Positions 1 through 64,000 of a DNA stretch of 64,000 nucleotides are shown here, piece by piece (within the stretch, counting starts at the first letter, position 1; every line of letters starts with the position of its first letter). Made by a program: the position numbers and the translations under genes. Origin of the DNA: an uncultured Lachnospiraceae bacterium (GTDB lineage: Bacteria; Bacillota; Clostridia; Lachnospirales; Lachnospiraceae); contig CAMEDC010000009.1 in NCBI GenBank assembly GCA_945913255.1, forward strand, positions 1 to 64,000, read 5' to 3'. Below the pieces are notes generated by a model. The model was not told the DNA's origin and did no database searches. It saw only the letters and a list, made by a program, of their open reading frames with translations.

Positions 1-145
1 GACCCTGCATCTTTGCTGTTGTTTTCTCAGCGACAGCTTATTTAAGATACCATATTCAAAATGCTTTGTCAACAATTTTTTTGAAGTTTTTCAATTTATT
101 TATTTTGCCTTATTTGCCAAACTAAAACTCCATCAAATAACACAC

Positions 146-661
146 TTACAGAGTCGGCAAGGGTACAAATTGAAACTCTTCAAGCCCATGTTGGATGCCA
201 TATGCCAGCCAGTTATATTTGTACAGCAAAGACAGGATTTGGCTTTCCTCAGTGTAGGACAGAATAATCTGTTCAATTGCTCCCATATCAAACATCATAA
301 CCAATGTATATATAGTCCATAGCACAAAGACAACTTCCATTACACCAAATACCGCTCCAAGCAGTTTGTTTACAAAATGTAGAACCGGCAGCTTCGAAAT
401 TACTTTTGCTGAAAAGAATACTATTCCCAACAGGTGGTGCACGATTCCCAGAATTGCCATAAGAATAACCACAACAACCACATTAAAGAAATTTCCCTTA
501 TGATAGTTGCTGATTCCGTTTGCCAAAAGTGCAACAACCGCGCACAGGATTATCAGGGAAACCAGCGAAATAATTTCCTTTACCATTCCCTTTTTATACC
601 CGTCCACCACCTTAAAAGCAGCATACAGAATAACAATAATCAGCAACAAATTAATATTCAT
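146..661 (-). CDS. CvpA-like integral membrane protein
   Basis: A 171-residue, very hydrophobic protein with about four membrane segments (roughly residues 3-20, 30-48, 58-80 and 100-125). The N-terminal part with a short polar stretch (GYKKGMVKE, about residues 21-29) before the second helix is the usual CvpA/colicin-V-production family layout. Family members are inner-membrane proteins of poorly defined role, linked to envelope stress and colicin export in other bacteria. It follows the DUF5711-like gene by 21 bases and is probably co-transcribed with it and the LysM gene further upstream. The 145 bases after it, to the window edge, show no gene. The family assignment comes from the hydrophobic pattern and motif memory, so it is moderately sure. 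Confidence 0.7.
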   Translation of the reverse strand: MNINLLLIIVILYAAFKVVDGYKKGMVKEIISLVSLIILCAVVALLANGISNYHKGNFFNVVVVVILMAILGIVHHLLGIVFFSAKVISKLPVLHFVNKLLGAVFGVMEVVFVLWTIYTLVMMFDMGAIEQIILSYTEESQILSLLYKYNWLAYGIQHGLEEFQFVPLPTL

Positions 662-682
662 TCTTTTCTCCTTTATCCTCTG

Positions 683-1879
683 TTATTTTAATTGTATTGT
701 GTCTATGGAATTGTCTGTTACCACCATATATTTATATGCACCCGATGTCGGAAGCATCAATCCAACCTGTTTGGCAAACGTTCCGCTATACTTTTCAATG
801 CCTTCCAATGTCATAATCATACATTCCGTGTCATTATAGACCACGAAATTTTCCTTCTCAAAGAAGATGTCCGTATATTCCATATTAATATAGTAGCTTC
901 CTACCTTTGATGCCGATGTGTTATAGACATCCATGCGATATCTGTTCTCATTCTTCTCAGACGGGAAGACCAGACCGACATAATTGTCATTGTAATAAAC
1001 TGACTGTACTTCCTCATCAAAAAGGTATTCTGCCTTCAGCACAGGCTGATGGCCGCCGGAATAAATCATCAGGCGGCTGTCGCCCACCGCAAAAGCGGTA
1101 CTGTCATTCATAAACTGCACATACGGCACCAGCAAATCCGTGTAAGAATATGCGCTAACGATATAGTCGCTGTTATTTGCACCCACCGGACCAAAATTGT
1201 AAAATACAACATTCGTCTTCAGCACACCGGCATCCACATACACATAAGACACACACAGGAGCTCCCCATCCGGTGACAGACTGATGGATCCCGGATAACC
1301 CGAATCATTCATATGTGTTTGTCCCTGATAGAGCAACTCACCTTTTGTGTTATAAGTATTAATCCACGTAATATCCGTATCAGCAAGAATAGCCGTCACT
1401 GTTCCGTCGGAGGCAACTGTAAGATTGCGTATCGGCATGGTAGTCGTAATCTCTCCCAGCTGTTTTTCCGAATTTTGGACATAAATATTTCTGCCATTAT
1501 AATCACCGATTGCCACTGTACTGCCACAGGCAGAAACTTTCGGATCCTGCATCTCGTAGGTCTGATTCCAGGTTACTGTTCCCTTTGCATCCGTGCAGTG
1601 AGCTCCGTCCTTGCTATATGTAAGAATTGCGCTTCCCAATCTCATATCAGTTGCGCCTTCTACATTCTCTCTTTCTACCGCAGCTGTCACATCATAGCCG
1701 GTATAAACATGCCGCTTATACTGCACGGAAACAAGCACTCCCAATGCAGCCACCGCCGCAATTACAAGCAGAATACGGTAAACGGATGTCAGCTTGTGCT
1801 TCCTGATTTTTTCCTTATAACCGGCCTGTTTCTGCTCACGTTTTTCTTTTTCCCTCATGTAGCTTCTGATGTCTGCCAT
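683..1879 (-). CDS. DUF5711-like membrane-anchored beta-propeller-like protein
   Basis: 398 residues: a basic cytoplasmic N-terminus rich in Lys/Arg/Glu (1-33), one membrane helix (about 34-52), then an extracytoplasmic region of repeated short beta-strand-like units (for example SISLSPDGELLCVSYVYV) that resembles a beta-propeller. This matches uncharacterised Lachnospiraceae proteins of the DUF5711 type. No catalytic motif is visible. It lies between a LysM membrane protein and a CvpA-like protein on the same strand, suggesting a cell-envelope role. The ribosome binding site before the ATG is weak (GAGAGGGA is rather far upstream). Confidence 0.65.
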   Translation of the reverse strand: MADIRSYMREKEKREQKQAGYKEKIRKHKLTSVYRILLVIAAVAALGVLVSVQYKRHVYTGYDVTAAVERENVEGATDMRLGSAILTYSKDGAHCTDAKGTVTWNQTYEMQDPKVSACGSTVAIGDYNGRNIYVQNSEKQLGEITTTMPIRNLTVASDGTVTAILADTDITWINTYNTKGELLYQGQTHMNDSGYPGSISLSPDGELLCVSYVYVDAGVLKTNVVFYNFGPVGANNSDYIVSAYSYTDLLVPYVQFMNDSTAFAVGDSRLMIYSGGHQPVLKAEYLFDEEVQSVYYNDNYVGLVFPSEKNENRYRMDVYNTSASKVGSYYINMEYTDIFFEKENFVVYNDTECMIMTLEGIEKYSGTFAKQVGLMLPTSGAYKYMVVTDNSIDTIQLK

Positions 1880-1971
1880 ATTATTTTGTGTCTGCTGTCC
1901 CTCTCTAACGGATTTTCCTCTGCCGAGAATAAAACTATTGTATCACAAATTCAGGGTTAGTGTATAGATTG

Positions 1972-3093
1972 TTACGGCAATAAAATTTTCTGCCCAACCT
2001 TGATATCATCCGGATCTGCAATTTCATTCAGTGCACAGATTTCACTGACCCTTACATCACTTCCGTATCGTTGCAGACAAATACCGATTAGAGTATCGCC
2101 CCCTCTAATTGTATAAGAGACCGGCTCCGTCGTCGGTTCCGCTGTTATCTCCGGAGTTGGCTCGGGCGTCGGCTCGGGTGTTGGCTCGGGCGTCGGCTCG
2201 GGTGTCGGCTCGGGCGTCGGTTCGTAGGTCGCTTCGGGCAGCTCTTCTTTTGTCGGCTCTGCAGTTTCCTCCGGCAGAGTTACCGCATCGCTTTCAGCTG
2301 CCGCATTTTCCTTTTGAATTGCCGCCGTAAGCTTGTCCTCCGCGATAATCGTCCCTACATTTGCTGCATCTGCTGTGACCGGCACCGCATCCGGCAGCTG
2401 CTGTTCAGACATTTTCTCTATCATTTGCCTGGCTGCCACCTGCAGGTCATTCATTTTTTCACCGCCGCTTAATGTCGCAAGACCCGCTGCGCAAAGTACT
2501 ACAAACACTCCGGCCGCCGCCAGTTTCATGCTGCGAAGTCCTGCTTCCGGAGTTCTTTTCTTTGCCCTCTGATAGGGAATTACCTGCGCTTTTCTTTCTT
2601 CCTGGCGCCTTTTAACCGCCTCGTACTTTTCCCGGCTGACTTCCTCCGGTTTTACCTCTTCGCGGCGTTCCTCCAGCATAAATGCAAGCATACTGTCATT
2701 TTTTTCATAGAACTGTGCATATCCTGTTATATATCGACAGACGCCCTGCTCACAGACATGAAACCCCTCTACCATTTCACCGTTTAACAGACGGTACCCT
2801 AAAAACGCATACTCCGCAAAATACCTCTTTCTGATTTTTTCAATCTCCTGCAGCTGTGCCTGAGACAGGTGTCTGCATTCCCGCTGCAGAAAATTGACTT
2901 TGCCTGCACCGTAAAAAAACAGGTAAGTTATCCCTGCCTCTTCTTTGCGCACACCATACAGTGCTACTGCCAGTTCTTTGTCCCCTGCATGTTGATTCAG
3001 TTGTTTTATGTAGGAAATCACATAATCCTCTACATATACTTTACAATAACGGTCACTTTCTCCTATTTGCGTTATATTTTTCGGCAATTCCAT
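1972..3093 (-). CDS. Membrane protein with Pro-Thr-Glu repeat spacer and C-terminal LysM domain
   Basis: 373 residues. The cytoplasmic part (1-185) is not recognised; it is followed by a membrane helix (about 190-208), a Glu/Pro/Thr-rich spacer with PTPEPTPE repeats (about 285-320), and a LysM peptidoglycan-binding domain at the end (about 327-373, YTIRGGDTLIGICLQRYG). The layout suggests a type II membrane protein that crosses the cell wall and binds peptidoglycan outside, with an unknown inside domain. The ATG at 3093 is chosen because GGGAGG lies 8 bases upstream; an in-frame GTG at 3108 would place the ribosome binding site inside the coding region. It precedes the DUF5711-like gene by 92 bases. 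Confidence 0.8.
   Translation of the reverse strand: MELPKNITQIGESDRYCKVYVEDYVISYIKQLNQHAGDKELAVALYGVRKEEAGITYLFFYGAGKVNFLQRECRHLSQAQLQEIEKIRKRYFAEYAFLGYRLLNGEMVEGFHVCEQGVCRYITGYAQFYEKNDSMLAFMLEERREEVKPEEVSREKYEAVKRRQEERKAQVIPYQRAKKRTPEAGLRSMKLAAAGVFVVLCAAGLATLSGGEKMNDLQVAARQMIEKMSEQQLPDAVPVTADAANVGTIIAEDKLTAAIQKENAAAESDAVTLPEETAEPTKEELPEATYEPTPEPTPEPTPEPTPEPTPEPTPEITAEPTTEPVSYTIRGGDTLIGICLQRYGSDVRVSEICALNEIADPDDIKVGQKILLP
2159..2224 (-). repeat. 12-bp tandem coding repeat (Pro-Glu-Pro-Thr)
   Basis: About five and a half copies of a 12-base unit, GGCTCGGGYGTY on the plus strand, encode the PTPE repeat of the LysM protein. The copies differ mainly by C/T at the third codon position. Copy number at such repeats can change by slippage in steps of four residues without breaking the frame. 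Confidence 0.9.
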
Positions 3094-3225
3094 AAATATA
3101 CCTCCCACACCTTTGTTCCTATATCATTACAATCAGGTTTTTTCAACATGATAACATTGGTGTGCGAGGTATTTTATCAATCCTTGTCGCATTCTTCCAA
3201 GAAGTCTTCGACATTTTTTACCGTT

Positions 3226-4269
3226 TTAAAATGTAAACCGATATTCCGTCACAGAATCGTACTCTTTTCCTTCTCCGAAAATACAGGAGGGAAATTCAGG
3301 CTGATTCACGGAGTTCGGATAATACTGCGTTTCCAGACAAAGTCCCATACGAGGTCCATAGGTCACTCCGCCCTTTCCCTTTTGCGCATCAATAAAGTTA
3401 CCGGCATAAAACTGAACTCCGGGTAAAGTAGTATATGCCGTCATGGTTCTTCCGCTTTTTTCCCCCTTCACAGTTGCAAAATGACGCAGGCTTCCGTCCC
3501 AGCCGTCAATCACCCAGTTGTGGTCATAGCCACCCGCCATCTGTAGTTGCAGGAAATCGGATCCGATATCCCTTCCCACTGTCTTCGGCGAAGTAAAGTC
3601 CATCGGTGTTCCCGCTACAGAAGCAATTTCTCCGGTCGGAATGGAGCCTGCCGCTGCGGGAGTATACCGGGAAGCGCCAAGCCAGAGCTCATGTCCTTCC
3701 ATTCTGCCGCTGCCATGCCCATTTAAGTTAAAATAGGAATGATTGGTCAAATTCAGCACTGTCTTTTTGTCACTTACCGCATGATAATGAAGCCTCAGCG
3801 TATTGTTGTCATCTAATGTGTAGGTAACACTGATCTCTTTATTGCCGGGGAACCCCATATTACCGTCAGCATCCTTCAACGAGAAAGTGACACAATCGTC
3901 ACCTGTTTCTGCTTTCCACAATTGTTTATGGTAGCCATTCGCCTTATGGCTGTGCAGATTATTAGGGCCATCATTCACATCCAACTGATAATCTGTACCA
4001 TCAATCGTGAAAGCAGCACCTGCAATACGGTTCGCACTGGGTCCGATTACCGCTCCGAAAAAGCTGTCGTTTTTCAGATAGTCCTCTCCACGGTCAAAGC
4101 CCAGAACCACATCCTCCACTTTTCCGTTTGCATCCGGCACCAACAGCTTTACCAGAATTGCTCCGAGATTTGTAACCGCTGCCTGCATCCCCTGTTTATT
4201 GGAAATCGTATAGAGAACAATGTCCCGACCGTCAGGATATTTCCCAAATACACTCATATTTACTGCCAT
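3226..4269 (-). CDS. galM: Aldose 1-epimerase (galactose mutarotase)
   Basis: 347 residues from the ATG at 4269, which has GGAGG eight bases upstream; the longer reading from 4320 would run into recR. The protein interconverts alpha and beta anomers of glucose and galactose. Visible family features are GAVIGPSANRIAGAAF (substrate-binding Asn/Arg), NLTNHSYFNLNGHG (catalytic His) and a C-terminal GLCLETQYYPNSVN with the catalytic Glu. Length is normal. It follows recR by 22 bases and is the last gene of the dnaX-ybaB-recR cluster; its link to DNA repair genes is probably only transcriptional. It may feed galactose or glucose released from oligosaccharides into metabolism. Confidence 0.92.
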   Translation of the reverse strand: MAVNMSVFGKYPDGRDIVLYTISNKQGMQAAVTNLGAILVKLLVPDANGKVEDVVLGFDRGEDYLKNDSFFGAVIGPSANRIAGAAFTIDGTDYQLDVNDGPNNLHSHKANGYHKQLWKAETGDDCVTFSLKDADGNMGFPGNKEISVTYTLDDNNTLRLHYHAVSDKKTVLNLTNHSYFNLNGHGSGRMEGHELWLGASRYTPAAAGSIPTGEIASVAGTPMDFTSPKTVGRDIGSDFLQLQMAGGYDHNWVIDGWDGSLRHFATVKGEKSGRTMTAYTTLPGVQFYAGNFIDAQKGKGGVTYGPRMGLCLETQYYPNSVNQPEFPSCIFGEGKEYDSVTEYRFTF

Positions 4270-4291
4270 TTTTCTACCCTCCGAAATAAAA

Positions 4292-4888
4292 TTACAGTTC
4301 CACTCTTCCCTCAAGTGCACGAAGCAGTGTCACTTCATCAATATATTCCAAATCTCCGCCAACCGGCACCCCGCTGGCAATTCTTGTCACTTTAATGCCC
4401 ATAGGCTTTATCATTTTACTGATATACATGGCGGTTGTCTCGCCCTCCAGGCTGGAGTTTGTCGCAATAATGACTTCCTCCACATCCCCTTTCAGGCGTT
4501 CTATCAATTCTTTCAGTTTGATATCCCCGGGTCCGATTCCCAGCATGGGGGAAATTGCACCATGAAGCACGTGATATACACCTTCATATCTTCCGGTTTT
4601 TTCATAGGCCGCCAAGTCTCTGGTGTTTTCCACCACCATAATCAACTTATGATTGCGGTTTTTATTTGCACAAACCGGACAGATATCTCTGTCTGTCAAC
4701 GTATAGCACTCCTTGCAGTAACGAACATTTGCCTTCGCCTCAATCATTGTGTTGGCAAGACGATTCACTTTATCCTGGGGCATATTTATCAAATGAAACG
4801 CCAGCCTCTGGGCCGACTTGTTTCCGATACCGGGCAATGCCGCCAGCTCTTCTATTAACTTATTGATATATCCACTATAGAGCTCCAT
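4292..4888 (-). CDS. recR: Recombination protein RecR
   Basis: 198 residues, full length. RecR works with RecF and RecO to load RecA at single-strand gaps. The sequence shows the N-terminal helix-hairpin-helix region (LPGIGNKSAQRLAFHL), a four-cysteine zinc finger (C58, C61, C70, C73) and the Toprim domain beginning with LIMVVENTRDLAAYEKTG. The ATG shares its first base with the TGA stop of ybaB (TGATG), so translation is likely coupled. The order dnaX-ybaB-recR is one of the most conserved bacterial gene orders, which supports all three assignments. Confidence 0.98.
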   Translation of the reverse strand: MELYSGYINKLIEELAALPGIGNKSAQRLAFHLINMPQDKVNRLANTMIEAKANVRYCKECYTLTDRDICPVCANKNRNHKLIMVVENTRDLAAYEKTGRYEGVYHVLHGAISPMLGIGPGDIKLKELIERLKGDVEEVIIATNSSLEGETTAMYISKMIKPMGIKVTRIASGVPVGGDLEYIDEVTLLRALEGRVEL

Positions 4889-5232
4889 CAGAAGGGCATT
4901 CCTCCCAGCCCTCCGGTCATTTTACCCATCAATTCGGCACTTGCGGCATCTGCCTGGCGCATCGCCTCATTCACAGCCGCCATCACGGCATCCTGCAATG
5001 TCTCAATATCCTCAGGGTCAACAATTTCCTCGGACAGCGTAATTCTCAGGACCTCTTTCTTACCGTTTACAGCAACCTCAACGGCACCGCCACCGGTTTT
5101 TGCCACGAACTCCTTCGTTTCCAGTTCCTTCTGTCCTTCCTCCATCTGGCGCTGCATTCTCTGTGCCTGTTTCATCAGATTACTCATGTTTCCGGGCATT
5201 GCACCTCCGGGAAATCCACCTCTTTTTGCCAT
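4888..5232 (-). CDS. ybaB: YbaB/EbfC nucleoid-associated protein
   Basis: 114 residues, a small dimeric DNA-binding protein of the YbaB/EbfC family. A Gly/Met-rich start ([14 protein letters not shown]) leads into a long charged helix ([22 protein letters not shown]), then the beta-sheet core ([22 protein letters not shown]) and a C-terminal helix. It lies 15 bases after dnaX and overlaps recR by one base. The family binds DNA broadly, and its place between dnaX and recR is strongly conserved, though its exact task there is unclear. Confidence 0.95.
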
Positions 5233-5247
5233 TTTCTCTTCCTCCTG

Positions 5248-6822
5248 TTATTCCTGTGATTCTTCATCCTCTTCCTCAATCTCCATTTGGATAATCTGAG
5301 AAAGATCCACATAGCTTTCTTCAAATTCGCTCCGGTTCTTTACCGTCTGCAGATTCACTTCAATTTCCCTGCCCGAAAAATCAGAGAGCAGTTCTTCCAG
5401 CCGTTGTTTGTTTTCGGGATTCTGCATAAAATAATCAGATGCCACCCCGTCTTCCAGCACCACCAACAGTTTATTGTCATTGCCAAGGCTTAAGCTTGCC
5501 GATTTCATATAAATTCTCATGGGATTTTCTGCGCTTCCCACAATAGCCGGCCACTGTGACACAATCTTTCTGATATCGTCCGGTACCGCCTTGGGCAACT
5601 CCGGTTTCGGCTTTTTTGCCGCCACGCCGCCCGTGTTTTCCCCGTTTTCCACAGCTGTGACCACAATACCGTTTTCTACTTTATCCTCCACCTGGCGAAG
5701 TCTGTCCAGAATCGCTTCCTGATTCGTTTCCATTTCCGGCTTGCAAAGCTTAATCAGTGCAATTTCCACAAGAATTCGCTTTTGTGTCGCATACCTTATC
5801 CGCCCTGACAGTTCCGAAAAAATTTTGATATAGCGCACAATCTGCTCCATATCTGCCATGGCGGATTCTTCTTTCAGACGTTTCAAATTATCCGTGGACA
5901 TGTCAATCACATCTTCCAGATTATCGGAAGCCTGCACCAGCATCAGATTACGCAGATACCAGGTAAAATCAGTGACAAACTGTGTCAATTCACGCCCCTG
6001 CATCACAATTTCTTCCAACAGCTTAATACAACCCATCACATTTCTGTCCAGAACATTGCGCAGCAGACGGCTGAACACCTCCGTATCCACCGCTCCCAGC
6101 ACATCCAGAACCTTGTCATAAGTGAGTTCTTTCCCAAGATGGAACGCAATGCATTGGTCCAGAAGGCTCAGTGCATCACGCATGGAGCCATCCGCTGTCT
6201 TCGCGATGTAGCGCAGTGCCTTCTCCTCTACCTGCACATTTTCCGCCTGAATCAGTTCCTGCATTCTATTTGTGATTGTGTCAATGGAAATACGCTTGAA
6301 ATCATATCTCTGGCACCGGGACAAAATGGTAATGGGCAGCTTATGTACCTCGGTAGTAGCCAGAATAAAAATCACATAGGAGGGCGGCTCCTCCAATGTT
6401 TTCAGAAGCGCATTAAACGCCCCTATGGAGAGCATATGCACCTCATCAATGATATAAACCTTATATTTTCCTTCCGCGGGAGAGTAGGAAACCTCCTCCA
6501 CAATTTCACGGATATTGTCAACACCGTTGTTGGATGCCGCATCAATCTCAATTACGTTCATGCTGGCACCTGCAGCAATCGCACGGCAGCTGCGGCACTC
6601 ACCGCAGGGTCCGTCTTCCGTCGGATTCTCGCAGTTTACGGTTCGTGCAAAAATTTTTGCCACGGTAGTCTTACCGGTTCCTCTGGTTCCGGTAAACAAA
6701 TAGGCATGCCCGATTCTGTTTGCCTTCAGCTGATTTTTAAGTGTCGTAACTATATGATCCTGTCCTTTTACATCAGCAAAGGTATCCGGACGGAACTTTC
6801 GATAAAGTGCTGTATATGACAT
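5248..6822 (-). CDS. dnaX: DNA polymerase III subunit gamma/tau
   Basis: 524 residues. The clamp-loader ATPase loads the sliding clamp and, in the long form, ties polymerase cores together. Motifs in order: YRKFRPDTFADVKGQ near the N-terminus, Walker A GTRGTGKTT (45-53), a zinc module with C64, C73, C76 and C79, Walker B with DEVH (126-129), and the sensor region ILSRCQRYDFKR containing the SRC motif. The C-terminal third carries the clamp-loader collar and a shorter tail (about 390-524) ending in a very acidic stretch. No obvious programmed-frameshift signal was noted. It starts 29 bases after pfkA. Confidence 0.97.
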   Translation of the reverse strand: MSYTALYRKFRPDTFADVKGQDHIVTTLKNQLKANRIGHAYLFTGTRGTGKTTVAKIFARTVNCENPTEDGPCGECRSCRAIAAGASMNVIEIDAASNNGVDNIREIVEEVSYSPAEGKYKVYIIDEVHMLSIGAFNALLKTLEEPPSYVIFILATTEVHKLPITILSRCQRYDFKRISIDTITNRMQELIQAENVQVEEKALRYIAKTADGSMRDALSLLDQCIAFHLGKELTYDKVLDVLGAVDTEVFSRLLRNVLDRNVMGCIKLLEEIVMQGRELTQFVTDFTWYLRNLMLVQASDNLEDVIDMSTDNLKRLKEESAMADMEQIVRYIKIFSELSGRIRYATQKRILVEIALIKLCKPEMETNQEAILDRLRQVEDKVENGIVVTAVENGENTGGVAAKKPKPELPKAVPDDIRKIVSQWPAIVGSAENPMRIYMKSASLSLGNDNKLLVVLEDGVASDYFMQNPENKQRLEELLSDFSGREIEVNLQTVKNRSEFEESYVDLSQIIQMEIEEEDEESQE

Positions 6823-6851
6823 GAAGCGTCCCTTCTAAAAATGAAAGATAA

Positions 6852-7925
6852 TCAATCTCCAAAGGAGATTCCGAGCAATTTTGCTTCCTGCACGATGGTA
6901 GCATCCGGCTCAACAGTCTTGAGCTTTCCTGCCACATCCTCAAGAGGAACACGGACAATCTCACGGTTCTTATAGCCTACCATAAAGCCATACTGATTGT
7001 CCAGAATCAACTTGCCTGCTTCTGCGCCCAGGCGGCTGGCAAACACTCTGTCATAGGGACAGGGGCTTCCTCCTCTCTGCATATGTCCGGGAACCGTAAC
7101 ACGAACTTCTCTTCCCGTCTTCTCCTGAATGGCAGCTGCCACCTCATAGGATACAGAGGGGAACGGATATTTTTCCATCTTTTTCCTGTAATCTTTCTTG
7201 GAAAGCGCTGCATCCTCCTTGGACATTGCACCCTCCGCCACGGCAATAATCGTAAAGCGGCAGCCCTTTCTGTCCCGCTCCTCAATCTTTTCAATTACCT
7301 TATTTATATCATAAGGGATTTCCGGAATTAAAATGATATCAGCACCGCCTGCCATACCCGCGTTCAGCGTCAGCCAGCCAACCTTATGCCCCATCACTTC
7401 CACAATAAATACTCTTCCGTGGGATGCCGCGGTGGTATGGATACAGTCAATTGCATCTGTGGCAATATCCACAGCGCTCTGAAAGCCGAAGGTCATGTCG
7501 GTACCCCAGAGGTCATTGTCAATGGTCTTCGGAAGTGTCACCACATTCAGCCCTTCTTCACGAAGCAGATTTGCTGTCTTATGGGTACCGTTACCTCCCA
7601 GAATAACCAGGCAGTCAAGCTGCAGCTTATAATAATTCTGCTTCATCGCCTCAACTTTATTCAGCCCGTTTTCATCCGGATCCTGAATCGTTTTAAACGG
7701 TGTACGGGAAGTACCGAGAATAGTTCCGCCCTTCGTCAGTATGCCGGAAAAATCTTTTCCTGTCAGCATTTGAAACTTTCCGTAAATCAGGCCCTTGTAA
7801 CCATCAAGGAATCCATAAATTTCCACTTCTTCCCTGCTGTTGTCAAGCGTCTTTACAACGCCTCTCATAGCTGCATTCAAAGCCTGACAATCTCCACCGC
7901 TGGTCAACATACCAATTCTCTTCAT
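6852..7925 (-). CDS. pfkA: 6-phosphofructokinase, mixed-motif (group III-like)
   Basis: 357 residues from the ATG at 7925, which follows GGGAGG by a good spacing; a longer reading to 8030 has no site. It phosphorylates fructose 6-phosphate to the 1,6-bisphosphate. Seen: N-terminal GMLTSGGDCQALNAAMRG, GGNGT at 110-114, PKTIDND at 132-138 and GHMQRGGSPCPYDR near the C-terminus. In known families a Gly in the GGDG-type motif goes with ATP use and a Lys in PKTIDND is common in pyrophosphate enzymes; this protein has Gly113 together with Lys133, as in group III enzymes. ATP is the more likely donor, but this is inferred. The usual Asp is Asn112. Confidence 0.92.
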   Translation of the reverse strand: MKRIGMLTSGGDCQALNAAMRGVVKTLDNSREEVEIYGFLDGYKGLIYGKFQMLTGKDFSGILTKGGTILGTSRTPFKTIQDPDENGLNKVEAMKQNYYKLQLDCLVILGGNGTHKTANLLREEGLNVVTLPKTIDNDLWGTDMTFGFQSAVDIATDAIDCIHTTAASHGRVFIVEVMGHKVGWLTLNAGMAGGADIILIPEIPYDINKVIEKIEERDRKGCRFTIIAVAEGAMSKEDAALSKKDYRKKMEKYPFPSVSYEVAAAIQEKTGREVRVTVPGHMQRGGSPCPYDRVFASRLGAEAGKLILDNQYGFMVGYKNREIVRVPLEDVAGKLKTVEPDATIVQEAKLLGISFGD

Positions 7926-8092
7926 GTGCTCTTCCTCCCAAAATTTTCTTGCTGTATTTAGTGTTCCCCTTTTCCCAAAACCTATATATAGAATATTACG
8001 CTTTCCGGGGTAAATTTGCAACCGTAACAATCTGCAATCTGTAAAAAGTTAGCAACTATCCCTGCCTTGCTGAACTGTCGCAAAAGTTACTC

Positions 8093-8121
8093 TTGCCAAA
8101 CGGAAACAGATACTATAAAAT
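8093..8121 (+). promoter_or_regulatory. Promoter of tRNA-Ser
   Basis: TTGCCA at 8093-8098 and TAAAAT at 8116-8121, separated by exactly 17 bases, give a good vegetative promoter. It lies 33 bases upstream of the mature tRNA 5' end, leaving a short leader to be cut by RNase P. No other gene lies between. Confidence 0.7.
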
Positions 8122-8154
8122 AAAGAAGCGGTTTAAGATAGAAACTGCAAATTC

Positions 8155-8240
8155 GGAGTCGTATCGAAGCGGTCATAACGGGGCGCACTCGAAATGCGTT
8201 TGCCCTCCGGGGCACGAGGGTTCGAATCCCTCCGGCTCCG
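8155..8240 (+). tRNA. tRNA-Ser (anticodon CGA)
   Basis: An 86-base cloverleaf. The acceptor arm pairs 8155-8161 (GGAGTCG) with 8233-8239 (CGGCTCC), with one G-T pair. The anticodon stem GCGCA/TGCGT encloses the loop CTCGAAA, giving anticodon CGA, which reads serine codon TCG. A long variable arm (GCCC-TCC-GGGGC) is the hallmark of class II serine tRNAs. The T arm is GAGGG-TTCGAAT-CCCTC. The discriminator is G8240, and the next bases are CTA, so CCA is not encoded and must be added after transcription. Confidence 0.95.
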
Positions 8241-8245
8241 CTAAG

Positions 8246-8277
8246 ACACCCGGTATTTATTTACCGGGTGTGTTTTT
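8246..8277 (+). terminator. Rho-independent terminator of tRNA-Ser
   Basis: ACACCCGGTA (8246-8255) and TACCGGGTGT (8262-8271) form a perfect 10-bp stem with a 6-base loop, followed by GTTTTT. It sits five bases after the tRNA discriminator base and ends the single-gene transcript. Confidence 0.9.
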
Positions 8278-8313
8278 ATGTCAGCAAAGCATGCGCCACC
8301 AGGCGCACCCAAC

Positions 8314-8343
8314 AAAAAAGGCGCCCCTGAAACGGAGCGCCTT
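8314..8343 (-). terminator. Terminator of the sugar ABC transporter operon
   Basis: On the minus strand AAGGCGCTCC and GGGGCGCCTT pair into a 10-bp stem (one G-T pair) with loop GTTTCA, followed by a run of T (complement of 8314-8319). It lies 25 bases after the lipoprotein gene stop and ends the minus-strand importer operon. Confidence 0.88.
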
Positions 8344-8367
8344 CTCATTAACTGTCTACAATGCTTC

Positions 8368-9915
8368 TTATTTCTTCCAAGCATCATACTGAGCCTGGAA
8401 CTCTTTCAGGATATCCTGATAACCAGCCTCGTCCAGTGCTGCCTGGTAAGCTTCGATGGTAGCTTCTACATCAGCAGATGCGATACCGCCGTTCTCAAGA
8501 GGGAAGCCATAGGTTTCAAATACGTTCTGGCAAGCAGAGAACTGTGCTTCTACAGGAGTCTTGTCAAGACGGAAACCTGCTGCACAGGAGGTGTTAGCAC
8601 CGCCATTGAAATCATCATACAGTTCAGCCTTGTTTGCAGGCTCACCTGCTACAGGGGTAACGATGGTAGCGGAAGCAGACTCCCACATGGAGTGATTGTA
8701 CTTCTCACTTGTCTGTACAACCTGTCCGTTGGAATCATAGGTAAAGTCCTCACCCTCGATACCAAAGGTGTACATATCAGCCAGCTTGCTGTCGGTATAC
8801 AGCAGACCCATGAAGTCGATACAAGCCTTTGCCTGCTCTTCCGTGCTGTTTGCGGTTACGCAGTAGCAGGAACCAAGAGCGGATGTGGAATGTGCCCATC
8901 TGTCAGTAATAGGAGCCATAACCACTTCCTGGCCGTAACGGCTGTTTGCTTCTGCATTTACAGGGATATCTGTCCACCAAGAAATACCCCAATCCTGGCT
9001 CTGAGTAGTTGTATCGGTAGTTGTCTTGGTAACATCATCCTCGGAAATGTAGCCAGCTTCTGCCCACTTAGCCATCAGAGTGCAGAACTCCTTGTACTGA
9101 TCGGTCAGAATAGTATCAACTACGGTGTTGGTCTTTCTGTCAACTGCAATCCAGTTAGCAGTAGCATCAGCGGTAAAGAAGTCAAAATCGTTGATGTAAT
9201 ATCTATAGAACATAGCGGTCTTCTGAGTCAGATAAGGATACTTCAGTCCTTCTGCCTTTGCATCAGCCAGCATGGGTTCGATGTCTGCAAGAGACTTAAC
9301 TTTTGACATATCCCAGCCGTACTTGTCAACCAGAGCCTTACGAGCCATCAGGTCGTAACCTTCTACGTTATCCTTATATACAGGAATGAAATAAATCTTT
9401 CCGTCATACTTGGTAGCTTCCCACTGGCCTTCAGCCATGGAATTGTACAGGTCTGTACCCTGAATCATGTCAGTCAAATCATATACTGCATTCTTGGGAA
9501 CCAAATCATTGGTACCGATAACGCTTTCCCAGGAAGCTGTCCAAAGAAGATTGATCTCGCCGTTAGCCAGAGCAAGATTAGCCTTGTCTGTATATTCACC
9601 GGAACCGATGTCGGTCAGATTAATCTGTACATTAATCTTATCCTTGATGTAATCGTTGATAGCTGCTTCTACCTTATCAACCTGAGCGGAATCAGGATTT
9701 GCAAGGTTAAAGGTTGCTCTCGTTACATTGATGGTTACAGCATCACCAGCTGCTGCACTGCTGTCTGCACCGCCATCCGTCTTGGTTTCTGCTTTGCTTT
9801 CTGTTTTGGTTTCAGCACTGCTTCCGGTTGTTGCTGCGCTGTTGCCGCACCCGGTGAGTACTCCTGCTGCCATAGCGGTCGTAAGTGCCACAGCCATAAG
9901 TTTTTTGAATTTCAT
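8368..9915 (-). CDS. Sugar ABC transporter substrate-binding lipoprotein (DUF3502-like)
   Basis: 515 residues. A lipoprotein signal peptide ends in LTGC, with the modified cysteine at about residue 23; then comes a Ser/Thr/Ala/Lys-rich linker to about residue 60 and a family 1 extracellular solute-binding fold. The C-terminal region resembles the DUF3502 tail found in LplA-type binding proteins of the CUT1 class. It should capture an oligosaccharide outside the cell and hand it to the two permeases upstream in the operon (minus strand). GGGAGG precedes the ATG. The adjacent LacI regulator and cellobiose phosphorylase point to cellobiose or cello-oligosaccharides as ligand; this is inference. 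Confidence 0.9.
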   Translation of the reverse strand: MKFKKLMAVALTTAMAAGVLTGCGNSAATTGSSAETKTESKAETKTDGGADSSAAAGDAVTINVTRATFNLANPDSAQVDKVEAAINDYIKDKINVQINLTDIGSGEYTDKANLALANGEINLLWTASWESVIGTNDLVPKNAVYDLTDMIQGTDLYNSMAEGQWEATKYDGKIYFIPVYKDNVEGYDLMARKALVDKYGWDMSKVKSLADIEPMLADAKAEGLKYPYLTQKTAMFYRYYINDFDFFTADATANWIAVDRKTNTVVDTILTDQYKEFCTLMAKWAEAGYISEDDVTKTTTDTTTQSQDWGISWWTDIPVNAEANSRYGQEVVMAPITDRWAHSTSALGSCYCVTANSTEEQAKACIDFMGLLYTDSKLADMYTFGIEGEDFTYDSNGQVVQTSEKYNHSMWESASATIVTPVAGEPANKAELYDDFNGGANTSCAAGFRLDKTPVEAQFSACQNVFETYGFPLENGGIASADVEATIEAYQAALDEAGYQDILKEFQAQYDAWKK

Positions 9916-10029
9916 AAAGTAGACCTCCCTTTTAGAGTTTTTATATCTAAGCCGCCGGCGTTATTGCCACGGCCTGAATATCAAATGTTTTTCTGTTGCC
10001 AAATGTTCTTTTGTAAAAATCAGATTATT

Positions 10030-10959
10030 TTAGCCCTTCACGGAACCGACCGTTAGACCCTTAACAAAATACTTCTGGAAGAACGGATAAGCTACCATAA
10101 TCGGTCCGATGACCACGATAACCGTCGCCATAGTTGATGAGTACTGGGGAATATTTCCTCCCATTGCTGCTCTTGCTGCTGCAGGCACATTATTGTTGTT
10201 CAGCAGGAATTCAATACTCTTTTGAATATTAACCAAAAGCAACTGCAGTGGCTTCTTGCTGTCGCTTGCTATGTAGAGTAACGCATTCTGCCAATCGTTC
10301 CAGTAAGCGGTAGCCATCATGAATCCGACAGCCGCCAGGGAAGGCTTCATTAACGGAAGTGTAATCTGGAAAAAGGTTCTGTACTCACCTGCGCCATCAA
10401 TCTTTGCTGCTTCCATCAATTCACTCGGAATACTGTTTACAATAAAGGTTCTCAGAATAATCACGTTCATTGTGCTCACGCACAGGGGAAGAACCAGCAG
10501 CCATAAGCTGTCTTTCAGGTGGTAGTATCTGGTAAAGATAACATATCCGGAAAGCTGTCCGCCGTTGAACAGCATGGGAATTAACAGGTAAATAGATAAG
10601 AATCCTGCCAGTTTGAATCCCTTTCTGCTGATAGAATAAGCAAACATACTCATTACCAGGAGTCCCAGAAAAGTTCCGCCAACCGTTACCAGAATGGTAA
10701 TTCCGTAGGAAGTCAGAAGCTGTTTTCCGTATTTGAGTACCATATTCATACCGGCCATAGACCACTTCTCAGGAAAGAAGCTGAAGCCGTTTTGGTTGAT
10801 TGCCTGTTCATCCGTGAAAGCAGCTATGAATACCAGGATTACCGGCAAAGCGCAAAACAATGTATACAGCAGGAGACAAAAGCCGAGAATATATTGTCCG
10901 ATTCCTGCCCGTTCTCTTCTGGACGGTGCCAAGTCAGCATTGCCCTTTTTCTTACTCAT
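10030..10959 (-). CDS. CUT1 sugar ABC transporter permease (LplC/YtcP-like)
   Basis: 309 residues with six predicted membrane helices; the first (about 24-46) follows a basic N-terminus. The cytoplasmic EAA loop, which docks on the ATPase, reads EAAKIDGAGEYRTFFQITLP. The ending (PFFQKYFVKGLTVGSVKG) is typical of the second permease of CUT1 carbohydrate importers. It starts 21 bases after the other permease, with GGAAAGGGGA as ribosome binding site, and lies 114 bases before the binding-protein gene. No ATPase gene is in the operon. Confidence 0.93.
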   Translation of the reverse strand: MSKKKGNADLAPSRRERAGIGQYILGFCLLLYTLFCALPVILVFIAAFTDEQAINQNGFSFFPEKWSMAGMNMVLKYGKQLLTSYGITILVTVGGTFLGLLVMSMFAYSISRKGFKLAGFLSIYLLIPMLFNGGQLSGYVIFTRYYHLKDSLWLLVLPLCVSTMNVIILRTFIVNSIPSELMEAAKIDGAGEYRTFFQITLPLMKPSLAAVGFMMATAYWNDWQNALLYIASDSKKPLQLLLVNIQKSIEFLLNNNNVPAAARAAMGGNIPQYSSTMATVIVVIGPIMVAYPFFQKYFVKGLTVGSVKG

Positions 10960-10980
10960 CTGATTATCCCCTTTCCAAAT

Positions 10981-11886
10981 TTAGAACAAAGAATTTTCCG
11001 GCGAAATCTTACGAACCAGACCATTTGCCAGTAACATCATCACCAGACCGACAACAGACTGGAAGAAGCTGGTAGCCGCCGTGAATCCAAAGTTCGAATT
11101 CTTAAAGATTGCATTCAGTACGTAAGAGTCAATAACCTGTGTAGTAGGATAAAGAATACCGCTGTTTCGGGTTACCTGGTAGAACAGACCTGTGTCTGAC
11201 CTCATAATGCTTCCGACAGAAAGCAGCAGCATTACGGTAATCATCGGTATCAATGCCGGCAATGTGATGTGCCAGATTTTCTGCCATCTGTTGGCGCCGT
11301 CAATTTCCGCCGCTTCATACAGTTCAGTATCAATCCCGGCGAGAACGGACATATATAATACAGATCCATACCCGACGCTGTTCCAGATTTTTACAATCGT
11401 AAGTATCCAGGGCCATGCCGCCGGTGTGGAATAAAATCTTGTTGTCAGACCGAACGTATTTGTCAAAATACCTGTATCCGAACTGATAAACGCATATACA
11501 ATGAACTGAACCGCCGCATAAGAAATGAAAACAGGTATAATCATTATCGTCTGCATTGCTCTGGATGCTTTTTTAAATACACACTGGTCAATCGCTACCG
11601 CCAGGACTACATTCAGGAATGTTCCTAATGCGGTGAAAACGAAATAATAGAATAATGTGTTTTTCGTTATGGAAAGGAAAGTGGCTTTGGATGTCAGAAG
11701 AAACTTAAAGTTTTCAAGTCCGTTCCACGGGCTTCCCCAGATGCCTTTGGAATAGTCAAATGACTTAAAAGCCATTACCAAACCGGCCATCGGCACATAC
11801 ATGATAAAGAATAAAATCAGGAATGCCGGCAACGCCATCACAACATGCGCTCTGTGTTTCCATGTGTTTTTCAAAAATTCCTTCAT
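10981..11886 (-). CDS. CUT1 sugar ABC transporter permease (LplB-like)
   Basis: 301 residues with about six membrane helices. The EAA loop reads EAAEIDGANRWQKIWHITLP, the docking site for the ATPase. It is the first gene of the importer operon and the equivalent of LplB/UgpA-type permeases that form a heterodimer with the following permease. AGAGGAAAGG is the ribosome binding site. Upstream is a strong promoter with an operator-like sequence over the predicted transcription start, so the operon is probably repressed by the adjacent LacI protein in the absence of inducer. Confidence 0.93.
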   Translation of the reverse strand: MKEFLKNTWKHRAHVVMALPAFLILFFIMYVPMAGLVMAFKSFDYSKGIWGSPWNGLENFKFLLTSKATFLSITKNTLFYYFVFTALGTFLNVVLAVAIDQCVFKKASRAMQTIMIIPVFISYAAVQFIVYAFISSDTGILTNTFGLTTRFYSTPAAWPWILTIVKIWNSVGYGSVLYMSVLAGIDTELYEAAEIDGANRWQKIWHITLPALIPMITVMLLLSVGSIMRSDTGLFYQVTRNSGILYPTTQVIDSYVLNAIFKNSNFGFTAATSFFQSVVGLVMMLLANGLVRKISPENSLF

Positions 11887-11951
11887 AGGCCTTTCCTCTT
11901 TTCCATTAATCTTTCCGCTGATTCTATCGGGAAAAAACCAATTTATTTTCC

Positions 11952-11999
11952 TTAATCGTTTACGTTATTAACTATACATCATGTTGCACATAATTTCAA
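11952..11999 (-). promoter_or_regulatory. Promoter and LacI-type operator of the importer operon
   Basis: On the minus strand TTGAAA (11994-11999) and TATAGT (11971-11976) are 17 bases apart. Immediately downstream, covering the predicted start of transcription, is TTAATAACGTAAACGATTAA (11952-11971), whose AAACGATTAAG core recurs before the LacI gene and before cbpA. A repressor bound here would block initiation. Confidence 0.7.
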
Positions 12000-12112
12000 T
12001 ACCAAATTTCGCTTTTATTGCACATTATAACTTATACACAAATTCAACCCTTCAGATTTTGTATATTTTGCATAGCATTATCACCTGTTTTACTGTATTT
12101 CTGTTGTCTGTT

Positions 12113-12135
12113 TCCTTAAATCGTTTACGCTGTTC
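12113..12135. promoter_or_regulatory. Second operator-like site near the importer operon
   Basis: Read on the minus strand this is a CGTAAACGATTTAAGG-type sequence, the same core as the promoter-proximal operator about 160 bases away. It overlaps the last codon of the LacI gene. Two sites at this distance could allow looping by a LacI-family repressor. Inferred from repetition of the motif only. Confidence 0.5.
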
Positions 12136-13144
12136 AGATTCTCCCTACGGTCTTTCCCGGATACACAGAACCACTGATTGTTACAATCTCAATAATGGTG
12201 GTCTTGGGGTGCTCAATCAGGGAAATCAGCTTCTCTCCCGCCTGTGCCCCGATTGCTTTTGCATCCTGTTTTAATGTTGTAAGCTGTGGTTCAATATGCC
12301 GCCCGACCCGGATACCATCGTATCCTGCCACGGAAATATCCTCCGGAATACGCAATCCCCGTTCTTTGATGGCATTCATCCCACCGAAGCACGCGAAATC
12401 GTCCGGATATAATATACAGGTGGGCGGATTTTTCAGGTTTAGCAGCTTTTCTGTCATCCGTGCTGCAGATTCCGTGTCTCTGTACGGCGATTCAAGAACA
12501 TACTCAGCCGGGACTTCCAGACCCAGCAGTTCCATATTTTTATAGAAGGAAGAAAGTCTCGCCTGTGTTGTGGAAGATTGCACGCCATGAATATAGGCAA
12601 TCCGACGGTGTCCCATATCATATACATACTGCAGCAGCTGGGTCATACCTCCCACATTGTCCGATACAATACTGATATGATTGTCGAAAACATGGTCAAT
12701 TGTAACAACCGGGATGTCACTCCGTATCACTTCCACCACCTGAGGGTCATAGAAATCAGTACACGCCATCAGCACTCCGTCAAAGCCGCGATATCGACAA
12801 TGTTCCAGATAGGACATTCTGCTGACTCCCTTCACGCCTCTGTTCAGGAAAGTAATATCGTACCCCTTGTCCTCTATGGTTCTCTTGAAAGAATCCAGTA
12901 CATGAGAGAAAAAGTCATGGGTAAGCCCACTCTGAGCCTCATCGGCAAACAGCACACCGATATTATAGGTTCTGTTTGTCTTCAAGGCTCTGGCCATTGC
13001 ATTGGGAGAATATCCCATCTGTTTTGCAACCTCGCGGATATGATTTTTTGTTCCTTCGCTGACATCGCTCTGGTTGTTCAGTGCCTTACTGACTGTAGCA
13101 ACGCTGACACCGCACACCGCTGAAATGTCTTTCATGGAAACCAC
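12134..13144 (-). CDS. LacI-family repressor of the cellobiose locus
   Basis: 336 residues. An N-terminal LacI helix-turn-helix (MKDISAVCGVSVATVSKALN) is followed by a hinge helix (SPNAMARALK) and a periplasmic-binding-protein-like sensor domain (about 60-330). The GTG at 13144 is preferred because GGGGGGAGG sits 8 bases upstream; the ATG four codons later would be 17 bases or more away. It lies between the importer operon and the divergent cellobiose phosphorylase gene, and related operators occur before all three, so it probably represses uptake, phosphorolysis and itself until a sugar ligand binds. Confidence 0.92.
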   Translation of the reverse strand: MVSMKDISAVCGVSVATVSKALNNQSDVSEGTKNHIREVAKQMGYSPNAMARALKTNRTYNIGVLFADEAQSGLTHDFFSHVLDSFKRTIEDKGYDITFLNRGVKGVSRMSYLEHCRYRGFDGVLMACTDFYDPQVVEVIRSDIPVVTIDHVFDNHISIVSDNVGGMTQLLQYVYDMGHRRIAYIHGVQSSTTQARLSSFYKNMELLGLEVPAEYVLESPYRDTESAARMTEKLLNLKNPPTCILYPDDFACFGGMNAIKERGLRIPEDISVAGYDGIRVGRHIEPQLTTLKQDAKAIGAQAGEKLISLIEHPKTTIIEIVTISGSVYPGKTVGRI

Positions 13145-13175
13145 TATTGTATCCTCCCCCCGCACGATCTTCTGT

Positions 13176-13227
13176 AACTTAATCGTTTTCTTTCCATAAA
13201 TATATTCCTTTTCCCAATTTTTATCAA
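13176..13227 (-). promoter_or_regulatory. Promoter and operator of the LacI gene
   Basis: TTGATA (13222-13227) and TATATT (13199-13204) on the minus strand are 17 bases apart. GGAAAGAAAACGATTAAGTT (13176-13195) lies just downstream across the expected start site and carries the AAACGATTAAG core shared with the importer promoter. This suggests autoregulation. Confidence 0.65.
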
Positions 13228-13360
13228 CTTATTTTTTCATTTTTTCGTCGTTTTAATACTATTTTACAAATTTTTGCTGGCTGTTTCGTCATTATTAACA
13301 TAGCAATTCATCTTGCATTCTCCTGTTTTGTCCTGTATAATTCATTTTGTCAAGGGTTTT

Positions 13361-13375
13361 ACTTAAACGTTTTCT
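13361..13375 (+). promoter_or_regulatory. Operator-like site before cellobiose phosphorylase
   Basis: ACTTAAACGTTTTCT lies 53 bases before the cbpA start codon; its complement AGAAAACGTTTAAGT matches the core shared by the other sites of this locus. The exact cbpA promoter is not clear: TTGTCA at 13347-13352 could be its -35 element with a poor -10. Confidence 0.6.
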
Positions 13376-13427
13376 GTCCCTTTTGAGAACAGTTTTGATA
13401 AAATAACCATAGCAAGGAGAGGACATT

Positions 13428-15863
13428 ATGAAATTTGGATTTTTTGACGATTCCAATCAGGAATACGTAATCACCACCCCCAGAACTCCGCTCCCCTGGA
13501 TTAATTACCTGGGCTGCAACGAATTTTTCAGTCTTATTTCCAACACCTGCGGAGGATATTCCTTTTATAAGGATGCAAAATTATTGCGTCTGACCCGTTA
13601 TCGTTATAACAATGTTCCCTGCGACATCAACGGCAAGTATTTCTACATAAAAGAGGGAGGCACTGTCTGGAATCCCGGATGGCAGCCTGTCAAGACAGAG
13701 CTTGATTCCTATGAATGCCGCCACGGTATCGGTTACAGCCGTTTTACCTCCTCCAAAAATCAGGTAAAAGCATCTGTGCTTTCTTTTGTTCCTTTAAATG
13801 ACAACTGTGAAATATCACGTCTGACTTTGTCAAACGAAAGCAATACAGCAAAAGACTTATCCGTGTTCTCTTATGTAGAGTGGTGTCTCTGGAACGCGGA
13901 TGATGACATGAAAAATTTCCAGAGAAACTTAAGCACCGGCGAGGTTGAAGTGCAGGGTTCCACCATCTTCCACAAGACGGAATACAGAGAGCGCCGCAAT
14001 CACTATGCTATTTATTCCGTCAATGCGGATATTGCAGGTTTTGATACAAGCCGTGATGCTTTCCTGGGAGCATACCGCGGTGCAGAAAACCCGGAAGCAG
14101 TTGAAAACGGCAGCTGCACCAACTCCATGGCAAGCGGCTGGTCACCCATTGCTTCTCACCAGCTGAACGTAACTTTACAGCCCGGCGAGAGTAAAAGCTA
14201 TATCTTTGTTCTCGGCTATATCGAAAACCCGGAGGATGAGAAATGGGAATCCTACGGTATTATCAACAAGACAAGAGCCTGGGAGATGCTTAACAAGTAT
14301 AACTCCGATGAGGGCGTAGACAAGTCTTTCGCAGAGCTGCAGACCTACTGGAAACAGCTTCTTTCAAAATACAATGTGCAGTCCGGAGACGAAAAGGTAA
14401 ACAGAATGGTCAACATCTGGAATCAGTATCAGTGTATGGTTACCTTTAATATGTCCCGTTCCGCCTCTTACTATGAATCCGGTATCGGCCGTGGCATGGG
14501 CTTCCGTGATTCCTGTCAGGATTTGCTGGGCTTTGTGCATCTGATTCCCGACCGTGCAAGAGAGCGTATCATTGATATTGCATCCACCCAGTTCCAGGAC
14601 GGCAGCGCCTACCATCAGTATCAACCGCTTACCAAAAAAGGTAATTCCGATATCGGCAGCGGCTTCAACGATGATCCCCTGTGGCTTATCGCCGGAACCA
14701 GCGCATATGTGCGCGAGACAGGTGATACTTCCATCCTGTCAGAGATGGTTCCTTTCGACAATGATATGAGTGTGGCAACACCGCTTATGGACCACCTGAA
14801 GCGCTCCTTTGATTACACTGTGAACCACAAGGGTCCTCACGGTTTACCCTTAATCGGACGTGCAGACTGGAATGACTGTCTGAACCTGAACTGTTTCTCC
14901 GCTCATCCCGGTGAATCCTTCCAGACCTTTGGTCCCAGCGAAGGGCCCGTGGCGGAATCCGTATTTATTGCAGGTATGTTTGTAAAATACGGTGAAGAGT
15001 ACGCACAGCTTGCCGAACTCCTTGATGATAAGGCAGAAGCTGAACGCGCCCGCAGGGAAGTGGCTGTTATGTACGACACCATTCTGGATGCAGGCTGGGA
15101 CGGCGATTGGTTTGTTCGCGCCTATGATGCCTACAGTCATAAGATCGGTTCCAAAGAGTGCCGCGAAGGTCAGATTTACATTGAGCCCCAGGGCTTCTGC
15201 GTTCTTGCCGGTGTCGGCGTAAAGGAAGGACTTGCGGAAAAGGCTTTGAATTCCGTTAAGGAGCGCCTTGATACAGAATACGGTGTCATGATTTTGCAGC
15301 CCGCCTATACCGAGTATCACCTGGAGCTTGGCGAAGTTTCCTCTTATCCCCCGGGATACAAGGAAAATGCCGGTATTTTCTGCCACAACAATCCCTGGGT
15401 ATCCATCGCAGAAACTGTTATCGGCAGAGGCGACAGAGCTTTTGAAGTTTACAAAAAGACCTGTCCGGCATACATCGAAGATATCAGCGAGATTCACCGT
15501 ACCGAACCCTATGTATACTCCCAGATGGTTGCGGGGCGTGATGCCAAATTCCATGGCGAGGCAAAGAACAGCTGGTTAACCGGCACTGCCGCATGGACCT
15601 TTGTCAATATCTCCCAGTACATTTTAGGTGTATACCCCACTCACACAGGTTTGTCCATCAATCCCTGTGTTCCCAAGGGCTTTGGCGATTTTTCCATTAC
15701 CAGACAATTCCGCGAGGGAACTTATTATATCCAGGTAAAGAATCCTTCTAATGTGGAAAAAGGCATTGGTTCCATGATTGTGGACGGCAATTCAATAGAG
15801 GGCAATATCATCCCCTATGAAAAGGGGAAAACAGAATACCATGTGGAAGTCACCATGGGATAA
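13428..15863 (+). CDS. cbpA: Cellobiose phosphorylase (GH94)
   Basis: 811 residues, the usual length for clostridial cellobiose phosphorylase. It splits cellobiose with phosphate into glucose 1-phosphate and glucose in the cytoplasm, saving one ATP. The whole chain fits GH94: an N-terminal beta-sandwich ([20 protein letters not shown] onward, residues 1-270), then an (alpha/alpha)6 barrel with [22 protein letters not shown]-like loops absent, and the DWND motif at 480-483 that holds the catalytic acid. AAGGAGAGG precedes the ATG. It is divergent from the LacI regulator and importer; together they form an uptake-and-phosphorolysis unit whose glucose 1-phosphate feeds glycolysis. Close sugar-phosphorylase relatives with other substrates exist, but the N-terminal match is strong. 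Confidence 0.95.
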
Positions 15864-15892
15864 CTACTATCTTCTTTTTCATATAACCTTCC

Positions 15893-15920
15893 AAAAGGGA
15901 CCGGATTTTCCGGTCCTTTT
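15893..15920 (+). terminator. Terminator of cbpA
   Basis: AAAAGGGACCGG and CCGGTCCTTTT form a stem of ten or more pairs around ATTTT, with the T-rich 3' arm acting as tail. It lies 30 bases after the cbpA stop and separates it from the D-lactate dehydrogenase gene. Confidence 0.85.
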
Positions 15921-16022
15921 ACATTCTGCCGTTTTTTCTTTTTAATCAGCGTAATATGTGGTATACTGATTCTGTAAATTTATGATTTTATTTCAGGCGT
16001 TTTTACGCAGAAAAGAGGGAAT

Positions 16023-17012
16023 ATGAAAATTCTGTTTTATGATACAAAAAGTTACGATAAGGAATCCTTTCAGGAAGCTTTGAAAGACTTTCCCAGTGTT
16101 ACCGTGGAATACACAAAATCCGATCTTGACCCCAGAACAGCCGCATTATCGGAGGGTTTTGATGCCGTATGTGCCTTTGTGAGCTCCGATGCCGGTACCA
16201 AAACATTGGAGATTCTGCACAGCAAGGGAATTCGGCTGCTGCTTATGCGCTGTGCCGGCTTCAATAATGTAGACATGGATACCGCCAAAAAGTATGGCAT
16301 CCGCGTCATGCGTGTTCCCGGCTATTCCCCGGAAGCAGTGGCAGAACACGCCATGGCACTTGCTCTTGCCTGTAACCGTCGTTTATACAAGGCATACAAT
16401 AAAGTGCGTGAAAATGATTTCAGTCTGACCGGATTAATGGGTTTTAACTTTTACCAGAAAACCGCCGGTATTATCGGTACCGGAAAAATCGGGGCTGCCA
16501 TGTGCCGCATCTGCCACGGCTTTGGCATGAAGGTCATCGCCTATGATGTGTTTGAAAATCCGGCCCTGAAAGATTTTGTGACATATGTGTCACTTGATGA
16601 GCTGCTGGCAGAAAGTGACCTGATTTCCCTGCACTGTCCACTTATGGATTCCACATACCACCTGATTAACATTGATACCATCAAGAAGATGAAGGACGGC
16701 GTCATTCTTGTAAACACATCACGCGGCGCATTGGTAAAGACAGAAGACTTAATTGAAGGCATTCGAATGCACAAATTTGCCGGCGTAGGCCTGGATGTAT
16801 ATGAGGAAGAGACAAACAATGTATTTGAAGACCGCTCCGATGAGATTCTGGAACACTCTACCACCGCCAGGCTCCTTTCCTTCCCCAATGTGATGATTAC
16901 CTCACATCAGGGTTTCTTTACCAGGGAAGCGCTCTCCGCAATTGCAGAAACCACTTTACAGAACGCCATGGACTTTGAGTCCGGGAAAGAAAGTCCCAAT
17001 GATGTAAAATAA
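16023..17012 (+). CDS. ldhA: D-lactate dehydrogenase (2-hydroxyacid dehydrogenase)
   Basis: 329 residues, full length and close to the fermentative LdhA type. It reduces pyruvate to D-lactate with NADH. Features: LLLMRCAGFNNVDMDTAKKYG and VPGYSPEAVAEHAMALAL in the catalytic domain, the Rossmann motif GTGKIGAAM, NTSRGALVKTEDL with the catalytic Arg, and TSHQGFFTREAL with the catalytic His. GAGGGA lies just before the ATG. It stands alone between two terminators. Other 2-hydroxyacid dehydrogenases are possible, but the FNNVD and SHQ(G/A)F signatures favour D-lactate. Confidence 0.93.
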   Translation: MKILFYDTKSYDKESFQEALKDFPSVTVEYTKSDLDPRTAALSEGFDAVCAFVSSDAGTKTLEILHSKGIRLLLMRCAGFNNVDMDTAKKYGIRVMRVPGYSPEAVAEHAMALALACNRRLYKAYNKVRENDFSLTGLMGFNFYQKTAGIIGTGKIGAAMCRICHGFGMKVIAYDVFENPALKDFVTYVSLDELLAESDLISLHCPLMDSTYHLINIDTIKKMKDGVILVNTSRGALVKTEDLIEGIRMHKFAGVGLDVYEEETNNVFEDRSDEILEHSTTARLLSFPNVMITSHQGFFTREALSAIAETTLQNAMDFESGKESPNDVK

Positions 17013-17056
17013 TCCTTTCCCGCCATTCAAGGTAATCGATGTACTGCAGGGCATAC

Positions 17057-17097
17057 AAAAAATAAGGCGTACCGTCAATGCGATACGCCTTATTTTT
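17057..17097. terminator. Bidirectional terminator between ldhA and rhaM
   Basis: AAAAAATAAGGCGTA (17057-17071) pairs with TACGCCTTATTTTT (17084-17097), with A and T runs at both ends, so it can end transcription from either side. It overlaps the stop codon of the convergent rhaM gene. Confidence 0.85.
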
Positions 17098-17407
17098 AAT
17101 CTAAATGAAACACTGTCTTTAAGTCAACGCTGACAGGACTGTTATCAGGGTTGGTTTCCATAATATCTGCCATGAAGTCCCACCACTTTCGGTTGATAGC
17201 CGTATCGGCACCTTTCGCCCACAGTTCCTCATCTTCAATCTCAATATAGCCGAACAGCGTCAATGTTTCTCTGTCAAGAAAAATTGTATAATTCTTTCCG
17301 CCATGCTCGTGAATCATGTCCTGCATCTCAGGCCACAGTTCATTATGTCTTTTCTCGTACTCTGCTTCCTGTCCCGGATAAAGTTTCATTTTAAATCCTT
17401 TAATCAT
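17096..17407 (-). CDS. rhaM: L-rhamnose mutarotase
   Basis: 103 residues, full length. RhaM interconverts the anomers of L-rhamnose. Family hallmarks are KRHNELWPEM with the conserved Arg-His, GGKNYTIFLD, a RKWWDFMADIM segment and the strongly conserved NPDNSPVS near the end. It is a lone gene here, with no rhamnose isomerase or kinase in the window, so its pathway partners must lie elsewhere. Confidence 0.93.
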   Translation of the reverse strand: MIKGFKMKLYPGQEAEYEKRHNELWPEMQDMIHEHGGKNYTIFLDRETLTLFGYIEIEDEELWAKGADTAINRKWWDFMADIMETNPDNSPVSVDLKTVFHLD

Positions 17408-17493
17408 CTTGTAACCTCCTGTTTATCCCGGCAACTTCGTTACCTTTTACATCATTATATCACTTGCAGGCACCAATGCAACGAAATAACGCA

Positions 17494-18891
17494 TCAGTTC
17501 TTTGCAGTTTCAACAATATTCTGAATCCATACTCCTTTTTTCACCAGAATAAACCCAATCGCACACTTGATGATGTCAAGCAGCTGACAGCTCAGATAGA
17601 GATACAGGATATGCATATCCGTATAACGGCTGAGTACATAGGCAATCGGCGTGGTAACAACCCAGAGGAATACGCTGTCAAACAGGAATGTGACGATTGT
17701 CTTTCCGCCTGTCCGTAATGTAAAATAAGTTGCATGCATGAATGCCCAGAGCGGCATACACAAAGCTGCCATACGCAGCAGATTCTTTGCCAGTTCCTTT
17801 ACCGCATCCGTTGTATTGTACAGCATCGGGAACAACGGAGCCAGCAAACACATGATACTGCCCAGAACGATACAGGACATCACTGCAAAAGCGATGAGTC
17901 TTGTGTCCGTCTCCTTCGCTTCTTTCATTTTTCCCGCACCCAAAAGCTGTCCCACAATGATGGAAATCGCACTTCCCATCGCCATAAATACCACATTGAA
18001 CAGATTGGAGATTGTCGTTGAAATATTCAAAGCCGCCACGGCGTCCAGCCCCCTCATGGAGTAGCACTGGTTCAGAACCGCAATACCTGCCGCCCACATA
18101 ATCTCATTAACCATAAGCGGCGTACCTTTCTTCAGGATATTGCCTGCCAACAGGCCGGGAATCCGAAATTCCCGGTATGCGCCCACAATAAAGGGCATTC
18201 TCGCAGAATGCGTATGCGTCCATACAATCACCACAGCTGCCTGCACATAACGTGAAACCACAGTTGCCACCGCAGCACCCACTACACCGAGTTCCGGAAA
18301 TCCGAATTTTCCGAAAATCAGCAGATAATTCAGCACCAGATTCACACACACCGCAATCACGCCTGCCATCATGGGAAGCTTTGTCTCCCCGCACTCTCTC
18401 AGTGTACCGGCATAAATTTCCTCTACCGCAAACGGCAGAAGGCCTGCCAGCATCACCAGAAGATACTGCCTTCCATACCCTAGCGTTGCCTCCAGTGCCG
18501 CCTCATTTCCCTCTCCGTGAAGGTACATCAGAATCAGGCTGTCCCCACGGCAAAGAAGGACAGAGACACCCAGTACCAAAATAGCGACACAAATATACAG
18601 CTTAAACCGGAAAGTCTGCTGTACTCCCTTATGATTCCTGCAGCCATAAAACTGTGCCGTAAAAATACCTGCCCCGGATATGGCACCGAAAATAGCCAGA
18701 TTAAATACCTGCAGCAGCTGGTTTACGATGGCGATACCGGACATCTGCTCCGTTCCGATTCGCCCCACCATAATATTATCCAGAAGTCCCACAAAATTTG
18801 TGATACCGTTCTGAATCATGATGGGTACCGCAACACCCAGTACCATCTTGTAAAATGCCTTGTCTCCGAATAGCTTTTTTCCCAAATTCAT
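17494..18891 (-). CDS. MATE-family multidrug/Na+ antiporter
   Basis: 465 residues with about 12 membrane helices in two similar halves. Typical MATE sequence features are VAVPIMIQNGITNFVGLLDNIMVGRIG in the first helix pair, GAGIFTAQFYGCRNHKGVQ and the second-half counterpart MAMGSAISIIVGQLLGAGKMKEA. It exports organic cations or metabolites in exchange for Na+ or H+; the substrate cannot be told. It lies 59 bases after the radical-SAM activase on the same strand and could be read through from the glycogen operon. Confidence 0.93.
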   Translation of the reverse strand: MNLGKKLFGDKAFYKMVLGVAVPIMIQNGITNFVGLLDNIMVGRIGTEQMSGIAIVNQLLQVFNLAIFGAISGAGIFTAQFYGCRNHKGVQQTFRFKLYICVAILVLGVSVLLCRGDSLILMYLHGEGNEAALEATLGYGRQYLLVMLAGLLPFAVEEIYAGTLRECGETKLPMMAGVIAVCVNLVLNYLLIFGKFGFPELGVVGAAVATVVSRYVQAAVVIVWTHTHSARMPFIVGAYREFRIPGLLAGNILKKGTPLMVNEIMWAAGIAVLNQCYSMRGLDAVAALNISTTISNLFNVVFMAMGSAISIIVGQLLGAGKMKEAKETDTRLIAFAVMSCIVLGSIMCLLAPLFPMLYNTTDAVKELAKNLLRMAALCMPLWAFMHATYFTLRTGGKTIVTFLFDSVFLWVVTTPIAYVLSRYTDMHILYLYLSCQLLDIIKCAIGFILVKKGVWIQNIVETAKN

Positions 18892-18950
18892 TTCATAATT
18901 CCCCGCGACTCTATTTCCTGTTCAAAAGCTCTGCTTCTGTACAGCGCTTT

Positions 18951-19646
18951 CTATTCTACACCGCGAAGTTCTACCTTGTCTATGTATTTTCTTGCCATTT
19001 CTTTTATATCACGCATGATTTGTGCAGGATACGCTGCATAGCTCCGTGATATTACATTTTCATTATCGCGGTAGACCTGCAGATAGTAAGCGCGACAGCC
19101 TTTCAGCATTCTGCCGATTTCCTCAAACTCTTCCACCGTATGCAGACCTTTCACCACAGTTGTACGAAACTCATATGAAATTCTGCTGTTTTTTAAAATG
19201 GCAATGCTCTCTTCTATTCTGGACAAATCAAGCTGCGGACAGCCGGTTACTTTTGTATAATTGGGCAGGGCAGCCTTCACATCCATCGCCACATAGTCCA
19301 ACAGCCCTTCTGACAGCAACTGTCGCAGTACTTTCGGTCGATACCCGTTTGTATCCAGCTTTACCAGGAATCCCATATCCTTCACTTTACAGACAAATTC
19401 CTTCAAATCCTTCTGCAATGTCGGTTCCCCTCCGGTAATGCAGACACCCTCCAAAATCCCTCTTCTCTTTCTCAGATGCCCCAGCACTTCCTCCTCCGGG
19501 ATAACCGGGCATTCTTCCGGTTGCAATACCAGCGATGCATTATGGCAAAACGGGCAACGAAAATTGCAGCCACCGGTAAACACAGTGGCTGCTACATGCT
19601 CAGGGTAATCTAATAATGTTGTCTTGTTAAATCCGTGAATCTCCAT
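18951..19646 (-). CDS. Radical-SAM activating protein (NrdG2-like)
   Basis: 231 residues. The radical-SAM cysteines C27, C31 and C34 sit in GGCNFRCPFCHN, followed by a GGEPTLQKDL segment that binds SAM. This is the pattern of anaerobic ribonucleotide-reductase activating proteins of the NrdG2 class, which generate a glycyl radical on a partner enzyme. No reductase or other glycyl-radical enzyme is adjacent, so the partner is unknown. The start overlaps the end of malQ by 20 bases in another frame, so the two are co-transcribed. It is sometimes named pyruvate formate-lyase activase-like. Confidence 0.87.
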   Translation of the reverse strand: MEIHGFNKTTLLDYPEHVAATVFTGGCNFRCPFCHNASLVLQPEECPVIPEEEVLGHLRKRRGILEGVCITGGEPTLQKDLKEFVCKVKDMGFLVKLDTNGYRPKVLRQLLSEGLLDYVAMDVKAALPNYTKVTGCPQLDLSRIEESIAILKNSRISYEFRTTVVKGLHTVEEFEEIGRMLKGCRAYYLQVYRDNENVISRSYAAYPAQIMRDIKEMARKYIDKVELRGVE

Positions 19647-21153
19647 CTTCCACTTCCTCTGCGGGCTTTTCGGATGCTCTGCCGTAGGTTACGGTCATCT
19701 CAAAAATCTGCTCCGCCAGCTTATCTGTAAATGCGCCCTTCTTCATGCGCCATTTCCAGTTATCCCCCAGAGTAGAAGGTATATTGATACGCGCCTCAGA
19801 ACCAAGTCCAAGGTAGTCCTGCATGGGAATAATTGCCTTATCTGCCACACTGGCAAATGCAGCACGGATGAACTCCCATTTCAATTCCTCCTGCTTACAC
19901 TTTTTCAGGTTCAGATAACGGTCGCAGAATTTCTTGTCTGTTGCTTCCAACTCCCTATACCAGCCAAGTGTCGTATCATTATCATGCGTTCCCGTGTACA
20001 CCACACAGTTATGCTCGTAGTTATGGGGCAGATAATCACTATCCTCTCTGGAATCGAATGCAAACTGCAGCACTTTCATACCAGGATAACCGGTCTTCTT
20101 TACCAATTCTATCACAGAAGGGGTCAAAAAGCCAAGGTCTTCCGCAATCACTTCCCTCTCTCCCAGTTTTTCCTTCATCGTCTCAAACAAGGCTATACCG
20201 GGACCCGGTTCCCACGTGCCGATTTCAGCGGTTTTCATGCCGGCCGGAATGGAGTAATATTCGTCAAAGGCACGGAAATGATCGATGCGTACCACATCAT
20301 AAAGCTGAAAACATGCTGCAAGGCGCTTCATCCACCACTCGAATCCGGTCTTCTTATGATAGTCCCATGCATAAAGCGGATTCCCCCATAACTGTCCGGT
20401 TTTGGAAAATGCATCAGGTGGGCATCCCGCAACTGCCGTTGGATTGCAGTCCTCATCAAACTGGAATAATTCGGGATTTGCCCAGGCATCCGCGCTGTCG
20501 AACGCCACATAAATGGGAATATCACCAATGATTTTGATGCCCTGCTCATTGGCATAAGTCTTCAACTTTTCCCACTGCACCCGGAACAGGTACTGCTGGA
20601 ACTGATAAAACTGGATTTCCTCAGTAAATTTCTCCCGATAAGCTTTCAGAGCTGCCGGTTTGCGGGTCTTAATCTCATCATCCCACTCTACCCAGCATAC
20701 ATTGTCAAAAGATGCCTTCACGGCCATATACAGGCAGTAATTCTCAAGCCAATAACTGTTCTCTTCTACAAATTTCCGGAAACCGGCATCTTCTGAAATG
20801 TCGCTGTTCTTCCACGCTTCCCGAAGCAACAGGAAACGGCTCTCGTAGATTTTTGCATAGTCCACATACTCTTCATTGTCCCCAAAATCATAGCTGTCAC
20901 ACTGCTTCTTTGTAATCCATCCTCGATGAATCAAGTCCTCAGGGTCAATGAAATACGGGTTTCCGGCAAAGGTTGAGAAGGACTGGTACGGAGAATCTCC
21001 ATAGCTGGTAGGCCCCAGAGGCAGAATCTGCCAATAGGTCTGACCTGCCTTCTTCAATTGATCAACAAACTCATATGCCTCTTTGGAAAAGCATCCGATT
21101 CCATAAGCTGACGGCAGACTTGCCACCGGCAGCAAAACACCACTCGTTCTCAT
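19627..21153 (-). CDS. malQ: 4-alpha-glucanotransferase (amylomaltase)
   Basis: 508 residues, GH77. It transfers maltosyl or longer units between alpha-1,4-glucans, disproportionating maltodextrins to chains that phosphorylase can use. Seen: RTSGVLLPVASLPSAYGIGCFS, LGPTSYGDSPYQSFSTFAGNP, the nucleophile region VRIDHFRAFDEYYSIP, the acid region EDLGFLTPSV and GTHDNDTTLGWY. The ATG at 21153 follows GGGAGAG; a TTG two codons upstream is less likely. It lies 28 bases after glgP in the same operon. Confidence 0.95.
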   Translation of the reverse strand: MRTSGVLLPVASLPSAYGIGCFSKEAYEFVDQLKKAGQTYWQILPLGPTSYGDSPYQSFSTFAGNPYFIDPEDLIHRGWITKKQCDSYDFGDNEEYVDYAKIYESRFLLLREAWKNSDISEDAGFRKFVEENSYWLENYCLYMAVKASFDNVCWVEWDDEIKTRKPAALKAYREKFTEEIQFYQFQQYLFRVQWEKLKTYANEQGIKIIGDIPIYVAFDSADAWANPELFQFDEDCNPTAVAGCPPDAFSKTGQLWGNPLYAWDYHKKTGFEWWMKRLAACFQLYDVVRIDHFRAFDEYYSIPAGMKTAEIGTWEPGPGIALFETMKEKLGEREVIAEDLGFLTPSVIELVKKTGYPGMKVLQFAFDSREDSDYLPHNYEHNCVVYTGTHDNDTTLGWYRELEATDKKFCDRYLNLKKCKQEELKWEFIRAAFASVADKAIIPMQDYLGLGSEARINIPSTLGDNWKWRMKKGAFTDKLAEQIFEMTVTYGRASEKPAEEVEDGDSRI

Positions 21154-21181
21154 GTCCAATCTCTCCCATTTGATTCTTCTC

Positions 21182-23452
21182 TTAGTTTAGCTTCCAGATA
21201 TCGCGGTTGTATTCCGCAATGGTTCTGTCAGAGGAGAAGAAGCCTGCCTTCGCAATGTTGGTCAGCATCATTCTCTTCCACTTTTCTCTGTCCTCATAAT
21301 CGGCAAATGCCTGATCCTTTACCTGAATATAATCCTCCAGGTCAAGCAGCGTCATGAACCAGTCCTTGTTCAAAAGTTCCTTATAGAGACGCTCCAGGTT
21401 TTCCTTATGACCTACCGCAAGTGCTTCTTCGCTTATAATGAAATCAACTGCCTCCTTGATGACGGGACTCTTTTCATAGAAATCTTTGGAGACATAATCC
21501 GCTTTTGCATAATGTGCAATCACGGTGTCACTGTCCTCACCGAAAATATAGATATTGTCGTCACCAACCAGCTCGTGAATTTCCACATTTGCGCCATCGC
21601 TTGTTCCCAGAGTCACTGCACCGTTCAACATAAACTTCATATTGCCGGTACCCGATGCCTCCTTGGAGGCCAGGGAAATCTGCTCGGAAATGTCACAGGC
21701 CGGAATCAGCTTCTCAGCATAGCTTACATTGTAGTTCTCCACCATAACGACCTTCATATAAGGGCTGACTTCCGGGTCATTATTCACAATTTCAGCCAGA
21801 ACCAGCAGCAAATGAATAATATCCTGTGCAATCACATAGGCAGGCGCTGCCTTTGCACCAAAGATGAAGCTCATGGGTCTTACCGGCTTCTTACCGCCCT
21901 TAATTTCGAGATATTTATGGATAATATACAGAGCATTCATCTGCTGACGCTTGTATTCATGCAGACGCTTCACCTGAATATCAAAGACGGAATCGGTATT
22001 CAGTGTAACACCTTCCTTCTCCTGAATATACGCAGCGAGTTCTTCCTTCTTCTGCTTTTTGATTTCTTCGATGGCATCCAGAACTGCCTTATCATCAATC
22101 TTTGTCAGCAGCTTCTCCAGTTCATCCGCATTCTTCTTGAAACCGTCTCCGATGGTGTCTGTCAGGAACGCGGCCAGTTCTCTGTTACAGGACAGCAGCC
22201 AGCGGCGGAAGGTAATACCGTTTGTCTTATTATTAAACTTTTCGGGATAAATCTCATAAAAGTGATGCAGCTCCGTCTCTTTGAGAATATCTGTGTGGAT
22301 TACAGCAACACCGTTTACGCTATAGCCGTAGTGGATATCGATGTGTGCCATGTGCACGCGCTTTTCCTCATCGATTATCTGCACCTTGGGATTCTCATAC
22401 TTCTTTGCAACCCGGGCACTGAGCTCCTTGATAATGGGAACCAGCTGGGGAACCACCTTTTCGATATAAGCAAGAGGCCATTTTTCCAGTGCTTCCGCAA
22501 GAATGGTATGATTCGTATAAGCACAGGTCTTGCTCACCACGTTGACAGCATCCTCCATGGTAAAGCCTTCGTCCCAGTTCAGAATTCGAATCAGCTCGGG
22601 AATTACCATAGTCGGATGGGTATCGTTTATCTGAATCGCCGCATATTCATTCATGCGATGCAAATCACAGCCTTTTTCCTTCAGCTCTTTGATAATCAAC
22701 TGTGCACCGTTGCTGACCATAAAATATTCCTGGTAAATACGAAGCAGATTTCCTGCCTCGTCAGAATCATCCGGATACAGGAACAGGGTCAGGTTCTTGT
22801 CTATGGCTGTCTTGTCAAAGCTGATGCCTTCTTCTACCAGGCTCTCATCCACGGAAGCCACATCGAACAGGTGCAGCTTATTACAGCCGTTCTCATAGCC
22901 CACGACATCAATATCATAGAGCACAGAAGTCACTTTTCTGTCTCCAAAAGCTACTTCAAACTTCACTCCGGTATCGGTCAGCCAGGAATTTTCCTGAATC
23001 CAGTCATTCTTCTCTGCTCTCTGCAGGCGATCCTGGAATACCTGTTTAAACAACCCGTAATGATAATTTAAACCGATTCCGTCACCGGGGAGCCCCAGTG
23101 TGGCGATAGAATCCAGAAAACATGCTGCCAGACGACCCAAACCGCCGTTTCCAAGGGAGGGTTCCGGTTCTGCCTCCTCGATATCCGCCAGATTCTTTCC
23201 GTTCTTTTTTAGAACCTCTCTCAGTTCCTCATAAATCCCAAGGTTAATCAGATTGTTAGACAACAGCTTACCAATCAGGAATTCCATAGAGATGTAATAC
23301 ACCTTTTTCTTCCCGGTAATCACAGGTTTTTCCTGCATCTGCTCCTTTGTCAGCTGTAATACACTATTGTATAACTGTACATCCGTACAGGCTGCAATGG
23401 ACTTACCATACATTTTTCCTGTCATCTCATTTAATTTCAATTCTAAATTCAT
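21182..23452 (-). CDS. glgP: Glycogen/maltodextrin phosphorylase
   Basis: 756 residues, GT35. It releases glucose 1-phosphate from alpha-1,4-glucans with phosphate. Seen: [41 protein letters not shown], and the pyridoxal-phosphate site [15 protein letters not shown] with Lys606. GGAGG precedes the ATG. It heads the glgP-malQ-activase operon. A promoter with a perfect GGAAAACGTTTTCC palindrome between its -35 and -10 elements lies just upstream, so the LacI protein encoded next door probably represses it. The length is that of the shorter clostridial phosphorylases that act on maltodextrins and glycogen. Confidence 0.96.
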
Positions 23453-23470
23453 TTCGAGTATCCTCCATTT

Positions 23471-23526
23471 GAAACTTAAGTTTCCCGTTCTTGCTAAAGA
23501 ATATCACAGGAAAACGTTTTCCGCAA
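23471..23526 (-). promoter_or_regulatory. glgP promoter with LacI operator and leader palindrome
   Basis: TTGCGG (23521-23526) and TATTCT (23498-23503) on the minus strand are 17 bases apart. The spacer holds GGAAAACGTTTTCC (23509-23522), a perfect 14-base palindrome with the central CG typical of LacI-family operators. In the leader, GAAACTTAAGTTTC (23471-23484) is a second perfect palindrome of a different sequence, perhaps for another regulator. Confidence 0.75.
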
Positions 23527-23555
23527 TAGGTAAATAAATTTTTGTGCAAAATAGA

Positions 23556-24545
23556 TTAACAAATAATATCCTTATAGTACATTTTCACTATACTGTGCGG
23601 CATTACAACGCTATGCCCTGTACCGCCATCCAAAAGCAGCTTCGCCTCCACGAGCGCTCTGCTGGAAATGGCGTAAAAGTCCTGTCTGATGGTATTCATC
23701 TGTTTTCCCACATAGCCCATGAGCGTGATGCCGTCAAACCCACACACAGGACGGAAAATATCCATATCAATCAATGCGTTCATGGCGCCGATTGCCATCA
23801 GGTCAGAAGCACATACAACACAATCCTTGTTTCTTGCATATTTCAGCGCAATCTTTCTGGCAGCCAGCTCGCTGAAATCTCCCTGGCGTACCAAAACGCT
23901 CAGATTCATCTCCTCCGCAAGCCGCTTCATCCCCTTCAGACGCTGCTCCGTGACATATCCATCCTTCCGGCCTGCGATATACAGAACACGTTTGCATCCA
24001 TCATCCGTAATCGTCTTTTTGGCCACATCATACTGTGCCTGTTCATGGTCCACTCCCACGGCTGTTGTCCGCGCATTCACAATAGGTGCATCCACTACCA
24101 CACAGGCAAACCGCTGCTCCTCTATCAGTTTTTGCAGTACCTTATCTTCTTTGGACATCCCGTAAATCACAACGCCGGCAATGCTCTGAGACAGGAAATA
24201 ACGGGTAACCTCCTCCGCATCCATTCCCGCAATCATACTGGTAAAAATCGTAACTACCTCCAGATTCAGTTCCTTTGCCTTATCCAGCGCTCCCAGCAGA
24301 TACTGCATAAAAACCTGGTCAATTGCCTGCGTCTGCCGCTTGGGATCCAGAATTAAGGCAATGCGCCCAAACTGCTTGGAAGAAAGCGCCGATGCGATCG
24401 AATTCGGAATATAATTCAGCTCCCTGATGGCTTCGTTGACTCTCACCTTCGTCTCCTCACTGATATTGGGGTAACCGTTCAGCACCTTAGAAACCGTAGA
24501 AATTGCCACTCCTGCACGCTTTGCCACTTCTTTTATGGATACCAT
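23556..24545 (-). CDS. LacI-family regulator of glycogen/maltodextrin genes
   Basis: 329 residues. The helix-turn-helix reads MVSIKEVAKRAGVAISTVSKVLNGYP, with hinge SIASALSS, and is followed by a two-lobed sugar-binding domain. AAAGGAAAC precedes the ATG. It sits directly upstream of glgP-malQ. A GAATACGTTTTCC sequence in its own promoter matches the palindrome in the glgP promoter, so it most likely regulates both. The effector is probably a maltose-type sugar (inference). Confidence 0.9.
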   Translation of the reverse strand: MVSIKEVAKRAGVAISTVSKVLNGYPNISEETKVRVNEAIRELNYIPNSIASALSSKQFGRIALILDPKRQTQAIDQVFMQYLLGALDKAKELNLEVVTIFTSMIAGMDAEEVTRYFLSQSIAGVVIYGMSKEDKVLQKLIEEQRFACVVVDAPIVNARTTAVGVDHEQAQYDVAKKTITDDGCKRVLYIAGRKDGYVTEQRLKGMKRLAEEMNLSVLVRQGDFSELAARKIALKYARNKDCVVCASDLMAIGAMNALIDMDIFRPVCGFDGITLMGYVGKQMNTIRQDFYAISSRALVEAKLLLDGGTGHSVVMPHSIVKMYYKDIIC

Positions 24546-24570
24546 ATCATTGTTTCCTTTCGCGATCCGT

Positions 24571-24616
24571 AAGAATACGTTTTCCTTATTGTACCATCTG
24601 CCGACAGCAAAATCAA
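24571..24616 (-). promoter_or_regulatory. Promoter and operator of the maltodextrin LacI gene
   Basis: TTGATT (24611-24616) and TACAAT (24588-24593) on the minus strand are 17 bases apart. AAGGAAAACGTATTCTT (24571-24587) lies directly after the -10 element and differs from the glgP palindrome mainly at one central base, supporting autoregulation. Confidence 0.65.
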
Positions 24617-24736
24617 TTGACGCTCTGCAATTTTCATTTTATACTGGTAACAGTTAAGCCAGGCAGCCGCTTTTATGAATTGAGGGCTGAGCTGTTACTT
24701 CTATATTTAGTTTCAATACATTTACAGCGAGGAATC

Positions 24737-25234
24737 ATGGCAAAAATTATTTCAGTACAGGAAAAATATATGAAGGAAGCTCTGAAACAGGCAAAAAAGG
24801 CGTACAAACTGGGGGAAGTCCCCATTGGATGCGTCATTGTCCATGAGGGTAAAGTCATCGGCAGAGGCTATAACCGGCGTAATACGGATAAGAATACTCT
24901 GGCACATGCGGAGATTACCGCCATCAACAGAGCAAGCAAGATTATCGGTGACTGGAGACTGGAGGAATGCACGCTTTATGTGACCCTGGAACCCTGCCAG
25001 ATGTGCGCCGGTGCCATTGTGCAGGCCCGTATTCCCGAGGTAGTCATGGGCTGCATGAATCCCAAGGCCGGCTGCGCCGGTTCTATCCTGAATATACTGG
25101 ATATGCCGCAGTTCAATCACCAGGTTTCCGTCACGCGCGGCATTCTGGAGCAGGAATGCAGTGATTTGCTGAAAACCTTTTTCGCAGAATTGCGGATAAG
25201 GAATAAGGCGGAAAAAGAAGCGAAAAAGGCATAA
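24737..25234 (+). CDS. tadA: tRNA adenosine(34) deaminase TadA
   Basis: 165 residues from the ATG at 24737, with GCGAGGA upstream; the longer open frame from 24503 has no support and overlaps the regulator promoter. TadA converts A34 of tRNA-Arg(ACG) to inosine. The zinc deaminase motif is H57-A-E59 and P86-C87-xx-C90. Length is normal. It is divergent from the LacI gene and convergent with the MutS-like gene, and stands alone. Confidence 0.95.
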   Translation: MAKIISVQEKYMKEALKQAKKAYKLGEVPIGCVIVHEGKVIGRGYNRRNTDKNTLAHAEITAINRASKIIGDWRLEECTLYVTLEPCQMCAGAIVQARIPEVVMGCMNPKAGCAGSILNILDMPQFNHQVSVTRGILEQECSDLLKTFFAELRIRNKAEKEAKKA

Positions 25235-25248
25235 TCACAAAACTCTAT

Positions 25249-27246
25249 TTATTTGCGCTCCTCCGGTTCCTGCACCAGTACTTCTTCTACAAACTTCCTT
25301 TCCATCTGATGCCGCATCTTGCGGGTCTTCACAGAATCAAAGATAATGGAAAAATCATAATCCTCCGGGTACAGTTCTTTCGCTGCCACATGCAGCTTTA
25401 CTCTCTTGTGATTGATCCAGATTTTTTTGTTGGGCATCTGTACCTGAAGCACGCCTTTCTCATTCACCGGCGTACATACGATACCTATCTTTTTATCCGG
25501 AAAGACCATAACACTGTCTCCACGATGAAACTTCTCAGACAGTTCCTCATGTGGAATATATTCTTTCTTTTTCCGGATTTTTGTGTCATTTGTCCGGTTG
25601 GCACCCGTCTGTCGGTTTCTGCCCATCTGTCGGCCGGCTTCCCCATCTTGTTCCAGCTGCTCCAGCCATTCCCACGCCGCATCATCTTCCATTTTCAAAT
25701 TTACCAGGGTATGGTCTTGCCCTCTTGTTCCATAAGCCGCCCTGATAGCCGTCCGCAGCATGTCGGTTCCCATGCCAAGTCTTGACGCAATATAAAACGC
25801 ACAGCTTTCGCCTGCCTCTCCGATTACCACTTTATATAAGGGCTTTAAACTCTCTTTGTCAAAGGTCATTCTGGCATTGATTATACCTTCTGTCCGCTCT
25901 GCATAGGTTTTCACCTCAGGATAGTGGGTCGTCACCAGAAACAGGCATCCGCTCTTTCGCAGTTCCTCCAGTATCGCGATAGCAATTCCCATTCCCTCCG
26001 TGGGGTCTGTTCCCGAACCCAGTTCATCCATAATCACCAGACTCTCCCTGTTCACCTCTTTCAGAATCCCCAGCACATTGGTGATGTGCGCGGAAAATGT
26101 GGATAAATTTTCCGAGAGATTCTGCCCATCGCCGATATCACAGAGATAATTGCTGTTCATGCAGATATCAGCCTGTTCACAACAGACATGCAGACCGCAC
26201 TGCGCCATCATGCAATTCAGCGTAACCGTTTTTATCGCCACGGTTTTTCCGCCTGTATTCGGTCCGGTAATTACCACGCCGCGATAACAAGATCCCACAG
26301 AAAAATCCTGCGGTACGCATACTTCTCTGTCCATCAACGGGTGTCTGGCTTTTTTTAAAACGATACGCCTTTCCGTATTGATTGTCGGCGCTGTAGCCCC
26401 CAGCTCCAGACTCAGCTTGCCCTTGGAAAAAGCAAAATCAAGTTTTTCCATAGTTCTTCCGTTCTGCTCCATGCTCGCAAAATGTTCTGCTACCATTGCC
26501 GTAAGTGTAAATAAAATTCTGCGTTCTTCATTTTCCTCGTCTATTCGAAGCAGCTGAAGTTCCTCATTATATTTTGCCACCGCAGAAGGCTCGATAAAAA
26601 GGGTATTTCCCGTAGCCGATTTATCAATCACACTTCCGCTGATTCTGAATTTGTATTCCTTCTTTACCGGCACACAGAGATGCCCGTTCCGCAGTGTGCT
26701 GAAGCTGTCAGACATACACTCCTTGTTGCTTCGGATAATAGAATCTGCCTTTTCCTTGATTTTTTCCTCCATCCGGGCAATATCACTCCGAAGAGAATGC
26801 AGCAGTTTGGAAGCATAATCGTCCACTCTTCCACTTCGAATCTGCACATGGATTGCATCCCCGACTTCCGGTAGTTCTTCCAGATTTTCCTCATACCAGG
26901 GCAGAGACAGTTCAAACGGCTTGCACCGGTTCAAATATTCTTTCAGTCGTTTCACAGCCGTCAGGGAAAATTCAATCTGCTCCAGCTGCGCAGCAGTCAG
27001 ACAATCTCCTCGCTCCGCCACCGTGAGAAGTTCTTGAATTCCCTCCATCGCAGTGAGTGGCGGCGTTCCCATCTTCTCCAGCATAGTCCTGGCTTCTTCT
27101 GTTTCTCTCTGTCCTGCAATCAATTCACTTTCAGACAGTATCGGTTCCGTTCTGGAAATTTCTTCTTTGGCTGCTTCTGTCAGTGCCAATCCCATCCAGA
27201 TTTCTTTTATTTTGTTAAATTCCAATATTTTTTCGATTTCTTTCAT
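25249..27246 (-). CDS. MutS-family ATPase lacking Smr domain
   Basis: 665 residues. The MutS core, clamp and ATPase regions resemble MutS2: a long helical part (about 140-260), Walker A GPNTGGKT (328-335), the Q-loop region, and Walker B LVIMDELGSGTDP (403-413). It lacks the N-terminal mismatch-binding domain of MutS1. Standard MutS2 is near 790 residues and ends in an Smr nuclease domain; this one ends after a basic/beta segment (about 560-665) without the Smr motifs, and has a Gln/Arg/Asn-rich linker near 530-555. It may act on branched DNA or colliding ribosomes like MutS2, but without the nuclease. Confidence 0.85.
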   Translation of the reverse strand: MKEIEKILEFNKIKEIWMGLALTEAAKEEISRTEPILSESELIAGQRETEEARTMLEKMGTPPLTAMEGIQELLTVAERGDCLTAAQLEQIEFSLTAVKRLKEYLNRCKPFELSLPWYEENLEELPEVGDAIHVQIRSGRVDDYASKLLHSLRSDIARMEEKIKEKADSIIRSNKECMSDSFSTLRNGHLCVPVKKEYKFRISGSVIDKSATGNTLFIEPSAVAKYNEELQLLRIDEENEERRILFTLTAMVAEHFASMEQNGRTMEKLDFAFSKGKLSLELGATAPTINTERRIVLKKARHPLMDREVCVPQDFSVGSCYRGVVITGPNTGGKTVAIKTVTLNCMMAQCGLHVCCEQADICMNSNYLCDIGDGQNLSENLSTFSAHITNVLGILKEVNRESLVIMDELGSGTDPTEGMGIAIAILEELRKSGCLFLVTTHYPEVKTYAERTEGIINARMTFDKESLKPLYKVVIGEAGESCAFYIASRLGMGTDMLRTAIRAAYGTRGQDHTLVNLKMEDDAAWEWLEQLEQDGEAGRQMGRNRQTGANRTNDTKIRKKKEYIPHEELSEKFHRGDSVMVFPDKKIGIVCTPVNEKGVLQVQMPNKKIWINHKRVKLHVAAKELYPEDYDFSIIFDSVKTRKMRHQMERKFVEEVLVQEPEERK

Positions 27247-27655
27247 TTCTTCCTCTTTCCAACCGCTATAACCGGTATTAGTATTGCATTTAATTAGCTT
27301 CCGCCGCCAGCGACCCTTTTCATCTCAAAAATCAGAAAATAAAAAACCATAAGCCTCCCTGCAAAAGCATCACTCATGGTCTTCCTGATATCCGGGTACA
27401 AAAGTACAAAAAAAGCATGACCATACAGTCATGCTTTCATTCCGTCACTTTCAACCCATAATTCATATATACAGATAAGATAACTATGATTCGCACATTG
27501 TAAGGGTAACTATCAGTGAATCACACTGATTTATGGGCAGACTACTACAAGGAATCTCATAGCCGACCCATAAGGTATTTACTTTGTATGCATTACCTCT
27601 ACCATTACAATTAACAAAAAATTACCTCGTACTTTACATTTTTCTTTAGTCTACA
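27247..27655. other. Intergenic region, no gene seen
   Basis: About 400 bases between the MutS-like gene and the membrane-protein operon. Apart from the terminator at 27408-27437 I see no gene, tRNA or strong repeat. The part 27440-27655 is AT-rich and downstream of the minus-strand operon. Confidence 0.6.
27408..27437 (-). terminator. Terminator after the membrane glycosyltransferase operon
   Basis: AAAGCATGAC and GTCATGCTTT form a 10-bp stem with a CATACA-type loop, followed on the minus strand by seven T. It lies about 220 bases after the last gene of the operon. Confidence 0.8.
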
Positions 27656-29233
27656 TTACTCTGAACCGGCTGTCAAGTCCGCTTCCCAATTCTTGTAAAA
27701 AAGAGAATAGTTTTCGTATTTTTCCTCAGAATACCCTATATTGCGCAGATCCTGTGCATATTCTTCAAAGATATCACGAACAATGTAATTATATCCGTCC
27801 TCGATTTCTCCCAGCGAACCATAGTAATATCCGGTATCCGTCTCCTCCATTCCCTGCGCAAACGCCATATCATAAGGAGAAGCTCCTGCACTTAATGCAT
27901 AATAGATTTTCTGTTCTGCCATCCATGTTCCCTTCCCCTGATACTCGGGATGCTCATCAATGAATGCAACAGCTTCTTCTACCGTAATATCAAAATAACT
28001 GATTGGTTTGTAATCAGCCATATACTCTCCGCTGTAGTAGTATTTTGCAAATCCGCAAAACTCTCCCAGATAAATAATACCGATGCATAAGCCAACAGCA
28101 TATTTCAACCTGCCTCTGCATTTTTGCAGAACTGTCCATATGCCCTCAACCGTTATCAGCCCAACCACACCAAATACGCCATTGACTCTGTTTACATTTG
28201 TCTCTATCATGGCAAACAAAATCAGACAGCAAAAAAACCAGAAAAGGGAAATAAATCTCCCGTCATATTGTCTCTCATGCAGGTTCTTCCCAAAAATAAC
28301 CAGCATGTGTGTGAATCCAATAATGAAAAATGGAATGGTTATCAAATACAAATTCATTATTCCGGGAATGGAATTATAGCACAAGGAATCTCCGATAAAA
28401 ATACTCTTAAGTGCATTTACTGCAGACGCAAAGGATATTCCCCGCAGATCCGAACTTCTGTAAATGGGTAATTTGGTAATGGTGAAAATCCCTATCTGCA
28501 TCTCCTGTAAATCAAACAGATTCACGACCTGTACCAAAATAAGCGGAAACGCCAGTATACCCATTGGAATTGCCATAGCCAACCAGCCCTTTATCTGAAA
28601 TCTCTTAACCCATAAAAGATAGCACAACGCGCTAACCAGGAAAACAGGAAGTATAAAGTAAGACAGCGCATAAGTGTACAATACCAGACCGCCGCTGACT
28701 CCGGCGCCGATATAATATCCAATCTTTCCCGATTCGACCGCACACAGAAACAGATACAGAAATACTGTGGAAGCACCGACCATCAAATAGCTTTCCAGTC
28801 CGAATCTGCTCATCAGAATTAAGCAGGGACATATTACAGAAATTGCGCCGACAGCCAAAACAGTGAAAACATTGTTTCGGTATATTCTATCTGCAATTTT
28901 CATACTGAAGATAACCGTCAAAAAATGAAAGGATACACCAACCAGACGATACAACCATATATTATATCCTCCGTATATCTTAAATAAAACCGCACAAATC
29001 CAGGTATAAAGCGCATTTTGCCCACCACCGAAATTAATCAGATATACCGGCCATGATTTCAAATACCTGTCCACGCCAAACTGTGACAGACAAAGCGCAT
29101 CATATGCTGCCCCCGCCTCATCAATATGAAGTCCCTCGGGCAGCGAATCCAGGCGATACAGCCTTGTCACGGCAAAGAGTATAAAGATTGCTCCGGCTGC
29201 TATAACCGTTAATCTCTTCTGTCGTTTTTCCAT
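27656..29233 (-). CDS. GT-C family (GT39-like) membrane glycosyltransferase
   Basis: 525 residues with about 11-12 membrane helices. Near the N-terminus is RLYRLDSLPEGLHIDEAGAA, an extracytoplasmic loop with Asp-Glu as in protein-mannosyltransferase/ArnT-like enzymes that use polyprenyl-phosphate sugars. The C-terminal soluble part (about 430-525) includes DITVEEAVAFIDEHPEY. The ATG at 29233 follows GGAGGGG. It is the last gene of a five-gene minus-strand run with an acyltransferase and three other large membrane proteins. The donor and acceptor are unknown. Confidence 0.75.
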   Translation of the reverse strand: MEKRQKRLTVIAAGAIFILFAVTRLYRLDSLPEGLHIDEAGAAYDALCLSQFGVDRYLKSWPVYLINFGGGQNALYTWICAVLFKIYGGYNIWLYRLVGVSFHFLTVIFSMKIADRIYRNNVFTVLAVGAISVICPCLILMSRFGLESYLMVGASTVFLYLFLCAVESGKIGYYIGAGVSGGLVLYTYALSYFILPVFLVSALCYLLWVKRFQIKGWLAMAIPMGILAFPLILVQVVNLFDLQEMQIGIFTITKLPIYRSSDLRGISFASAVNALKSIFIGDSLCYNSIPGIMNLYLITIPFFIIGFTHMLVIFGKNLHERQYDGRFISLFWFFCCLILFAMIETNVNRVNGVFGVVGLITVEGIWTVLQKCRGRLKYAVGLCIGIIYLGEFCGFAKYYYSGEYMADYKPISYFDITVEEAVAFIDEHPEYQGKGTWMAEQKIYYALSAGASPYDMAFAQGMEETDTGYYYGSLGEIEDGYNYIVRDIFEEYAQDLRNIGYSEEKYENYSLFYKNWEADLTAGSE

Positions 29234-29257
29234 TTTCCCCTCCAATGTAAAATCTTT

Positions 29258-30466
29258 TTACAGCAACGGAAGTCTTTCATAAGTCAAGGTATTGCACTGC
29301 CATACTGTCAGGGCCACACAGACAATATAAATCAGCAGCGGCAGACAGATTCCCTGTATTTTCTCTTTCTTTCTTCCCATTTGTACCATAGATTGTGCCG
29401 CCGGAACACATAGACAAATTTGTGCCAATGCCCAGAAAACCACAGGAGTCTGGAAAAAAGTGACCAGCCGTGATGCCCATTCTCCTATATGCTCCACATA
29501 ATTCCACGGAAAATATTTCAAGGACATAGCTGCCCCCACAACAACGATTCCCCAAAAGATACGATTCTCTTTTTCTTCATGGGCATTCTCCACCAGAAGA
29601 AGCCATGCTCCCGCCAACAGAGCCATAAACAAGCCTGCTCCCATCCCCGGCAGTTTCCCCGGTGCATGAAAGAAAAGGAACAGTTCACCCGGATAATAGC
29701 CGTTTGCCGCTATCGGTTGTGTATCAATCCCTAACTTCAAAAAATCATTTCCAAAGAGATAATGAATTGTCCGGACAATGCCGCCTGTGAAAAGGAGCAA
29801 AGCAGGCGGAACTGTTAAAAGCCCACGAAGATTCCCCGTTATCAGGCACACTAAGAGCAGTCCTGCCAGTACTACCCAGAACAGCGCTCCATCCGCATAA
29901 CCGATTCCCGCAAGTGCCAATGCCCCTGCCAAAATCGCCTTCCAGTCCATCTCATTTTTAAGATCGACAACTGCATAAATCACTATCGGAACCAACATCA
30001 TCACAACTGCCAGTGCAAGGTCCGCAGCATCATAGCAAACGGCAATTCTGCAGGGATTTGTGATATAAAAAACAACACCCCAGAAAACGCCTCTCCGGTT
30101 ATCTTCTTTTGCAAACAGCTTACGGAACATGAGTAATGCCGAGCAAAAAGTACCGACCTGCAGTAACAGCATAAATATTCTGTACGCAAGAACCGGATTT
30201 CCTGTAATTTTGTAAATCAGAGAAAACGGTAGACAGAACAGACCGGATTGCAAAGCGCTAAACGGCATACCGGCATCACTCAATACCTCTGCATCCAGGA
30301 ACAGTCGGGACTGCTGAACACGAACCAGCCATTCCTGTATTTTTCCGCCTTCCATCAGATAAGGGCATGCCAGCGGAAACAGAATTACCAGCAGCGCCAA
30401 TAAACCCATGGCGCATATCCACTTTCTCTCATCATCTGCCTGTTTCTTTATCACTTCTTCTGACAT
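29258..30466 (-). CDS. Polytopic membrane protein, GT-C-like, unknown function
   Basis: 402 residues with about ten membrane helices; the first follows a charged N-terminus (MSEEVIKKQADDERK). The loop SRLFLDAEVLSDAGMPFSALQSG carries acidic residues in the first extracytoplasmic loop, as in GT-C enzymes, but no clear family motif is seen. The ATG at 30466 follows GGAAAGGAAG and overlaps the upstream gene by 16 bases, so the two are translated together. It is shorter than the other two proteins of the set and may be a partner subunit rather than an enzyme. Confidence 0.7.
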   Translation of the reverse strand: MSEEVIKKQADDERKWICAMGLLALLVILFPLACPYLMEGGKIQEWLVRVQQSRLFLDAEVLSDAGMPFSALQSGLFCLPFSLIYKITGNPVLAYRIFMLLLQVGTFCSALLMFRKLFAKEDNRRGVFWGVVFYITNPCRIAVCYDAADLALAVVMMLVPIVIYAVVDLKNEMDWKAILAGALALAGIGYADGALFWVVLAGLLLVCLITGNLRGLLTVPPALLLFTGGIVRTIHYLFGNDFLKLGIDTQPIAANGYYPGELFLFFHAPGKLPGMGAGLFMALLAGAWLLLVENAHEEKENRIFWGIVVVGAAMSLKYFPWNYVEHIGEWASRLVTFFQTPVVFWALAQICLCVPAAQSMVQMGRKKEKIQGICLPLLIYIVCVALTVWQCNTLTYERLPLL

Positions 30467-32679
30467 GCTTTTCTTCCTTTCCAGGCCATTCGGACAAACA
30501 GCAGACATAAGCTGACAGCCGAAATCAGTTCCGATACCTTAAATATCAAAGGCCCCTCATAGGAAATCGATATCGTTCCCTCATAACCCGCCGGAATAAC
30601 CACTCGTAAATCCTCATGCTCTCCCCTCTCACTCGCAATATATGGCTCCTTCAATCCCGATTCTCCCACTGCCATATATCCAGGATACCCAATCAGTGGA
30701 ACATCCAGACACTTGTCTGTCGGCGTTGTATTCCTGACTATTATTGAAATATCTGTTCCCTTTTTTTCATAATCACTCCATACGAGTCCGTCTTCTGCCA
30801 CAGGATCATGATAAAAGTAATCCCTTACCCATGTTCCATCAATCAGATATTCCCCGTTTCCCACAGATATGGTTCCGGTATTCTCTGCTGTGTAAAAATA
30901 GGAGGCTACAGAACGAGAGGAAATACTGTTCACCTGGTACATTCCCGCAAAGACTGCCAATGCAAGAAAGAAAGCAAAAACTCCCTTTGCCAGCTGCTCC
31001 CTCTTCTCCTCTTCAAGCTGCAAAATGAAAAAAGCAGCAAACCAGGAACTGAATACTGTTGCAGGCGCCATGAGTCTGGTCGGGAATTGCAGAGATGTCG
31101 CAAAAAAACGAACGCCGGGAATCTGCGCCAGCATATCCCACGGAAAGTATTTTGTACTCATCACCACCGACAACAAAGTCAACCCCAGCAAAAGCAACAA
31201 TTCACGTTTCGTTTTCCCGATTTCCTTTTTCCACCGCAATACACCATACAACATAAGGATCAGAGTGGCTGCTACACCAATCTGAATTGCATCCGCACTC
31301 TTGATTCCCAAATGTGTAGTTCCACTGTTTGGCACCCATTGCACCAGTCTTGCAAACCAGATTCCGATTTGCTGAATCTGAGATTCAAAAACATTGCTCA
31401 CCATAAATTCGCCTGTCCGCAGCATACACAGCATGGGCAGCCAAAGCCAGCAATTCAAAGCAGCCACCAATCCTACCGCCTGAAGCAATTGTATAAAGGT
31501 TTCTTTTCTGAAAACTCTTCGCCATGCTGCCAGACATACTATCGCCACAAAGAAAGCAGTCATCTCAGTCGAAAGCAAATGACTCTGCAGAATGGCCGAC
31601 ATGCCGCCTACCATATACCATTTATAATTTTTATAGTGCTCTGAATCGGTCTCCTCTGACAGTAATAAATACATACCGCAGCAAACCAGCGGCATAAATG
31701 TCATTGCGAGATACTCGCCCACAGCCCCACGATTATAAAAATTATACAGCCGATAAGGTGCCAACAGATAAATCAACGCTCCGAATAGCGCAGCTTTCTC
31801 ATTCTTCACGCATCTTTGCAATGAAACATAGGTTATAACAGCGGTCAAAGCCATAACTGCAAACACAAAAATTTTATAGGCTGTCACAATCGGAAATCCA
31901 ATCAGGCGCAGCAACGCAGGAAACATCAGAAACAGGTCTCCGTAAAATACCGATACCATATATCCATGACCATAAATCCAGGTATTCTGCACGCGCACCG
32001 GAAAATCGAAATTCAGCAGTAATGTATTTTTCAAGCATTCTATCCGCTGAAGGTGAAAAATCGTATCCGCTCCAAAGGAAAAATAATCTGTAAAATAGGG
32101 GAAACACGACAAAAGGACTCCTACTGCCAGAGAAAAACAGACAATCTGCGTTTTTCTGCTGATTTTTCCCAGTAAAGCTCGTCTGCGAAATTTCATCAGA
32201 ATGTCAAACGCTAAAAAACAGAACAGCACTATTGTAAACAAAACCCTGCTGCCGGCTGCCGTCCTGTAAATATCAATTTGCCCAAGCAGTTCTTCTCTGC
32301 CCCCGTATAACGCACATGTTACGTAGGCATCTTCTATCTTATCAGTCACAAAAATCTCAAAGCTGCTGTACTTCTGATTCGGATATACATTCACACCATT
32401 TCCGCGAAGAGCCTGATACCCGCTCCGCTCACAATTTATTTCCACATAGATCTTCTGCTCATCCCGCACATTGCTTCGCATTTCAACCCGATACACTCCC
32501 GGTTTCAGCGAAAAACTCTCACCCTCATAGAGAATGCTTCCATCCTCCTGCTCCATCATTTCCGTCATTGCCCCTCCTTCAAGGGACAAAACATGTGTCT
32601 CCGGTCGAAAACATCTCACCAACAGAAGCAGTAAAATAAGGCATTCTATTGTCAAAAGTATTTTTTCGTGCTTTGTCAT
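30451..32679 (-). CDS. Large YfhO-like / GT-C membrane protein
   Basis: 742 residues: a first helix (about 7-24), an extracytoplasmic beta-rich domain (about 30-135), then a dense set of ten or more helices, and a C-terminal extracytoplasmic beta domain (about 600-715) before a final helix. An acidic loop in SFGADTIFHLQRIECLKN follows the second helix, as expected for a polyprenyl-phosphate sugar transferase. Proteins of this build are often labelled 6-pyruvoyl-tetrahydropterin synthase-related, without proof of function. It overlaps the upstream gene by four bases (ATGA). Confidence 0.72.
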   Translation of the reverse strand: MTKHEKILLTIECLILLLLLVRCFRPETHVLSLEGGAMTEMMEQEDGSILYEGESFSLKPGVYRVEMRSNVRDEQKIYVEINCERSGYQALRGNGVNVYPNQKYSSFEIFVTDKIEDAYVTCALYGGREELLGQIDIYRTAAGSRVLFTIVLFCFLAFDILMKFRRRALLGKISRKTQIVCFSLAVGVLLSCFPYFTDYFSFGADTIFHLQRIECLKNTLLLNFDFPVRVQNTWIYGHGYMVSVFYGDLFLMFPALLRLIGFPIVTAYKIFVFAVMALTAVITYVSLQRCVKNEKAALFGALIYLLAPYRLYNFYNRGAVGEYLAMTFMPLVCCGMYLLLSEETDSEHYKNYKWYMVGGMSAILQSHLLSTEMTAFFVAIVCLAAWRRVFRKETFIQLLQAVGLVAALNCWLWLPMLCMLRTGEFMVSNVFESQIQQIGIWFARLVQWVPNSGTTHLGIKSADAIQIGVAATLILMLYGVLRWKKEIGKTKRELLLLLGLTLLSVVMSTKYFPWDMLAQIPGVRFFATSLQFPTRLMAPATVFSSWFAAFFILQLEEEKREQLAKGVFAFFLALAVFAGMYQVNSISSRSVASYFYTAENTGTISVGNGEYLIDGTWVRDYFYHDPVAEDGLVWSDYEKKGTDISIIVRNTTPTDKCLDVPLIGYPGYMAVGESGLKEPYIASERGEHEDLRVVIPAGYEGTISISYEGPLIFKVSELISAVSLCLLFVRMAWKGRKACQKK

Positions 32680-34142
32680 GCCTTTTTCCTACGCTTTCTC
32701 CACCATCGAATACCTATGCCCAACACAGTTCCTACAGTGATTATCTCTCCCGTTACCCAATACCATGGTCCATCAAATATGCAAAATGAGGCTTCGGCAC
32801 CGTCTACCGTCCTCCATGCTTCAAGATCATACACAATACCGCTGCTCTCCCCGGTAATCAAACTTTCCATCAAACTCATTGATCCAAAAATCACAGTAAA
32901 AATTGCCAAACCAATTCCAATCCAATAAAAATATCCTTCTCTATTACGGAAATACCATAAGCAAAAACCGAAAACCGTTACCAGAAATGTAAGTGCCCAT
33001 CCCAAAAGTCGGTCGGGAGACTTTAGTTCACCGACCAGGACACTTGACAGACAATTCAATCTTTGAATTCTATCCCACGGAAAGTTACGCAATGTCATAC
33101 ACAGAAGCACAAAGCCGAAAACGCAGGATATTTTCGCCAGCCGAACGCAGCCTTCCTCCTGAGACAGAAAGTATCCCTGAAACCACATAGCAGCAAATAC
33201 AACCAAACCAAAAAACAATACAAAACCGACTCCATCAGGATTTGCAGCCATCATTCCGGAATCACCTTTTACTCCCTTGGACGCAAGTCCCCAGAATTGA
33301 TAAAGCACCTGTGTAATAAATAAGCCATTTCCCTGAATTGCATCATGAGACAGCCTGCCATTGCGCAAATAAGAATCCACCAGAGGAATGCAGTACCACA
33401 TACTCAGTCCTGCTGCCGCGCAAATTCCCTTCAACAGTTGCGGGAATGCAGAGCGGCAAAAAAGCTTTCGTACGCATAACAGGCATATCAGCACTGTTAT
33501 ACATAGCGTGATTTCATAGGTAAGCAAGTGCGTCTGAATCAAACCTGTATAGCCGACTACCAATGAAACCCATGGCGCTCCATTTCTTTTTTTCTCCTGC
33601 TCCTCCAGCAAAACACAATACAAACCATAAACAATGAAAGGAAGAAACATCAGCGCACTGACTTCCTCCACAGCACCTGCCACAACAAGCCGATAAATTC
33701 GTGGAATTGATAAAGTGTACAGGGCACTGCAGACCAATCCAACAGAATTGCTCTGGAATATTTTCCCGAAACAGTACCATGCAATCCAGGTTGTTAGCAC
33801 ATTCAACATAATACAATATATGCTATATCCTGCCGTCACTGAAACCCCTAAAACTCTTAACAGTGCTTGTACAAAAAACAAAATATTGCAACAAAAAACC
33901 GTATCTGCATACCCCGCCCCCTGCATCGGTTCCATCAATATATAAAACTGTCCATTCGTGATACCTTCCTTAATCATTTCAATATGCTGCAGATAGCGGG
34001 CAAGTTTTTCTCCGCTTCCGATATAGCCGCACAATTGAGGCAATGATGCCAGAAACGTAATCAGTGTCAGACAGAACAATACTTGTTTTTTGTTTCTATC
34101 GTCAGATGGGAACAGATGAAATCCCTTAATCTTTTGTAACAT
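32676..34142 (-). CDS. YfhO-like / GT-C membrane protein, paralogous to its neighbour
   Basis: 488 residues with about 12 membrane helices. SGEKLARYLQHIEMIKEGI corresponds in position to the DTIFHLQRIECLKN loop of the next gene, and later segments (GAVEEVSALMFLPFIVYGLYCVLL, GLIQTHLLTYEITL) match that protein closely, so the two are diverged paralogues. The chain is 250 residues shorter and lacks the soluble end domains. It starts five bases after the acyltransferase stop. Confidence 0.72.
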   Translation of the reverse strand: MLQKIKGFHLFPSDDRNKKQVLFCLTLITFLASLPQLCGYIGSGEKLARYLQHIEMIKEGITNGQFYILMEPMQGAGYADTVFCCNILFFVQALLRVLGVSVTAGYSIYCIMLNVLTTWIAWYCFGKIFQSNSVGLVCSALYTLSIPRIYRLVVAGAVEEVSALMFLPFIVYGLYCVLLEEQEKKRNGAPWVSLVVGYTGLIQTHLLTYEITLCITVLICLLCVRKLFCRSAFPQLLKGICAAAGLSMWYCIPLVDSYLRNGRLSHDAIQGNGLFITQVLYQFWGLASKGVKGDSGMMAANPDGVGFVLFFGLVVFAAMWFQGYFLSQEEGCVRLAKISCVFGFVLLCMTLRNFPWDRIQRLNCLSSVLVGELKSPDRLLGWALTFLVTVFGFCLWYFRNREGYFYWIGIGLAIFTVIFGSMSLMESLITGESSGIVYDLEAWRTVDGAEASFCIFDGPWYWVTGEIITVGTVLGIGIRWWRKRRKKA

Positions 34143-34146
34143 TTAA

Positions 34147-35448
34147 TCAGCGACTCTCCAGCTTTGCTACAAACTGTTTCTCTCGCTCTCCTTTCACCAT
34201 TTTATAGAGTTCTTCCGTGGCCAGCCTTGTCTTCGCCACAACATCTCCGCCTTCCGTCGGGAAGCAATAATAAAGCACTTCCGTATTGCCGATGCAGATC
34301 ATATCCCCCACTTCATACCAGAAATAGTCCGAATAAAGGCTGTAGGATGCAGAAGGTCTCTGGCTGTAATCCAGTTTTCCCTCACAGCCTGTCAGATGAA
34401 ATCCCTCTGCGGTATGTGTCAGTCTGCCGGTTCCCACTTTGTAAATACTCTTCGTATTTACCATCATATAGATATCCACAGGAACATCCAGCCTGTAGGT
34501 TCCCGCCTCAAGCTCCTTCCGGACACTTTCCCTTTCCCAACGGTACCAGTCGGGAATATGCGTAAACTTCGGCTCGCCTTCCACTGCCTCCAGATATCCA
34601 TACTCCGTCAATTCATATTGCTTTCCGCAAGATTCACAAAAAATACGTGTCCCTTTTCCCTGCATCCTGCCTTCCGTCAGACAATGCGGGCACTTGTACA
34701 ACACACGGTTCAGGCAATCTGCCCTGAAAGTTTCCGCAATCCGGATTTTATTTTCCTGCTGCCAGCGGAAATTATCGAAAGTAAATTGCTCCTTCAGCAC
34801 CATATTCAGTTCTGCCACCGATTTCTCTGCAATATCCTCCGGCGAAAGCAGATACTCGATGTCAGCAGACACATCTACCTGGCGCAGCTGAAGATTATTA
34901 TAAAGGGGATCTCTGGCAAATGCCCCGTATGTCCGTATCATTACTACGGGAACACCCAGTATTTTCAAACACTTCCCGAGACTATCCGGCAGCGGCGTCG
35001 CCGTCCCATCAAAGCTGTAGCTAGCTTCCGGAAACATCAAAACAGACGATTTCAGTTTTTTCAACGCAAACAGCATATCACGCACAAGTACCATGTCTGT
35101 GACAAACTTCTTGGTAGGAATGCAGCCGATTGCCCGCATCAGCCAGTTCTTCCCCACAAAACCATCGGAAGTGCAGACAATGTTAAATGGTCTTGGGTAA
35201 AGAATTGTCGCTGCAATTTTCAAATCAATAAAACTGGAATGATTCATCAAAATCAGGCATGGTTCGCTTATTCCAAGCTTATCCATGCCTATCTCTCGAC
35301 AGGTAAAATTAGTTTTTTTCAAATCTGCAGACGACAGCACCTTTAACAGCGCGCGAAAAAGGATGCCGGGACGCAGGGGTTCCTGATGGAGCCCCACGCG
35401 CATTGCCAGCACATCCTCATAATTCTTTTCTTTTATTTTTATCTTCAA
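34147..35448 (-). CDS. PlsC-like acyltransferase with inserted zinc ribbon
   Basis: 433 residues. The acyltransferase half holds MNHSSFIDLKIA (H70 and D75, the HX4D active-site pair) and FPEASYSFDGTATPLP (the Glu-rich acyl-acceptor motif). A four-cysteine zinc ribbon follows (C253, C256, C271, C274), then an unrecognised C-terminal domain with several Tyr/Trp. It may acylate a glycerol phosphate or a glycan lipid at the membrane. As first gene of the membrane-protein run it suggests the operon modifies or builds a lipid-linked glycan. GGTGGAAA is a moderate ribosome binding site. Confidence 0.8.
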   Translation of the reverse strand: MKIKIKEKNYEDVLAMRVGLHQEPLRPGILFRALLKVLSSADLKKTNFTCREIGMDKLGISEPCLILMNHSSFIDLKIAATILYPRPFNIVCTSDGFVGKNWLMRAIGCIPTKKFVTDMVLVRDMLFALKKLKSSVLMFPEASYSFDGTATPLPDSLGKCLKILGVPVVMIRTYGAFARDPLYNNLQLRQVDVSADIEYLLSPEDIAEKSVAELNMVLKEQFTFDNFRWQQENKIRIAETFRADCLNRVLYKCPHCLTEGRMQGKGTRIFCESCGKQYELTEYGYLEAVEGEPKFTHIPDWYRWERESVRKELEAGTYRLDVPVDIYMMVNTKSIYKVGTGRLTHTAEGFHLTGCEGKLDYSQRPSASYSLYSDYFWYEVGDMICIGNTEVLYYCFPTEGGDVVAKTRLATEELYKMVKGEREKQFVAKLESR

Positions 35449-35503
35449 GTATTTCCACCCTCATAAATACACGGCAATCTGCCACTGTCAAATGTTTCTC
35501 AGA

Positions 35504-36004
35504 TTACTCTCCCTGATAAGTAGGCGCATTCTTCGGGCTCTTGCCCTTAATCACGTTGTGATAGTATGCGTACGTCATGGGATCATCCTTTTTCAATACG
35601 TCCGCATCAACCACTTCTCCTAAAAATACGGTGTGTGAAGATGTCTCCATCTTATCAATCACATTACATACAATATATGCGCAGGCATCCGGTACAACAG
35701 GCATATACTCCTTCATCACCGGTTCCACTTTTTCAAATTTATTTGTATCTCTTCCGCTGTAAAAGCCAAAGGTACCGATTACACCGGGATCCGTATGTTC
35801 ACCCAGAATGGAAATGGCAAACTTGCCCGTATCCTGTATACATTGATTCGTATAATTATCATGGTTGATACTCACCGCAATGGTGGCGGGACTGGAAGTA
35901 ATCTGCATGGCACTGTTGGCAGTACATCCAGTAGCCCTTCCCTTATCCCATGTGCTCACTACATAGACTCCATACGACAACTGATAAAGTGCACTCTTGT
36001 TCAT
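35504..36004 (-). CDS. Flavin reductase-like FMN-binding protein
   Basis: 166 residues, a flavin-reductase-like split-barrel. Seen: GVYVVSTWDKGRATGCTANSAMQITSSPATIAVSINHDNYTN at the N-terminus, the flavin-binding pattern of the family, and HTVFLGEVVDADVLK later. In anaerobes the same domain often precedes a rubredoxin in NADH:rubredoxin-type enzymes; here the rubredoxin part is absent. It likely handles electrons from NAD(P)H to FMN or oxygen-derived species. It lies 16 bases after the YczE-like gene. Confidence 0.87.
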   Translation of the reverse strand: MNKSALYQLSYGVYVVSTWDKGRATGCTANSAMQITSSPATIAVSINHDNYTNQCIQDTGKFAISILGEHTDPGVIGTFGFYSGRDTNKFEKVEPVMKEYMPVVPDACAYIVCNVIDKMETSSHTVFLGEVVDADVLKKDDPMTYAYYHNVIKGKSPKNAPTYQGE

Positions 36005-36020
36005 TATGTTTCCTCGCTCT

Positions 36021-36653
36021 CTATTTATTTTGCTTTTTCAGCAATTTTTCACTGAAGTGTCTGTCAAAGAAATGGATGACAGGTCCAAACCCAAAAGCCG
36101 TCACCAGCGTACCGATTCCGACGATACCGCCTGCCAGATAGCAGACCAAAGCCGCAATTGCATCATCTGTAATCCTATGCCAAAAATAGGGAATTTTCGG
36201 TAATTTTTCTTTTGTAATCAATGCAAGGCTGTCATAGGGCGATACCCCAAGATTTGCCGTCTGATAAAGTGACAGTCCAAAGCTGCAGACCACAAGTCCT
36301 GCAAACAGCACCAGCAGGCGCTGCGGCATTGTCTGTGGAGTCCCGATAAAAAGAAGAATATTATAAAAGAACGTGACAATATAACCAAGCAGACAGGCAT
36401 TAATCACAGTTCCGATACCAATCAGCTTTCTTCCGAAAATCAGTTGAATCGCGAACAGCGCCAGATTAAACAACACCTGAAAGTTGGCATATGCCATCCC
36501 GGCACAGGCAGACAGAGCCATCGTCATACCGCTGTATGGATCATTGCCAAGCCCCGACAATTTAAAAATCGCGATTCCCATTCCGGCAAAAACATTCCCC
36601 ATGAGCATCATGACAATCCTTCGCCAGCCAATCTTCCGTAAATAATCCTTCAT
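36021..36653 (-). CDS. YczE/YitT-like integral membrane protein
   Basis: 210 residues with about five helices. GNVFAGMGIAIFKLSGLGNDPYSGM and QTANLGVSPYDSLALI are two copies of the same G-x-x-P-x-D/S motif, pointing to an internal duplication as in the YczE family of unknown transport-like function. The ATG at 36653 is chosen: a longer reading to 36821 would cross the SRP RNA promoter. AGAGGAAC is about 12 bases upstream. Confidence 0.78.
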   Translation of the reverse strand: MKDYLRKIGWRRIVMMLMGNVFAGMGIAIFKLSGLGNDPYSGMTMALSACAGMAYANFQVLFNLALFAIQLIFGRKLIGIGTVINACLLGYIVTFFYNILLFIGTPQTMPQRLLVLFAGLVVCSFGLSLYQTANLGVSPYDSLALITKEKLPKIPYFWHRITDDAIAALVCYLAGGIVGIGTLVTAFGFGPVIHFFDRHFSEKLLKKQNK

Positions 36654-36777
36654 CTTATGGTTTGTTCCTCTTTTGCTATATATTCGCAGACTCACGCTTC
36701 CTACTTTACTGTCCGCTTCGCATACAGTATACCATAAATTAATTCTCCTTAAAAGAGAGAGTTTTTTCCTCTCTCCC

Positions 36778-36806
36778 TTGACAAAATCGTCCGAAACCGA
36801 TACACT
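36778..36806 (+). promoter_or_regulatory. Promoter of SRP RNA gene
   Basis: A perfect TTGACA (36778-36783) and TACACT (36801-36806) are 17 bases apart, and the RNA starts 7 bases after the -10 element, as expected for a strong stable-RNA promoter. Confidence 0.85.
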
Positions 36807-36812
36807 AAAAAA

Positions 36813-36966
36813 GCCGTACATTCGTGTGGGTGCAATGATGAAATTCGGTCTTGCGCAATGAGAATCTGCGAACCGTGTCAGGTTGGGAACAAAGCAGCAC
36901 TAAGCAGAACCTCTCATGTGCCGTGAGGCAACCGGGTGGAGTTGCATCCTGCGGATGTGCGGTTTT
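36813..36966 (+). ncRNA. ffs: Signal recognition particle RNA
   Basis: The domain IV core reads GTGTCAGG-TTG-GGAA-CAA-AGCAGCACTAAGC (about 36874-36905), with the GGAA tetraloop closed by a TTG/CAA helix and the conserved asymmetric loop bases that bind Ffh. The 5' end GCCGTACATTCGTGTGGG pairs with the 3' end from TTGCATCCTGCGGATGTGCGGT, so the ends of a 150-base rod are in place. A T run (36963-36966) ends it. The tip helix differs from the usual TCC/GGA by compensating changes. The size is between the small (about 110) and the large (about 270) bacterial forms; the ends are estimates. Confidence 0.9.
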
Positions 36967-37020
36967 GTATGTATAAAAACAAGCGGCTGCGAAGCAGACA
37001 TAACAACAAGTGAGGCACTC

Positions 37021-37950
37021 ATGTCGTTCCATGTTACTCCCGAACAATTAACTGCATATATGTCCGACTGTACTCTCTGCCCCAGAAACTGCCATGTCAA
37101 TCGCAGCGCAGGTGAAATCGGCTTCTGCGGACAGACTTCCGAAATCACCGCTGCAAGAGCGGCGCTCCATTATTGGGAGGAACCCTGCATTTCGGGTACC
37201 TGCGGTTCCGGAGCCGTCTTCTTTTCCGGCTGTAACTTACAGTGTGTTTTCTGTCAAAACCATAATATTGCTTTGGGAAAAGATGGTCGTATTGTCTCTT
37301 TGGAAAGATTGTCCGAAATCTTTATCGGATTACAGGAAAGGGGTGCCGCCAACATCAATCTTGTAACCGGAAGCCACTTTATTCCCCAGATTGCACAGGC
37401 ACTGGAACTGGCAAAATCAGCAGGACTTTCCATCCCTGTTGTATACAATACAGGAAGTTACGAAAAGGTATCTTCCCTGAAACTCTTGGACGGGCTTGTG
37501 GATATTTATCTGCCTGATTTAAAATACCAATCTGCCGCCTTATCCTCCGCGTATTCTCATGCAGCGGATTATTTTACGGTTGCAGTCGACGCAATTGCAG
37601 AAATGTTCCGACAGGTAGGTACTCCTGTATTTGACAATCAAACCGGTTTGATGAAGCGTGGAATCATTGTCCGGCATCTGCTGCTTCCGGGCCAATCCGC
37701 AGATTCCAAACATATTCTTCGCTATCTCCATGAAGCTTACGGAAATGACGTTTATGTCAGCATTATGAATCAATATACCCCGCTGCCGCATGTTGCTTCG
37801 CTGCCTGAGCTAAATCGTACTATTACCGATACGGAATACGAAAAAATTCTGGCTTTCGCTGACAGAATCGGCATAGAAAACGGTTTTATGCAGGAAGGCG
37901 GAACTGCACAGGAAAGCTTTATCCCTGAGTTTAACGGAGAGGGATTGTAG
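37021..37950 (+). CDS. Radical-SAM protein (PflA-like)
   Basis: 309 residues from the ATG at 37021, with GTGAGG upstream; an earlier start would lie in the SRP RNA. The N-terminus has cysteines C17, C20, C24 and C36 (CTLCPRNC plus FCG), perhaps an extra iron-sulfur site, and the radical-SAM motif C71-x3-C75-xx-C78 (FFSGCNLQCVFCQNHNIA). DIYLPDLKY and NQYTPLP are typical of the pyruvate formate-lyase activase-related family often annotated only as radical-SAM protein. The substrate is unknown. The gene is alone, 54 bases after the SRP RNA, and may be partly read through from it. Confidence 0.85.
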   Translation: MSFHVTPEQLTAYMSDCTLCPRNCHVNRSAGEIGFCGQTSEITAARAALHYWEEPCISGTCGSGAVFFSGCNLQCVFCQNHNIALGKDGRIVSLERLSEIFIGLQERGAANINLVTGSHFIPQIAQALELAKSAGLSIPVVYNTGSYEKVSSLKLLDGLVDIYLPDLKYQSAALSSAYSHAADYFTVAVDAIAEMFRQVGTPVFDNQTGLMKRGIIVRHLLLPGQSADSKHILRYLHEAYGNDVYVSIMNQYTPLPHVASLPELNRTITDTEYEKILAFADRIGIENGFMQEGGTAQESFIPEFNGEGL

Positions 37951-37996
37951 TCTCATTCCTCTTATTACCGCATCTTCAACCACACGAATGGAACCT

Positions 37997-38932
37997 CTAA
38001 ATGTTCGTGCACATCATATAGTAGCCGAAATCTCCATACTCCGCCGGCTCCTCGGCGCATTCAAAACTCTCAAATCCAAACATGACTGCCACCTGTTTTT
38101 CTTTCTCAAAATAATTTCCGGGCACTCCCAGATAATAGAGAATCTCTCCTCGCCTTTCCAATCTGGTTAGTATCAGATGATGATAATTATAGTACCCGTG
38201 CAGCAGAAAACTGTTATGAGCCGCCCGATAATCTGCTGCAGGAAACAGTACAAAATCTGCCGGGCTTATGGAAAGATACTCTCTTTCATCCCGAAAAGGT
38301 CGTATATGCGGATAGATTGTACACAGCTGTGTCCACTTATCCTCCTGCAGACGTATCATTTTTTCCTCTTCTCTATTTTGCGACAGATTTTTTTCCTCGC
38401 CATGACACTGATTTTCTTCCTTAACTGGCTTTGGAGAATTCTCCTCAGCATGACAGCTTGCACCTTTCATGCTCTCTTCCCGGTATCCTTCTTCCGGAAT
38501 TCTCTCTGCTGAAATTTTATCTGCCAGAGGAACAAGCTCCTGCGCCTGCAGTTTGCTCTGTTTCACACTGACCGATTTTGCAGCATATTGTACTTCCCAA
38601 CGACAGGCAATCTCCTTCCCCACTTCGAGAGGAATTCGAATACCTGTGAGTTCTTCATAAGAAATGCCTGTCCCGCCAATTTCATCGGTTATGCGGCATG
38701 TATATTGGAAAATACCGTTTCCCTCCTGAATAAACAATTCGCCGAGTGATGCTTCTTTTTCCGTTCCCATTAAAAAAACAGAGAAGGCACCTTCCGAAAT
38801 CGGAGCGTTCTTGATGGTAATCTCTATACGCAGTGTCGTGTCTCGGGCTTCCAGTTTTGCAAAACCGGTGCCCCTGATGCGTTCTTCCTGTTCAAAATAA
38901 TCTAAGTATCTGATTTTCCTTTCATAAAGCAT
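37997..38932 (-). CDS. Uncharacterised Lachnospiraceae protein (DUF6128-like)
   Basis: 311 residues, soluble. The N-terminal part (1-115) looks like a small beta domain; the middle (about 120-210) is Glu/Lys-rich and probably disordered; the C-terminal domain (about 215-311) contains LCTIYPHIRPFRDEREYLSI, LHGYYNYHHLILTR and GDFGYYMMC, a conserved pattern of uncharacterised clostridial proteins I associate with DUF6128. No catalytic motif is recognised. Its start codon lies 8 bases from a nested inverted-repeat element, which therefore forms its leader or promoter region. Confidence 0.65.
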   Translation of the reverse strand: MLYERKIRYLDYFEQEERIRGTGFAKLEARDTTLRIEITIKNAPISEGAFSVFLMGTEKEASLGELFIQEGNGIFQYTCRITDEIGGTGISYEELTGIRIPLEVGKEIACRWEVQYAAKSVSVKQSKLQAQELVPLADKISAERIPEEGYREESMKGASCHAEENSPKPVKEENQCHGEEKNLSQNREEEKMIRLQEDKWTQLCTIYPHIRPFRDEREYLSISPADFVLFPAADYRAAHNSFLLHGYYNYHHLILTRLERRGEILYYLGVPGNYFEKEKQVAVMFGFESFECAEEPAEYGDFGYYMMCTNI

Positions 38933-38939
38933 AAAAATA

Positions 38940-39187
38940 CCCCCGAATGATGAGATAAACTACAGTTCAGCCGCGCCATTCGCAAAGTCGTGTAGAAATG
39001 GCTGAATTCTGTTCAGCCCGCGCCATTCGCAAAGTCGTGCTCCGCACTTTCCCGCTGCTACGCAGCTAACTTTGCTCATGTGCCGGCGCTCCGTCCATGT
39101 TCATACCTGCTCGCAAAACCATGCAAGCATGGTTTCTGCTCCCATATATGAACATGGCTGAACTGTATAGTTCAACATATTCGGGGG
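38940..39187. repeat. Nested inverted-repeat element, MITE-like
   Basis: A 248-base non-coding block with terminal inverted repeats: 38940-38970 begins CCCCCGAAT and ends ACAGTTCAG, and the complement of 39158-39187 begins and ends the same way. Inside are a second pair, CCATGTTCAT (39095-39104) with ATGAACATGG (39148-39157), and a tight palindrome AAACCATGC-AA-GCATGGTTT (39116-39135). A 21-base segment is directly repeated at 38972-38992 and 39019-39039. The whole can fold into one long branched hairpin. It has no open frame. Confidence 0.75.
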
Positions 39188-39203
39188 ATTGTCCGTTTAT
39201 TCC

Positions 39204-40292
39204 TTAGTACTCCAGACTATCCAGATACTTCATGTAATTTACTACCATCAATGCAATCTTAAAGGTAAGTGCATCGTCGAAATTTCTTAAATCAAGCCCT
39301 GTACTCTTCTGAATCTTTTCAATTCTGTATACCAGTGTATTTCTGTGAACGAAGAGTTGTCTTGAGGTTTCGGAGACATTCAGGTTGTTCTCAAAGAACT
39401 TATTGATTGTAGTCAGTGTTTCTTCATCCAGATCACTCGGTACATTGTCACCAAAAATCTCCTCAATGAAAATCTTACACAGATTCACAGGAAGCTGATA
39501 AATCAGCCGTCCAATTCCAAGAGTACTGTAAGCTGCCACATTCTTTTCCGCATAGAATATCTTTCCCACATCCAATGCCATCTTCGCTTCTTTATAGGAC
39601 TTGGAAACATCCTTCAGTTCCTGAACCACCGTACCGAAAGACACTCTGACATTGAGCATTGCCTCAGTATTCATCATGTCCACAATTGTCTCCGCTATGG
39701 ACATCAAATCCTCATGAGTAGTGTTTTGTTCCAGTGCTTTTACCAGGATTACACTGCTCTCGTCCACCGCTGTAATATAGTCACCTGTTTGCGTAGAGAA
39801 CATACCTTTTAGCAGTTCCGTTACAATACCATCCTTTTCCAGACGCGTCTCCACCAGGAAGACTGCTCTTGGCACCGTCACCTCAATATGCAGTTTTTTC
39901 GCTCTGTTATAAATATCCACCAACAGCAGGTTATCCAGCAACAGATTCTGGAAAAAGTTGTTCCTGTCAAATCTTTCCTTATATGCAATGGCAAGATTCT
40001 GTATCTGACAAACTGCGATTTTTCCCACCATATATACATCATCACTCATGCCCTTGGCAACCAGTATGTACAGAAGTTCTCCCTCATCCATTATTTTCAA
40101 CAGATGATGCTGTCCAATCACCTGACTGTCCGCAGGTGAATTTGCAAAACCGCTGATAAAATCAGATGTGATATCAATTTGATCTGTCGTGGATGCTACC
40201 AATATCCCGGTCAAATCATAAACACATAAATCCACCTTTGTAATTGCTTTCAGTTCTTCAATGCTTGTTTGAATTATCTGACTTGAAATCAT
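39204..40292 (-). CDS. CdaR/PucR-family transcriptional regulator
   Basis: 362 residues. The N-terminal part is a sugar-diacid-recognition-like sensor region (about 1-130), the middle a GGDEF-like/PucR linker domain (about 135-265), and the C-terminus a PucR helix-turn-helix (NLNVSETSRQLFVHRNTLVYRIEKIQ, about 305-332). It is transcribed toward the inverted-repeat element. The MsmK-type ATPase gene lies upstream on the same strand behind a terminator. It may sense a sugar acid or other small molecule; no target operator was seen. Confidence 0.85.
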   Translation of the reverse strand: MISSQIIQTSIEELKAITKVDLCVYDLTGILVASTTDQIDITSDFISGFANSPADSQVIGQHHLLKIMDEGELLYILVAKGMSDDVYMVGKIAVCQIQNLAIAYKERFDRNNFFQNLLLDNLLLVDIYNRAKKLHIEVTVPRAVFLVETRLEKDGIVTELLKGMFSTQTGDYITAVDESSVILVKALEQNTTHEDLMSIAETIVDMMNTEAMLNVRVSFGTVVQELKDVSKSYKEAKMALDVGKIFYAEKNVAAYSTLGIGRLIYQLPVNLCKIFIEEIFGDNVPSDLDEETLTTINKFFENNLNVSETSRQLFVHRNTLVYRIEKIQKSTGLDLRNFDDALTFKIALMVVNYMKYLDSLEY

Positions 40293-40472
40293 GTTTTTTC
40301 CCTCTTCTAAAAGCTGTTAAAGGTACCTGGTTCTTGTATTTTCTTACCATACCCTATTATTTATCATATCCTATTTTAAAATCAGCCGCAAGTTCAAACA
40401 GTCATTTTTTTTAAAAATCGCGATTATCCATTCCTGTTAAGCGGTTCCTGTCTACTGTGGTAAATATAACAC

Positions 40473-40499
40473 AAAAGGGGTGCTGTAACAGCACCCCTT
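40473..40499 (-). terminator. Terminator of the sugar ABC ATPase gene
   Basis: AAGGGGTGCTG and CAGCACCCCTT form a perfect 11-bp stem with a three-base TAA loop (TTA on the minus strand), followed by TTTTGTG. It sits 14 bases after the stop codon. Confidence 0.9.
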
Positions 40500-40512
40500 C
40501 GAAATATACATA

Positions 40513-41625
40513 CTAGTTTGTGATAACCTGCTCGGTTTCCTTATCAAATACATGAATCTTCTCGATATCAAATGCGAATCTAACAGTATCGCCAGGTCTT
40601 GCAGTTGTACGAGAATCAACTCTTGCGGTGATAGGGAACTCTTCCAAATCAAGATACAGATAAACTTCTGCACCAAGCAACTCGTATACCTTAACGGTAG
40701 ACTCAAATACGCTCTGAGGAGAGGTCTCGATGAACATTTCGGAATCATATACATCCTCAGGACGGATACCAAAGGTAACAACCTTTCCATCATAACCGCC
40801 GTCAATCAGCTTCTTGGACTTAGCGGGAGGCAGAGGAATGCTGTGTCCAGCGATTTCCAGATTAGCAACATCACCGGTTACCTTAACGGTTGCATCCAGG
40901 AAGTTCATCTGAGGAGATCCCATGAATCCTGCCACGAACAGGTTGCAAGGCTTCTCATACAGATTCTGAGGTGTATCTACCTGCTGGATAACGCCATCCT
41001 TCATAACAACGATTCTGGTACCAAGGGTCATAGCCTCGGTCTGGTCATGTGTAACGTAGATGATGGTGGTGCCCAGTCTCTGATGCAGCTTAGCGATCTC
41101 AATACGCATCTGTACACGAAGCTTAGCATCCAGGTTGGAAAGAGGCTCATCCATCAGGAATACCTTAGGGTTACGAACGATTGCACGTCCCATAGCAACA
41201 CGCTGTCTCTGACCACCGGACAGAGCCTTGGGCTTACGATCAAGCAGCGGAGTCAGATCCAGGATCTTAGCTGCTTCCTTAACCATCTTATCAATCTGAT
41301 CCTTGGGAACCTTTCTCAGTTTCAGACCGAATGCCATGTTGTCATATACGGACATATGAGGATACAGAGCGTAGTTCTGGAATACCATTGCGATATCACG
41401 ATCCTTAGGCTCTACATCGTTTACTACTCTGTCACCAATCTTCAGCTCACCGGAAGAAATATCCTCCAGACCTGCAATCATACGAAGAGTGGTAGATTTA
41501 CCACATCCGGAAGGACCTACGAAGATGATGAACTCCTGATCAGCAATCTCAAGGTTAAAATCCTTAACTGCTTCAAAGCCGTTGGGATATACCTTACATA
41601 CGTTTTTCAAAGATAAACTTGCCAT
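40513..41625 (-). CDS. Sugar ABC transporter ATPase (MsmK/UgpC type)
   Basis: 370 residues: an ABC domain with Walker A GPSGCGKST, signature LSGGQRQRVAMGRAIV, Walker B VFLMDEPLSNLDA and H-loop VTHDQTEAM, followed by a TOBE regulatory domain (about 240-370). This is the MalK/MsmK/UgpC class that powers CUT1 carbohydrate importers. It stands alone with a good ribosome binding site (AAAGGAG) and its own terminator. In Firmicutes such lone ATPases serve several importers, so it is the natural energiser of the cellobiose-linked importer at 8.4-11.9 kb. Confidence 0.93.
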   Translation of the reverse strand: MASLSLKNVCKVYPNGFEAVKDFNLEIADQEFIIFVGPSGCGKSTTLRMIAGLEDISSGELKIGDRVVNDVEPKDRDIAMVFQNYALYPHMSVYDNMAFGLKLRKVPKDQIDKMVKEAAKILDLTPLLDRKPKALSGGQRQRVAMGRAIVRNPKVFLMDEPLSNLDAKLRVQMRIEIAKLHQRLGTTIIYVTHDQTEAMTLGTRIVVMKDGVIQQVDTPQNLYEKPCNLFVAGFMGSPQMNFLDATVKVTGDVANLEIAGHSIPLPPAKSKKLIDGGYDGKVVTFGIRPEDVYDSEMFIETSPQSVFESTVKVYELLGAEVYLYLDLEEFPITARVDSRTTARPGDTVRFAFDIEKIHVFDKETEQVITN

Positions 41626-41853
41626 AATTGTAAACTCCTTTCATGCTCTTGCAAATTCTTATCTTATGTTCAGCGGCAACCGCCGCATCACTCTAAAAAT
41701 AGTATATCGAAAAAGCTTAATTTGCGCCATACCACTATTCCACAAAGATTTCAGAACAGATTGTATGAATTGCTTATAAACTTTGTCGTTTTTTTTTAGG
41801 CCTGTCATTATGACTAAAATACTTTTGCTTTCTTCGGCAAATTAGACAAGTGC

Positions 41854-42579
41854 TTATTTAGCAGAATCTTCCTGTAACAGGCTTTCATCCAGCTCATCCT
41901 TGAAAATCCTCTCGTCCTCACCCTCGCTGTCTTCCTCTGCTTCCTCTGCAGGGGAATTTGCCTCCAGAATCTGATCTTCCAGTTTCTGGAAAAACTTATT
42001 GTATAGCTTTGCGGAAAGCCATGCAGGCAACGAAAAGCCAAACATGATAACAATCGGGATTACCTGCGGGAAGAGCACAAACACCACGGGTGGGATTGCA
42101 AACAGAATCACCATGAGAATCGTCTTCGGGAACTGCATAATGCTCATCAGGAAAGCATTCTTGATTGTTCTCCACGTTGTGTTATCAAATTTTGCAAGAA
42201 CCGGAAAAACAAACATTGCCGTGAACGTAAACAAAACTCCTACTGCAACAATGATGATCTGTAAAACCTTGCTGAATTCCAGTCCGGAGTACTTCATAAT
42301 GAGAAAGTCCCCTACGAGCAAAATGATCACTACCAGCATCAACAACCAAATTATGGTTGCCTGCTTGAAGTTCTCCTTAAAGGATTTGAAAAAGCCTCTG
42401 GTTATGTAACATTCTTCATTTCTCACAATTTTTAATGCCATATAGTGAAGTGCAGTCAAAGAAGCCCCTGCCGTAATAATGGGAATACAGCAAATCAATG
42501 TCAGTATATTCAGCCACATCATATCCGCCATTTTACCCAGAGCCTGCATAACAGGGCTGTCCAAATTAAAAAATTTCAT
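41854..42579 (-). CDS. DUF624/YesL-family membrane protein
   Basis: 241 residues with about five helices. MKFFNLDSPVMQALGKMADMMWLNILTLICCIPIITAGASLTALHY is the standard opening of the YesL/DUF624 family, usually found near sugar ABC importers and thought to assist them. The C-terminal 40 residues are strongly acidic (EEAEEDSEGEDERIF). The ATG at 42579 is preferred to a TTG four codons earlier because of spacing from GGAAAGG. Confidence 0.87.
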   Translation of the reverse strand: MKFFNLDSPVMQALGKMADMMWLNILTLICCIPIITAGASLTALHYMALKIVRNEECYITRGFFKSFKENFKQATIIWLLMLVVIILLVGDFLIMKYSGLEFSKVLQIIIVAVGVLFTFTAMFVFPVLAKFDNTTWRTIKNAFLMSIMQFPKTILMVILFAIPPVVFVLFPQVIPIVIMFGFSLPAWLSAKLYNKFFQKLEDQILEANSPAEEAEEDSEGEDERIFKDELDESLLQEDSAK

Positions 42580-42604
42580 AATGAATACCAAACCTTTCCG
42601 TACA

Positions 42605-43090
42605 TTAGAATATTTTTTCCATGGCTGTCACACGGATACCGGAAATCTCCTGTTCCGGTCCCACCGCACGAAAACCAAGCTTTCTATAGAAGTTGACCGC
42701 ATAAGGTGCCGCCTGCAGCGACATGTAGCGCTCTCCCGCTTCCTCCCTCAGATAAGTGCACAGGCTATCCAGAATATTTCTGCCGATTCCCATATGGTGG
42801 TAGTTTTCATCCACAAACAGCAGTGACAGATGATTTCTGTTGCGAATGGAACCGGCTCCGATTACCTGCTCACCGTCCAGTGCTACCATCATCTGATATT
42901 CTCCTTTTAAAAATGCCACATAGAGGTTATCATCTGTGATAAAATCAAAGAAATTCTTGATTCCCTCTTCTTTGTAATCCTTCCCTTCAAATTGCAGAAA
43001 AGTACGCCATATCATTTGCATGGCCGGCGCCCATTCATCTTCTCTTGCCCATCTGACCGAAAAGTGCCGTTCTACCGCTCCGACTTCCAT
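42605..43090 (-). CDS. GNAT-family N-acetyltransferase
   Basis: 161 residues from the ATG at 43090, which overlaps the end of the upstream hydrolase gene by 3 codons at most on a longer reading. The acetyl-CoA binding motif is LLFVDENYHHMGIGRNILDSL (about 92-112), followed by YMSLQAAPYAVNFYRKLGF, the usual GNAT end. The acceptor is unknown. It lies 8 bases after the lipase-like gene and is likely co-transcribed. Confidence 0.87.
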   Translation of the reverse strand: MEVGAVERHFSVRWAREDEWAPAMQMIWRTFLQFEGKDYKEEGIKNFFDFITDDNLYVAFLKGEYQMMVALDGEQVIGAGSIRNRNHLSLLFVDENYHHMGIGRNILDSLCTYLREEAGERYMSLQAAPYAVNFYRKLGFRAVGPEQEISGIRVTAMEKIF

Positions 43091-43098
43091 TTTTTCTT

Positions 43099-44046
43099 CT
43101 ATTCCGCCTGTTTCAGTACAATTTCTTCCAGCCACCTGTCAATATACTCCATAACCTCATCGCGGTTGCTTTCATTCAGCAGTTCATGTCGGCCTCCTTC
43201 AAACAATTTCAGGCTGACATTCTCCATTCCCGCTCCTTTCAGGGAATCATACGCCTTGCGGACACCCTTCCCGTAATCACCCACCGGATCATCTGTTCCG
43301 GAAATCATCAGCACCGGCATCTTCTTGGGAATTCTGTCCAGATTTTCAGGTTTATGCAGTCTGGAAATCAGTTCAAACAACGTTTCAAAACCGTTCACAG
43401 TAAAAACAAAACCGCAAAGCGGATCGGAAATATATTGGTCAACTCTCTCGTTGTCTCTGGACAACCAGTCAAAAGGCGTTCTGGCATCTGTGATTTCTTT
43501 ATTGTAGTTACCAAAGGCAAGCTTATCAATAAACTGGCTCACATGCTCGGAGCCAAAAAAGACCTGCTGCAGTCTGGCAATTGCTTTGGATGCTGTAAGA
43601 AGCAGTTTCGGCTGCATTCCGGTTCCCATGATAATGGCGGCAGATATTCCCGTACCATACCGAAACATATAATTTCTTGTGATGAAAGAACCCATGCTGT
43701 GTCCCATGATTACATAGGGGACCCCCGGGAACTCCGCCTGCGTGGCTTTTTTCAGGCGATGCACATCTCTCACCAGTACTGTAGCCGGATCCTGCTCACA
43801 AAAATAGCCGTACTTACCATCCTTGCTTACGGACTTTCCATGCCCCATGTGATCCTCACCCGTCACCACAATCCCACGTTCTGTCAAGAAACGTGCAAAC
43901 TCCTCGTAGCGCTCCGCATACTCTGCCATACCATGCACAATCTGCACCACAGCTTTCACATTGTCCAGATTATCCGGCGTGTAGCGCACTGCATGCAACC
44001 TGCTCTTTCCATCTCTGGAATCATAATAAAATTCGTCTTTTATCAT
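43099..44046 (-). CDS. Alpha/beta hydrolase, monoacylglycerol lipase-like
   Basis: 315 residues. The nucleophile elbow GHSMGS has Ser117; DHMGHGKS precedes it, SGTDDPVGDYG carries the acid, and GGRHELLNE the His. This is the layout of lysophospholipase/monoacylglycerol lipases of the hydrolase-4 type. No signal peptide is seen, so it works inside the cell. It is the first gene of a pair with the acetyltransferase. Confidence 0.9.
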   Translation of the reverse strand: MIKDEFYYDSRDGKSRLHAVRYTPDNLDNVKAVVQIVHGMAEYAERYEEFARFLTERGIVVTGEDHMGHGKSVSKDGKYGYFCEQDPATVLVRDVHRLKKATQAEFPGVPYVIMGHSMGSFITRNYMFRYGTGISAAIIMGTGMQPKLLLTASKAIARLQQVFFGSEHVSQFIDKLAFGNYNKEITDARTPFDWLSRDNERVDQYISDPLCGFVFTVNGFETLFELISRLHKPENLDRIPKKMPVLMISGTDDPVGDYGKGVRKAYDSLKGAGMENVSLKLFEGGRHELLNESNRDEVMEYIDRWLEEIVLKQAE

Positions 44047-44146
44047 ATAGCCTCACATTCTGCCGCCGCCGCGGCCATACAGCAAACGAACCACTATGTT
44101 TTGAGTATAACGCATATTGTGGAAAATTTTAAGTAGTTTATGTAAA

Positions 44147-44186
44147 TTTTACAGTTCAGCCATTGAAAAAACAGCTGAACTGTAAA
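44147..44186. terminator. Long hairpin after metG, probable terminator
   Basis: TTTTACAGTTCAGC (44147-44160) and GCTGAACTGTAAAA (44173-44186) are perfect 14-base inverted arms around a 12-base loop, starting 10 bases after the metG stop on the minus strand, with T-rich sequence beyond. The ACAGTTCAGC arm recurs in the element at 38940-39187. Confidence 0.7.
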
Positions 44187-44196
44187 ATATGACCCG

Positions 44197-46176
44197 CTAG
44201 CAGATCTCAGCGCCTGCCGGCATCTCCTTCTCCGGTTTCATCAGCGCAAGGTTTCCTTCCGCATCCTCCGCACAGAGAAGCATTCCTTCCGAAAGCACTC
44301 CTGCCAGTGTTGCAGGCTTCAAATTCACCAGTACCATAACCTTTTTCCCCACCATCTCCTCAGGAGAATAATGCGCTTTGATTCCGGATACAATCTGCTT
44401 CACCTGACTGCCGATTTTTACCTGGCTGCACAAAAGCTTCTTGGATTTTGGAACTGCCTCACAGGCAATGATTTCCCCTACCTGAAACTGAAGCTTTGCA
44501 AAGTCATCATAAGTAATCTCCGGCTTTGCCTCGATATCAATGACCTCTGCATCCTTTTCTGTCTTTTCTTCCTCTTTCTGTGCCGCCGCCACCATTGCAG
44601 CCTCCAGCTCCTCTTCTTTCTTTTGTACTTCCTTCATATCCAGTCTGGCAAACAGAATTTCAGGCTGCTCTGTCACCTTGCTGCCGCTTTCATATAACCC
44701 GAACTTTTCCAGCTGGTCAAAATCACGGAGTTTTGTACCCAGCTGTGCCGCAATCTTTTCAGCCGTTTCAGGCATATACGGCTCCAGAAGAGAGGCACCA
44801 ATCACAATGCTCTCCACAAGATTATAAAGCACGGTGGATAGACGATCGGACTTCGCCTCATCCTTTGCCAGTACCCAGGGCTCCGTCTCATCAATATATT
44901 TATTGCAGCGCTTGAAAACAGCAAATATCTCTGTCAATGCATCCGCAACATGCAGCGTACTCATCTTATCCACGACCTTAGCATACGCACCCGTTGCCAC
45001 AGCCTTCAAATCTTCATCCAGCGCAGCATCCGCAGCTCCCTTATCAGCCACAACACCACCAAAATACTTATTACTCATGGAAACCGTACGGTTCACCAGA
45101 TTGCCCAGGGTATTCGCAAGATCCGAATTGGTTCTCTCTGCAATCAGTTCCCAAGTCGCATTGCCATCATTCTCAAAAGGCATTTCGTGAATCATGTAAT
45201 AACGAACCGCATCCACACCGAAGAAATCTACCAGATCATCCACGTAAATCACATTTCCCTTGGATTTGCTCATCTTTCCGCCGCTCATCAAAAGCCAGGG
45301 ATGACCGAATACCTGTTTCGGCAGAGGCTCGCCCAGCGCCATCAGGAAAATAGGCCAGTAAATCGTATGGAAACGGATAATATCCTTTCCAATCAGATGC
45401 AAATCGGCAGGCCAGTATTTCTTATATTGCTCCGAGCTGTTTCCAGCCGCATCATAGCCGATTCCGGTAATATAGTTGGTCAGGGCATCCAGCCATACAT
45501 AGACAACATGTTTATTATCAAAATCCACCGGAATTCCCCACTTAAAGGAGGTCCTGGATACACACAAATCCTGCAGTCCGGGCAGCAGGAAATTGTTCAT
45601 CATCTCATTCTTGCGGGACACCGGCTGGATAAACTCCGGATGCTCATTGATATGTTTGATGAGCTTATCCGCATATTTGCTCATACGGAAGAAATACGCC
45701 TCTTCCTTGGCCGGCTTTACTTCTCTGCCGCAGTCAGGACATTTTCCCTCCACCAGCTGGGACTCTGTCCAGAAGGACTCGCAGGGTGTACAGTACATTC
45801 CCTCGTAAGAGCCCTTGTAAATATCTCCCTGATCATACAGTCTCTTAAAGATTTTCTGCACCTGTTTCTCATGATAGTCATCCGTGGTACGGATAAACTT
45901 GTCATAGGAAATATTCAGCAAATCGCACAGACCTCGTATAATTCCTGCCACATTGTCTACATATTCCTTGGGGGTTACTCCCGCTTCCTGTGCCTTCAAT
46001 TCGATTTTCTGTCCGTGCTCGTCCGTACCGGTCTGGAAGAAAACATCATAGCCTTCTTTTCTTTTAAACCGGGCAATGCTGTCTGCAAGCACGATTTCAT
46101 AATTGTTTCCGATGTGCGGCTTACCCGATGTATAGGCAATCGCTGTCGTCAGATAATACGGTTTTTTGTTCTGCAT
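44197..46176 (-). CDS. metG: Methionyl-tRNA synthetase
   Basis: 659 residues from the ATG at 46176, with AAGGAGGAG upstream. It charges tRNA-Met. Motifs: HIGN (21-24), a zinc knuckle with CTPC and CPDC pairs (about 126-148), GGKMSKSKGN with the KMSKS loop, and a C-terminal tRNA-binding domain (about 555-659) joined by a Glu/Lys-rich linker. The length and appended tRNA-binding domain are normal for Firmicutes. A T-box leader and its own promoter precede it, so expression rises when uncharged tRNA-Met accumulates. Confidence 0.97.
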   Translation of the reverse strand: MQNKKPYYLTTAIAYTSGKPHIGNNYEIVLADSIARFKRKEGYDVFFQTGTDEHGQKIELKAQEAGVTPKEYVDNVAGIIRGLCDLLNISYDKFIRTTDDYHEKQVQKIFKRLYDQGDIYKGSYEGMYCTPCESFWTESQLVEGKCPDCGREVKPAKEEAYFFRMSKYADKLIKHINEHPEFIQPVSRKNEMMNNFLLPGLQDLCVSRTSFKWGIPVDFDNKHVVYVWLDALTNYITGIGYDAAGNSSEQYKKYWPADLHLIGKDIIRFHTIYWPIFLMALGEPLPKQVFGHPWLLMSGGKMSKSKGNVIYVDDLVDFFGVDAVRYYMIHEMPFENDGNATWELIAERTNSDLANTLGNLVNRTVSMSNKYFGGVVADKGAADAALDEDLKAVATGAYAKVVDKMSTLHVADALTEIFAVFKRCNKYIDETEPWVLAKDEAKSDRLSTVLYNLVESIVIGASLLEPYMPETAEKIAAQLGTKLRDFDQLEKFGLYESGSKVTEQPEILFARLDMKEVQKKEEELEAAMVAAAQKEEEKTEKDAEVIDIEAKPEITYDDFAKLQFQVGEIIACEAVPKSKKLLCSQVKIGSQVKQIVSGIKAHYSPEEMVGKKVMVLVNLKPATLAGVLSEGMLLCAEDAEGNLALMKPEKEMPAGAEIC

Positions 46177-46255
46177 ATTTACTCCTCCTTTTCCATGCAA
46201 AATCCATACAATGCCAAAGGCCACGACTGTCTCCGGCACTTCTGAAGAAATATGA

Positions 46256-46640
46256 AAAGGCCCGTCTTCCGGACGCTTTTCGCGCGCAAGAAGACGAGCC
46301 GTATGCCCGTGGTACCACTTCTTTTCATCTGTCCCTCACAGGGCAGACCTCATCGAGTCGGAATTTACTACAATACTTCTAACTCTATCCGCTGTAACAG
46401 GCGGAACCTGTCGCAGCCTAACCTTGTCCCGGAATATCCGTCCTGTTATGCCGTTTCCGCATAGCCAGGTATCCCCGCATTCGGCTCGGTGCGCCGCTCG
46501 GAAGCCATCTTCCATACTATTCAGCTTCATTCCTCTCAGCCTCTAAAGCATCCTGTAAGCCGCCGGCATAAGCCCGGCTACCACAGATGCCCGGAATGTT
46601 CTCTGTAAAGCCTCCCTGCATGTACTCTCTTCGTCATCGC
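46256..46640 (-). promoter_or_regulatory. T-box riboswitch of metG (Met specifier)
   Basis: On the minus strand the leader begins near 46640 (GCGATGACGAAGAGAGTACATG) with Stem I containing ACAGAGAAC. The specifier region GAGGAATGAAGC places ATG (complement of 46528-46530) as the methionine specifier. The T-box sequence AAGTGGTACCACGGGC (46305-46320) pairs with the tRNA acceptor end. It is followed by a terminator stem, GGCTCGTCTTC against GAAGACGGGCC, and a TTTT run (about 46256-46302). The first metG codon is 80 bases further on. Everything expected of a tRNA-sensing attenuator is present. Confidence 0.9.
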
Positions 46641-46655
46641 TTTTTCTTTTATCAC

Positions 46656-46683
46656 ATTATCACAAGTTCATACCCTGTGTCAA
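46656..46683 (-). promoter_or_regulatory. Promoter of the metG T-box transcript
   Basis: TTGACA (46678-46683) and GATAAT (46656-46661) on the minus strand are 16 bases apart. The transcript would start just before the T-box leader. It lies 12 bases after the stop codon of the upstream unknown gene, so metG is uncoupled from the TIR/RyR cassette. Confidence 0.7.
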
Positions 46684-46694
46684 TGAGACAAGCT

Positions 46695-47369
46695 CTACTT
46701 TTTCGTGGTTAGCTGCGTGTATTCTCCCTTTCTGTCGTAGGAATCCAATAAATAACTCTCATCCGTCAGAATACAGTCTATCTCCTGTTCATCCTTTCTA
46801 TACTTGCTGTGTCTGCGCAAGTCTTCTTTCGGACGCTGCTGCTTTGCATAAAAAGAGTCCTTCGCCTGAAATCCGGAAAATTTCCCCGGCAAATGCTCTG
46901 CCAGCTGCCCTGTGACCGCCTTGATTCTTACGCGTAGCTTCTGCACCGGTGTCGTATGCGTTGCTGTCCTCTCCTCCAATGGCTGGAAGTATGGATTCAC
47001 CTGAATCTGTTTTTCCACGGCTCTGGTTTCAGATGCCTGTACTCCCGCAGTACGTCCTCCCATGTCCGCACCTAACTGTGCCATCGTCGGAGATGCTCCG
47101 TTTTTCACTCCAGACTCCCCGATGCTTTGAATCTCGTTGCTCCCCCAGATATCCTGCCAGATTCTCCGTCCACTCTGCAATGTTTTCTGAAGCCATGCAA
47201 AAAGAGAAGTCTGCGCTTCCTGCTGTTGTTCTGCCATGGTAAACTGTGAAGCTTGTGCCTGCCCCGCAGCTGCGGCAGCACTACTTCCTGTTTTATGCAT
47301 ACTTTCATGGTCATGCAGACATTGTGTCACATGATGGTTTTCAGAACCGTGTATTCCCCCTAACTGCAT
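46695..47369 (-). CDS. Unrecognised soluble protein after the TIR/RyR cassette
   Basis: 224 residues, no family recognised. The N-terminus is His-rich (GSENHHVTQCLHDHESMHK), then comes an Ala/Gln-rich stretch (about 30-52) and a short amphipathic region with three Trp (LFAWLQKTLQSGRRIWQDIW). The second half is basic and ends KKDEQEIDCILTDESYLLDSYDRKGEYT-like. No membrane helix or signal is seen. It is only 22 bases after the HD/RyR gene on the same strand, so it may be the fourth gene of that cassette, or an unrelated surface/secreted protein. No strong ribosome binding site (AATGAGGGAATGAT). Confidence 0.5.
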   Translation of the reverse strand: MQLGGIHGSENHHVTQCLHDHESMHKTGSSAAAAAGQAQASQFTMAEQQQEAQTSLFAWLQKTLQSGRRIWQDIWGSNEIQSIGESGVKNGASPTMAQLGADMGGRTAGVQASETRAVEKQIQVNPYFQPLEERTATHTTPVQKLRVRIKAVTGQLAEHLPGKFSGFQAKDSFYAKQQRPKEDLRRHSKYRKDEQEIDCILTDESYLLDSYDRKGEYTQLTTKK

Positions 47370-47391
47370 ATCATTCCCTCATTTTTTCACA

Positions 47392-49350
47392 CTATCCTAT
47401 TCGATAGATGCGAAGCCCATCATACTCATCAATCAATTTTAACATCAGGTTCATGGGTGCAGTATCTTTGTTCTGTTCTTCAACATCCAGTTCATCATAA
47501 TCCGGAATCAATAATTTATGCGTTCTGGTGCACTCACGCAATCTGCTGATTGCCTTCTTTACAGACCGCTTATCACTGCCGTCTGCCCAGCCTGCATTAA
47601 TCACCAATTCCTCGTTTCCATATGTCTCATCATACCACCAGCCCATGGATAACTTTTCATTTACCCAGCGGGTATGTTCCAGAGGACCAATAATCTCCAT
47701 CTGGCTTTCCGTAAAATGCTCCAACAATTCATTTTCTACAGGCTTATCTGTATAAAAACAACCGATTCTATCCAGATGTCTGGAAAATTCCTTTGCCTGC
47801 AAAATATTAGAAAGTTTATATTCCAAGGACATCTGCTCAAATGCCTCTTCCAGTTTATCCTGACTGACATCATTATCATTTCCAAACAGATAACGACCAT
47901 TTAACGCCGTTGCAAAATGATATAAATGCAAGAAGCTGCTATTTGACAAATTGAGCTTTGTAATTCTATTATTCTTCATGAAGGACACATTTATTGTAAG
48001 TCCCGGGGCTCCTTCCCTGTTAATTTTGATAATTTCCTCGATGTCTTTTAAAAAAGTACATCTTTCATCTGTCATTTTCCGATAAGAACCCTTGGCATAC
48101 CCTTTTTTATATTCCAGACGACTGTCATAAAAATACTCTGCCTTAATATGATTCCCCTCAAATGTCAAGTCACACCACATTGCATGGAGTTCCTGTCTGG
48201 AATTCTGTCCATAAGAAGTTCTATCCCAGCATTGCAGTTCATCACACAGCATAAGAATATACGCCAACGGATGTAATTTTAATTCAAAAGGTTGATTGAT
48301 TGCTGCATTCTTTATATTCGTAATTGAAAATTTATACATACTGTTATGCAGCATAATTGCCGAAACAGCATCAATATCCGCCACTGTAAGGTTTCTTGCC
48401 CCTACCACTTCCAATAGCTGGTGCAAAAACAGCACACCGCTGAAATAGGCATGATCCATGAAACCATTAAAATCATCCGGAAAAGCAGGCTTTTTATCCA
48501 AAACTTCTTTTTCCAGCACCTCCGCGGATTCTCCGTATACTGCCTCCAGTTTTTCCGCAATATTGCGGGCAATCAGTTCGTTTATGCTTCCTTCCTTCAA
48601 CGCATATCCCGTCAACCGTTCCAGCTCTGCCTGATCTGATTCAGAGAGCTGCACAAACTGCTTTATACCTTTATAAGCAATAAACGGAACATCCTTAATG
48701 GTATCTCCAAAATATGATTTTACCTGTTCAAACGGCAGTTCAAAAGGATAGCCGATATCATGAAACAAAGCGGTCATCCCCCAATACTTTAGGAAATGAT
48801 GTGCTGCTGCTCTGTCATCTTCGAGAGAATAATATTCCTTATAGCCGTTCCGGATAAATTCATTTTCCTGATAAATTGCCAGTCCCAAAACCAATACATA
48901 AACGGAATGGGAATAATGGTCACGATGTTTCATCAACAGTGCACTGGCATTCGCTTCAAACTCTGCCAGCATCTCAATCAGTTTTTTGGACTTACCGTAT
49001 TCTCCGATAAACATTTCCAGATAGCAGAAATATACATCAAAAGCATCCTGTGCCACTCCCGACTGCATAAAACGATGTATTGCATTTTCAAGGCAGATTC
49101 TGTCAATATCTTTTTCCATATTATATGGAATTTGCCCTAAAGATGCACTTTTTCCATCAAAATCCTGAAGTTCATTTTTCTCGGTATCAAAACGCAGGTC
49201 TTCACAGCTTTCTCTTAAGAACTCCAGACATGCTCTCTCCAAATTGCTGATATTCTTTTTTAATGAAATCTTTCTCGGTTCCCTCGGAAAATCAATTCCG
49301 AATTTTTCCAAATTCAATTTTCTCATTTTTGTCAGTGCTGTATACGCCAT
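47392..49350 (-). CDS. HD-domain protein with C-terminal RyR-like domain
   Basis: 652 residues, soluble. An HD-type metal-binding core is seen: His residues in KHRDHYSHS (142-148), HD at 197-198 (ALFHDIGYP), His300, MLHN with H335, and D370 (LMLCDELQCWD). HD domains usually cleave phosphate esters of nucleotides. The last 100 residues (about 545-650) fit the bacterial RyR domain: EHTRWVNEKLSMGWWY, then THKLLIPDYDELDVEEQNKD. It starts one base after the membrane RyR gene, with GGAAAAGGGA as site. By context it may destroy or make a nucleotide signal sensed through RyR. Confidence 0.8.
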   Translation of the reverse strand: MAYTALTKMRKLNLEKFGIDFPREPRKISLKKNISNLERACLEFLRESCEDLRFDTEKNELQDFDGKSASLGQIPYNMEKDIDRICLENAIHRFMQSGVAQDAFDVYFCYLEMFIGEYGKSKKLIEMLAEFEANASALLMKHRDHYSHSVYVLVLGLAIYQENEFIRNGYKEYYSLEDDRAAAHHFLKYWGMTALFHDIGYPFELPFEQVKSYFGDTIKDVPFIAYKGIKQFVQLSESDQAELERLTGYALKEGSINELIARNIAEKLEAVYGESAEVLEKEVLDKKPAFPDDFNGFMDHAYFSGVLFLHQLLEVVGARNLTVADIDAVSAIMLHNSMYKFSITNIKNAAINQPFELKLHPLAYILMLCDELQCWDRTSYGQNSRQELHAMWCDLTFEGNHIKAEYFYDSRLEYKKGYAKGSYRKMTDERCTFLKDIEEIIKINREGAPGLTINVSFMKNNRITKLNLSNSSFLHLYHFATALNGRYLFGNDNDVSQDKLEEAFEQMSLEYKLSNILQAKEFSRHLDRIGCFYTDKPVENELLEHFTESQMEIIGPLEHTRWVNEKLSMGWWYDETYGNEELVINAGWADGSDKRSVKKAISRLRECTRTHKLLIPDYDELDVEEQNKDTAPMNLMLKLIDEYDGLRIYRIG

Positions 49351-49351
49351 C

Positions 49352-51349
49352 TTATCCCTTTTCCTTTTCTTCAGAGTTCATTTTGCATTTTATTAACAGG
49401 GGCATCAAGTCATACATACATGTATCTGCATGAGTTTCCCGCAACTCATCCCACGGGCACATACAGGGGTTGATTCTGTTCACTTCATCTTTTGATCCCT
49501 TTTTCCATCCGGTCGATGCCATGAAATAGCACCACCTTCTATGTTCCATTCGAACCATTTCGCTTATGAACGGATTCCGATTACAATCACTTAATTCTTC
49601 TGCAAACTCTTCTATACTACCGCCATAATGCCAAGTATCCCCAACCTTCTTTAACAGCCTACCATTTTCTCCGAACATCCTTTCAATATAATCGGCTTCT
49701 ATCTTTTCAAACATAATGCTTTTCACAGAATCATGATACGCTAATGCCCTGTTTGAATTTTTTTTGAACAGCTCCAGTTCGCTCCAATTGTCCGGATTAT
49801 TCTTCTTTGTTTTCAAAGAGGACTTTGCTTGCTTTTCTGCTTCAACCAAAATGGAATTATAGATTTCATTATACTTTCTGGATTCCCTATCCAGCGTATC
49901 ATTCAGTAAATCATCCAAAGTAATCGTGTGAATATCTTCCTCTATCACGAACACGTTACTGTAAGTACTTTTATTATCTCTTAAATATTTGGCCATCTGT
50001 TTGTCCGTTTCCATTCGGACATTCATTCTCACTCTGCCTGCATCATCAGCAGGGGCATTCTCTCTCAAATACCGTTCTACTTCCGCCATACAGTACAGAC
50101 TAATCTCCGGATTTCGGATACAGATTGCAACATTGGTATATAGTCCATCGCCATCGGGATTGCCATTCTTTTTCAGGAGCGTCTGAAATTCCTTATACCG
50201 AATATCCATCCCGAAAAACCGAATTCTTAACTCCCCGTCCGCCTTATCGGAGGGAATCGAAAACTCGTTTTCACTAATTTTCACATATTTACTGCTAAAA
50301 TTATTTGCAAATATACTTTTTCTTTGTTCCAGATTAAAATCTACCACATCAATCAGAATGGGATTTTTACTGCTGACAACACCAAGATTCATGGCCTGTA
50401 GAAGAATCTGCTGCCCCATTCTGCCAAATCCGATAATCAAAAGATGCAGTTTCCATTCATCCAACGGCTTATCCGTCCCCAGATAATACTGATGTAAGGA
50501 ACAGTCCTCCAACATTTTTCTTACTCTGAGTTCCGGCATACTCACAAGTTCCAAATCGCTGTAGGGGCTCTGTGTAGGTCCTTTCATTCGAATCTCTGTA
50601 TCATAATAGTCTTCAACAATTCTGCGGATACCATCATCCTCGCATCTGCAATAAAACTTCACTCCCTCTTTTAATGCGGCATGATTCTCTTTAGAATGGA
50701 ACATGTGATACAGCGAAAAATTTCTTGCAGAAGATTCTTCAAATAAGACAATGACATCTGCCCTTTGCAATTCCATTCGTGCGAAAAAGTATTTCAGCTG
50801 ATCGGGCGAAAGCTTCAGGCAATCAATATTATGTATCGTAATCCCACTCTTTAATAATTCCAGTTCTTCCTTGGAAGGTACCTCATTTGATACCAGATAT
50901 ATTTTTTGCCGTTTCTTTTTAAACTCTTTGTATTCACTTCCCAGCAAAGCTTTTACTTCATCGTTATAGCCAAAAATGATAATATGCTTCCATTTCTTAT
51001 GTTTAATTCCCCAATTTCTCAATCGAAGCCATTTTTCCAACACTTTATAGCAGAATGCCAGTGTACAATATGGTGCCGTAAACACTGCAACCGCATAGGC
51101 ATAACCGATTATTGCTTCCAATAAAGAGGCATTTTCATTTAAGACGCTCAACACATCTTTAATAGAGATCTCAGATTTGAAGCCAAATGCTTTGATACTG
51201 TTCTGGATGATCAACAAAAACCGGAAAAAAGAATTGCGATAAACCTCCGTGCTATAATAACAGAGACCCTCTGCAAAAGTAACCAGAAAAGATACGATTG
51301 ACAGAACAATTAAAAATCTTCCAACTTTTTTATCTTTTGCCTTTCCCAT
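49352..51349 (-). CDS. Membrane protein with two TrkA-N-like Rossmann domains and C-terminal RyR-like domain
   Basis: 665 residues. Two membrane helices (about 11-32 and 77-103) flank a 45-residue loop with no TVGYG-type potassium filter. Then come two Rossmann folds like TrkA-N/RCK: HIIIFGYNDEVKALL (122-136) and LLIIGFGRMGQQILLQAM (303-320). The C-terminus (about 597-655) is RyR-like: EHRRWCYFMASTGWKKG (602 on), then NPCMCPWDELRE. It resembles an ion-channel-like sensor whose RyR and Rossmann parts bind nucleotides inside the cell. It lies 11 bases after the TIR gene and one base before the HD/RyR gene. Confidence 0.8.
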   Translation of the reverse strand: MGKAKDKKVGRFLIVLSIVSFLVTFAEGLCYYSTEVYRNSFFRFLLIIQNSIKAFGFKSEISIKDVLSVLNENASLLEAIIGYAYAVAVFTAPYCTLAFCYKVLEKWLRLRNWGIKHKKWKHIIIFGYNDEVKALLGSEYKEFKKKRQKIYLVSNEVPSKEELELLKSGITIHNIDCLKLSPDQLKYFFARMELQRADVIVLFEESSARNFSLYHMFHSKENHAALKEGVKFYCRCEDDGIRRIVEDYYDTEIRMKGPTQSPYSDLELVSMPELRVRKMLEDCSLHQYYLGTDKPLDEWKLHLLIIGFGRMGQQILLQAMNLGVVSSKNPILIDVVDFNLEQRKSIFANNFSSKYVKISENEFSIPSDKADGELRIRFFGMDIRYKEFQTLLKKNGNPDGDGLYTNVAICIRNPEISLYCMAEVERYLRENAPADDAGRVRMNVRMETDKQMAKYLRDNKSTYSNVFVIEEDIHTITLDDLLNDTLDRESRKYNEIYNSILVEAEKQAKSSLKTKKNNPDNWSELELFKKNSNRALAYHDSVKSIMFEKIEADYIERMFGENGRLLKKVGDTWHYGGSIEEFAEELSDCNRNPFISEMVRMEHRRWCYFMASTGWKKGSKDEVNRINPCMCPWDELRETHADTCMYDLMPLLIKCKMNSEEKEKG

Positions 51350-51360
51350 CGCTTCCTCTT

Positions 51361-53025
51361 TTACAAAAAATTCTTTTTGACCTTTGATCTTGTATTTTTC
51401 GTAGCCTCTTTCAGTTCCACTCCGTCTATGCTGACACTTGAATTCGGTTCATCACAAAATGCAATCAGTTTCTCTATCAGCTTTACTTTTTCCTTCATTG
51501 CATAAGCACCGCCGACTGTATATTTCTTACCGTTTACTTCATACACATTGCAGGAAGCAAAATAAACCGGTCTGTCTTCTTTCGCCGTTGCAGAGTAATC
51601 CTCTACAGCCACACAGGTTAAGTTTTCTGCTATTTCTTCCAGCAGATCCGGATGCTTTTCGATAAATGCGCTGAAAACATTGCCTATCATATCTGTCTGA
51701 TTGGTTGTGTATTCCTTTCCGAATATCCTGTAGGACACACTCGATGAATTTCCCTGTCCTGTACCTGATGTTCCCACTGCCGTAGCCTTTGCCTTGGGAA
51801 GTTCTACTTGTTCCGACGAGAAAATTGTGTCATCCTCCCCGACAATCTGAAGCAACGCTGCCATTTTTTTCAGTTTGTCATTGACACCATAGGCAGTTCC
51901 CACGCAAATGGATTCTCCATTTTCAAATTCAAAGAACTGGCAATTTCTAAAATAACTTGGCATACTTGGCGTTACATTTTCCTTTTTTGTATAATCCACC
52001 TTGGAAATACAATTCATTCCCTTATATTCTGCCAAATCCGCAATATATTCCGGATGCCGTTTTAAAACCTGCGCAAAGAATCGCAGCATCATATCTGACT
52101 GGTTCTCGGTATATTTTTTGCCGTACAAAGTATAACTGATATCACCTGTCACAGAAAAAGCTTTCTTCTTGCCGGGTTCTTGTTCTACATCCTCTTCAGT
52201 TTCCTCTTTATCGACAATCTCTTCCTTCTCATTATCAATTTCTTCCTGTTGCTCCGCTTTCTGACTCGTCCCCTGCTCCTGTGTCTTTACAGTCTGCGGT
52301 ACAACCGTGGTAGCATCCTCCAGTAAAAGATTTCGATTTTCAAAGACTTCGGGGTGTACTTCATCTCTGGAAGCCGCATCTTTAATCGTGTTAATCAAAG
52401 AATTAATAGATTTATCAAACAGATTGTCTTTCAGCTCCGCATCATCCAGAATTTTTTGAAATGCCTCGACAATATTTATTACCGCAAAATTTTGTTTGTG
52501 TATTTTCGACTCACATTCCTGTCTGATTAATCTCATTTTTTCCGCGTATCGTCCGGTTGTCGTACAATTCAGCAGAATATTAAGCACCTCCGCTTCCGCA
52601 GGTTCCATTTTCACAATGGCATCTTCCAAATCAACATCCCTTGTTAATGTCTCAAATAATGTTCTTTTTTCCTCAAGATAAACAGGAATAATCTGTTTGC
52701 CATATTTGATGGCTGTGAACAATTCCATTAGTGTGGCATAACTCTGCAGATACTCCTTACTGACAAAAAGTAAAACTGCCGAAGCACGTTTCATATTCTT
52801 TTCCATATCATCCAGCCATGAATGGTTGGTATCATCAAAATTTTTATCCGAATATATCCGTAATCCTCTTCTCTGCAAATCAAAGACTTTTCCCTCAAAT
52901 ACCTTTTTCCAGTTATCGCTCTTGTAACTGATAAACACATACCCTATTTTATCCTTATATGTGGTAATCTGAAGCTTCTCCAAACTTTTGTCTCTTTCTA
53001 AAACCTGCTCTTTTGTAAGTCCCAT
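51361..53025 (-). CDS. TIR-domain protein with duplicated C-terminal domain
   Basis: 554 residues from the ATG at 53025, which has AGGAGG ideally placed; an ATG at 53040 would put that site inside the gene. The TIR domain (about 25-145) has GYVFISYKSDNWK, GLRIYSDKNFDD (BB loop area) and SKEYLQSYATLMELFTA with Glu101, the expected NAD-cleaving glutamate. After a helical part and an acidic Glu/Gln linker (about 248-285) come two copies of a 105-115-residue domain (296-410 and 430-538), each starting SY-x-x-(Y/F)GK-x-YT-x-NQ(S/T)DM. First gene of the cassette; it probably acts as the NADase or cyclase. Confidence 0.87.
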   Translation of the reverse strand: MGLTKEQVLERDKSLEKLQITTYKDKIGYVFISYKSDNWKKVFEGKVFDLQRRGLRIYSDKNFDDTNHSWLDDMEKNMKRASAVLLFVSKEYLQSYATLMELFTAIKYGKQIIPVYLEEKRTLFETLTRDVDLEDAIVKMEPAEAEVLNILLNCTTTGRYAEKMRLIRQECESKIHKQNFAVINIVEAFQKILDDAELKDNLFDKSINSLINTIKDAASRDEVHPEVFENRNLLLEDATTVVPQTVKTQEQGTSQKAEQQEEIDNEKEEIVDKEETEEDVEQEPGKKKAFSVTGDISYTLYGKKYTENQSDMMLRFFAQVLKRHPEYIADLAEYKGMNCISKVDYTKKENVTPSMPSYFRNCQFFEFENGESICVGTAYGVNDKLKKMAALLQIVGEDDTIFSSEQVELPKAKATAVGTSGTGQGNSSSVSYRIFGKEYTTNQTDMIGNVFSAFIEKHPDLLEEIAENLTCVAVEDYSATAKEDRPVYFASCNVYEVNGKKYTVGGAYAMKEKVKLIEKLIAFCDEPNSSVSIDGVELKEATKNTRSKVKKNFL

Positions 53026-53195
53026 CGTTTCCTCCTGCATTATACTGTTTTCATTGCATTTCCCACAATTAATTTTATCAGCATTTCGATAATATTATAA
53101 TATAAGAAAAGATTTAAAAAAAGCACTTTTGTACAAATAATGTCATGATACGAAATATTTTATCGGAGAATTCTCTTTTTTCAAAATGTCAAAAT

Positions 53196-53224
53196 CAAAA
53201 ATGAGGGTTAACCCCTCATTTTTG
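53196..53224 (-). terminator. Terminator overlapping the end of rpe
   Basis: AAAATGAGGG and CCCTCATTTT pair around GTTAA, giving a stem flanked by A and T runs. It includes the rpe stop codon. It separates rpe from the region upstream of the TIR gene. Confidence 0.8.
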
Positions 53225-53861
53225 TCAAAAAACTCTTCACATTTGCAGAAATATCATTTTTAAACACCGCCGACCCAGCTACAATAACGTTTGCTCCGGC
53301 CTGCAAGGCAAGCTCCACATTGTCCACATTGATGCCGCCGTCCACCTCGATATCCGTGTGAAGTCCCCGTGCATCTGCCATACGGCGGATTTCCGTCACC
53401 TTATCCAGACATTCCGGTATCAGCTTCTGCCCTCCGAAGCCTGGCTCTACCGTCATAACAAGAACCATGTCCACCTTGTTAAGATAGGGTTCCACTGCCT
53501 CAGCCGGTGTCCCCGGCTTTATCGTAATTCCCACCTTCTTATTCAATTCTCTGATTTTTGCGATGGTGCCTTCAGCATCCGCTGTCGCTTCCAGATGAAA
53601 GTTAATCAAATCAGCGCCACTGTCCGCAAATTCCTGTAAATAGCGCTCCGGCTTTTCAATCATCAGATGCACATCGAAAAAAATGCTGCTACACTTACGA
53701 ATAGATGCAATCACAGGCATCCCATAGGAAATGGATGGCACAAAAAGACCATCCATGACATCGATATGCAGATACTGCGCCCCCGCATGTTCCACTTCCT
53801 TTATCTGTTCTCCCAGTCTGCCGAAATCCGCCGACAGAATTGACGGTGATAAAATATTCAT
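53208..53861 (-). CDS. rpe: Ribulose-phosphate 3-epimerase
   Basis: 217 residues, full length. It interconverts ribulose 5-phosphate and xylulose 5-phosphate. Signatures: LSPSILSADFGRLGEQI, YLHIDVMDGLFVPSIS with metal-binding His and Asp, FDVHLMIEKPERY, MTVEPGFGGQKLIPECL, and DGGINVDNVELALQAGANVIVAGSAVF. It is a lone gene here but fits with the pentose operon 3 kb away. Confidence 0.97.
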   Translation of the reverse strand: MNILSPSILSADFGRLGEQIKEVEHAGAQYLHIDVMDGLFVPSISYGMPVIASIRKCSSIFFDVHLMIEKPERYLQEFADSGADLINFHLEATADAEGTIAKIRELNKKVGITIKPGTPAEAVEPYLNKVDMVLVMTVEPGFGGQKLIPECLDKVTEIRRMADARGLHTDIEVDGGINVDNVELALQAGANVIVAGSAVFKNDISANVKSFLTKMRG

Positions 53862-54115
53862 AATACTGCCTCCTCATATTAGCTGTTATTCCTAAAAGCT
53901 ATTATCTCTTTCTAAAACAACAAGCACGTTACCTCCGTATTACCAAAGATTTCGTGCTTGTATTGTATCATAGCCAGTTAGAGAAGTCTATTGAGAATTG
54001 GCTTCTCTACGAGAATGTACAAATTAATCTCTTACCAGTTTGAATCAACGAATTAAGTAGTGACAAATATGATTTTCCTGTGTTATAATAACTCTCGTAG
54101 ATTTTTCTACATTCT

Positions 54116-55108
54116 TTGGCATCTGCCGCATTCTACAATATTATCTTGGGCATTTCGCCCGGAAGACACATCTATTTTATCTGCATCGGAGGTATAAAAA
54201 AGATACTATCCTTTATTGCCGGGCAACGCGGTCTGAAAATTGTATACGACTCCTTCTTTCAGAAAATCATGTCTCCTCTCCTTCATCCCGAACGGCTCGA
54301 AAGCTTTCTCTCGGAACTCATGGGCGAAGCCATACATATCGAAAAAATACTGCCTCGGGAAGGTATCCGTCTTTCTGCTGAAGCCAGTTTCATTATCATG
54401 GACATACTGGTTCAACTCTCAGATGGTTCCAGAGTCAATGTGGAGATGCAAAAAGTTGGCCTATATTTTCCCGGTGAACGCAGCAGCTGTTATACCGCCG
54501 ACGCTATCATGAGACAATATACAGAACTGAAAAATCGTCTAAAAGATAATTTCAGCTATAAGAAAATGAAACCATTTTATCTCATCATTCTGATGGAATA
54601 CAGTTCTGAACCCTTTAAGGAGGTGGCACCTAACTATATCCACACAGAAAAAATCTGCTATGACAGCGGTGCCAAGGTTACTTCTCTCTCAAAAATCAAG
54701 TATATTTCGCTTGACACTTTCCGAAATACAGTTCAAAATATAGATAACAAGTTAACGGCGTGGCTTACCTTTTTCAGTTCTGACGAACCTGCCGATATCA
54801 TTGCACTTATCAATGCGTATCCTGAATTTTATGAACTTTACCAAGAAATTGCAGAATTCCGAACAAACCCAAAGGAGTTGATATATATGTATTCTGAAGC
54901 ACTGGCTATTGCTGATCGTAATACCATACGCCTAATGATTGATGATATGCAGGAAGAGCTTGCATCCCTGACAAAACAGGTTGCTGATACAGCGAACAAG
55001 CTCAATGTAACAAAAAAGGAGCTTGCTGCCAAAGACGACGAAATCGCTGCCAAAGACGACGAAATCGCAAAACTTAAAGCCGAAAATGAAAGGTTAAAAA
55101 ATAAATAA
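54116..55108 (+). CDS. Rpn-family PD-(D/E)XK nuclease/transposase-like protein, start uncertain
   Basis: Up to 330 residues. The nuclease core is recognisable: KIVYDSFFQKIMSPLLHPERL, then IIMDILVQLSDGSRVNVEMQK with the Asp and Glu-x-Gln/Lys active site, PGERSSCYTADAIMRQY, and a C-terminal helical part ending in a coiled coil with the direct repeat AAKDDEI-AAKDDEI. Members promote DNA recombination or are transposase-like. The start is unclear: the open frame opens at a TTG (54116) without a site, while a good GGAGG (54188-54192) precedes an in-frame ATA (54203), not ATG. Relatives are often longer at the N-terminus, so it may be 5'-truncated or have lost its start. Confidence 0.65.
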   Translation: MASAAFYNIILGISPGRHIYFICIGGIKKILSFIAGQRGLKIVYDSFFQKIMSPLLHPERLESFLSELMGEAIHIEKILPREGIRLSAEASFIIMDILVQLSDGSRVNVEMQKVGLYFPGERSSCYTADAIMRQYTELKNRLKDNFSYKKMKPFYLIILMEYSSEPFKEVAPNYIHTEKICYDSGAKVTSLSKIKYISLDTFRNTVQNIDNKLTAWLTFFSSDEPADIIALINAYPEFYELYQEIAEFRTNPKELIYMYSEALAIADRNTIRLMIDDMQEELASLTKQVADTANKLNVTKKELAAKDDEIAAKDDEIAKLKAENERLKNK

Positions 55109-55138
55109 TTCCAAAAATTTATTCCTCTACATGTCCCT

Positions 55139-56041
55139 TCATTTTTTCTGACCGGCGGCCACATCCCCCTTCAATTGCTCCCACGCGTCTTCATGTTCCG
55201 TATAATATAAGGGACATTTTTTGCCTCCACAGTCGTAATGCCGCAGAATATCATCCGTATCCAAATCATATACATCCACCAGCCACTGCAATAGCGCAAC
55301 CAGGGAGTCATAGGTCTCCTGGGTAAAGGAACCGTCCTTCGCCTTATAGCAGCATTCAATCGAAATGGAATCATAATTTCTGGTCTGAACTGCATAGCCG
55401 ATTTCATCCAGAGGAAGGCATTGAATGATCTCGCCTTCATAGCCAATGATGAAATGAGCACTGACACTGGCTTGATGCACGTCCTTCTGCTGTTCAAAAT
55501 AACTGCGGTTCTGCACAGCGCTTGTCCCCGGATTCGCTGTGTAATGTACAAAAATATTCTTGACTTCTTCCAGGGGCTCCCCCGGTCTGGAGTATTCATT
55601 TGGCGTCAAAAAGTTCTCTGTCCATGCAGGATGCGCTGCAAATTGTTCCGCCGGAAGCCCCTGTACTGTAGAACCGGAAGGCAGATTGAGCTGCTCCTCT
55701 TCAATCTTTACCGTTTTTCTCAAACTGCTCTTTTCCTCCGCAGATACATTTCCATTCGTCATCAAAAGTAATGCAGCAATCAGTAAAAAACTCACCAGAC
55801 ATACTCCTGCTGCAAACCTTCTGATACGCCTGATTCTCCTGCGACGTGCGAGGGCAGCCGTCCGTGCCTTCCTGTCATGAGCAGTTGCCTGTCCCGGAAT
55901 GTTCCGTACCTGCCTCTTTGCTGTCTCTTCAGTCTGCCTTATCCTGCCACTCCGGCTTCCTGCGCTTCGTGTTTGCGCTCCCCGCAAGGACTGCATCCTG
56001 CGCTGTCTCTCTCTTTCATAGTCAATTAAATATGGATTCAT
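55139..56041 (-). CDS. Membrane-anchored N-acetylmuramoyl-L-alanine amidase (amidase_2)
   Basis: 300 residues. A very basic N-terminus (1-75, many Arg) is followed by one membrane helix (76-94), a linker, and an extracellular amidase_2 domain (about 140-290). Zinc ligands are seen in NIFVHYTANPG (His), ILRHYDCGGKKCP (His and the later Cys). It should cleave the amide between MurNAc and L-Ala in peptidoglycan. The ATG at 56041 is preferred; 56053 (after GGAAAGG) is also possible. It is a single gene convergent with the Rpn-like gene. Confidence 0.88.
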   Translation of the reverse strand: MNPYLIDYERERQRRMQSLRGAQTRSAGSRSGRIRQTEETAKRQVRNIPGQATAHDRKARTAALARRRRIRRIRRFAAGVCLVSFLLIAALLLMTNGNVSAEEKSSLRKTVKIEEEQLNLPSGSTVQGLPAEQFAAHPAWTENFLTPNEYSRPGEPLEEVKNIFVHYTANPGTSAVQNRSYFEQQKDVHQASVSAHFIIGYEGEIIQCLPLDEIGYAVQTRNYDSISIECCYKAKDGSFTQETYDSLVALLQWLVDVYDLDTDDILRHYDCGGKKCPLYYTEHEDAWEQLKGDVAAGQKK

Positions 56042-56095
56042 TCTGATCCCCATGCCTTTCCACCATGAACCTCTCCCGGATGGGAACAGGTTCAC

Positions 56096-56431
56096 ATTGT
56101 ACTTCCGGCAGGTCTTTTCCTGCCTTTTATCTAAAATACAGTGTAATTTGGGATTGTATCATAGTTGTTAAGATTTGATAAATTTTTCCCTAATGTTGTA
56201 AAAATTAGATATGCCCTATTGTCAAAAAGACACTTCTACTGTTTATAAACCACTAATAATCTTCAAGCCGTAGATTTTTGTCCCTATATTTGAATGATTA
56301 CTGCCTATCAAATTTTTACAATTATAAGCAGTAATCTGTTCCCGATATTGGTTTTAGAATCATTTTAGAGCATCAGAAATACTGCTTTGTTAACAAAATT
56401 CAACTAACAAGCAGTATTTATAAACGAAACC
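56096..56431. other. AT-rich intergenic region with two inverted repeats
   Basis: About 335 bases without a gene. ATTACTGC (56297-56304) pairs with GCAGTAAT (56328-56335), and AATACTGCTTTGTTA (56378-56392) pairs with TAACAAGCAGTATT (56405-56418, one base bulged). The arms of the two hairpins resemble each other. The rest appears to be the upstream region of the amidase gene. Confidence 0.6.
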
Positions 56432-56462
56432 AAAAAAGCCCCGCTCAATTCGAGCGGGGCTT
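56432..56462 (-). terminator. Terminator of the pentose operon
   Basis: AAGCCCCGCTC and GAGCGGGGCTT make an 11-bp stem around a five-base loop, followed on the minus strand by a T run. It lies ten bases after the last gene of the araB-araD-transketolase operon. Confidence 0.93.
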
Positions 56463-56471
56463 CGGTACTTT

Positions 56472-57416
56472 TTACATAAATTCCTTCACGGACTTATAAA
56501 CGCCCTCTGCGTCCAGACCATACTTCTGAACCAGTGCTGCAGCTGAGCCGGACTCGCCGAACACATCCTGCATACCGATTTTCTTTACCTTTGTAGGAAG
56601 GTTTGCGCTCAGGGTATCGCACACTGCGCTGCCGAGGCCTCCGATAACGGAGTGCTCCTCCACAGTGACAACCTTTCCGGTCTTCTTTGCACTGTTGATG
56701 ATAATCTCCTCGTCAAGAGGCTTGATGGTACAGATGCTGATAACCTCAGCGTCAATGCCGTCTGCCGCCAGCTTCTCCGCCGCGCCAAGTGCAGAATCCA
56801 CACAGATACCGGTAGCAACAATCGTCACATCCTTACCTTCACGAACAATGGAACCTTTGCCAATCTCAAACTTGTAATCAGGCTTATCATTAATTACAGG
56901 TACTGCTGCACGTCCGAATCTGATATAAACAGGTCCTTCATATTCCAGTGCTGCACGCACCGCTGCTTTTGCTTCCACATCATCAGCAGGACACATAACC
57001 ACCATGCCGGGAATCGTTCTCATAAGAGCGATGTCCTCATTACACTGATGGGTTGCGCCATCTTCACCAACCGTGATTCCCGCATGGGTTGCACCGATTT
57101 TTACATTCAGATGGGGATAACCGATGGAGTTACGAACCTGCTCGAAAGCACGTCCTGCCGCAAACATGGCGAAGGAACTTACGAAAGGAATTTTCCCTGT
57201 CAGGGACAAGCCTGCTGCCACGCCCATCATGTTTGCTTCGGCAATACCGCAGTCAATATGGCGGTCGGGATACGCTTTCTTAAAAATGCCGGTCTTGGTT
57301 GCTGCAGCCAGGTCAGCATCCAGCACCACCAGATTGGGGAACTCTTCAGCCAGTTCCTTCAGCGCATTTCCGTAGCTTTCACGAGTAGCAATCTTCTTAA
57401 TTGTGTTGTCTGCCAT
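56472..57416 (-). CDS. Transketolase, C-terminal subunit
   Basis: 314 residues. It holds the pyrimidine-binding and C-terminal domains of transketolase: GIAEANMMGVAAGLSLTGKIPFVSSFAMF with the catalytic Glu, THAGITVGEDGATHQ, and a C-terminal domain ending VEEHSVIGGLGSAV. With the N-terminal subunit it moves two-carbon units between pentose and hexose phosphates. Its ATG overlaps the N-subunit stop by one base (TAATG), so the two are made together. Split transketolase is common in Firmicutes and archaea. Confidence 0.95.
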   Translation of the reverse strand: MADNTIKKIATRESYGNALKELAEEFPNLVVLDADLAAATKTGIFKKAYPDRHIDCGIAEANMMGVAAGLSLTGKIPFVSSFAMFAAGRAFEQVRNSIGYPHLNVKIGATHAGITVGEDGATHQCNEDIALMRTIPGMVVMCPADDVEAKAAVRAALEYEGPVYIRFGRAAVPVINDKPDYKFEIGKGSIVREGKDVTIVATGICVDSALGAAEKLAADGIDAEVISICTIKPLDEEIIINSAKKTGKVVTVEEHSVIGGLGSAVCDTLSANLPTKVKKIGMQDVFGESGSAAALVQKYGLDAEGVYKSVKEFM

Positions 57417-58258
57417 TATGCTTCACCTGCTTTCTCTAATTCTGCGTCAATTTTCTCCAAATCAGCCATCGCGATTGCGTACTCCTCATCGTTGGGAGCC
57501 TTTCCGTGCCAGTCAACACTGTTTTCCATAAAGGAAACACCCTTGCCTTTCAGGCTGTGAAGCACGATACAGGTAGGCATACCCTTTGTCTCACGTGCCT
57601 CTTTGAAAGCAGCTCGGAGCGCGTCAAAATCATGTGCATCCACATTAATTACATGGAAATTAAAAGCCTCAAACTTCTTATCAATGGGATAAGGAGAGCA
57701 AACCTGATCAATGGGGCCGTCAATCTGCAAATTGTTATTGTCCACCATTACACAGAGATTATCCAACTTGCGATGTCCGGCAAACATGGCTGCCTCCCAT
57801 ACCTGTCCTTCCTCAAGTTCGCCGTCACCAAGCAGCGTATATACGCGGAAGCTCTTGCCGCCCATTCTTGCACCCAGAGCCATTCCCACTGCTGCGGAAA
57901 TACCCTGTCCCAAAGAACCAGAGGACATATCCACACCGGGGATATGAATGCAGGGATGTCCCTGCAGGTAGGAGCCTAAATGTCTCAAAGTTTTTAAATC
58001 CTCAACCGGGAAAAAGCCTCTGTTGGCCAGAGCAGAGTACAATCCGGGAGCTGTGTGTCCCTTGGACAATACAAAACGATCTCTGTCCTCCATATCAGGA
58101 TTCTCAGGGTCGATGTTCATTTCTTCAAAATACAGGAACGTAAACACATCTGCTGCGGAAAGGGAACCGCCGGGATGTCCTGCCTTTGCACTGTGAACTG
58201 CTGTTACAATGCCTTTGCGCACTTCATTCGCACGCTTCTGCAGTTCTAAATTGTTCAT
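57416..58258 (-). CDS. Transketolase, N-terminal subunit
   Basis: 280 residues from the ATG at 58258 (GGAGGAG upstream). It carries the thiamine-diphosphate-binding domain: AKAGHPGGSLSAADVFTFLYF, SKGHTAPGLYSALANRG, and GDGELEEGQVWEAAMFAGHRKLDNLCVMVDNN with the GDG-x(26-30)-NN cofactor motif. Together with the next gene it forms the full enzyme. It follows araD by about 130 bases and belongs to the same operon. Confidence 0.95.
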   Translation of the reverse strand: MNNLELQKRANEVRKGIVTAVHSAKAGHPGGSLSAADVFTFLYFEEMNIDPENPDMEDRDRFVLSKGHTAPGLYSALANRGFFPVEDLKTLRHLGSYLQGHPCIHIPGVDMSSGSLGQGISAAVGMALGARMGGKSFRVYTLLGDGELEEGQVWEAAMFAGHRKLDNLCVMVDNNNLQIDGPIDQVCSPYPIDKKFEAFNFHVINVDAHDFDALRAAFKEARETKGMPTCIVLHSLKGKGVSFMENSVDWHGKAPNDEEYAIAMADLEKIDAELEKAGEA

Positions 58259-58391
58259 GCTCTCCTCCATTCTGCCATATGTCATAGATACGGCAACCTT
58301 TTTCTTCGTTTTTATACTAGCACAGTTCCGTTTCACCGTCCAGCACTTTCTTCAAAAAATGCCGAATGTGCTCGTGCACTCTGACTGTCAA

Positions 58392-59096
58392 TTACTTTTC
58401 TGCAGACTGTCCGTAATACGCATTGGCGCCGTGCTTTCTGTAATAATGCTTATCCTGAAGTTCTTGTGGTGCGGGTTGGATTCTGGGATTAATAGTCTCC
58501 GCACGGTACGCCATCTTGGCAACCTCCTCCAGGACGACAGCGTTATGAACCGCTTCCTTTGCATCCTTACCCCAGGCAAAGGGACCGTGGTTTTTGCAGA
58601 GTACAGCGGGCACGGCCACAGGGTCTTTTCCCATGCGCTTAAATTCATTTACAATCAGATGTCCCGTATTTTCCTCGTAGGCTTCCGCGATTTCCTCCGC
58701 GCTTAAGCATCTGACGCAGGGCACTTCACCGTAAATGTAGTCTGCATGGGTCGTTCCGTAGCAGGGAATGCTTCTTCCCGCCTGGGCCCAGCTGGTGGCA
58801 TAGGAAGAATGCGTATGTACGATTCCGCCGATTTCCGGAAAGGCTTTATACAGTTCCACATGGGTTGCCGTATCCGAGGACGGATTGAAACGCCCTTCTA
58901 CCTTCTTTCCGTTCAAATCCACGACTACCATATCTTCCGGTGTCAGCTTCTCATACTCCACGCCACTGGGTTTAATCACAAACAGACCGCTCTCTCTGTC
59001 AATGGCACTGACATTCCCCCAGGTAAAGGTCACAAGACCATACTTGGGCAAGTCCATATTTGCCTCATATACCAATTTCTTTAATTCTTCTAACAT
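58392..59096 (-). CDS. araD: L-ribulose-5-phosphate 4-epimerase
   Basis: 234 residues, a class II aldolase fold. It turns L-ribulose 5-phosphate into D-xylulose 5-phosphate. Seen: [41 protein letters not shown], the zinc site [27 protein letters not shown], and [27 protein letters not shown]. The sequence is the standard AraD/UlaF/SgbE type; AraD is chosen because of the kinase upstream and transketolase downstream. It starts six bases after the kinase gene. Confidence 0.94.
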
Positions 59097-59102
59097 AGAG
59101 AT

Positions 59103-60701
59103 CTACCTCATTCCTTCCACAGCTGCCTTTTCTGCGGGCAGTGTATTCTTATATTTCTCCACGTACGCATCAAAGCCTGCCACATCCTCCGCCTTAGGCG
59201 CAATGGTGGTACCTGTCTGACCTGCAAAGATTCTGTTGCTCAAATAATCCGGCAAAGTCTCGTCTGCGCTCTTCTCCTGCATATATGCCGCCAACACAGC
59301 CATACCCCAGGCACCGCCCTCGCTTGCGGTATCCATAACGGTCACGGGAGAATCAAAGGCTGCTGCCATGAGCTGCTGTCCCACCACCGGCGTTTTGAAC
59401 AGACCGCCGTGTCCCATCAGAGAATCCACCTTTACGTTCTCTTCCTTTAACAAAATATCGTTTCCGATTTTCAGAGTCGCCATGGCACTGTACAGATGGC
59501 TTCTCATAAAGTTAGCGAGATTAAATTTCGCATCCGGCATGCGGACAAACATGGGTCTGCCCTCATTTAAGCCTGTCACGGGCTCACCCGAAAAATAGTT
59601 GTACGCCAGCAGGCCGCCGCAGTCCGTATCTGCTGTCAACGCCTCTCTGTAAAGGGTTCCGTACAGGTCGTTCTTATCTATTTTCATGCCGAATTTTCCT
59701 GCAAACTCATCAAACAGATTTACCCATGCATTCAAATCAGAGGTACAGTTGTTGCAGTGTACCATGGCAACGGGATTTCCGTCCGGTGTTGTCACCATGT
59801 CAATTTCCTCATGTACCTTAGACAAAGCTTTTTCTGTCACCACCATGGAGAAAATGGAGGTTCCGGCGGAAATATTTCCGGTGCGAACCTTCACGCTGTT
59901 GGTTGCCACCATGCCGGTTCCCGCATCTCCCTCGGGAGGACACATAGGAATACCCGCTTGCAACGTTCCCGTGGGATCCAACAGCTTAGCGCCTTCTGCG
60001 GTCAATTCTCCTGCTTTTTCTCCCGCGCAGAGCACCTTAGGAAGAATCTCCCCAAGCTTCCAGGCAAAGCCCTTTGGCGCAATCAGTTCATCGAACTGTG
60101 CAATCATTTTTTTGTCATAATCCGCTATGGTTGAATCGATGGGGAACATACCGGATGCTTCCCCGATGCCCAGCACCTTTTCTCCCGACAGCTTCCAGTG
60201 AATATAGCCTGCCAGTGTGGTAAAGAACGTAATGTCCTTCACATGCTCTTCACCGGATAGAATTGCCTGATACAGATGCGCGATGCTCCATCTCTGAGGA
60301 ATATTGAACTGAAACAGAGGCGTCAGCACCTTACATGCTTCTTCTGTCATAGTATTTCTCCAGGTTCTGAAGGGAACCAGCAGCTCCCCTGCCTCATCAA
60401 AAGCCATATACCCGTGCATCATACCGGAAAAACCGATGCTGCCAATGGTAGTCAGTTTTTCGCCATACTTTGCTTCCACATCCTCCGCAAGACTTCTGTA
60501 GCAGCCCTGCAATCCACTCCAGATATCCTCCAGACTGTAGGTCCAGATATTGTTTTCCAAGCGGTTTTCCCAGTCATGTGTTCCCATGGCAACTGGCTGA
60601 TGTGTTTCATCCACCAAAACTGCTTTGATTCGTGTAGAACCAAACTCAATTCCCAGTGCCGTCTTGCCGTCCTGAATTGCTTTTTTGATTACCTCACTCA
60701 T
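59103..60701 (-). CDS. FGGY sugar kinase, probable L-ribulokinase
   Basis: 532 residues. FGGY motifs: [17 protein letters not shown] (phosphate-binding), [42 protein letters not shown] (ATP-binding region) and [16 protein letters not shown]. It is the first gene of the operon with araD and transketolase. The order of enzymes (kinase, 4-epimerase, transketolase) fits L-arabinose use, so it is probably the ribulokinase, although it is closer in build to the clostridial kinases often called xylulokinase-like than to E. coli AraB. No arabinose isomerase is in the window. A strong promoter lies upstream. Confidence 0.85.
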
Positions 60702-60755
60702 TCAAATACCCCATTTCTGCGCAGTGCGCGTTTTGATTGCTTTCATTCTACTAAC

Positions 60756-60784
60756 AGTATATTTTTACGATTGGACAAAGTCAA
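60756..60784 (-). promoter_or_regulatory. Promoter of the kinase-araD-transketolase operon
   Basis: TTGACT (60779-60784) and TATACT (60756-60761) on the minus strand are exactly 17 bases apart, 55 bases before the kinase ATG. A GCGCACTGCGC inverted repeat (60718-60730 area) lies between it and the start codon and could bind a regulator. Confidence 0.75.
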
Positions 60785-60908
60785 TGTATATTTTGCTTAC
60801 CAACCCTCAGGTATTGCTGTCATTTTACTGCCTCCAATGACGTGGCAGTAATATCAGGCAGGATACTGTGCAAGGATGCCTTACTCATGAAAACCGGCCT
60901 TTTTGCAT

Positions 60909-62783
60909 ATGCTTTATAAACGTAATCTCAAGTCAGGTATTTCGCCAGTGAAAAAGTATACCCGCTTCTCCGCAAAGCAATTGCTGTTCATGAGCTTACT
61001 CCTTCTGGGTTTCAGTTGCCTCACCCTTTTTTTGTTTGGCTTTCATAAGGATGAAAAACGCTTCGCCAATATTACCTCCCGGCTATTTATCACAGAAATG
61101 GAAGCCAATACCCTGAACATGCATTACACCCTTGCCAGCCCTTCCGATTTCGGTATGTATGATTACAGGGCAGTTCTTCCCTGTTACAGCGAAAAAGATT
61201 CTCTTCGGGAACAGGCGGCAGCCGAAAACGCCCTGGCCGCGTTGAAATCCGTACGAGTCGACCATCTGAATCCCTCCGATGCCTATCTCTGCACGTTGCT
61301 GACCCGCTATCTGGAAAACACGCTCACCCTCTCCGACTATCCCTATTACGGTGAACCGCTCTCTCCATCCTCCGGCATGCAATCCCAGCTGCCTGTACTA
61401 TTGGCGGAATATACCTTTCGAAGCCGACGGGATGTGGAGGACTACCTTGCCCTTCTCGACCAGACAGATGAATATTTTGCTTCTCTGCTGGTTTACGAGC
61501 AGGAAAAATCGGATGCCGGACTCCTGATGCCCGCCTCTTCTCTGCGTAAGGTGCGTGAGCAATGCGATACCCTCCTGACTGCCGCAGAGCTGGAAAACGG
61601 AACGCATTTTCTGCAGACTACCTTTCGGGAACGACTGGAACCCCTGCTGCAAAACGGGAGCATCACGCAGAAGGATGCAGAAACCTATCTGGCGCAGAAT
61701 GACCGGTTGCTGAAAACCGTTCTGCTCCCTGCTTATACCGCTCTGGGTGACGGGCTGCTGCTTCTGGAGGATGACTCCATTTCTCTTACAGGGCTTGCTT
61801 CCAGGCCTCAGGGGAAACCCTATTACGAAGCACTTTTGATTTCGGAGACCGGTTCCTACCGCCCCGTCCCGGAAGTGGAACAGCTGCTGAGTGATAAATT
61901 TTCCGCTGAATATGAAGAAATCCGGAAAATAGCGGCATCCCATCCGGAGATTACAGACATCTATGGGCAGGAACGTTCCTCCTTTCCCCTGACCACGCCG
62001 GAACAGATTCTTGCCGATTTGCAGAGCCGCATGAACGGGCTTTTCCCCGCTGTATCGGGGAATACCCATATTGCAGTAAAAGCTGTCTCGGAAAACTTAC
62101 GTGATTACACGGCACCGGCCTTTTACCTGACCGCCCCTCTGGATGATACGCAAAATAATGTAATCTATATCAATCAGAAAAAAACGCCCGCCGGGCTGGA
62201 TCTCTACACCACCCTTGCCCACGAAGGTTACCCCGGACATCTGTATCAGACCGTATACAGCAACCAAAAAGCATTGGAAACAGCTGCCCGCCCCGCCGGA
62301 GAACTGATATGGTACGGCGGCTATCTGGAGGGCTGGGCATTGTACGTAGAATTTCTCTCCTATGATTACGCCTCGGACATTTTCCGGGAGGCCGGGCGCA
62401 CACAGGATGCGCTCTGCACACAAATAGAAAAGCATAACCGCAGTCTGCAGTTATGCCTCTATTCCCTGTTGGATATCATGATTCACTATGAAGATGCCTC
62501 CTACAGTCAGGTAGCAAAAATGCTGGAAGGCTTCGGCATCACGGACAGCAATTCCATCAAGTCCGTTTATGCCTACATTGCCCAGGAACCCTGCAACTAT
62601 CTGAAATACTATCTGGGATATCTGGAGATTCTGTCCCTGAAGGAGAAGGCTGCATCCCTATGGGGCGATGCCTACACCGATTACAAATTTCACTGCTTTT
62701 TTCTGGATAACGGACCTGCTGATTTTAAGTCCCTGGAGGAACAGCTTCAGAAGGAGGCTTCCTCCATCATGGATTCCAAATAG
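60909..62783 (+). CDS. DUF885 family membrane-anchored peptidase-like protein
   Basis: 624 residues from the ATG at 60909. A basic N-terminus and one helix (about 25-45) suggest membrane anchoring with the rest outside. The HEGYPGH motif at residues 438-444 is the metal-binding signature of the DUF885 family, thought to be zinc peptidases; a downstream GGYLEGWALYVEFLS segment supplies the usual Glu. No clear ribosome binding site is seen before the ATG. The C-terminal SSIMDSK is encoded by one copy of a 28-base direct repeat. Confidence 0.85.
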   Translation: MLYKRNLKSGISPVKKYTRFSAKQLLFMSLLLLGFSCLTLFLFGFHKDEKRFANITSRLFITEMEANTLNMHYTLASPSDFGMYDYRAVLPCYSEKDSLREQAAAENALAALKSVRVDHLNPSDAYLCTLLTRYLENTLTLSDYPYYGEPLSPSSGMQSQLPVLLAEYTFRSRRDVEDYLALLDQTDEYFASLLVYEQEKSDAGLLMPASSLRKVREQCDTLLTAAELENGTHFLQTTFRERLEPLLQNGSITQKDAETYLAQNDRLLKTVLLPAYTALGDGLLLLEDDSISLTGLASRPQGKPYYEALLISETGSYRPVPEVEQLLSDKFSAEYEEIRKIAASHPEITDIYGQERSSFPLTTPEQILADLQSRMNGLFPAVSGNTHIAVKAVSENLRDYTAPAFYLTAPLDDTQNNVIYINQKKTPAGLDLYTTLAHEGYPGHLYQTVYSNQKALETAARPAGELIWYGGYLEGWALYVEFLSYDYASDIFREAGRTQDALCTQIEKHNRSLQLCLYSLLDIMIHYEDASYSQVAKMLEGFGITDSNSIKSVYAYIAQEPCNYLKYYLGYLEILSLKEKAASLWGDAYTDYKFHCFFLDNGPADFKSLEEQLQKEASSIMDSK

Positions 62784-62850
62784 CCTCATGTCCCAATGGG
62801 ACAGAGGCTTCAAAATGATGTCTCCTCCATCATGGATTCCAAATAGCCTC
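62760..62850. repeat. 28-base direct repeat (63-bp period) with hairpin between
   Basis: 62760-62787 and 62823-62850 are identical, starting TCCTCCATCATGG and ending AATAGCCTC. Copy one encodes the last residues and stop of the DUF885 gene; copy two lies in frame 63 bases later and, on the other strand, encodes the C-terminus of the Mrr-like gene. Between them AGCCTC-a-TGTCCC (62782-62794) and GGGACAGAGGCT (62798-62809) form a 12-bp hairpin with one bulged base, perhaps the shared terminator. Confidence 0.85.
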
Positions 62851-63268
62851 TGTCCCATAATAATATTTTCAGTTTCTTTGCGGCTTCCACTGCCGGCTGG
62901 GTAAAGTACTGGTTCGTCAGCACCGCGCCTACCATCCGGTCGTAGTAATCCCGTCCGGCATAAGCCTCCTGCACCGCCTTTACACCCACCGGAGCAGCGT
63001 AACATTTGCACTGTATGGCATAGGTAACCCCGTCCTTTTCCGCAAGGATGTCAATGCCGTAGTCTCCGCTGCCCTTCGTGACTTCAACCTCCTGAAAGCC
63101 GCGCCGTTTCAAAAGCTCCGCACAATAATATTCAAAATCGTGCCCTTCCATCAGGTCAATGTCAGAGGGTCTGACACGCTTTCCCCGACGGAGCAGGAAT
63201 AAAAGGAACCCCGCCAGAAGCACAACAGTAATAATGCATATAATTGGAATCAAAATAGGAGTATTCAT
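62810..63268 (-). CDS. Membrane-anchored Mrr-like restriction endonuclease fold protein
   Basis: 152 residues from the ATG at 63268. A short N-terminal membrane helix (5-26) is followed by an Mrr_cat-like domain (about 40-150): HDFEYYCAELLKRRGF, then GSGDYGIDILA with Asp69/Asp73, and YAIQCKCYAAPVG with the Gln86-x-Lys88 active-site pair. This PD-(D/E)XK fold usually binds and cuts DNA; membrane-bound forms occur in many Firmicutes with unknown role. No ribosome binding site precedes the ATG; instead a -10 box lies six bases upstream, suggesting a leaderless transcript. A GTG at 63301 is an alternative start. Confidence 0.82.
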   Translation of the reverse strand: MNTPILIPIICIITVVLLAGFLLFLLRRGKRVRPSDIDLMEGHDFEYYCAELLKRRGFQEVEVTKGSGDYGIDILAEKDGVTYAIQCKCYAAPVGVKAVQEAYAGRDYYDRMVGAVLTNQYFTQPAVEAAKKLKILLWDRGYLESMMEETSF

Positions 63269-63274
63269 GCGAAT

Positions 63275-63303
63275 ATTATAACATGAATACTCCTGATTCA
63301 CAA
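63275..63303 (-). promoter_or_regulatory. Promoter giving a leaderless transcript for the Mrr-like gene
   Basis: TTGTGA (63298-63303) and a perfect TATAAT (63275-63280) on the minus strand are 17 bases apart. Transcription should begin 6-7 bases on, at or one base from the A of the ATG at 63268. The -10 box is embraced by an inverted repeat GGAGTATTCATG / CATGAATACTCC. Confidence 0.6.
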
Positions 63304-63317
63304 CGGATAACCTGTAT

Positions 63318-63344
63318 CGGATGCATCCGTCACTGATGCATCCG
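63318..63344. terminator. Hairpin after the LysM gene
   Basis: CGGATGCATC (63318-63327) and GATGCATCCG (63335-63344) are perfect 10-base arms around a seven-base loop, 16 bases after the LysM stop on the minus strand. No T run follows, so it may stabilise the 3' end rather than terminate. Confidence 0.5.
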
Positions 63345-63359
63345 GGAAGTATAAAATGT

Positions 63360-64000
63360 TTATCTTTCGGGAATCACCAGTTCCCATCCGGCATAAAGCA
63401 GATTCGGATTGGCATTCAGGCGGCTGTTCAAAGCAATGATTTCTGCGCTGGTGCAGCCGTATTTACGGGCGATTGCCCAGAGATTATCGCCTCTCTTCAC
63501 TACATGAATTCGGGTTTTCCCTGCATTCGGCGAAACAGATATTTGCTGGGAGCTTCCACTGACGGCATTTCCGGTGCTCTGTGGAATCTTCAACAGCCAG
63601 CCGGGATATATCAGATTCACATTCTTAATCAGATTTTTGTTTTCTGCCATAATCCCTGCCACGGTGTAGCCGTATTTCCGCGCGATTACCCCGAGGGTAT
63701 CACCCTTTTGTACGATATGAGTTGCATAGTCAGGTTTTGCTGCAGCAGTACTGTCAGATGTTGCCGAGCTGTCATCGGAATCATCATTATCGTCGGTCGT
63801 TGAACTGGAGTTGCTGTTATCGGACGACGGGGTATTACTGTCGCCGGTATTCCCCGTTGCGGCAATCGTTGTACCTGTACCAATCTTTACACCACAGCCC
63901 AGGCAGTAGGTATCACTGGCATAGCCCGGTGTGGTTGCAGTGGCATCTACCCGGTCTCGTATTTCTGTACCGCCGGTATGGTTACTGCTGTCAACACTGC
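63360..64000 (-). CDS. LysM surface protein (5' part outside the window)
   Basis: The frame stays open from the stop at 63360 to the window edge, giving at least 213 residues of a protein whose start is missing. From the edge: SVDSSNHTGGTEIRDRVDATAT, then TYCLGCGVKIGTGTTIAATG with a cysteine pair (a short module common in surface proteins of this family), a long Ser/Thr/Asp/Asn-rich linker, a LysM domain (HIVQKGDTLGVIARKYGY to LLKIP) and a second LysM (IHVVKRGDNLWAIARKYGC to LVIP) at the end. It is probably secreted and held on peptidoglycan. ATGs inside the first LysM are not starts. Confidence 0.85.
   Translation of the reverse strand, partial: SVDSSNHTGGTEIRDRVDATATTPGYASDTYCLGCGVKIGTGTTIAATGNTGDSNTPSSDNSNSSSTTDDNDDSDDSSATSDSTAAAKPDYATHIVQKGDTLGVIARKYGYTVAGIMAENKNLIKNVNLIYPGWLLKIPQSTGNAVSGSSQQISVSPNAGKTRIHVVKRGDNLWAIARKYGCTSAEIIALNSRLNANPNLLYAGWELVIPER

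What the first reader, a model, noticed from the sequence alone, without database searches (positions are those of the whole stretch)
46695..53025. TIR / membrane TrkA-N-RyR / HD-RyR cassette: candidate nucleotide-signalling or anti-phage system
Three genes on one strand are separated by only 11 and 1 bases: a TIR protein with its catalytic Glu101, a two-helix membrane protein with two Rossmann folds and a C-terminal RyR-like domain, and an HD-domain protein with the same RyR-like end. TIR enzymes make cyclic ADP-ribose-type signals from NAD in Thoeris, and RyR domains take their name from the cADPR-linked ryanodine receptor. I infer TIR makes a signal, the RyR/Rossmann protein senses it at the membrane, and the HD protein removes it. 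Aravind-group surveys of nucleotide-based conflict systems (as I recall) mention RyR and TrkA-N, but I know of no experimental work on this exact set.
Basis: partly seen in the sequence, partly recalled or inferred. Interest (0 to 1): 0.92.

Follow-up and report, generated by a model that had tools for sequence, protein, structure and literature searches.

The report
TIR signalling cassette with ryanodine-receptor-type sensors
A gut bacterium carries a probably acquired three-gene cassette pairing an NAD-consuming TIR enzyme with two proteins that end in a small domain also found in animal ryanodine receptors; such pairs recur across many bacteria, so that domain is probably a receptor for the ADP-ribose alarm signals of bacterial immunity.

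Summary
Three minus-strand genes (47392-53025, gaps 11 and 1 bp) encode a TIR protein, a two-helix membrane protein and a phosphodiesterase-fold HD protein. Both partners end in an RyR (PF02026-type) domain. Their G+C is 38-39% against 47-50% in three flanking genes, so the cassette is probably acquired.

The TIR-RyR link is real. Among 81 HD-RyR loci, 54 hold a TIR gene, and 38 of the 46 with 4-kb flanks do; about 0.5% is expected by chance. In a separate sample of 398 genomes of the phylum, 9 have PF02026; six have TIR nearby and two have DUF4062, a TIR-like NADase. RyR pocket residues that bind ADP-ribose in the phage protein RyDEP are near-invariant in HD-RyR.

Best reading: the TIR enzyme makes an ADP-ribose-type signal and both RyR proteins sense it as effectors, like Thoeris with RyR replacing SLOG. 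TrkA-N identity is unproven. Nothing is tested experimentally. A key 2025 preprint on TIR systems could not be read, so novelty is provisional.

The parts
51361..53025 (-). Gene 1: TIR protein, 554 aa from the ATG at 53025 (559 aa from 53040); first gene of the operon
52648..52938 (-). TIR domain (residues 35-131 of the 559-aa ORF) with Glu106 (= Glu101 of the 554-aa form)
   Evidence: PF13676 E 2.4e-12; Phe36, Ser38, Tyr39, Asp65 and Glu106 invariant in 11 aligned TIR proteins
49352..51349 (-). Gene 2: two-helix membrane protein with two Rossmann-like regions (low-confidence) and a C-terminal RyR domain, 665 aa
49430..49567 (-). RyR match of gene 2 (residues 595-640; ligand-type residues His603, Trp606 and, just beyond, Asp647; Asn627 where RyDEP has His100)
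   Evidence: Pfam E 0.0015; family profile hits RyR1 chimera 6uhi E 1.7e-12; alignment
47392..49350 (-). Gene 3: HD/phosphodiesterase-fold protein with C-terminal RyR domain, 652 aa
47989..49014 (-). HD/PDEase-fold domain of gene 3 (residues about 113-454; His148, His197-Asp198, His300, His335, Asp370)
47398..47877 (-). RyR domain of gene 3 (residues about 492-651; His559, Trp562, His611, Asp629)
   Evidence: Local RyR HMM 8e-45 (built including this sequence); residues 82/82, 82/82, 80/82, 82/82; profile hit RyR3 E 0.009

Best explanation
The cassette is a probably horizontally acquired TIR-signalling (most likely anti-phage) operon. Steps: (1) the TIR protein detects infection, perhaps through its duplicated C-terminal module (inferred); (2) its TIR domain converts NAD into an ADP-ribose-type signal such as a cADPR isomer or ADPR (inferred from the family and the conserved Glu); (3) the signal binds the C-terminal RyR domains of both partner proteins (supported by co-conservation, by near-invariant pocket residues in HD-RyR, and by published binding in phage RyR homologues; not shown here); (4) binding switches on the two effectors, the two-helix membrane protein perturbing the membrane or ion flow and the phosphodiesterase-fold HD enzyme hydrolysing a cellular nucleotide (inferred). 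RyR takes the place that SLOG has in Thoeris.
For: TIR in 54 of 81 HD-RyR loci and 38 of 46 with both flanks of at least 4 kb; same-strand TIR within 300 bp in 25 of 81. Background: 121 TIR_2 hits in 150 genomes of the family, about 0.5% per 18 kb if genomes average 3 Mb. Three other loci hold full-length relatives of all three genes, in two gene orders: L055, L022, L023. TIR plus HD-RyR with no other same-strand ORF close by: one search counted 9 of 25 adjacent loci, but a recheck with all ORFs struck L060 and L091 and left L114 doubtful, so 6 stand (L057, L073, L087, L099, L102, L113; clean to 300 bp in L099 and L113 only). TIR plus 2TM-RyR without HD-RyR: L018, L024, L025, L026. So each RyR protein can be the only RyR partner of a TIR. 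Phylum sample: 9 of 398 genomes have PF02026; 6 have TIR nearby, 2 more have DUF4062 nearby. DUF4062 is reported as a TIR-like NADase (PMC13174449 abstract). RyDEP residues H75/W78/H100/D117 (PMC13232231) correspond to H559/W562/H611/D629 at 82/82, 82/82, 80/82 and 82/82. Cassette G+C is 38.5-39.3% against 47.3-50.4% in three flanking genes.
Against: No direct evidence of signal production, binding or phage defence. PADLOC gave only a weak TIR-region match for gene 1 (E 0.0039) and nothing for genes 2 and 3. Eight of 46 well-flanked HD-RyR loci have no TIR. Of 8 genomes behind TIR-less RyR loci, 5 have no TIR_2 at all; DUF4062 is near the RyR gene in 3 of those 5 and elsewhere in the genome in the other 2. 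L056, the second-closest HD-RyR found (61-63% identity), has no TIR at the locus or in its 82%-complete genome. The 2TM-RyR protein has Asn where RyDEP has phosphate-binding His100. Strict-column catalytic Glu is seen in 41 of 55 loci including the window; 13 domains of a TPR-type group show a Glu two residues later by eye. Two loci first counted as two-gene turned out to have a further candidate effector gene (L060 PDDEXK type, L091 SLOG/DUF4231 type). Foldseek with the full HD-RyR model gave nothing at E<=0.001.
Confidence: 0.57

Rival explanations
1. One reading: the 2TM-RyR protein is the effector and HD-RyR is an off-switch: a phosphodiesterase that hydrolyses the TIR product, with RyR delivering it to the HD site or itself acting as a RyDEP-type glycosidase.
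For: HD domain has a phosphodiesterase-like fold and ligand set; the RyDEP catalytic pair (His, Asp) is conserved in HD-RyR; RyDEP degrades 2'/3'cADPR (PMC13232231); 16 of 81 loci have a related ~530-aa neighbour whose one scanned member has weak SLOG and DUF4231 matches, and others a PDDEXK gene, that is, other candidate effectors.
Against: About six loci show TIR and HD-RyR without another same-strand gene close by, leaving no other effector unless NAD depletion by TIR is itself the effector. Per PMC13232231 the other tested RyDEP homologues did not hydrolyse the signals although they are described as highly conserved.
Confidence: 0.27
2. TIR is the NAD-depleting effector and the RyR proteins are its regulators (ADPR or NAD-status sensors that restrain or license TIR), so there is no diffusible immune signal.
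For: DUF4062 proteins near RyR genes belong to a family reported to hydrolyse NAD to ADPR and act by depletion (PMC13174449 abstract). Several TIR proteins here are large, with TPR or WD40 modules.
Against: The RyR partners carry enzymatic and membrane domains that look like outputs, and their genes are shuffled between loci.
Confidence: 0.15
3. The cassette is a housekeeping or stress NAD-metabolism unit, not immunity.
For: No phage test; only a weak PADLOC match.
Against: Patchy occurrence: matches to gene 3 in 13 and to gene 2 in 10 of 299 genomes of the family, own genome included. Low G+C and absence from the corresponding 16 kb of a same-genus genome. Relatives beside a PDC-S26-like gene (L101) and a PD-T4-6-like kinase gene (L079).
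Confidence: 0.1

Closest known systems
Thoeris (ThsB TIR + ThsA SLOG effector)
   Same: A TIR enzyme beside a partner whose sensor domain is expected to bind an ADP-ribose-type signal and control an effector domain (Thoeris make-up partly recalled)
   Different: No SLOG or Sir2 match in the window's proteins; sensor is RyR; two effector-like partners, one two-helix membrane protein and one HD enzyme; no Thoeris model matched in PADLOC. Some HD-RyR relatives have an extra SLOG/DUF4231-like protein.
RyDEP and phage RyR-domain sponges (PMC13232231)
   Same: Same PF02026 domain family with the same pocket residues; [quoted passage not shown]
   Different: Phage counter-defence proteins; here host proteins with RyR fused to membrane or HD domains and co-encoded with the TIR gene
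DUF4062 TIR-like NADases, Swarozyc (PMC13174449)
   Same: TIR-like NADase proteins; genes of this family sit near RyR genes in three genomes
   Different: The window has a canonical TIR_2 domain; the abstract describes NAD depletion, and the term 'RyR' occurs 0 times in the main text
Clover CloA dNTPase (PMC12265719)
   Same: HD-superfamily phosphohydrolase effector controlled by nucleotide ligands in anti-phage defence (abstract and start of text)
   Different: Partner is a nucleotidyltransferase, not TIR; no RyR domain mentioned in the part seen; the HD fold here aligns with PDE and PPX/GppA rows

Membership tests
TIR domain (PF13676) | Match above Pfam gathering score | tested here: met
   47.8 bits against 28; only TIR_2 hit in the held genome
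TIR domain (PF13676) | Catalytic glutamate | tested here: met
   Glu106 invariant in 11 aligned TIR proteins; strict-column Glu in 41 of 55 loci including the window
Thoeris | SLOG-type effector gene beside TIR | tested here: not met
   No SLOG match in the three proteins up to E 1; ThsB_TIR only below cut-off, 16.1 against 21.2 bits; no Thoeris model hit in PADLOC
Thoeris | TIR-made cADPR-type signal activates the effector | not testable with these tools
   Needs biochemistry
RyR domain (PF02026) | Match of the single protein to the Pfam model above cut-off | tested here: not met
   19.2 and 11.4 bits against 27.4; relatives L128 (44.8) and L101 (30.6) pass
RyR domain (PF02026) | Family profile matches solved RyR structures | tested here: met
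   2TM-RyR profile: 6uhi E 1.7e-12, 4n05 E 2.3e-6; HD-RyR profile only E 0.009 to RyR3
RyR domain (PF02026) | Pocket residues equivalent to RyDEP H75, W78, H100, D117 | tested here: met
   HD-RyR 82/82, 82/82, 80/82, 82/82; gene 2 has 3 of 4 (Asn627 for His100). Residue numbers from PMC13232231; equivalence by alignment and spacing, not superposition
HD/PDEase superfamily | H...HD...D metal ligands | tested here: met
   H148, H197, D198, H300, D370 82 of 82; H335 in 60 of 60. Role of each residue is recalled, not tested
HD/PDEase superfamily | Fold | tested here: met
TrkA-N / RCK | Sequence or fold match to TrkA-N | tested here: inconclusive
   No Pfam hit; hhalign probability 2% whole, 3% and 34% for the two regions; model pLDDT 45

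The most novel reading that the evidence does not exclude
The RyR (R12) domain is a general bacterial receptor for ADP-ribose-type immune signals made by TIR and TIR-like enzymes, used as an interchangeable sensor on membrane, HD and other effectors. Phage RyR sponges and glycosidases would then be captured host receptors, and the adenine-ligand pocket of animal ryanodine receptors an inheritance from this immune signalling.
Probability: 0.45. Interest if true: 0.92.

Novelty: new variant of a known kind. Interest (0 to 1): 0.75.

Why it matters
It would add a host-side sensor class to TIR immunity, explain why phages carry RyR proteins that target TIR signals, and give a small tractable bacterial model for whether RyR domains bind cADPR isomers, an old question for animal ryanodine receptors (recalled; also raised in PMC13232231). 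Relatives of gene 3 are common: 289 stretches in a collection of 84,980 species genomes encode one.

Tried and rejected
Gene 2 as query found no relative in genome contigs or phages, nor did its family alignment in viral contigs; plasmids gave one Fusobacterium record. Gene 3: none in plasmids, one fecal virome record in phages. TrkA-N by profile comparison: not established. Gene 2 structure: unusable, pLDDT 45. Gene 1 was not folded (both jobs used). Foldseek against PDB and BFVD gave no E<=0.001 match; the best RyR rows were 9ol4 (rank 16) and an Olleya phage RyR protein (rank 17, prob 0.63). No RyR chain is among the 50 VIA-align rows shown; the tool says parts outside residues 28-459 are barely tested by them.

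Literature: searches showed no paper on TIR with host RyR partners, but several listings were partial (20 of 28, 20 of 25, 25 of 119,907 in the badly framed, 12 of 462). The preprint doi 10.64898/2025.12.03.692087 is not held and may describe such systems. Aravind-group surveys: recalled only, not read.

Rows dropped: L027 and L028 matched gene 2 over RyR only and are left out of the ten full-length 2TM-RyR loci. Of the 13 family genomes matching gene 3, G295 and G087 match only over the RyR end and the G123 locus (L049) is cut by its contig end. The 81 HD-RyR loci are the best 80 of 289 plus one viral contig. Some G genomes and named records appear to be the same assembly (for example G231 and L056), so the two HD-RyR sets overlap and are not summed. 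L160 and L161 are of one genus. G395 gave two overlapping stretches (L158, L159).

Full report
What is there. On the minus strand lie three genes: TIR 51361-53025 (or 53040), a two-helix membrane protein 49352-51349, and an HD protein 47392-49350, with gaps of 11 and 1 bp. The TIR start at 53025 has a strong ribosome-binding site. G+C is 39.3, 38.5 and 39.2% against 47.3 (metG), 47.6 (rpe) and 50.4% (transketolase-like) (flanking gene names recalled from their sequence). The fourth ORF, 46695-47369, is 49.6% G+C. It has a 34%-identical homologue (E 4e-36) upstream of metG in the one same-genus genome sampled, whose fetched 16 kb lacks the cassette. The cassette is therefore probably an insertion and ends at 47392.

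Domains. TIR_2: E 2.4e-12; it is the only TIR_2 hit in the held genome. RyR in gene 2: E 0.0015, below the cut-off, but the ten-sequence family profile matches a RyR1 chimera at E 1.7e-12 and bacterial RyR structures at about 2e-6. RyR in gene 3 is weaker: E 0.4 alone, 0.009 by profile. The relatives L128 and L101 pass the Pfam cut-off. L128 also matches 35tm_A, a 139-residue 'Ryr domain-containing protein', over equal-length stretches 416-463 and 72-119 (E 0.019). That this entry is RyDEP is my guess.

Pocket residues. PMC13232231 (outline and abstract, first part of the text, sections 4 and 5, passages, first part of the references; [quoted passage not shown] Of eight homologues tested six bound the signals, and the homologues did not cleave them. 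In HD-RyR the matching residues are His559 (82/82), Trp562 (82/82), His611 (80/82) and Asp629 (82/82). In gene 2 they are His603, Trp606, Asn627 and Asp647. The match is by alignment and spacing, not by superposition.

Co-conservation. Gene 3 has a match in 13 of 299 family genomes, own included (two of these over the RyR end only), and 289 stretches in genome contigs encode a relative, of which the best 80 were kept, plus one viral contig. In these 81, a TIR ORF (local HMM, E<=1e-3) lies in 54. Of 46 with both flanks of at least 4 kb, 38 have TIR, 23 within 1 kb on the same strand. Twenty-five of 81 have a same-strand TIR within 300 bp. Background is 121 TIR_2 hits in 150 family genomes, about 0.5% per 18 kb if genomes average 3 Mb. 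Limits: the local TIR HMM was built from TIR proteins seen in RyR loci, its threshold differs from the Pfam background, and the 81 loci come from a wider group than the background genomes.

2TM-RyR: 10 of 299 family genomes have a match to gene 2, own included. Among ten full-length loci read (window, L018-L026), TIR is the neighbouring gene in 7, about five kb away in 1 (L019) and absent in 2 (L020, L021). Full-length relatives of all three genes occur together in L055 (same order), L022 and L023 (HD, TIR, 2TM order). Shorter RyR proteins that match the 2TM-RyR profile occur with HD-RyR in L075, L101, L112, L116 and L128.

Separate test. PF02026 in 398 genomes drawn across the phylum: 9 have it. 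TIR lies near in 6 (G395, G588, G672, G422, G261, G604). In two others, G508 and G627, DUF4062 lies near RyR (180 and about 830 bp away). G207 has neither near RyR. G050, from the family set, also has DUF4062 next to its HD-RyR-like gene. DUF4062 is reported as a TIR-like NADase (PMC13174449: abstract and outline, section 6 and passages). One NADase standing in for another beside the same sensor is the best argument that RyR reads an NAD-derived product. Because that paper reports ADPR as the product, plain ADPR is as possible a ligand as a cyclic isomer.

Against. Eight of 46 well-flanked loci lack TIR. Of 8 genomes behind TIR-less RyR loci, 5 have no TIR_2 anywhere; DUF4062 lies near RyR in 3 of those 5 and elsewhere in the genome in the other two. 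Of seven further genomes behind TIR-less HD-RyR loci tested for DUF4062, six have none. Some RyR proteins may thus work with unrecognised or distant partners.

Mechanism. One search counted nine loci with only TIR and HD-RyR in the operon. A recheck with all ORFs found a PDDEXK-type neighbour in L060 and a SLOG/DUF4231-type neighbour in L091, and an unexplained 157-aa ORF in L114. Six remain (L057, L073, L087, L099, L102, L113), of which only L099 and L113 are free of any same-strand ORF within 300 bp. L018, L024, L025 and L026 pair TIR with 2TM-RyR and lack HD-RyR, though other genes may belong there. So each RyR protein can be the only RyR partner of a TIR, and I infer that both are effectors or sensor-effectors. 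The TIR proteins differ in their extra parts (WD40, TPR, adjacent LRR proteins), which fits variable infection sensing.

Novelty. In the open library I saw no account of host TIR-RyR systems (searches listed under Tried and rejected, several partial), but a systematic TIR-system preprint could not be read. I rate this a new variant of TIR-signal defence, provisionally.

Noticed in passing
46695-47369: Host gene upstream of metG with a 34%-identical homologue in the one same-genus genome sampled; not part of the cassette.
   Followed up: yes
L094:10045-11637 and its cluster (16 of 81 loci): A ~530-aa protein family neighbours HD-RyR on the same strand; the L094 member has weak SLOG (YAcAr) and DUF4231 matches, with TIR and LRR genes beside: a possible four-gene sister system.
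   Followed up: partly
L051:3782-7525, L156:10311-13517, L157:5830-6408: DUF4062 (TIR-like NADase) genes near RyR genes in genomes without TIR_2.
   Followed up: yes
L163:8231-8512 and L164:8293-8580: Stand-alone RyR proteins of about 95 aa near TIR genes; role unknown.
   Followed up: no
L162:7812-13066: A TIR gene sandwiched between two different RyR genes on one strand.
   Followed up: no
L169:2081-6509 (MT836912.1): An unverified fecal-virome 'phage' scaffold carries overlapping HD-RyR and TIR genes.
   Followed up: partly
51361-52200: C-terminal half of the TIR protein looks duplicated (two ~110-aa repeats by eye); no Pfam family; similar module in L055, L060, L112, L116.
   Followed up: no
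54116-55108: ORF on the plus strand beyond rpe that looks, by eye, like a PD-(D/E)XK transposase-family (Rpn-like) protein; not tested.
   Followed up: no
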